Origin: a virus
IMG/VR virus record: IMGVR_UViG_3300008120_000741
Coordinates: 10,035-35,758 of that record
Length of the DNA stretch: 25,724 nt
Reading direction: 5' to 3' (one strand)
The position numbers and the translations under genes are program-made. Within the stretch, counting starts at the first letter, position 1; every line of letters begins with the position of its first letter. Shown in pieces: positions 1 to 25,724 of the stretch. The notes below the pieces were generated by a model, which was given only the letters and a program-made list of their open reading frames with translations, was not told where the DNA came from and made no database searches.

Positions 1-135
1 CAGTGGATTGAGTACGAGCTGCCGGGTGTTGAGATCCAGGCCGAACCGGTGTTGGAATCGGTGCAGATTGACGCGCTGGCCAGCAGCCAGGTTATCGCCA
101 TGAGTTCAGAACAGATCGGCGGCTTATCGCCATAG
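1..135 (+). CDS. C-terminal end of an upstream phage gene (5' truncated)
   Basis: Frame 1 is open from the first base of the window to a TAG at 133-135, giving the last 44 residues of a protein whose start lies outside the window. The end reads ...SSEQIGGLSP. It is too short to assign to a family. It runs in the same direction as the lysis and structural genes that follow, so it is probably the last gene of the preceding structural block, but that is inference. The 44 bases after it are A/T-rich and hold only the ribosome binding site (GGAG) of the next gene. Confidence 0.6.
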   Translation, partial: QWIEYELPGVEIQAEPVLESVQIDALASSQVIAMSSEQIGGLSP

Positions 136-179
136 TACAAATACCAATAGATTCTACTGGTTATAAATTGGAGTGAAAA

Positions 180-461
180 ATGGAAAGCGGTTTCTGGACA
201 ACCCTGGGGGCGGCTGTTGCAGGCATTGGTGCTGGTGCTTATGGGATGTACCGCAAGGTACTGGCTGACCTGCGTCACGACAAGGTTGCGACGCTGCACG
301 ACGAGGCCATCGAGCATCTGATTACGAACTTGCGTGAGGAGGTCGAGCGCCTGTCGCAGCGCCTGGCTGCGGTCGAGGAGCAGAACCGCAAGTGCGAGGA
401 GCGCAACGACCAGCTGCACCAAGAGATTATGGAACTGAAGCAGAAGCTGCATGTGACCTGA
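180..461 (+). CDS. Small membrane-anchored coiled-coil protein
   Basis: This 93-residue protein starts at an ATG preceded by GGAG (about 170-173). Residues 5-23 (FWTTLGAAVAGIGAGAYGM) form one N-terminal hydrophobic segment. Residues about 40-90 are a charged, heptad-like coiled coil rich in E, R, Q and L. One N-terminal membrane segment followed by a long coiled coil is a common shape for phage lysis-region and virion-associated membrane proteins, but I do not recognise the family. Its stop TGA (459-461) shares its last base with an ATG that is immediately closed by TGA, and the next gene opens at the GTG two bases on, so the two are probably translationally coupled. The neighbours suggest a role in lysis or membrane remodelling. 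That is inference. Confidence 0.7.
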   Translation: MESGFWTTLGAAVAGIGAGAYGMYRKVLADLRHDKVATLHDEAIEHLITNLREEVERLSQRLAAVEEQNRKCEERNDQLHQEIMELKQKLHVT

Positions 462-462
462 T

Positions 463-1185
463 GTGATCGATCCCGTCACCATTGCCGCTGCGTACAAGGC
501 AGCGACAACGGCCATCGACATGGCCAAGAAAGGGATCGCGCTTTACAAAGAGATCAAGCAGACGGGCGGCGAGGTCGGCGGGATTCTCAAGGATCTGAAG
601 GAACAGTTCCATAAGATCACCAGCCCGACACCGGAGCAAAAGAAGCAGTACAACGAGGAAGTCAAACGTGTGCAGGAGGTGGCCAAGGCCGCGCCTGCTG
701 ATGTGCTGAACACCGTCTGGGACAACCTGGGTCAGTTCGTTGACCAGTACGACATCATGGTCAAGGCGTACATCGCCAGCGAGGTGAACGCCAAAGAGGT
801 GTACCGCGGCGAGATGTCGCTGGCCAGGCGTGCGCTGGAGCGGCTGAAGGTACGGCACCAGCTGGACTCCATGCTGGCTGAGGTGCGCGAGCAGATGGTC
901 TACAACGCGCCGCCAGAACTGGGCGACCTGTGGACACGGTTTGAAAAGATGTGGCAGCAGATCGTACAGGAGCAGAACGCGGCACTGGCTGAGGAAATGA
1001 GAAAGGCGCAGGTAGCGAGATGGCAACGGGTAAGGGCACTGGAGGACCTAAAAGCAAAGGCGGTATGGATTGGGGCAGTGGTGTTCGTTCTGACATGGTT
1101 CAGCGCCCTCCTAATCCTAATCCGTCTGAGCCACACATACCATACTCTCTTCTCGTTACCGTTCTGGTCTTGTGTCTTGTGCTAG
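463..1185 (+). CDS. Lysis-region membrane protein with C-terminal transmembrane segment
   Basis: This is a 240-residue protein. The start must be GTG at 463, because the ATG at 461 is followed at once by TGA. The body (residues about 10-190) is helical and charged, with long amphipathic stretches. Residues about 200-220 (AVWIGAVVFVLTWFSALLIL) form a clear membrane helix, followed by a short tail rich in aromatic residues and cysteine. Proteins beginning MIDP, with a soluble helical body and a C-terminal membrane helix, occur in lysis regions of environmental podoviruses; the match here is from memory and approximate. The last 166 bases also encode the N-terminus of the next gene in another frame, so the membrane segment lies in dual-coding DNA. 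A holin-like or holin-regulating role is possible but not shown. Confidence 0.65.
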   Translation: MIDPVTIAAAYKAATTAIDMAKKGIALYKEIKQTGGEVGGILKDLKEQFHKITSPTPEQKKQYNEEVKRVQEVAKAAPADVLNTVWDNLGQFVDQYDIMVKAYIASEVNAKEVYRGEMSLARRALERLKVRHQLDSMLAEVREQMVYNAPPELGDLWTRFEKMWQQIVQEQNAALAEEMRKAQVARWQRVRALEDLKAKAVWIGAVVFVLTWFSALLILIRLSHTYHTLFSLPFWSCVLC

Positions 1186-1349
1186 TCATAGTCCTGCCGG
1201 TAATGGGCGTCATGTATATGGACATGAACAACGCCATGTGGGAAGCCAAGTACCAGATACAAAAAATGAAGGAATTGCGGCTTAAGGTTTTGAAGGAGCT
1301 AAAAGATGTTGACCAAAGACCACCTACGAAAGATGTTGGGGAAGAATGA
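1020..1349 (+). CDS. Single-pass membrane protein with Gly/Pro-rich N-terminus
   Basis: This 109-residue protein overlaps the preceding gene by 166 bases in a different frame and the endolysin gene by 44 bases. Residues 1-40 are glycine, lysine and proline rich (for example PPNPNPSEPH). Residues about 44-64 (LLVTVLVLCLVLVIVLPVMG) form a strong membrane helix. Residues 70-105 are a charged helix likely to be a coiled coil. The strong hydrophobic segment beyond the end of the overlap and the endolysin gene starting inside its 3' end support it being real. The ribosome binding site is weak (AGGT at about 1010), so translation may depend on ribosomes already on the overlapping gene. The shape would fit a holin or antiholin component, or a small virion membrane protein. 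No function is proven. Confidence 0.6.
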   Translation: MATGKGTGGPKSKGGMDWGSGVRSDMVQRPPNPNPSEPHIPYSLLVTVLVLCLVLVIVLPVMGVMYMDMNNAMWEAKYQIQKMKELRLKVLKELKDVDQRPPTKDVGEE

Positions 1350-1932
1350 ATACTTGGATCACTGGTATGAGCCTCTTCATATTCTTCTGCCTGAGTATGA
1401 CATTAACACTATTCCACGTGTGGCTGCGTTTATGGCGCAGAGCGCCCATGAATCAGGTAATTACACAGCATATGAAGAAAATCTTAAGTACTCTGCTGCT
1501 GGTTTGCGCCGCACTTTTGGTAAGTATTTCCCTACTGATGAGCTTGCTAAACAATATGCTAGCCGCCCGAACCGTCAGGAAGCAATCGCAAATCGAGTCT
1601 ACGCCAACCGCTATGGCAATGGGGACGAGGCCAGTGGTGATGGGTATCGCTACCGTGGGCGCGGGATTTTCCAGCTGACTTTTTATGACAACTATAAAGC
1701 GTTCGGCGACAGTCTTGATCCTCGCTTAACTGCCGCAGAAGTCAGTGAGTATATGGGTACGTTTGAAGGGGCGGTGCAGTCTGCTTGCTGGTTCTGGGAA
1801 GTTAAGAACTTGAACAAGTATGCTGACAAGGGCGACATCAAAGGCATGACCAGAATTGTTAACGGAGGCTACAATGGTTTGGCAGATCGCGAGAAACATT
1901 ACACTGAGTTTCTTCATATTCTTGGTGGTTAG
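1306..1932 (+). CDS. Endolysin, GH19 chitinase-like muramidase
   Basis: This 208-residue soluble enzyme is expected to cut peptidoglycan glycan strands at lysis. It starts at ATG 1306 after a good ribosome binding site (AAGGAG, about 1293-1298). Family features are visible in order: AFMAQSAHESGNY at residues 41-53, with Glu49 in the place of the GH19 general acid and further glutamates at 57-58; then the substrate-cleft motif RGRGIFQLT at 117-125; and near the C-terminus the RIVNGGYNG stretch typical of phage GH19 lysins. Length is normal for a single-domain phage lysin. There is no signal peptide, so access to the wall would need a holin. The 5' end overlaps the preceding membrane protein gene and the 3' end overlaps the lipoprotein gene. 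Codon use is A/T-richer than at 463-1020. Confidence 0.9.
   Translation: MLTKDHLRKMLGKNEYLDHWYEPLHILLPEYDINTIPRVAAFMAQSAHESGNYTAYEENLKYSAAGLRRTFGKYFPTDELAKQYASRPNRQEAIANRVYANRYGNGDEASGDGYRYRGRGIFQLTFYDNYKAFGDSLDPRLTAAEVSEYMGTFEGAVQSACWFWEVKNLNKYADKGDIKGMTRIVNGGYNGLADREKHYTEFLHILGG
1864..1868 (+). promoter_or_regulatory. Ribosome binding site that fixes the lipoprotein start
   Basis: GGAGG lies inside the endolysin coding sequence, five bases before ATG 1874. It makes 1874 a much better start than the in-frame TTG at 1856. Confidence 0.65.
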
Positions 1933-2137
1933 TGGGTGCGAACGGTTTCGGTACCCTTGTCAGGACCCGGAGAACTGGGAAAAGAAAGAGTGCAAGAGGC
2001 CGTATTGTTCAGCGACAGGAACTTGCCCAGATCAGTTGACTAAACCTGAAGACGCAAAGGTGGAACCCTATGAACCCGCTAAAGTTGATAAGCCAGTTTC
2101 TTGCACTGACGCAGGAGCAACACGATGCAGTAATTAA
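1874..2137 (+). CDS. Cysteine-rich lysis-region lipoprotein
   Basis: This 87-residue protein is encoded partly inside the endolysin gene in another frame (59 base overlap). ATG 1874 follows GGAGG. Residues 7-21 are a basic-then-hydrophobic signal sequence ending in the lipobox VSGC, so Cys22 should be lipidated. The mature part holds six more cysteines (29, 40, 45, 51, 77, 85), with the motif RYPCQDPENWEKKEC. That motif recurs, as I recall it, in small proteins of the lysis cassettes of freshwater and marine podoviruses. It is probably anchored in the inner or outer membrane facing the periplasm. It could be an additional outer-membrane spanin-type component, but the window already has a classical nested pair at 2708-3178, so another role is equally likely. 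Confidence 0.65.
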   Translation: MVWQIARNITLSFFIFLVVSGCERFRYPCQDPENWEKKECKRPYCSATGTCPDQLTKPEDAKVEPYEPAKVDKPVSCTDAGATRCSN

Positions 2138-2537
2138 GTTTTGTATCGCTCTGACGTTCTGTATGACTGTGGTCATCATGGTCGGCGTCAGTCTATACTC
2201 GGTAGTGTTCGTGACACAGCCAATGAATGGCATGGCTCCGGCGGATAAGCAGTTCTTTTTGATTCTGTCTGACATGTCTAAATACATACTGGGCAGTCTA
2301 GCTACACTACTGGCTGTAAAAGGCAAAGACGCGCTGCCGCAGTTTGTGCCACCCGGACTGTCAACCAAAGAAGAACGGGACGACAAACCGGCAGCGCCTG
2401 CTCCAGCGGCTAAGCGCACGGAACCAAAGCTCGACCCCATCAGCACCCCTGCACCAGTATCATCTGCACCACCTGTAGAACTTGGCTTCAAGGGTAAACC
2501 AGCCTTGCCGCCAGCTAACCACCCTGAAATTGACTAG
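2070..2537 (+). CDS. Holin candidate with Pro/Ala-rich C-terminal tail
   Basis: This 155-residue membrane protein starts at ATG 2070 behind AAGGTGG (about 2057-2063) and overlaps the lipoprotein gene by 68 bases. Residues about 21-48 (from IKFCIALTFCMTVVIMVG) are a long hydrophobic helix. A second weaker hydrophobic segment lies at about 69-85 (MSKYILGSLATLLAVKG). Residues 95-155 are a disordered tail rich in proline, alanine and lysine, likely cytoplasmic. Two membrane segments, small size, a polar C-terminus and position between endolysin and spanins fit a holin that would permeabilise the inner membrane for the endolysin. I do not recognise a named holin family. The other membrane proteins upstream (463, 1020) are alternative holin candidates. 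Confidence 0.55.
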   Translation: MNPLKLISQFLALTQEQHDAVIKFCIALTFCMTVVIMVGVSLYSVVFVTQPMNGMAPADKQFFLILSDMSKYILGSLATLLAVKGKDALPQFVPPGLSTKEERDDKPAAPAPAAKRTEPKLDPISTPAPVSSAPPVELGFKGKPALPPANHPEID

Positions 2538-2542
2538 GAGGT
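2536..2542 (+). promoter_or_regulatory. Strong ribosome binding site before the 54-residue exported protein
   Basis: AGGAGGT lies four bases before ATG 2547. It is one of the best Shine-Dalgarno matches in the window and supports the small gene that follows, rather than the overlapping frame that opens at ATG 2543. Confidence 0.6.
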
Positions 2543-2546
2543 ATGT

Positions 2547-2711
2547 ATGAAAAAGCTAATGTTGGCTCTGGCGTTTGTGCCGATGGTATCCTTCGCCGGC
2601 GGCGAGATGAAGAAGGTGTGCGACACCGACCCCAAGACCAAGAAGGAAGTGTGCAAGACGGTCAAGGTCCACAAGAAGCTGGAAGGCACCGCGATTCCGC
2701 CCAAAAAATGA
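2547..2711 (+). CDS. Small exported protein (54 aa)
   Basis: ATG 2547 follows AGGAGGT, and the frame runs to TGA at 2709-2711. The product begins MKKLMLALAFVPMVSFAGG, a textbook signal peptide: two lysines, a hydrophobic core, and AxA-like VSFA before GG for signal peptidase I cleavage. The mature part of about 37 residues is lysine-rich with two cysteines, in the motif KKVCDTDPKTKKEVCKT, suggesting a periplasmic disulphide-bonded micro-protein. It ends in the ATGA that starts the inner spanin gene, so the two are coupled. The competing frame from ATG 2543 would give the spanin a nonsensical arginine-rich N-terminus. No family is recognised. A role in the lysis pathway is inferred only from position. 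Confidence 0.75.
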   Translation: MKKLMLALAFVPMVSFAGGEMKKVCDTDPKTKKEVCKTVKVHKKLEGTAIPPKK

Positions 2712-3178
2712 ACCCCTACTTTCTTCTAGGCGCAGTTCTCGCCGTCGGCATCGCCGGCGGTGTTGGCTATTGGAAAGGCGACGAGGCAGGGCAAGCCCAT
2801 GTCCAGCAGTTGTGGGATAAGGACAAGGCCCGTCTTGCTGAGGAATACGCCAAAAACCTTCAGGAGCAACGGGAGAAGGAACGCGAAGCGCAGTCCGTTG
2901 CTGACAAAACACGGGAGCAAAAAGATCGTGAGATACGTGAAGCTAATGCTCGTAGCGCCGCTCTTCTTAACAGCCTGCGCGACCGCCCCGAGCGCCCCAA
3001 GGACGGTGGAGTGTCCAAGGATTCCGGAACTTGTAGTGCAGCCTCCGGAGCGCAGCTGGCAAAAGGAGATGGAGAGTTTCTTGCAAGGTACAGTGCCGAC
3101 GCCGACCGACTCCAAAAAGAACTCAACCACTGCGTCGCCCAGTACAACCAAATAAAAAAGTTGCTTAATAAGGAGTAG
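2708..3178 (+). CDS. Inner-membrane spanin (Rz-like)
   Basis: This 156-residue protein starts at ATG 2708, overlapping the TGA of the exported micro-protein. Residues 4-21 (YFLLGAVLAVGIAGGVGY) are an N-terminal membrane anchor. Residues about 30-95 form a long charged coiled coil with repeated K, E, R, Q and A. The rest is periplasmic, with several cysteines (CSAAS, HCVAQ). This is the classical i-spanin layout: it would pair across the periplasm with the lipoprotein nested in its own gene to fuse inner and outer membranes after the wall is cut. The same frame is open upstream to ATG 2543, but that longer start is rejected because it would run through the micro-protein coding region and bury the membrane anchor. 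Confidence 0.8.
   Translation: MNPYFLLGAVLAVGIAGGVGYWKGDEAGQAHVQQLWDKDKARLAEEYAKNLQEQREKEREAQSVADKTREQKDREIREANARSAALLNSLRDRPERPKDGGVSKDSGTCSAASGAQLAKGDGEFLARYSADADRLQKELNHCVAQYNQIKKLLNKE
2928..3155 (+). CDS. Outer-membrane spanin lipoprotein (Rz1-like), nested in the i-spanin gene
   Basis: This 75-residue protein lies entirely inside the Rz-like gene in another frame. GTG 2928 follows GGGAG (2913-2917); ATG 2946 would be a shorter alternative but leaves little of the signal sequence. Residues 1-17 (MRYVKLMLVAPLFLTAC) are a lipoprotein signal with lipobox LTAC, so Cys17 should be lipidated. The mature part of about 58 residues contains prolines and the stretch ECPRIPELVVQPP, a typical feature of Rz1-like proteins. 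Complete nesting of the o-spanin in the i-spanin gene is a known arrangement, as in phage lambda Rz/Rz1, which strengthens both calls. Confidence 0.8.
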   Translation: MRYVKLMLVAPLFLTACATAPSAPRTVECPRIPELVVQPPERSWQKEMESFLQGTVPTPTDSKKNSTTASPSTTK

Positions 3179-3196
3179 CGTGGTATATATCGAAGC

Positions 3197-3691
3197 ATGA
3201 ATATACATGAACTTCAGCAACTCCTACGGTATTGCCCAGAAACAGGACATCTGTATTGGGTAGCAAAAGGGAAAGGGAAGATAAAAAAAGCCCCTGCTGG
3301 TACTTTGCTTCATAGTGGCTACAGAGGGGTTTTAATCAACGGTAGGCGGTTCCAAGCCCATAGAATTGCATGGGTGCTACACCACGGTGTTTGGCCCTTA
3401 GAGCAGATAGACCATATTAACGGAGATAAAACAGACAACAGAATAGATAATTTGCGTGAAGCTACTAACGCACAAAATGGGAAAAATCTACCTAAGTCTC
3501 GTCGTAACAAATCTGGTGTTGTTGGGGTGTCTTTTGATATAGCAAATAGAAAATGGCGGGCTAGTATAAAAGTTAACCACAAGCAAATAAACTTAGGGAG
3601 ATTTACTAGGTTTGAAGACGCAGTAGTTGCTAGAAAAGAAGCAGAACAAAAATACTTTGGAGAATGGGCTAGAGATGAAAATCGCCGTTAA
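3197..3691 (+). CDS. HNH-AP2 homing-type endonuclease
   Basis: This 164-residue protein has two recognisable parts. The HNH nuclease core lies at about residues 50-95: His55, then QIDHINGDKTDNRIDNLREA with Asp72-His73, Asn75, Asn81 and Asn85. An AP2-type DNA-binding domain lies at about 104-157 (GVVGVSFDIANRKWRASI, then LGRFTRFEDAVVARKEAE and KYFGEWA). This pairing is typical of free-standing homing endonucleases in phage genomes. The gene is A/T-richer than its neighbours (about 42% G+C over four sampled 60-base lines). It has no good ribosome binding site (AAGGAG at about 3169 is over 20 bases away), and its last 17 bases overlap the glycosyltransferase start. It probably arrived as a mobile gene. 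Confidence 0.88.
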   Translation: MNIHELQQLLRYCPETGHLYWVAKGKGKIKKAPAGTLLHSGYRGVLINGRRFQAHRIAWVLHHGVWPLEQIDHINGDKTDNRIDNLREATNAQNGKNLPKSRRNKSGVVGVSFDIANRKWRASIKVNHKQINLGRFTRFEDAVVARKEAEQKYFGEWARDENRR

Positions 3692-4196
3692 TGCTATTTC
3701 AAAAAATGAAGAACAGTTTGTTGACCGGTTCTGCGCGTCTGCTGCAGATGCCGACTTAATTTTAATCGCTGACACTGGCTCTACTGACGGCACGGTTGCT
3801 CGCGCACGACGCCATCCTAAAACTGTTGTTCATGAGATTTGTATATCGCCGTGGCGGTTTGACCTAGCAAGAAACGCCGCTATTGCTCTTTTACCAAAAG
3901 ATATCGATATAGTGATTAGTCTTGATCTGGATGAAGTATTGGAACTCGGATGGCGACAGGAAATTGAGCGGGTGTGGAAAGAGAATACTACCCGGCTTCG
4001 ATACAAGTTTGATTGGGGTTGTGGTATTAGTTTCTTTTACGAAAAAATATTTTCTAGGCATGGGTATCGATTCCATCACCCGGTCCATGAATACCCGCGC
4101 CCGGATGGTCGCATAGAGGAAGTTTACGCCTGCGCCTCGCCGTCAAGGAAGACCCCCACTGCCCGCGCAACGCCTTCTATTTCGCTCGGGAACTGA
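3675..4196 (+). CDS. Glycosyltransferase family 2 domain, truncated by frameshift
   Basis: This is a 173-residue open frame from ATG 3675. Residues 1-150 are a GT-A fold glycosyltransferase: N-terminal MKIAVNAISKNEE, nucleotide-sugar motif LILIADTGSTDGT, and the acidic DLDE (in VISLDLDEVLE) in place of the metal-binding DxD. It would transfer a sugar to host surface or phage components. After EEVYA (codons to 4130) the frame turns into low-complexity serine, threonine and proline and stops at 4194-4196. The family's normal continuation appears in the frame one base back from about 4130. The start follows GGAG at 3659-3662 and lies inside the HNH gene. The 5' part to about 4080 is A/T-richer (35-45% G+C in sampled lines) than what follows (about 60%). 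Confidence 0.7.
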   Translation: MKIAVNAISKNEEQFVDRFCASAADADLILIADTGSTDGTVARARRHPKTVVHEICISPWRFDLARNAAIALLPKDIDIVISLDLDEVLELGWRQEIERVWKENTTRLRYKFDWGCGISFFYEKIFSRHGYRFHHPVHEYPRPDGRIEEVYACASPSRKTPTARATPSISLGN

Positions 4197-4288
4197 CGTT
4201 CTACTCCAAGTGGGGCGAGGCCGCTGTAGCCCTTCTGAAGTACCTAGACAACCCCAAGGCCGACTGGCCGAACGAGCGGTGCTACGCC

Positions 4289-4714
4289 ATGCGCTTACTG
4301 GGGAAAGCTTATGACGCCCTGCAGCAGCCGGCAGAAGCGCTGGAATGGTACAAACAAGCTTGCGCCGAAGCCCCGAACACCCGTGAGCCGTGGCACGACC
4401 TCGCTTTGGCTTACCACAACCGTCAGGACTGGGGTGGGTGTCTGACAGCAGCTGCCAAGGGTTTGACGATAGAGAATAAGCAACTGGTCTACACCTGCGA
4501 CCCTCGGGTATGGGAAGAGCCTTTGTACGACCTTGCATCGATCGCAGCGTGGCATCTAGACCTCAAAGAAGAGGCTCTTGCTTATTGCGAAACAGCCGCT
4601 AAAATGGCTCCGAATGACGGGCGGATCGCCGCCAACCTATTGAAAATGAAGGCGGAGATGGAGCAATGCCAGAACTCAGAACAGACCGAACCGAACGAAC
4701 TCTTAGCCACATAG
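4289..4714 (+). CDS. TPR-repeat half of the glycosyltransferase gene
   Basis: ATG 4289 opens a 141-residue frame with tetratricopeptide-like helix pairs: ALEWYKQACAEAPNTREPWH at about residues 18-37, a second pair around ALAYHNRQDWGGC, and a third at EEALAYCETAAKMAPND. The same frame is open back to 4091 and there encodes the expected upstream residues (LRLAVKEDPHCPRN, then FYFARELTFY) with no start codon or ribosome binding site before ATG 4289. This is therefore most likely the C-terminal part of a fused GT2-TPR protein (a known phage and bacterial architecture) separated from its catalytic half by the deletion near 4130. If translated alone it would be a small TPR protein without its first repeat. 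Its 3' end overlaps the next gene by 49 bases. Confidence 0.6.
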   Translation: MRLLGKAYDALQQPAEALEWYKQACAEAPNTREPWHDLALAYHNRQDWGGCLTAAAKGLTIENKQLVYTCDPRVWEEPLYDLASIAAWHLDLKEEALAYCETAAKMAPNDGRIAANLLKMKAEMEQCQNSEQTEPNELLAT

Positions 4715-4977
4715 AGGCGCAATTGGACGAAGCCCTTGCAGATTTGAAAATTCTCAAAGGAGCATTTCCAGAAGATGAGTTTGGGAATGTGGATACCCTT
4801 GGGCATCGCCGGTATCACGATGAGATGATTGCTGCAGCTAAAGCCCAGACTGAGTTCTGGACAAAGTTGCGACAAGAGCTTATTCGCAAGGGCATCATCT
4901 GGGGGTTGATCGCTGCGCTCGGATTGATGGTGCTTGGCTTCTCAGTCAAGACCGGTCTTACTTGGGGTGGTAAATAA
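4666..4977 (+). CDS. Small C-terminally anchored membrane protein
   Basis: This 103-residue protein starts at ATG 4666 with GGAG at 4654-4657, and overlaps the TPR frame by 49 bases. Residues 1-75 are a charged helical region (for example LDEALADLKILKGAFPEDEF and YHDEMIAAAKAQ). Residues about 80-97 (GIIWGLIAALGLMVLGFS) are a single membrane helix, and the end VKTGLTWGGK is short and basic. The family is not recognised. The gene sits directly before the main structural protein and is probably co-transcribed with it. A virion-associated or lysis-related membrane role is possible. Confidence 0.65.
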   Translation: MPELRTDRTERTLSHIEAQLDEALADLKILKGAFPEDEFGNVDTLGHRRYHDEMIAAAKAQTEFWTKLRQELIRKGIIWGLIAALGLMVLGFSVKTGLTWGGK

Positions 4978-4986
4978 GGAGTAGTC

Positions 4987-7608
4987 ATGGCAGGTTTCGC
5001 AATCAAGTCGTTCGGTGGTGTGTCTCCCAAAACGCCGCCACGTTACCTGCAAGATTCTCAGGCTCAGGTGGCTATTAACTGCCCGGTGTTTGCCGGCGCG
5101 CTTGTACCGCTTCCCGGTGTTTCTGCTTCCGCAGTGGCGACACTTAGTAGCGCAGGCACTCCTACTTCTATTTACCGCTACGGCCAAGATGTTGATGAGG
5201 ACGCGCGGTACTGGTTCAGCTGGAACTTCGATGTGGATGTTTGCCGTGGGCAGATCGCTGGCGATCCTGTGGAGTGGACTTTCTACACTGGTGATGGTCC
5301 GCCTAAAGCTACCTACAACACCATTGCGCTAGCTTCTTCTCCATACCCTGCGCAGACAATACCGCTTGGTGTACCTATCCCTAAGACGGCTTTACAAGCA
5401 ACCGTACCTACGTTTACACCTACTGCGTATGCAGCAGAATTGATTTTAGATGCGTCTGCGTTAGCGAACCTAACTACCGCCGGCTTAGAAATAAGTCTGG
5501 ATGATGGGACTAACTACACGCTGGTGACACTCCCTTCACTCCCTGCCACAAACAGAGCTACATACGTCAAAGATAGGATCAACGCGGTCGTAGTTGGTGT
5601 AACTGCTACTGTTGATCTCAATGATGTTTTAGTCACTACAACCGCTACTGGCACCTCCGCTACAATTTTATTCCGGGGGATTACCGGCTCAGCCACTTCA
5701 TACGACACAACTGGGCTTTTTACTTACAACGCCCTCGACTTACAGGCAACAGGCACAACGCGCGATCAGCCTTTGTATGTAATTAAACAAAGTCAGTGGG
5801 CGTCTATTGATAGCACTCTGCAGGTTAGGTTGCAAGCCACGAACACGTCTGGTGTTATGACGACTGTGTTCAACCAACTTGCCCCCGGGCCGTTCAGCAC
5901 TGCTTCTGATTTTGCCAATTGGCTAAACGCTAATTTTGTCAACCCGTATAGTGGCGCGCTAACTGTCGCAGCCTATGGTAACTCTGTTGTCGTTACTCCG
6001 GGGATTTATGGCCAGAGCACTGCTTCTCCATCTGTAGTGGGCAAGCTTAATTTCATCTTGGGCGAAGCAGACACCCCAGAAGAAACCAAATATCCAGTAG
6101 CGGCTGCGAAGGACACAGCAGGCACCGCCAGAATTATTCTCACACTGTCCCAGTTTAATGACTATGTGAAAGGCAAATTCTACGCGCTTACGCTGAACTC
6201 CGGTTCTGAGACTAAGGTGGAAGTACCAAGCAACTCCACACTATTTTTGAATATACCGAATTGTTCCATCACTCCGATCGGTGACGACTCTTCTGCGCTT
6301 CTTATTGAGACAATCACGCGGGGCACTACATCTAATATTAGATTCAGGGGCGGTACGTACCCTACAACTTCTACTAACTCGTATTTCACTCTATCCGCAG
6401 CTGGATACCAAGACGCTACCTCAGTGCCCGAGACTCGTGTATACACCTACACTTGGGTCAGCAAAGTGTCTGGTTTCGAATTTGAAAGTGGCCCAGCAGA
6501 AGCATCGCTGGCTGTTGATGTATACAAAGACCAGACTGTCACACTAAGCAACTTCGAACCGGCAGGTTTGTATAGTGGGTACATCCTTACTGCCCGCAGA
6601 ATATACAGGTCTGTCAATGGCGTGTATTTGTTTGTTGCTGAAATTCCTTCCGCGCAAACTTCATATATTGATGAAATATCGTCAGATGATTTGAGCGAAG
6701 AGATGATAGTAACTGGTTGGTCTGAGCCGCCAGCGACTTTGACTGGGCTAATTAACCTACCTAATGGGATAATGGCTGGGTTTACTGGCCGAGATATTTA
6801 TTTTTGTGATCCATACCACCCTCATGCTTGGCCTCAATCCTATGTGCAAACAGTAGATTACCCGGTGGTTGGTCTAGGTCGCATGGATACTACGTTGGTC
6901 GTGCTGACTAAGGGCGTGCCGTATTTTATACAAGGCTCCCACCCAGACAGCATGGTTGTGGTTAAGTCAGACCTGCAACAAGCTTGCGCATCTAAGCGCA
7001 GCATCGTTAGTGTGAATGGCTCTGTAATTTACGCCAGCCCAGATGGACTAATTATGTTGGCATCTGGCGGTTCACGAATCATTACTGATGGCATGTTTAC
7101 CCGCGCTCAGTGGCAATCTCTCGTGCCGGAGTCAATTCATGCCTACACCCACGATAACAAGTATGTAGCGTTCTACGATACTGGGGATGTACAGGGCGGG
7201 TTTGTCTACGATCTTATTTCAGGACAGTTTATTTTTCATAATCTGTACGCTACTGCAGGTTTCAATGATTTGCTACGTGACCAATTGTTTTTGGCGTTTG
7301 CGAACAACACCATTAAAAAATGGTTCGATGGCACCAATCTGTCGTATACATGGCGTTCAAAAATATTTACGATGCCGCGAGTGTTGAGTCTGGGTTGTGC
7401 CAAAGTAGAGGCTGAATCTTACCCAGTCACAGCTAGATTTTATTGCGACAACTCAACTACGCCATTCCATACCCAGACCGTAACAAGCCGAACTATGTTT
7501 AAACTGCCGCCTACATCGGGCAGAGATTGGGAAGTGCAGCTTGAGGGTACCGCGCAGGTATTTAGCGTAGTAGTCGCGCAGTCTGCGGAGGAAATAGCCA
7601 ATGCGTAG
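4987..7608 (+). CDS. Large tail structural protein, nozzle / tubular protein-like
   Basis: This 873-residue beta-rich protein starts at ATG 4987 behind AAGGAGT. It has no signal peptide or membrane segment. The N-terminus (FGGVSPKTPPRYLQDSQAQV) resembles the first strand of podoviral nozzle proteins. The middle is rich in threonine, serine, alanine and valine and probably immunoglobulin-like. From about residue 530 come repeated blade-like segments: ILTARRIYRSVNG, LFVAEIPSAQTSY, LPNGIMAGFTGRDIYFCDP, LVVLTKGVPYFIQGSHPD, SVNGSVIYASPDGLIML and IHAYTHDNKYVAFYD. Such segments suggest a beta-propeller like T7 gp12-type nozzles. It is followed by the fibre gene with an 8-base overlap. A structural role is well supported by size, composition and position. 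The exact identity as nozzle is inference. Confidence 0.6.
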   Translation: MAGFAIKSFGGVSPKTPPRYLQDSQAQVAINCPVFAGALVPLPGVSASAVATLSSAGTPTSIYRYGQDVDEDARYWFSWNFDVDVCRGQIAGDPVEWTFYTGDGPPKATYNTIALASSPYPAQTIPLGVPIPKTALQATVPTFTPTAYAAELILDASALANLTTAGLEISLDDGTNYTLVTLPSLPATNRATYVKDRINAVVVGVTATVDLNDVLVTTTATGTSATILFRGITGSATSYDTTGLFTYNALDLQATGTTRDQPLYVIKQSQWASIDSTLQVRLQATNTSGVMTTVFNQLAPGPFSTASDFANWLNANFVNPYSGALTVAAYGNSVVVTPGIYGQSTASPSVVGKLNFILGEADTPEETKYPVAAAKDTAGTARIILTLSQFNDYVKGKFYALTLNSGSETKVEVPSNSTLFLNIPNCSITPIGDDSSALLIETITRGTTSNIRFRGGTYPTTSTNSYFTLSAAGYQDATSVPETRVYTYTWVSKVSGFEFESGPAEASLAVDVYKDQTVTLSNFEPAGLYSGYILTARRIYRSVNGVYLFVAEIPSAQTSYIDEISSDDLSEEMIVTGWSEPPATLTGLINLPNGIMAGFTGRDIYFCDPYHPHAWPQSYVQTVDYPVVGLGRMDTTLVVLTKGVPYFIQGSHPDSMVVVKSDLQQACASKRSIVSVNGSVIYASPDGLIMLASGGSRIITDGMFTRAQWQSLVPESIHAYTHDNKYVAFYDTGDVQGGFVYDLISGQFIFHNLYATAGFNDLLRDQLFLAFANNTIKKWFDGTNLSYTWRSKIFTMPRVLSLGCAKVEAESYPVTARFYCDNSTTPFHTQTVTSRTMFKLPPTSGRDWEVQLEGTAQVFSVVVAQSAEEIANA

Positions 7609-9058
7609 CCTGCCGCGAATAGCTTCTACCATTCCTAATGACCTTCGCAACTTTCTTGATAAAGTTCGTGAATACATCACTAATGGAGACGAGAACCGAT
7701 TCGTAACAGTAAAAGAGCTACGCGCCGGCGGAGTTGTTGGCACTACACCTAGTGGTTCGTTGACGTTGCCAACGGTATACACCGTGGATGAGCCCGGTGT
7801 ACCTACAGGTTTAGCTGCGGCTGGTGCGCTAGACAATATCATCGTTACATGGAACGCGCCTAACTACAACGGGCATTCGTACACAGAAGTATGGGCTGCT
7901 GCTACAAACGACTTTTCTGCAAAAGCTCTCGTTGGGATGTCTGCAGGAGTTACGTTCACCCACGCTATTGGGTCGAGTGCTACTAGATACTACTGGATTC
8001 GGTTTGTAAATACAGAGAATCTAGCAGGCCCATATAACTCCACTGTGGGGGTGATGGGGCAAACTGGCACTGACCCTGAGTACTACATCAATGTATTGTC
8101 GGATGAGTATGGTGTAACAGGTCCGGCACCATTTTTTCATCTCGATTCACCGACAGTAATTAACGGCGTTACGATCCCTGCCGGTACTTATATAAAAGAA
8201 GCATGGATCGCCGACGCTACAATTGGCAATGCCAAAATAAGAAACTTAGCGGTAGATACTGCAAAAATTGCAAATCTGTCCGTCACTTCTTTAAAGCTCG
8301 ATGATCTTGCTGTAACAAACGCGAAGATCGCCGCGCTAGCTGTTGACTCCGCGAAGATCGCCGCACTAGCTGTAACTGAAGCAAAGATTGCGGATTTAGC
8401 CGTTACCAATGCGAAGATCGCCAACCTAGCTGTGGAGTCAGCAAAGATTGCTGACTTGGCTGTTACCAATGCGAAGATCGCTGCGCTGGCTGTTGATTCT
8501 GCAAAGATCGCTGATTTAGCTGTGACCAACGCAAAGATCGCTGCGTTGGCTGTTGATTCTGCAAAGATCGCTGATTTAGCTGTAACCAATGCAAAGATCG
8601 GTGCGCTGGCTGTTGACTCGGCGAAGATTGCCTCATTGGCTGTAACAGAAGCAAAAATAGGCAATCTTGCAGTCACCACAGCCAAGATCGGAGACTTTGC
8701 GGTTTCGGCGGCTACCTTTGTCAATGGTGCGACAGTTACTTTTACTCCGCCGTCAAACTCCAGCATCCTTGCTATTTGCAGGGGGTTTGCTTCTGAAACA
8801 GCTCAAGATAATCAGTCTACTATTTCTTACATACGTATTAGAAAAAATGGAAATGTTTATGACGATGCCCAAGCGCCTGTTTGCGTATCTTATCCAGACC
8901 CCAACGGTGGGTGGGCAAGGGTATGGGCGGATATGGTTGTGGCGTTCCAAGACACCGGTACCGGTGCACAGATTTCATACAATGCCACAAACTTTAACAA
9001 CCAAGGTTTTTTGCCGTATGACGCTTTTCAATGGGCTGTGTTTATTCTGAAGAAATAA
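7601..9058 (+). CDS. Tail fibre with FN3-like domain and decapeptide repeat rod
   Basis: This 485-residue protein starts at ATG 7601, eight bases after GGAGGA and overlapping the previous stop. Layout: N-terminal attachment region 1-60; fibronectin type III-like domain at about 66-152 (PGVPTGLAAAGALDNIIVTW to YYWIRFVNTENLAGP); a linker with INGVTIPAGTYIKEAWIADA at 187-206, a motif that in phage host-specificity (J-like) proteins precedes fibre repeats; sixteen decapeptide repeats AKIxxLAVxx at 211-370; and a beta-rich C-terminal head at 371-485, probably the receptor-binding tip. Two small genes that often follow fibres come next. It would bind the host surface. The repeat number is likely to vary between relatives. 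Confidence 0.8.
   Translation: MRSLPRIASTIPNDLRNFLDKVREYITNGDENRFVTVKELRAGGVVGTTPSGSLTLPTVYTVDEPGVPTGLAAAGALDNIIVTWNAPNYNGHSYTEVWAAATNDFSAKALVGMSAGVTFTHAIGSSATRYYWIRFVNTENLAGPYNSTVGVMGQTGTDPEYYINVLSDEYGVTGPAPFFHLDSPTVINGVTIPAGTYIKEAWIADATIGNAKIRNLAVDTAKIANLSVTSLKLDDLAVTNAKIAALAVDSAKIAALAVTEAKIADLAVTNAKIANLAVESAKIADLAVTNAKIAALAVDSAKIADLAVTNAKIAALAVDSAKIADLAVTNAKIGALAVDSAKIASLAVTEAKIGNLAVTTAKIGDFAVSAATFVNGATVTFTPPSNSSILAICRGFASETAQDNQSTISYIRIRKNGNVYDDAQAPVCVSYPDPNGGWARVWADMVVAFQDTGTGAQISYNATNFNNQGFLPYDAFQWAVFILKK
8231..8710 (+). repeat. Sixteen tandem 30-bp units (60-bp dimers) inside the fibre gene
   Basis: Sixteen in-frame units of 30 bases encode AKI-x-x-LAV-x-x without a single register break. 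In the central part the units pair into 60-bp dimers, most nearly identical between about 8461 and 8620, where the variable pairs alternate TN and DS. Divergence increases toward both ends, the usual picture of a tandem array that grows and shrinks in the middle. The array also keeps a long antisense frame open (8188-8766), which I treat as a by-product. Confidence 0.9.
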
Positions 9059-9059
9059 A

Positions 9060-9410
9060 ATGGAAGAGAAAACATACTACGATCAACAGGGGCGAATAGT
9101 CTACGCATACAGCGCGTCTGGTATTGATATTGATGTTTCCGACTATGAACAGTATCCGTATATTGAGCTAGTCGGCGACCCGAGGAAACAGTATGTAAAC
9201 AACGGCGAGTTACTTGAGCGTCTACCTAACCCCGCCGAAGTAGTTGGTAATACGATCGTTGGAGTACCAGTAGCCGGCGAGCTTGTCATCGAAGGCACCA
9301 CATACCCTATCGCGGCGGGGGATACTGAACTTGACTTCAGTCCGGGTGTGAATCGTTTTGCTCTGTACTGCTTCCCTTACTTAGATAAACACTTCGAGGT
9401 GGTGGTATGA
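9060..9410 (+). CDS. Small fibre-downstream protein, beta-rich
   Basis: This 116-residue protein starts at ATG 9060, one base after the fibre stop TAA (9056-9058), with a weak GAAG upstream, so it is likely coupled. It is rich in tyrosine, glycine and valine and acidic residues: YYDQQGRIVYAYSASGIDID near the N-terminus, then VPVAGELVIEGTTYPIAAGD and YCFPYLDKHFEVVV at the end. This resembles small proteins found directly behind tail fibres, some of which cap or help assemble the fibre, but I cannot name a family. It overlaps the next gene through ATGA at 9407-9410. Confidence 0.65.
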   Translation: MEEKTYYDQQGRIVYAYSASGIDIDVSDYEQYPYIELVGDPRKQYVNNGELLERLPNPAEVVGNTIVGVPVAGELVIEGTTYPIAAGDTELDFSPGVNRFALYCFPYLDKHFEVVV

Positions 9411-9595
9411 CGAACAAAATCACTCACCGCACAGACTACTCGGTGGTTAGAGCTAGGACGTACCCAAAAATTGCCGACCAGTTGGATATGTTGTGGCACG
9501 CAATGGACAGGGGGGAATTACCAAAAGTACAACAGTTCTACGATGCAATTAAGGCTGTAAAAGACAGCGCGCCGAAACCAGATTTATCAGAGTAA
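9407..9595 (+). CDS. Small tail-associated protein (62 aa)
   Basis: ATG 9407 overlaps the previous stop in ATGA, implying coupled translation. The 62-residue product contains RTYPKIADQLDMLWHAMDRG followed by a helix ending in FYDAIKAVKDSAPKPD. Short proteins with a YPxIxDQLDxLW motif and an IxAVKxxxPKP end are common immediately downstream of tail fibre genes in many tailed phages. They are often annotated as tail assembly or XkdW-like proteins. The exact function is unknown. Confidence 0.7.
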   Translation: MTNKITHRTDYSVVRARTYPKIADQLDMLWHAMDRGELPKVQQFYDAIKAVKDSAPKPDLSE

Positions 9596-9599
9596 CCTC

Positions 9600-9628
9600 T
9601 TCACATATTGTTAACCTTGTGATATACA
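9600..9628 (+). promoter_or_regulatory. Possible sigma70-type promoter before the GNAT-like gene
   Basis: TTCACA (9600-9605) and TATACA (9623-9628) are separated by 17 bases, the ideal spacing. Transcription would begin close to ATG 9635, giving a nearly leaderless mRNA, which agrees with the absence of a Shine-Dalgarno sequence there. TCACA (9601-9605) and TGTGA (9618-9622) also form an inverted repeat that could be an operator. This is a short pattern match and could be chance. Confidence 0.25.
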
Positions 9629-9634
9629 CGGCGC

Positions 9635-10054
9635 ATGGCAGACCTTGTACTTTACGATCGAGAAAGAGTGGCGGATTGGGTTGCCGGCAGGGTTGGGCAG
9701 CAGGTGCAGTGGGAAGGGTATAACGCTTTTGGGGTAGAGCAAGGCGGGCAGTTGGTTGCTGGCGTTGTCGTCCATCAGATTAACGGAGCCAACGCAATTT
9801 GCCACATAGCAATAGACAAGCCGGGTAAGACCTTGTTCTCCCTCTTTTTCGTAGTGGGCGACTACTGCTTCAGGCAGTTAGGGCTCAAGCGGCTGACAGG
9901 TATGGTGCCCACAAACGAACCACACATTATTGCGTTCGACAAGAAGCTTGGGTTTGAAGAAGAATTTGTAATGAAGGATGCCGCCCCCGGGGCGGATTTG
10001 ATGGTCTTGGTCATGTGGGCAGATAAGTGCCGCTGGCTAAAGAGAGGACATTGA
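9635..10054 (+). CDS. GNAT-like acyltransferase fold protein of the virion module
   Basis: This 139-residue protein has GNAT features: an N-terminal helix, the central strands QLVAGVVVHQI and AICHIAID, a helix after LFSLFFVVGDYCFRQLGLKR, the strand LTGMVPTNEPHIIAFDKKLGF (an acetyl-CoA fold motif with N/F-x-x-x-x-GF), and a final EEEFVMKD strand. Position just ahead of the ejection proteins recalls T7 gene 13, and phage GNAT-like proteins in this slot are usually annotated as acetyltransferases. The canonical Q/RxxGxG/A pyrophosphate loop is not clear (GKTLFS stands near it), so catalysis is uncertain. It has no good ribosome binding site before ATG 9635. Confidence 0.7.
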   Translation: MADLVLYDRERVADWVAGRVGQQVQWEGYNAFGVEQGGQLVAGVVVHQINGANAICHIAIDKPGKTLFSLFFVVGDYCFRQLGLKRLTGMVPTNEPHIIAFDKKLGFEEEFVMKDAAPGADLMVLVMWADKCRWLKRGH

Positions 10055-10055
10055 T

Positions 10056-11084
10056 ATGGGCGGAAAATCAGCACCGGCACCGGACTATGCTCCGTTAGCG
10101 CAGGCAAGTAGGGAAGCGGCGCAAATTATGGGCGCTCTTGGCAAAGAGCAGCTTGCGTTTGGTCGGCAACAATACGCCGAGCTATCTCCACTCCTACGTG
10201 GTATCGCTGACACGCAACAGCAAGCGCAGCGCGAGCAGATGAACCAAGCGCGCGATTATTATGACTATATGCGGTCTACTTACCGCCCGGTTGAGCGTGG
10301 TCTAGTTGCTGAAGCCCAGCGGTTTGATACCGAGGCGTATAGAGATCAATTGGCAGCACAAGCAGCTGCAGACGCAGGGCGTGCATTTACCGCCACTCAA
10401 GCAGCGAGCCAACGGGCCATGGGGGCGATGGGGGTTAATCCTGCTTCTGGGCGCTTTGCTGGTATGCAGAACCAAGCCAATCTGGGGCTGGCAGCACAAC
10501 GCGCCGCCGCTATGACAGGTACACGCCAGCAGGCTCAGCAAATGGGCTACGCCCGCAAATTGGATGTCACAGGGCTTGGTCGTGGCCTCCCCGGCGCTTC
10601 GACTGCTGCATACGGAAGCGCGACCGGCGCCGGCACTGCTGCTGGCCAATCCTACATGGCACCGGGTAATCAATTTGCTAACATCTTTGGACAGGGCGCG
10701 CAGACGATTGGACAAGGACTTAATATGCAGAACCAAGGACTTGGCCAGATTCTCAGTACGCAAGGACAAGTGTACGGGCAGTCGATGGCTGCTGGTGATC
10801 CGTTCGCGCAAATCGTTGGCACCGGCCTTGGGGCTTGGGCTGGTGGCGGGTTCAAAGGTCTGTCTGACATCCGAGTTAAAGAAAACATTGAGCGCGTCGG
10901 TACGCACTTCCGCACCCAGTTGCCGATCTATGAGTTCAACTACATCCACATCCCCGAAAAGCGGTTCCGTGGTGTCATGGCGCAGGATGTTGAGAAAGTA
11001 TTCCCTGACGCAGTTGAGACAATGCACGACGGCATCAAGACGGTTAACTACGCGATGCTCGGCATGGAAATGGAGGAAGTTTAA
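10056..11084 (+). CDS. Internal virion-like protein with C-terminal S74 chaperone domain
   Basis: This 342-residue protein starts at ATG 10056 after AGAGGA. Residues 1-260 are alanine, glutamine and glycine rich with long helices (for example LAAQAAADAGRAFTATQAAS) and a glycine-glutamine-asparagine segment at about 210-250, similar in composition to T7 gp14-type ejection proteins. Residues 270-342 are a peptidase S74 intramolecular chaperone domain: LSDIRVKENIERVG with Ser270-Asp271 at the expected self-cleavage point and Lys275, then YEFNYI, FRGVMAQDVEKVFPDAV and a final VNYAMLG. S74 domains trimerise and fold fibres or spikes and then cut themselves off, so this protein is probably trimeric and processed before Ser270. 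Whether it is a true ejection protein or a fibre-like component is open. Confidence 0.72.
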   Translation: MGGKSAPAPDYAPLAQASREAAQIMGALGKEQLAFGRQQYAELSPLLRGIADTQQQAQREQMNQARDYYDYMRSTYRPVERGLVAEAQRFDTEAYRDQLAAQAAADAGRAFTATQAASQRAMGAMGVNPASGRFAGMQNQANLGLAAQRAAAMTGTRQQAQQMGYARKLDVTGLGRGLPGASTAAYGSATGAGTAAGQSYMAPGNQFANIFGQGAQTIGQGLNMQNQGLGQILSTQGQVYGQSMAAGDPFAQIVGTGLGAWAGGGFKGLSDIRVKENIERVGTHFRTQLPIYEFNYIHIPEKRFRGVMAQDVEKVFPDAVETMHDGIKTVNYAMLGMEMEEV

Positions 11085-11086
11085 TC

Positions 11087-12682
11087 ATGGCGAATTTTGC
11101 ACGCGGTTTGGCATCTGGTTTCGATACCGGCATTAAGATTGGCGAGGCTCTGCGACGCAAACAAATGCGCGACGAGTTCGAGGCCGCTCAGCAGGAAAAA
11201 GAATTTCAGAAGTACACGCCGGCGCAAGCCCTGCAGATGCAGCAGGAAGCGGCCATGGTTGATGAACAAGGTCGTCCGATGTACCGATTTACAATCGAGC
11301 CGGGCTCTACGTCATATCAACGCCAGCAAATAACCTATCCCGAAATGCAAGCTCGTGGGGAGTACACACCCGACTTCAGCGGCTATGGTTTGGGTACGCC
11401 AGAAAGCATAATGTACCGCACGCCTCCGGGCGGCGCGATGGAAGGGCCCATTGATCTAACGGGTGTCGCCAACTACGCTCCTGCACGGGGCCTGTCTGTT
11501 TCCGAGGGCAACTACACACCTACACTTTTGCCAAGCCAGCGCCCAGAAGAGTCTGATCTGTATAGACAGTTAATGACTCGTTATGGCGAGTCTACGACTA
11601 TGGCCCCCAAGGCTACTGAATATCTTGGTAAGACTTACGAAGGTGGGTTAACGCCGCAAGCACGAGACGCCGCTTTGATGTCTCGGTATGCAGATATTAT
11701 TTCGCGAGAAGACCCGATTGAGGGTATGAAGCTTCGCACTATGGCTGCGCAAGAAGCTCGTGCAGCCGAAGAGTCCCCGCTAAGACTTCAGAACTTACGG
11801 CAGCAAATCGCCACTGGGCAGATCGATCTTGAGACAAAAGGCTTTGCTTTGCAAGACCTTAAAGCTACTAGGTCGTTGACTGACTTCATGGCGGCAAATC
11901 CCAATGCGTCTACCAAGGATATTTTTGCCAAAGCTGATGAACTGAAAATGAGCCCGAAAGCACGTGGCGAGATTATTCAGCAATTGACTGGTGTATCCCA
12001 AGGTGAACTCGATCTGGCCAAAACTCAGATCACTAAACAAATATCTGGACTAGACCGCAAACAGCTTTTGCAGGCACACAAAGATAACCCTAATATCACG
12101 CCCGGCGCACACTATGAAGAGGCAGTTGATAAGAAAGGCAATATTTCTTTGTATTTGGTTGACACTAATACTGGCCAGCGGCTGACTGATAAGCCTGATT
12201 TTGTAGGTAGCGCAGCTGAGGTAGATAAGTATTTGCGCACTGCAGCTACGGCTCCAGAAACTTTGCTCGACTACACAATGAACCTGAAGAAGACTCAGGC
12301 CGACATTCTTTCCAAACAAGCTGGTGCTGCCAAAGACTTCGCAGCTGCACAGTACTATGGAGCAGGTGGTGGGCTCGGCAAATCATCGTTTGAAGTCGCC
12401 GGATTCGACAAAGACAACACGCCTATTCTGTTCGACCGCCAGACAGGTTACTTCGGTCGTAGAGACGGCAAGCCAATTCAGGACGCAGACTTCACTAAGA
12501 AATTCCGTGGTGCGGAAGCGACTAGCGTTACCCGTCAAGAAGAGATCGCTTACGGCAAGATGCTTGAGTCCGACGAGTGGCAGCGCGCTCGTACTGCTGC
12601 TGACCAAGCTAAGGTTATGCGCAAATTTAATCTTGACCCAGAGAAGTTCCGCATGGCTCCTATCCCCGGCGGCGGTTGGTAA
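11087..12682 (+). CDS. Putative internal virion (ejection) protein, middle member
   Basis: This 531-residue protein starts at ATG 11087 behind GGAGG (11072-11076). It is helical and rich in glutamine, alanine, glutamate and lysine, without signal peptide or membrane segment. The N-terminus (FARGLASGFDTGIKIGEALR) is an amphipathic helix of the type seen at the start of many phage internal proteins, followed by a coiled-coil stretch at about 20-60 and an extended proline, tyrosine and glycine region at about 85-160. The C-terminal half is again helical and ends in PIPGGGW. By order it would match the second of the three ejection proteins of short-tailed phages (T7 gp15 position). Sequence similarity to gp15 is not visible to me, so the assignment rests on context. 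Confidence 0.6.
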   Translation: MANFARGLASGFDTGIKIGEALRRKQMRDEFEAAQQEKEFQKYTPAQALQMQQEAAMVDEQGRPMYRFTIEPGSTSYQRQQITYPEMQARGEYTPDFSGYGLGTPESIMYRTPPGGAMEGPIDLTGVANYAPARGLSVSEGNYTPTLLPSQRPEESDLYRQLMTRYGESTTMAPKATEYLGKTYEGGLTPQARDAALMSRYADIISREDPIEGMKLRTMAAQEARAAEESPLRLQNLRQQIATGQIDLETKGFALQDLKATRSLTDFMAANPNASTKDIFAKADELKMSPKARGEIIQQLTGVSQGELDLAKTQITKQISGLDRKQLLQAHKDNPNITPGAHYEEAVDKKGNISLYLVDTNTGQRLTDKPDFVGSAAEVDKYLRTAATAPETLLDYTMNLKKTQADILSKQAGAAKDFAAAQYYGAGGGLGKSSFEVAGFDKDNTPILFDRQTGYFGRRDGKPIQDADFTKKFRGAEATSVTRQEEIAYGKMLESDEWQRARTAADQAKVMRKFNLDPEKFRMAPIPGGGW

Positions 12683-12700
12683 CTAGATACAGAGAACATC

Positions 12701-15700
12701 ATGGCAATTTATTCTCTCGCAGACCTACGCTCAACCGCCCCGCAGGACCTGCGGGAGTTGCCGGATGACGAGCTTGTACGTGAGTACAGCAAACGCAAGA
12801 ACGTACCGTTCGAAGATGTTGCTGATTATCTGGGGCTAAAGCCCAGAGGCTTCGTCTCGGAGATGGGTAGGCAGTTGGTTGGCGGTTTGCGCGTAGAAGT
12901 GCCCAAGATGATTGGTCAAGGGCAGCAATTTCTCTCCCGCGAACTGCCGTTTCTTACTGAAGCTTTTGAAGCTGGCGCGCAGGCGCAAGCCGCTGCGCAG
13001 CCCGGCGCGATTACTGCCCCCACAGGACTACGCCCCACCCCGTCCGGCGCTGTTGCTGAGACAGGCCGCAGACTACGTGAAGAAGCCACAGCTGCAGAAC
13101 CTAGCTATGTGCCCGATATGCGTGGTCGTGGTTTGGTACAGGAAACTTTGTTGTCTGGTGCTCGTGCGGTTGGGCCTATTGCTGCTACTGTTCCTGCGGC
13201 GATGGCACCCGGTGGTATGCCTATTGCGGCTGGTATGTTGTTCGGCACGTCGCAAGCGCAAGACACCTACGAGAAATTAATCGCCCAAGGTGTGTCCGAA
13301 GAGGAAGCGCGCCAAGCGTCATATCGCACCGGATTGATTCAAGGCGCAGGCGAAGCTGCAGCTACCTATGTGGGCGGCAAATTGTTCAAGCCTGTGCTCG
13401 GTCGTGCAGGTGGCGGCACTACCGCTGGTGTTGCTGCTGAGATGACTGATACTGGCGTTCTGCGCCCCTTTACAAAAGGGTTGGCCACAAATCTGTTGGT
13501 ACAGCCGTCTACCGAGATCGCACAGGATGTAGGCACTTCGTTGGTGGAACGCGCTTATGGCGGCAAAGAAGAGAACTTGTTCGATATTGCCAAACAGTCT
13601 GCCATGGGCGCCACCGGCTTAACACTGCTACTCGGGCCGTTCGCGCTAGGCGCGCATGTGTCTCGATCGAATAACGCATCTGCTCTAAAAACGGCGTTGT
13701 CTGATGACCCATTGGTCCCGCGTGATGTCCGCGCACAAGCTATTGCTGCAGTGAATGTAGAAGCACAGCGCCAAGGTGTCGATCCGCGTGACATTGGTCG
13801 TTGGACACAAGAGCAAATCGCCCTTGAAGACCGCCGCACCGACGCTTTGCGCCGGATGACAGAGGCTGTGCAGGCTTTGGAAGTTGGAGCCGGCATCGAG
13901 CAGCGCATGGGGATCGGCGCTGAACGACTAGATGAAGCATCTTATATCCAGCAGTTCGAGGAAGCGTTCAACGAGCCTAGTGGGCAGTTTACATACGAAA
14001 CCCTAGCTGATGGCTCCCAAGCCCCACGTGAGTTGACGATGGGCGAGATCATGGAACGTCAAGCACGTAGCGTTGACCCCGTTGCAGCCACAGACTTGCT
14101 TGACTCACAACCCAAGACAGCCAAAGAAATTCTGGCAGAAATCCGACAGGCAGCGAACGACCCACTCTCGCCTAGCATCTGGCGCTTTCCTGTTTCTACC
14201 GGGCTGCAAGGCGACCAGCGTGCTCTTTTTGCTGCTGGCCCTGAAGCGCTAGGCCAGCCTCGTCCAGTTATGGGCGGTTTGGCCCCAGCACAACAAGCAG
14301 CGCTGGGTGGTACCCCGCCGCTCTCGCCGGCGCAAATCATGGCCGCGCGCGGCCCCGTCGATCAAACTACCCCCCGCCCTGCGATGGGACTTGGTGCGGC
14401 TCAACAAGCTGCAGCCGCTGGACCAGCAGCTCTGACTTCTGCGGTTACACCTGTTCCTACAACGGCTCCTTCCGGCAGCCCCCCTGCCGTTTCCCCCGCA
14501 GCTCCGGCTGCTGGGGGTCTTTTACAACCAGCCGCTGCCCCCAAGGGCAAAGCAAAAAAGGCCGCGCCAGCCAAAGTTGCGCTGCCGGCAAAGACGCCCA
14601 TCGCTCGTTCGATTGAACAGGCTATGGAAGAAGAACTTGAACTGGCTGATCGCGAGTCTGACACCGCGCGTATTACCGGCATCCTGAATGAAGTCAACAA
14701 GGAAAAGCTGGGCGCAGAAGTTCAGGGCGCTAAGCAGATCAAAGCTCCGGGGCGCGTCTCGCTGTCACAGCGTTCGCTATTGGGCATTCGTGATGCCATC
14801 TTCCGCAAGTCTGGCAAAGTAGCTAAAGCGTTCGGTCGCAAAGAGCAGCGCGTCGTTGATGCCGTTAGCGAGTTTAGCAATGCCTACGACGCCTATCTTA
14901 ACTACAGCGCTAATATTGCTCGTGAAGTAAAGAAAAACATCCAAGCGAAAGCCGACGAGCGTATCGCCAAGATGGAAGAATTGGCCAAGAATGTGCAGAA
15001 CGCTTTGTTCCGGTTGGGCGAATCGGTAGACAACAACGCCAAGAACGTAGAAGCGATTGTCCGCGTGGTGAAAGACGCTGCACAACGCAAACTGGCAACT
15101 CCCGGCAAAACCAAGGCAGAGACACTTGCTGCGGTCAAGTCGTTGGATACTGCATTGTCGTCCGGCTGGGCTGCAGCGAAGCGCGAGTCGTTCATGAAGG
15201 AACTGCCTGACATGGCTGATGTCAGCAGCCAGCAGATTCGCCCATCGTCTGAGATGCAAGAAAAGACCAAGGGCAAAGCAGTATCCGCGCTGGAAAACGC
15301 GGCCAAGAACGGCTACGTTAACCCACAAGGCAAAGGTGAGAAGTACACTGGTCTGCCCGGCGTGCTGCAGTATCTGCGCTTTAACACTACGCCCATGGGT
15401 CGAGTCCTTGCCCGTGCGCTGCGTGACGCACTGGTTGAGTCCAGCAATCCTGCAAAGATTGCATTCGTTGACAAGACCGGCTCCCGCTACGATCCCAAAA
15501 CCAACACGGTCTACATCAACCGCGAAGAGCAGTCGGCTGAGGTCGTTCTGCACGAGGCTTTCCACGCCGCGCTGCAGTGGTATGTATACCAGAACCCTAA
15601 AGCTCCAGCTGTCGCACAGCTGCAGAAGTCGCTTGACCGCGCGCTGAAAGCTGAGGGTCTGGAAGGCAAGGCTCTGGAAGTTCAGCAGATTCTGCAAAAG

Positions 15701-18661
15701 CTTGTTGACCAGAAACGTGGCATGGACGCTGTGCTGGAGTTGGTGTCTTACACCGCTACCCTAAACGAGTTCCGCCGCGCCATGCAGGAGATCAAGACTG
15801 GCGACGCGCCGAAGTCGTTCCTTGACTCGATTCGTTCTGTCTGGGCGATGTACAAAGCCATCGTGCGCCGCATGTTGGGTGTTGGCGAGAATGTCGCCAG
15901 CGATGTGTTGTCAGCGTCTATGGATTTGTTGGAGCAGTCCACCAAGGCGCAAATTCCTGAGCAGCTAAGCGGCAAAGCCCTGCAGGCAGCGGTGCAGTCG
16001 AACAAAGCTACGCAGACAGCATCTGGTATTACGCTGCAGGATTATCGTGGGTACACAAAACGAGTTGCGCCGGCAGCAATCAGCACCAAGGCTTTCTTTG
16101 ATGCGGTGAACTGGAATGACAATGTATCTAAGAACTTCCAAAAAGTAACTGGTAAGATGGCTGAGGCTATCCGCAAAGACTTTCCTGCGCTTGAGCGGTT
16201 TTTGATTTATATCAACTCTACGTTCAGTGCTGGTGAGACTACCAAAGAAGAGATCGAGAACTTCAAGGTCAACAAGAGCGTTGGTTATCAGCAGATGGAG
16301 CGGTTGGCGAACTTTGTACTGAACCGCCCAGCTGACCAAGTGCGTGCGCTGTTCGATTACATGGACGGCAACAAGAAAGCATTGGATGGTATGGCAGACA
16401 AAGGCATCATGGCCCGCACAGCGGACAACGTCATGGATTGGTTCAAGACCTACGTTGCTGACCTACCTGCTGCCGAGCGTTCGTTCTTTGAGAACAGAAA
16501 GTTTTCCGAGTCGCTGCTATATGCGTCGAAGAGCGCGCAGGTTGCTAGTTCCACGTTCGGTGCCCGCAAGCTCTCTAGCGTCCTTGGTCTAAAGCACAAA
16601 GGCGAATTGAATCTCGAAGGTTCGATGGATTGGATCGCTAAAGACGAGGCTGGCAACCCAGAACTGACTGGTCGTTTCTACCAAGTCTTTAAGAGCGATG
16701 GTTTAAAGCCCGATATGGGCCCTGAGCACGCTGGCTTTATGTCGATCTCCGAGTTCGAGAAACGTGGTCGCCGTGCGCCTGATGGCTTCAAAGTAGACGC
16801 TACTCGTCAGTGGTGGCTATCTCAGTACGACCCAGATAAAGGCTACAAGTTCTCTTCCAGTATGACAGCCAAACAGGCGCTTGAAGAGAACAAGATTGAT
16901 GAACTGGCAAATGCTATGCGCAACACCATGGCTGCATTAGCTAACAACTATGCCAGCCGTCAGTTTTCTAAAGCCATTGCAGCCGACGACACCATAGCAT
17001 TCAATAGCTTGGAAGACGTGCAGAAGTTTACTGGCCGCGTAATTGACGAGTCTCTGGTGCTGGATGTCGGCCAAGAAGAGTCCAAGTCTCCACAGATTCG
17101 CGGTATGTACCGCCGCTCTGGCACTTGGGTGAAGCTGCCCAACTCTACTGCATATGGCGATCTGGCGAACAAATACATTCCCGGTCCTGTGTGGAGTGCC
17201 ATGATCGACATGTCGGATCGTCGTCCGCTGGTTGACCTGAAGGCATACAACACTGGTATGCGCTGGTTCAAGAAGTCCAAGACGGTCTACAACCCCGGCA
17301 CTCATGTAACGAACGTCGCGTCGAATATTACGCTGGCCATGATGCACGACATTCCCATGGCTACGCTGGGCAACGCTGCGCGCATCTTCGCGCTATATGA
17401 AGTCAATCCCAAAGCACTGTCTAGTAAAGAACTGGACATGATGTCTGCGTTCATGAACTCGGGCGCTATGCTAGGTGACTTCTCAAGTTCTGAGGTTAAG
17501 CAAGCTCTATACGACGCTTGGAAAACCAACATGGACACTGGTAATGACAACTCTTTGATGAAGCGCCTTGCTGCGTTTACCAACTACGAGAAGTCGAAAA
17601 CCCAGAAAGCTGTGCAACTGGCTACGAAGATCGGCAAGAAAGCAGATCATTACGCCACCGAGTTGTATGCTGCTGAAGATAACGTCTTCCGACTCGCGGC
17701 GTTTCTTACCAAAGCAGGTGACTTGCAGATGCAGGAAAAGACTGCCACAGCAACGCCCGAGCAACTGCGTGTCGCAGGTGACTTTGCCCGCAAAGCGTTT
17801 TTGGACTACGACATTGACTCCAAAGCTGTTCGGGTTCTGCGACAGTCATTTATTCCGTTTATCTCGTGGGGTTACGCTATCGCCCCAGTGTTAGGCCGTA
17901 TTGCTTTGCACCAGCCATGGAAGATCGCCAACATCATGATGGCGTATTACCTGCTGGAAACTGCTATGGCTTCGATGGGTGATGGCGATGACGATGAACT
18001 TCGCAAAGCTGGTCCTGAGTACATGCGTGAGCGTACGCCCTTCGGTCCTCATATGTTCATTCGTATCCCATTTATGGGCGACGCCGAGAATCCGGTGTAC
18101 TACAAGCTGGGTGACTATGTACCGTTTGCGTCTATAACCAAAGGATTGCCTAATGGTTTGTTCGGACAGTCGTGGATTCCCAGCGTAATTACACCTAGCG
18201 GCCCGATCGTCTCTGCAATATCAGGACTGTTGCTAGGCGTCGATCCTTATAGTGGCAAAGATATACACAAGCCTACGGACTCTGAGTGGGACAAGTTGTT
18301 CAATTCGGCGAAGTTTGCTTACGACACCGCTATGCCACCAGCCGTATCCAGTGCAAATATTAAAAAAGTTAAAGACATCATTGATGAGAAAGAAGGCATA
18401 ACCGGGGCCAAGCCTAGCAGCATGGTGTTTGCCCGTATGATGGGTTTGAAGCTGTACGACTACAACGTCGATGAGTCGTTGGCTATTCAAGACAAGGTTG
18501 TCAAAGGTATTGAACGCGATTTCAAAGCGGCTATGAAAAAAGCTAAGCAGGACGAGTACCGCAAGGGCTATCCTGATTATGAAGCGCTAGATGCGGAGTT
18601 GGACAAACTTCAAGAGCGTATGGATAAACGAATCGCGGAAGTTCGCGGAGAGGAAGAGTAA
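12701..18661 (+). CDS. Giant internal virion protein with HEAFH metallopeptidase-like motif and polyvalent-protein-like C-terminus
   Basis: This 1986-residue protein is the largest gene of the window. Visible regions: small-residue hydrophobic segments at about 150-180 and 300-320, able to insert in membrane; a proline and alanine-rich linker at about 515-640 with basic patches (PKGKAKKAAPAK); a helical charged region at 640-870; a zincin-like motif VVLHEAFHAALQW with His951, Glu952 and His955; a long helical region; a conserved-looking block from YNPGTHVTNVASNITLAM (residue 1530) to FIPFISWGYAIAPVLGR (1717) and a hydrophobic stretch to about 1765; then a lysine/glutamate-rich end. The late block resembles domains of large polyvalent phage proteins (from memory). 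Size and position match the giant ejection protein of T7-like phages (gp16), which crosses the cell envelope. The protease activity is inferred from the motif alone. Confidence 0.7.
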   Translation: MAIYSLADLRSTAPQDLRELPDDELVREYSKRKNVPFEDVADYLGLKPRGFVSEMGRQLVGGLRVEVPKMIGQGQQFLSRELPFLTEAFEAGAQAQAAAQPGAITAPTGLRPTPSGAVAETGRRLREEATAAEPSYVPDMRGRGLVQETLLSGARAVGPIAATVPAAMAPGGMPIAAGMLFGTSQAQDTYEKLIAQGVSEEEARQASYRTGLIQGAGEAAATYVGGKLFKPVLGRAGGGTTAGVAAEMTDTGVLRPFTKGLATNLLVQPSTEIAQDVGTSLVERAYGGKEENLFDIAKQSAMGATGLTLLLGPFALGAHVSRSNNASALKTALSDDPLVPRDVRAQAIAAVNVEAQRQGVDPRDIGRWTQEQIALEDRRTDALRRMTEAVQALEVGAGIEQRMGIGAERLDEASYIQQFEEAFNEPSGQFTYETLADGSQAPRELTMGEIMERQARSVDPVAATDLLDSQPKTAKEILAEIRQAANDPLSPSIWRFPVSTGLQGDQRALFAAGPEALGQPRPVMGGLAPAQQAALGGTPPLSPAQIMAARGPVDQTTPRPAMGLGAAQQAAAAGPAALTSAVTPVPTTAPSGSPPAVSPAAPAAGGLLQPAAAPKGKAKKAAPAKVALPAKTPIARSIEQAMEEELELADRESDTARITGILNEVNKEKLGAEVQGAKQIKAPGRVSLSQRSLLGIRDAIFRKSGKVAKAFGRKEQRVVDAVSEFSNAYDAYLNYSANIAREVKKNIQAKADERIAKMEELAKNVQNALFRLGESVDNNAKNVEAIVRVVKDAAQRKLATPGKTKAETLAAVKSLDTALSSGWAAAKRESFMKELPDMADVSSQQIRPSSEMQEKTKGKAVSALENAAKNGYVNPQGKGEKYTGLPGVLQYLRFNTTPMGRVLARALRDALVESSNPAKIAFVDKTGSRYDPKTNTVYINREEQSAEVVLHEAFHAALQWYVYQNPKAPAVAQLQKSLDRALKAEGLEGKALEVQQILQKLVDQKRGMDAVLELVSYTATLNEFRRAMQEIKTGDAPKSFLDSIRSVWAMYKAIVRRMLGVGENVASDVLSASMDLLEQSTKAQIPEQLSGKALQAAVQSNKATQTASGITLQDYRGYTKRVAPAAISTKAFFDAVNWNDNVSKNFQKVTGKMAEAIRKDFPALERFLIYINSTFSAGETTKEEIENFKVNKSVGYQQMERLANFVLNRPADQVRALFDYMDGNKKALDGMADKGIMARTADNVMDWFKTYVADLPAAERSFFENRKFSESLLYASKSAQVASSTFGARKLSSVLGLKHKGELNLEGSMDWIAKDEAGNPELTGRFYQVFKSDGLKPDMGPEHAGFMSISEFEKRGRRAPDGFKVDATRQWWLSQYDPDKGYKFSSSMTAKQALEENKIDELANAMRNTMAALANNYASRQFSKAIAADDTIAFNSLEDVQKFTGRVIDESLVLDVGQEESKSPQIRGMYRRSGTWVKLPNSTAYGDLANKYIPGPVWSAMIDMSDRRPLVDLKAYNTGMRWFKKSKTVYNPGTHVTNVASNITLAMMHDIPMATLGNAARIFALYEVNPKALSSKELDMMSAFMNSGAMLGDFSSSEVKQALYDAWKTNMDTGNDNSLMKRLAAFTNYEKSKTQKAVQLATKIGKKADHYATELYAAEDNVFRLAAFLTKAGDLQMQEKTATATPEQLRVAGDFARKAFLDYDIDSKAVRVLRQSFIPFISWGYAIAPVLGRIALHQPWKIANIMMAYYLLETAMASMGDGDDDELRKAGPEYMRERTPFGPHMFIRIPFMGDAENPVYYKLGDYVPFASITKGLPNGLFGQSWIPSVITPSGPIVSAISGLLLGVDPYSGKDIHKPTDSEWDKLFNSAKFAYDTAMPPAVSSANIKKVKDIIDEKEGITGAKPSSMVFARMMGLKLYDYNVDESLAIQDKVVKGIERDFKAAMKKAKQDEYRKGYPDYEALDAELDKLQERMDKRIAEVRGEEE

Positions 18662-18818
18662 TGGCTAAGACACCGGCATGGCAGCGCAAGGAAGGCCAGA
18701 ACCCCAACGGCGGTTCTGTGCCCGGATGGAAGGGATGAAGAAGAAACTCACCAGCAAGAAAACGGCTAGTGACCCGAACAGCCGCATCAATAAATCCTTG
18801 AGAGCATGGAAGTGCTAA
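18661..18818 (+). pseudogene. Small basic phage protein gene with out-of-frame internal deletion
   Basis: ATG 18661 overlaps the giant gene's TAA and follows AGGAAG. It reads MAKTPAWQRKEGQNPNGG and then, out of frame, stops at TGA 18736-18738 (25 residues). From 18714 the frame one base back reads FCARMEGMKKKLTS and, from ATG 18735, continues to TAA 18816-18818, ending DPNSRINKSLRAWKC. As I recall the family, one short protein (about 80-100 residues) begins MAKTPAWxRxEGxNPxGG and continues through a FCARM-G-M motif to DPNSRIxKxLRxWxC. The piece between NPNGG and FCARM is missing here, and the frame is lost. Two peptides of 25 and 27 residues (18661-18738 and 18735-18818, linked by ATGA) could still be made. 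The function of the family is unknown. Confidence 0.7.
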
Positions 18819-19445
18819 ATGAGTGTGCTGCGGATTCGCCCTAACCTGATGTTTGTGGGTCAAGTACATGGTAAAGGTGTAGCAGTGCCATTAGAAGTTA
18901 CCGCTGCCATTAACAAGTATGGAGCTTGGTACGAAGGTAACGGCGCTGATCGGGTGCCGGGAATTAAATACCAAGGATCGTGGGATGACGCTCTGGCAAA
19001 AGATGTAGAGGGGTATCCAAAAGAGTTTTTGTTTGTTATTTTTACAAACACCGCAGTAAACAAACAAAAAGAAATGCTGGTAGGGACAGGCACTATTTTT
19101 GATAGGCTGCTTAAGGCGCAGGGGGAGTACGGCTATTTTAAGGAACGCAGGTTTGATGCTGATACGCTAACTGAGTTTTTAAAGGCGATGGGCGGTGCGT
19201 ACCTAAGAAACAGTAAAGCCGAAGCTACTAAAGGGAATGTGGCGGCGTTTATAAATAGCGGCGAAAAAGATATGTGGGAGTCTGGCGTTACACCCGCAAG
19301 GAAGATAGCAGATAAGGCAAATAAATACCGGGACATGTGGTTACTTTCGCAGCCCAGAGGTGTTTATTTTATGGGGTCAGATCACCTGCGGGATTTAAAG
19401 TCGCTGCACGCAGGCAAAAGCTCTGGCATAGGGAAAGTTATGTAA
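18819..19445 (+). CDS. Hypothetical protein (208 aa)
   Basis: ATG 18819 immediately follows the preceding TAA, with GGAAG at about 18808-18812, so it is coupled to the small-protein cluster. The protein is soluble, basic and mixed alpha/beta: strands near LMFVGQVHGKGVAVPL and FLFVIFTNTAV, a helical middle with the YFKERRFDADTLTEFLKAMG segment, and an end of KYRDMWLLSQPRGVYFMGSD and HAGKSSGIGKVM. I do not recognise the family. There is no signal peptide or membrane segment. It is A/T-richer than the giant gene upstream, which may point to separate acquisition. Confidence 0.6.
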   Translation: MSVLRIRPNLMFVGQVHGKGVAVPLEVTAAINKYGAWYEGNGADRVPGIKYQGSWDDALAKDVEGYPKEFLFVIFTNTAVNKQKEMLVGTGTIFDRLLKAQGEYGYFKERRFDADTLTEFLKAMGGAYLRNSKAEATKGNVAAFINSGEKDMWESGVTPARKIADKANKYRDMWLLSQPRGVYFMGSDHLRDLKSLHAGKSSGIGKVM

Positions 19446-19461
19446 ACCGGAAAATGCTGAT

Positions 19462-19623
19462 ATGAAAAAACCTGTATGGGAACAGCCCCGTCCTGATAAA
19501 CTGGGCAAGCCGAAGAAACTATCGGCTTCGCAAAAGACGGCTGCGAAGTCAGCAGCAAAGAAGGCTGGCCGTCCTTACCCCAATCTCGTGGATAACATGA
19601 GAGCAGCTAGGAGAAAGAAATGA
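19462..19623 (+). CDS. Very small basic phage protein (53 aa)
   Basis: ATG 19462 has GGAA at 19449-19452 at suitable spacing. The product MKKPVWEQPRPDKLGKPKKL... is strongly basic and ends with KKAGRPYPNLVDNMRAARRK. The AGRPYPNLVDNM motif recurs, as I recall, in tiny proteins located between structural and replication genes of environmental podoviruses. A DNA- or RNA-binding role would fit the charge but is not shown. Its TGA at 19621 lies within ATGA, which opens the next, shifted micro-frame. Confidence 0.6.
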   Translation: MKKPVWEQPRPDKLGKPKKLSASQKTAAKSAAKKAGRPYPNLVDNMRAARRKK

Positions 19624-19686
19624 GAGAAAGGCGAGTCGAAGAAATTCGAGATGATGGAAAAGAAGATGATGAAAGGTAAGAAGTAA
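19620..19686 (+). pseudogene. Remnant or frameshifted micro-gene (KGESKKFE family)
   Basis: From 19627 the frame reads KGESKKFEMMEKKMMKGKK to TAA 19684-19686. This lysine/methionine pattern is typical of the tiny proteins found in this part of related phages. The only nearby start, ATG 19620, is one base out of register, so it yields an unrelated 19-residue peptide ending at TAA 19677-19679. Removing one base from AGAG at 19623-19626 would give a clean 21-residue protein. Read-through of the preceding TGA would also reach this frame. It may be a sequencing or assembly error, or a true lesion. Confidence 0.4.
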
Positions 19687-19844
19687 TGCCTACCAAGTCA
19701 GCCAAGCAAGAGAAGTTCATGCAGGCTGTTGCGCATAGCCCGGCCTTCGCTAAGAAGGTCGGCGTGCCTATGTCTGTAGGTAAAGAGATGACTGGCAAGG
19801 GTAAGGCAAAGCCTATGAAAACCCCCGCCACTCGCCGTAAATGA
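19686..19844 (+). CDS. Very small basic protein, DUF3008-like
   Basis: This 52-residue protein starts at ATG 19686, sharing one base with the preceding TAA, with AAAGG about ten bases before. It begins MPTKSAKQEKFMQAVAHSPA, which has the (M)PxKSxxQxxFMxAVA signature of small DUF3008-type proteins found in phages and bacteria. The rest is basic with GKEMTGKGKAKPMK. The function is unknown. It is the last plus-strand gene: its TGA (19842-19844) directly abuts the TAA of the minus-strand HNH gene. Confidence 0.65.
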   Translation: MPTKSAKQEKFMQAVAHSPAFAKKVGVPMSVGKEMTGKGKAKPMKTPATRRK

Positions 19845-20096
19845 TTACTTCATACCTGCGCGTTTAGTACGAGGAAACGATCGGTTCGCCGACTTAGGTA
19901 CTGCGCGCAGGTTCCCTGTTCCATTCCCACCGCCTTTGGCGATGGGCGTCTTGTGATCCACATCCTTCCCGTCGCCCTTTGATACCGCGCCCTTCTTTTC
20001 CATCTCCCGACGTGCGGCGTTGCGTTTCGCGCGATTCGCTATTTGTTCGGGCTTTCCTTGATATCGATCATATTCCTGTCGGAAGTTACGTGGCAT
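19845..20096 (-). CDS. Small HNH nuclease-like protein
   Basis: This 83-residue protein has its start codon at 20094-20096 behind AGGAGC on the minus strand. It begins MPRNFRQEYDRYQGKPEQ, then a basic helix, then the HNH core: DVDHKTPIAKGG (Asp47-His48), GTGNLRAV (Asn62) and SANRSF (Asn71). Proteins of this size and motif are frequent in phages of aquatic bacteria. They may act as structure-specific nucleases near replication or packaging genes. The zinc-binding cysteines of some HNH families are absent. It lies nine bases after the primase gene, last in the minus-strand operon. Confidence 0.75.
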   Translation of the reverse strand: MPRNFRQEYDRYQGKPEQIANRAKRNAARREMEKKGAVSKGDGKDVDHKTPIAKGGGNGTGNLRAVPKSANRSFPRTKRAGMK

Positions 20097-20105
20097 GGGT
20101 AGCTC

Positions 20106-23069
20106 CTAAGTTTGTCCACCTTGCAGCACTGCTAGCGCCACGGGACTCTGTAATCTGGCTGAAGTGCTAGTCAGCGCATCTACAAAGCGCGGGTGGTTGA
20201 TGTTAACAATCAGGCAGTGTGCCTGTCCGGGATTACGGTTATGACATCCCTTGAACATAGTAACCCGCTCACGTGCAGATATCAATGCCCCGTTCTGCTC
20301 CAACTCCCGCACTACTCGATCGACTCCGTCTCTGGTCTTTGACAGCCACCTCTTCAGCGCCGACAGATTGATCGTCAGGTTGCTGCCCGGCATGACGGGG
20401 GTGTTGCTGTCGTAGACCACCTTAATCCTTGCCACAGCCCGCTCAGGCGCCGGGATATGCACCTGCTCTTTGGCCGAGCCGTAGACCTCAGTGACCTCGA
20501 TCAGCTGGTCGTTATGCTCTTGCAGGAACTGGCCGATGGTGTCGAACACATCCTGCTTGCTAGCCTCGGTGTCCTTGCGGGTCTGCTTCACGCAGTCAAT
20601 TAGGTACTGGGTTGTGGCGTCCACGTCAAACGGCAGCAGACCGAGCTTCTGGCCGATCTTGGCAATAATCCAGCCGTTGATGATGCCCGATCGATAGAAC
20701 CGCTCCTGCGGCTCGAACATGAAGTTGAACCGGCGCTGGAAAGCATCCACGCCTTTCTTATAGACAAGCTCAGGGCCACCCATGGCTACCACGGCCTCGA
20801 CCAGTTCCGGGTACGCCCAGCCATTGTTCTTGGCGATCAGGTCGAAGAACCGATAGCCGTTGCTGTAGCCGGTGGCGTCCGTCTCGATGAATGTGCGGTC
20901 ATGGTGGTGGAGCTCGATCACCCGGGCGCGCAGCGGGTCGTTGCTGGTCTGGACGTTGTCGAACTTCTGGTGCAGCGAGATGTTGGTCGTAATCAGTGTG
21001 GGGCCATCCCACTTGACGGGTTCTCTGATCTCCCGGTCTTTGGACATGGAAATCTTCTCACGCCCTTGGCTCAGGTTATAAGCCAAGTCAGCCACATCCT
21101 CGTCAGATGCCGTGGTCAACTCGTCGATGGTGCATGGCAGATTGTTCAGCACGCCACGTATTTTAAACAGCGCGTTGCTGGTATCCAGCTTAGTCATGAA
21201 CAGGTCGCGCGGGTGGCCGATCAGGCTGTTGGCACCCATCAACGCCAACGTCTTGCCGGTGGTCGTCTCTGTGGAGTAGATCGACACAACCAGCGAAGCA
21301 TTGCCAGATACCTTGCCCAGCAGCCCAGAGAGCGCCAGCACGATCGCGGAGCGCAGTGTATGTGTGCCCGGCTCGTTGAGCATATTCATCGCGTCTATCC
21401 ACGTCTGGCGGTCGCCATGTGGCTTGATGATCTCTGAGTAGCGCGAAGCCGCGCCGCGCAGGCGGCGGTCTGTACTGCCCGTGGGCGAGTTGATGATCTT
21501 CTCGCCACACAAAAATGACTCGTCATCCTGCCAGCCGAACGCGACAAAATCGACGCCGGTAGGAGACTGTTGCTGCACCATTGTTAAGTAGTCCATTAAG
21601 TAACCTCGTAATTTTTCCTGCTGGCCTACGCCCTTTAAACCAAACACCTGCCTATTGAGTAGGAAGGTTGCGAAATCCTTTCCGATCGTAGCGATTACTG
21701 ATACTTCGTGATCTTCTTCCTGCCACCCTGTCATCGGGTATTTAATAGCCAGTCTGAATGTTGTCTTGCCTGATACACCATCTTTGTACACACCTGTGAT
21801 GTGCATGGGATATGGCGATATCAACTCCCAGTCTGTTGTCGTTACTGTTGCCGCATTGCCGTTGGCGTCTGTGACTTCAGTCTCGATACTTACTTCTTTG
21901 AATATCTTGTTGTCTTTCTCTACGTATGGCTTGGGCAGTTCGATTTCAATAGCTTCGCCTTGTTCGTCAATGACGGTGCTGGTCGGCGATGATGATAGTT
22001 GCGCAGGGCTGGTGATCTTGCCTTTGTGTGGGCATCCCTTGCATCCTTCCATGCACAGCTGTTCGAACTTGGCGCAAGTGGTTGGACCTGTGCCTTTCCA
22101 CCCAGCCATCTTATTCATGCTGTCATTCAGATCAAAGTCAGGATGTTTCCCCGCCAGCATAATGACAGCTTCTTTGACATCGGTAGCGTGCTTAGCCAGC
22201 CCCAGTGACGCCCTCCACATCGGCTCCTGCACTGGGCTCCCCGATGCGTCTGTCACCCCACCACTGGAAAGTAGCGCTCGGATTTGTTTGCAGTGCTGAC
22301 CTACGACGGACACGATCACGTCGTTGGTGTTCAAAACGGCGGAGGCAATCGACGACTTCGTAGTCTTTTGGGTAGGTCGTTGTTTGGTGGCTTTGCCGAA
22401 CCATGGCTTCAACGTAGTGAAAAGCTGAATCGGATCGTAGTCGGGGCAGTCGAGTTTGCATTCAACAAGTTTCCAAGGCTGTTGTTTTTTATGATAAGTA
22501 CCGACGGGGCGAAGCACCATCGATGTGTCGTGAATTTTTGTAGTGTCAATTACTACGTCATTTTCTTCCAGAGCGATACGCAACGCTGTAGAAGCTTTCG
22601 TCCAGTGCTCCGCACTAATCGGCGTAGTAAGCGGCCAATAGCAGTGCAGCCCACGACCAGATGATATGACCATGGGTGTTGGGAAGTTGATCGCAGCAAG
22701 CGCGAGTCTGAGCGCAGCCCATCCTTCCTTCTGGGTGGCATATGGCTTATCGCTTCCAATATCCAGATCAAGCGCCAGCGCCTTAAACCAAGTCGCTTTG
22801 TCTTGAGTGCGTCTCCACTTTTTTCTTCCATTAACGTCAACATAGTCATGTCCTGCAAATGCGCCTACGCCGAAATAGACTGTCGTTTCTTTTTCTTGAT
22901 CCCATTGCGATATGGCTGCAACGGCGTCATCAATATTCGAGAATGAACCACGATTCCAGAAGAACCCGTTCTTCAGATTACCTGCAGGGTCTGGCTTCCA
23001 TGTTGCTACAACTAGTTCATCTCGTTGGGCGAATACGCGAGTAAGAAAGTTTTTAGTATCCAATTCCAT
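20106..23069 (-). CDS. Primase-polymerase / helicase-like ATPase fusion
   Basis: This 987-residue replication protein has an N-terminal archaeo-eukaryotic primase domain: motif I ALALDLDIG with Asp101 and Asp103, motif II SSGRGLHCYW (136-145, His142), and motif III SMVLRPVGTYHKK (Arg187, Lys194-195). A cysteine cluster follows (Cys332, 339, 343, 346 and His348), likely zinc-binding. The C-terminal part is a P-loop ATPase of DUF927 type: Walker A ending TTTGKT (GKT 605-607), Walker B-like NLPCTIDE (643-650) and sensor-like TLITTN (691-696). It probably primes and unwinds DNA at the phage fork. The gene begins about ten bases past a terminator, with GAGGG close to ATG, suggesting controlled read-through or its own promoter. 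G+C is higher in the 3' half. Confidence 0.88.
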   Translation of the reverse strand: MELDTKNFLTRVFAQRDELVVATWKPDPAGNLKNGFFWNRGSFSNIDDAVAAISQWDQEKETTVYFGVGAFAGHDYVDVNGRKKWRRTQDKATWFKALALDLDIGSDKPYATQKEGWAALRLALAAINFPTPMVISSGRGLHCYWPLTTPISAEHWTKASTALRIALEENDVVIDTTKIHDTSMVLRPVGTYHKKQQPWKLVECKLDCPDYDPIQLFTTLKPWFGKATKQRPTQKTTKSSIASAVLNTNDVIVSVVGQHCKQIRALLSSGGVTDASGSPVQEPMWRASLGLAKHATDVKEAVIMLAGKHPDFDLNDSMNKMAGWKGTGPTTCAKFEQLCMEGCKGCPHKGKITSPAQLSSSPTSTVIDEQGEAIEIELPKPYVEKDNKIFKEVSIETEVTDANGNAATVTTTDWELISPYPMHITGVYKDGVSGKTTFRLAIKYPMTGWQEEDHEVSVIATIGKDFATFLLNRQVFGLKGVGQQEKLRGYLMDYLTMVQQQSPTGVDFVAFGWQDDESFLCGEKIINSPTGSTDRRLRGAASRYSEIIKPHGDRQTWIDAMNMLNEPGTHTLRSAIVLALSGLLGKVSGNASLVVSIYSTETTTGKTLALMGANSLIGHPRDLFMTKLDTSNALFKIRGVLNNLPCTIDELTTASDEDVADLAYNLSQGREKISMSKDREIREPVKWDGPTLITTNISLHQKFDNVQTSNDPLRARVIELHHHDRTFIETDATGYSNGYRFFDLIAKNNGWAYPELVEAVVAMGGPELVYKKGVDAFQRRFNFMFEPQERFYRSGIINGWIIAKIGQKLGLLPFDVDATTQYLIDCVKQTRKDTEASKQDVFDTIGQFLQEHNDQLIEVTEVYGSAKEQVHIPAPERAVARIKVVYDSNTPVMPGSNLTINLSALKRWLSKTRDGVDRVVRELEQNGALISARERVTMFKGCHNRNPGQAHCLIVNINHPRFVDALTSTSARLQSPVALAVLQGGQT

Positions 23070-23079
23070 GCCCTCAGAT

Positions 23080-23103
23080 AAAAAACCCCGGCCTAAGCCG
23101 GGG
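23080..23103 (-). terminator. Intrinsic terminator between the SSB-like and primase genes
   Basis: On the minus strand CCCCGGC (23103-23097) pairs with GCCGGGG (23092-23086) through a four-base loop, followed by six U residues (23085-23080). The seven-base stem is all G/C. It lies directly after the SSB-like gene and before the primase start, so it should reduce primase expression relative to the genes upstream. Confidence 0.88.
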
Positions 23104-23123
23104 GGTCCCGTGAACCTATTCTA

Positions 23124-24059
23124 TTACTCGTCGAACAGGCTGTCGAGCTTTGCGGACAATTCATCCGACGCTTTTACTGGGGCAACCGACGGCTTCTCTT
23201 TTGCTGACTTTGGAGTCACTTGCTCAGGTGGGGCAGCAGCGACTTCAGGCGTTGGAGTTTCTTCCTCATACGCATCATCAACAGGTTGAGGCGCAGCTGA
23301 AGTAGCTGGGGCGGCGATCTGGGTTGCTTTCTGCGGCGCAGCAAGTGCAGGTCCTGCTTGTGACGGGGCGATTTGGCGAGTAGCCACTTTCACCGGATCG
23401 CTGTCCAACATGGTATCCACACGCGCCATAGCTTTTTCAGGCACATAGCCTTTCTGCTTGAACGTGATCTTTGGATAACTCGCGGTGTCATCGAAGCCGA
23501 GCTCAGTGATCGCCTCTTCAGGACCAATGCCATAGTTACCTAGCTCTTTGAAATACTCACGCAGAGCTTTCATGCCGGAAACCGGCACGGTCAGGCTGTA
23601 TACCTTGGTCGGGTCAGCCGCTGGCACAACTGCCAGATGGCGCTGGTCGGAGCACATCTTCGACTTCGCACCCGAGGGCAGAATCTTGGAGCCCAGAACA
23701 TTGTGCGGGCAGTCGGCGCAGCTGGTGTGCACAGGCTTATCCACAGACACGTCGGGCTTCAAGCCATCGTTCGACCAGCAATCCGGACGCACGTCAGAGG
23801 CCGAGGCATCGAACTGCTTGCCATAGAACACTTTCGATACGCGCGGATTAGCACCGACGATGATGGTGTCCAGTGTCACGCCCACTGGGGTTTCGACGCC
23901 ATCCTCGACCAGACGATAACGACCGGCACGGATGGAGATACGCGGGATGCTTGGGCCGTCGCTGACGATAGCCGCTGCAACACTTGATTTAGTACCCGCT
24001 TGCTGGCGCGCAGCAATACGGGCGGCGATGTGTGCTGGTACTGTAGTTACGTTGCTCAT
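23124..24059 (-). CDS. SSB-like replication protein with four-cysteine motif and acidic tail
   Basis: This 311-residue protein starts behind AAGGAGT. Residues 35-150 are a compact, beta-rich domain with cysteines at 94, 114, 117 and 136 (PDCWSNDG, SCADCPHN, SKMCSDQRH), probably binding one zinc. Residues 215-290 are a disordered alanine, proline and glutamate-rich linker. The C-terminus DELSAKLDSLFDE is short, acidic and ends in an aromatic residue among acids, like the partner-binding tails of single-strand DNA-binding proteins. Proteins with this C..CxxC..C arrangement are common in environmental phage replication modules. The single-stranded DNA-binding role is inferred from architecture and operon position. 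A strong terminator follows, so it may be expressed well above the primase. Confidence 0.6.
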   Translation of the reverse strand: MSNVTTVPAHIAARIAARQQAGTKSSVAAAIVSDGPSIPRISIRAGRYRLVEDGVETPVGVTLDTIIVGANPRVSKVFYGKQFDASASDVRPDCWSNDGLKPDVSVDKPVHTSCADCPHNVLGSKILPSGAKSKMCSDQRHLAVVPAADPTKVYSLTVPVSGMKALREYFKELGNYGIGPEEAITELGFDDTASYPKITFKQKGYVPEKAMARVDTMLDSDPVKVATRQIAPSQAGPALAAPQKATQIAAPATSAAPQPVDDAYEEETPTPEVAAAPPEQVTPKSAKEKPSVAPVKASDELSAKLDSLFDE

Positions 24060-24062
24060 TAT

Positions 24063-24455
24063 TTACTCCTTGCTCTGAGCTTTACGGAAATTAAAAACAC
24101 GGGTGGACGAGAAGTTAATACCGGGGGGCGGAGTGCCATGCCCTTCGATGAAACTCTTAACCCCAGTCTTGGACGCACGGGCCTCGACCAAATCCCATGT
24201 GTCATTTTCTTTGCAATAGCCAAAGAATTCTTCGCGCGAAGCAACGGTCGCAGTGTGGTGCGTAGACCAGTAGCCCGTGCCATACGATGTCTTGATAGAG
24301 TCCAACCCGTCCTCCTGCGCCTTGGCAGTGAACCAGTTCTCTAACATGGCAAGCTTCTCAGCAAGTTCGGCTTTTGCTGCCTTGTGCTCACGCTCCAATT
24401 TGTCGATAGCGTTGCGCACGTTGATATACCGCTCAGCGGCAAGTTCGTAATTCAT
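24063..24455 (-). CDS. Coiled-coil replication-module protein (130 aa)
   Basis: This 130-residue protein starts behind a perfect AGGAGG that lies in the short gap after the helicase gene. Residues 5-50 are a coiled coil (RNAIDKLEREHKAAKAELAE). Residues 55-130 are a small alpha/beta domain with SIKTSYGTGYWSTHHT, REEFFGYCKENDTWDLVEAR and a conserved-looking end GVKSFIEGHGTPPPGINFSS. Similar proteins lie next to SSB-like and helicase genes in podoviruses of aquatic bacteria, in my memory. The pattern recalls Gam/Gp157-like nuclease-inhibitor coiled coils but is not enough to assign that function. Confidence 0.65.
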   Translation of the reverse strand: MNYELAAERYINVRNAIDKLEREHKAAKAELAEKLAMLENWFTAKAQEDGLDSIKTSYGTGYWSTHHTATVASREEFFGYCKENDTWDLVEARASKTGVKSFIEGHGTPPPGINFSSTRVFNFRKAQSKE

Positions 24456-24467
24456 ACTTCCTCCTAG

Positions 24468-25724
24468 TCACTCGTCGTCACTGTTGACGCCTTGCACCAG
24501 CGCCAAAAACTCCGCCAAAGTATTTTGCTTCGCACGCAGCCGGCGGTATAGCTCTGCTTCGAAGCTGGTGGCGTAGATGTGCCACACAGTCGTTTTGCCG
24601 GTTGTGTTCAACCGACGAATCCTTGCGTTAGCCTGCTCATACTGCTCCAACGAATAGATCGGCGCAAACCAGATGATGTCTCTGGCACGGGTCAACGTCA
24701 GTCCGTGCGCGGCCACCTTCGGATGTGCTAGCAGTATCTTGGGTGTGTCAGTGTGCTGGAAGTCATTAAATATCTGGTTACGCTCGTTCTTGGATGTGTC
24801 GCCGTTGACCATCGCAACGTCGAACTTGTCCGCAATTAGCTTATCCCGTAGCCACAACTGCACGCCTTTGAGCGGCACGAAGATAATGGCCTTGTCGCCA
24901 ATCTCTTCAAGTAATTCAGTAAGCGTATTATACCGCTCTTGCGCGTCTACTGCAATTGGACCGACATCCCCATACACAACCCCGCAGCTAATCTGCAAAA
25001 GCTTCGACAGCATCACCGCAGCGTTGGGCGCAGCGACCTCGCCTTGAGCGAATACAGTCACCGCCTTGTCCTTCATTTCCTTGAACGCTTTCTCTTGCTG
25101 CTTGGTAAGCTCAGTCTTGCGTCCGACGAAGTTAGTATCCGGCAAATCCTTGCATTCATCCAGCGAGAACCTGATCGACGGCTGTAGCACTTTTTTGCAA
25201 GTCTCCAGCGCATCTTCGCGTGGCACCCACCGGAAGGTTGTGACTTTCTTCATCACCAAGTCTTTGAACGTGGTGAAACTCTTGGGCACTGTAGGCGAAC
25301 CCACCAACCTAGCCAGCGTCCATGCGTCAGCAGGCGTTTGAGAGATCGGTGTGCCGGTCAGCAACCACAGCCACGGCTGGTGCTCTTGCATCCAACGAGA
25401 AAATATTTTGTACCGCTGAGAACTCGGCGACTTCAGTGCTGTAGCCTCGTCGTAGATCACAACATCAAAGCCAGTCAGTTCCTTGTGCATACTGGTAAAG
25501 CCGTCATGGTTGATGATGACGTACTGCACGCCGGGCTGCTCTAGCAGCCGCTGCCGCTTCTCTTTGTTGCCTGTGCAAATAACAAAACTTCTGTGTGGCA
25601 AGTGGTGCTTCAGTTCTCTGCCCCAGACAACCGTCAGTGTAGATAGCGGAGCGATGATGAGCACCTTCCTAGCCACGCCCTCTTCCAGCAAGAAGTCAGC
25701 AGCCCAGATCGAACTGATCGACTT
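24468..25724 (-). CDS. SNF2-type superfamily 2 DNA helicase/translocase (5' truncated)
   Basis: The frame is open from the window edge to TGA at 24468-24470. The TTG at 25689-25691 is internal, because the frame continues upstream as KSISSIWAADF. Motifs in order: Ia VLIIAPLSTL; II VVIYDEAT (DExx box); III WLLTGTPISQTP; IV IIFVPLKGVQLWL; V GLTLTRARDIIWFAP; and VI YEQANARIRRL. The P-loop (motif I) must lie just outside the window. The family uses ATP to move along double-stranded DNA. Phage members stand among replication genes and probably help fork remodelling or recombination. It is the first visible gene of the early operon and its end lies 12 bases from the coiled-coil gene. Confidence 0.9.
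   Translation of the reverse strand, partial: KSISSIWAADFLLEEGVARKVLIIAPLSTLTVVWGRELKHHLPHRSFVICTGNKEKRQRLLEQPGVQYVIINHDGFTSMHKELTGFDVVIYDEATALKSPSSQRYKIFSRWMQEHQPWLWLLTGTPISQTPADAWTLARLVGSPTVPKSFTTFKDLVMKKVTTFRWVPREDALETCKKVLQPSIRFSLDECKDLPDTNFVGRKTELTKQQEKAFKEMKDKAVTVFAQGEVAAPNAAVMLSKLLQISCGVVYGDVGPIAVDAQERYNTLTELLEEIGDKAIIFVPLKGVQLWLRDKLIADKFDVAMVNGDTSKNERNQIFNDFQHTDTPKILLAHPKVAAHGLTLTRARDIIWFAPIYSLEQYEQANARIRRLNTTGKTTVWHIYATSFEAELYRRLRAKQNTLAEFLALVQGVNSDDE

Follow-up and report, generated by a model that had tools for sequence, protein, structure and literature searches.

A predicted zincin metallopeptidase domain beside a recurrently filled insertion slot in a giant polyvalent phage protein

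A giant protein encoded in a stretch of viral DNA of 25,724 nucleotides (positions 10,035 to 35,758 of the IMG/VR record IMGVR_UViG_3300008120_000741, referred to here as the window) carries a zincin site, HExxH...E, which a structural model supports as intact. The domain is a diverged addition to the polyvalent-protein metallopeptidase described by Iyer et al. (2017, PMC5512222). Domains of this kind have already been found in phiKMV-type internal virion proteins and in the N4 virion RNA polymerase (vRNAP), so that the combination is not new (PMC5512222; PMC12633501). The new detail is that the only hot-spot for large insertions in this protein family lies directly behind the zincin. The computation supports the fold, the ligand set, strict conservation, the polyvalent context and the turnover of cargo in the neighbouring slot. 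The features are collected in Table 1.

Table 1. Features of the giant protein and their positions in the window
Feature	Residues	Position	Strand	Basis
Giant polyvalent/probable ejection protein	1986 aa	12701..18661	+	ORF; cassette position; C-terminal fold
Variable N-terminal region	1-380	12701..13840	+	relatives 42-57% or 17-24% identical
Zincin metallopeptidase domain (predicted)	884-1080	15350..15940	+	AlphaFold2; fold matches; hhalign to 9sfn_G
HEAFH	951-955	15551..15565	+	H951, E952 and H955 invariant in 47/47 non-redundant relatives
Predicted third zinc ligand, within conserved D-A-V-L-E-L-x-S-Y	E1013	15737..15739	+	47/47; model; 9sfn_G alignment
Linker motif GKALQAAVQS, empty cargo slot in the window	1091-1100	15971..16000	+	inserts in relatives
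C-terminal module, large-polyvalent-protein-associated type	1121-1986	16061..18658	+	AlphaFold2, Foldseek, conservation

Fold and active site of the zincin domain

The HExxH motif occurs once in the giant protein, where about 0.004 would be expected by chance from its content of 11 His and 130 Glu among 1986 residues, and it stands in the same frame in two loci (L001 and L014) that are 100% identical to the query. Two scans of IMG/VR gave 13 and 79 loci, partly on the same contigs. The larger scan used the patterns ALQWYVY and DAVLEL[IV]S, which lie near the HExxH motif without containing it. The motif is kept in all 78 loci covering the site, a further one (L092) ending before it. An alignment of 47 rows and 245 columns, held below 90% identity and extending down to 27% identity to the window protein, has just 16 invariant columns. 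These include H951, E952, H955 and E1013 (each 47/47), the invariance of E1013 being partly favoured by the search since the pattern DAVLEL[IV]S contains this residue. The distance from H955 to E1013 ranges from 58 to 81 residues across the relatives, with the Glu itself fixed. Alternative codons for His and for Glu occur at each of the four sites and, as both codons of each amino acid are used, the constraint acts on the protein. H951 and H955 are predicted to be zinc ligands and E952 the general base.

AlphaFold2 modelled the domain from the 47-row alignment with a pLDDT of 91.3 and a pTM of 0.90. In the numbering of the model, helix 33-47 is followed by strands 54-58, 64-66 and 71-75, the HExxH helix (81-99, holding HEAFH), two inserted helices and helix 142-155, the second conserved C-terminal helix, in which E1013 is residue 148. 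Every one of the nine best Foldseek matches in the PDB is a zinc metallopeptidase or a protein of zincin fold, among them M1 peptidase, selecase, IrrE and jannalysin, although each match is weak by itself (E > 0.1). Among viral models the matches reach E 4e-10 and include virion RNA polymerases, entries labelled 'large polyvalent protein' and internal core proteins of phiKMV-type Pseudomonas phages.

A preliminary description of this DNA had placed a zincin-type HEAFH motif between positions 15530 and 15600, inside a 1986-residue protein. The ORF has this length, VVLHEAFHAALQW is present and the motif lies within the interval. Its assignment as a zincin is borne out by the fold, the ligand set and the conservation among relatives. 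For the downstream third zinc ligand, which was to be sought, the predicted residue is E1013, invariant and located in the conserved C-terminal helix of the model. Loss of His951, Glu952 or His955 in relatives, or a fold without a zinc site, had been named as grounds for abandoning the assignment; none of the three residues is lost in any of the 47 rows, and the model has zincin topology instead.

Known families and the remainder of the giant protein

The whole window protein has no significant family in Pfam or PHROGs, and a single-sequence phmmer search of the PDB returned noise. Tox-MPTase4 (PF15640) scores 12.0 bits against the window domain, below its curated cut-off of 25, and is matched by 11 of the 47 family members, with a best E of 1e-4. 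Pfam matches to SprT-like and HTH_67, both below cut-off, were set aside, as was a Talin match seen in four of the 47 members alone. Searched with a family profile, the PDB yields chain 9sfn_G (E 0.007), named 'internal virion protein', over a region spanning HEAVH and KELVAWG, and hhalign of the zincin with this segment gives 95%. tblastn with the 9sfn_G stretch leads to phiKMV-type Pseudomonas phages (LKD16 gp37 and others) and to N4-like virion RNA polymerases. Among isolated phages, tblastn found no close relative of the window protein, a single weak C-terminal match being returned, and no match to the most distant zincin of the family; a prophage copy of the giant protein was not found in bacterial genomes.

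The core of the polyvalent MPTase consists of a helix, three strands, the HExxH helix, a variable insert and a helix bearing Glu (PMC5512222). The window domain shares with it the HExxH helix, the Glu in a second C-terminal helix, the three-stranded sheet and the variable insert between helices. Common to both, too, are a giant multidomain phage protein as carrier and an ART-PolyVal partner, here in relatives. Unlike the named polyvalent MPTases, the window protein is too diverged to be named by Pfam. The widespread clade of PMC5512222 has a His in strand 2 and an Asp after HExxH, whereas the window domain appears to have neither; invariant T936 and conserved Q959 occupy these parts.

In phiKMV-type gp37 (9sfn_G, 1337 aa), HEAVH and the Glu of KELVAWG align with HEAFH and E1013. 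gp37 belongs to the internal core of a short-tailed phage, as the giant protein probably does, but it is shorter, it matches in the zincin stretch alone, and some of its records annotate an endolysin or lysozyme motif. The N4 vRNAP structure paper places an HExxH motif in the C1 domain, residues 2124-2375. In this giant ejected protein, as in the present, probably ejected one, an extensive and mainly helical C-terminal region comes after an HExxH zincin (PMC12633501). No T7-type RNA polymerase family was found in the window's record or in seven relatives, a search in which the control genomes gave none either. The contrast drawn earlier with the transglycosylase of T7 gp16 holds within the scope of the searches: Pfam detects no SLT (lytic transglycosylase) domain in the giant ORF, and the SLT family was not found in the records of four relatives.

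Besides the zincin, the C-terminal module is the second strongly conserved part of the giant protein. Its 866 residues (pLDDT 77) have no relevant match in the PDB. Against viral models the matches reach E 1e-74 and are polyvalent proteins, as the preliminary description had surmised from sequence: proteins with a 'large polyvalent protein associated domain' and entries named helicase, zeta toxin, ART, methylase and lytic transglycosylase. UniProt A0A6J7WQ13 is the best viral match for zincin and C-terminus alike, so that the databases already contain, under the name of a polyvalent protein, a relative spanning both parts. The window protein thus joins unrelated domains in one polypeptide with polyvalent partners, an MPTase and an LPD-type C-terminus, to which relatives add the PF18760 ART above cut-off (n=9). 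The N-terminal 380 residues are mosaic, with at least two dissimilar types among relatives.

The gene for the giant protein ends a structural cassette in which families of virion and ejection proteins precede it. Upstream lie genes for a portal-like and a major head protein and for a family of ejection or virion structural proteins; this position, together with the relatives, makes it likely that the giant protein is packaged and ejected with the genome.

The insertion slot behind the zincin

Inserts of more than 100 residues in the 41 complete relatives fall at a single site, after window residue ~1088 and just past the zincin. The slot is filled in 11 of the 41, by inserts of 138-303 residues. 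Nine of these (in L029, L035, L049, L050, L057, L070, L075, L020 and L028) are ART-PolyVal domains (PF18760) above the Pfam cut-off; the slots of L051 and L059 hold other sequences. The L051 insert (L051:5585-6283) looks ParB/DdrB-like by eye (GHEGRHRARALKEAG), with no confirming match in Pfam or the PDB. ART-PolyVal was not found in the window's record. On a quick tree built without the slot region, on which gains and losses are indistinguishable, the slot switches between filled and empty at least 10 times, and ART-PolyVal between present and absent at least nine times.

Slots without an insert mostly have one GNxLEAAV-like motif, while filled slots have one on either side, the upstream copy often being degenerate. 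In a close pair of relatives, L026 and L029, the difference is the ART, and the stretches that match overlap by 19 nt at the motif. DNA identity between the two rises from 82.7% upstream of the slot to 95.6% downstream. Together with the 19-nt overlap, this rise suggests recombination at or near the slot junction.

Cleavage could take place at the repeated linker motif; on the model it could equally be a part completing the domain, with L1094-Q1095 placed in a short strand at fair confidence, and it could equally mark a recombination junction. Seven further ORFs from the structural cassette lack a GNxLEAAV-type motif, and elsewhere in the giant proteins one stray match was seen, in one relative. 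A general processing site is not supported, given that the motif does not recur in the cassette ORFs.

Role of the peptidase

Metallopeptidase is the commonest polyvalent-protein domain, and its candidate roles are self-processing, processing of partners and attack on host proteins. The present domain is, we consider with slightly better than even confidence, a catalytically intact zincin of a polyvalent ejection protein, cutting the giant protein, partner ejection proteins or both. Ejection, proteolysis and target are here what we infer. The giant protein would be packaged and later ejected along with the genome; H951, H955 and E1013 would hold zinc and E952 would activate water. During packaging or after entry, the peptidase would cut the giant protein itself and/or its partners at linkers, and thereby may release functional parts, among them the ART or other domain that some relatives carry. 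Attack on host proteins is a possible second role. The zincin is present in all relatives and ART in a minority, which separates the role of the peptidase from the ART cargo. A peptidase that is never lost, beside a cargo that most members lack, should mainly do something that all members share. A core role in cutting the giant protein or its partners is thus most likely, ahead of cargo release alone or host attack. Of the two targets suggested in the preliminary description, other ejection proteins would accord with this better than host defence proteins. Precedents from the literature point both ways: P1 DdrB likewise contains an MPTase and undergoes proteolytic processing ahead of packaging, whereas N4 vRNAP, whose domain is of the same kind, is packaged uncut, which counts against processing (PMC5512222). 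The PDB fold matches, none of which reaches E 0.001 by itself, also weigh against the proposed reading.

The zincin might instead be an injected effector which cleaves a host protein, defensive or regulatory, after entry. This role is allowed by Iyer et al. (PMC5512222), and it would accord with the weak family similarity to the polymorphic-toxin metallopeptidase Tox-MPTase4 and with an adjoining slot that accepts ART effectors. A host-directed weapon should, however, diversify or vanish, as ART does, and the zincin persists in every relative, its active site unchanged; we regard this explanation as unlikely, if far from negligible. The fold might also be kept as a scaffold for packaging or ejection, binding zinc with no proteolysis in the life cycle. 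The region of N4 vRNAP with the domain is needed for encapsidation of a protein that is packaged whole (PMC5512222), and the accessible part of the N4 structure paper notes the motif without reporting an activity (PMC12633501). Structure alone would not obviously demand E952, yet this residue, not a zinc ligand, is invariant with both Glu codons in use, and a purely structural role seems improbable.

Less probable again is a plug-in slot in which ART or other effectors are swapped between two GNxLEAAV copies, the peptidase cutting the motifs and releasing the cargo in the host. Were this true, the protein would be a phage delivery cartridge carrying its own release enzyme. The family suggests that the function of the domain cannot rest on slot cargo alone. 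Natural pairs with and without an effector beside an invariant peptidase, such as L026 and L029, make release directly testable, and the recurrently filled slot is the part worth following. A chance HExxH in a helical region lacking a zinc site would fit the lack of a significant family when Pfam is searched with the window protein by itself. The expected number of such motifs, the invariance of the site, and the confident fold with its zincin neighbours speak against chance, conservation and model already contradicting it, and we give it scarcely any credence.

Elsewhere in the window, positions 10056-11084 encode a virion/ejection-family protein whose C-terminal domain is Peptidase_S74 (E 4.5e-10), an intramolecular chaperone of a kind generally known for self-cleavage. 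A gene for a GNAT-type acyltransferase (9635-10054; phrog_4470) lies within the structural cassette. On the minus strand, positions 20106-23069 encode a DUF927 helicase/primase-like protein with a weak LigD prim-pol match near its N-terminus.
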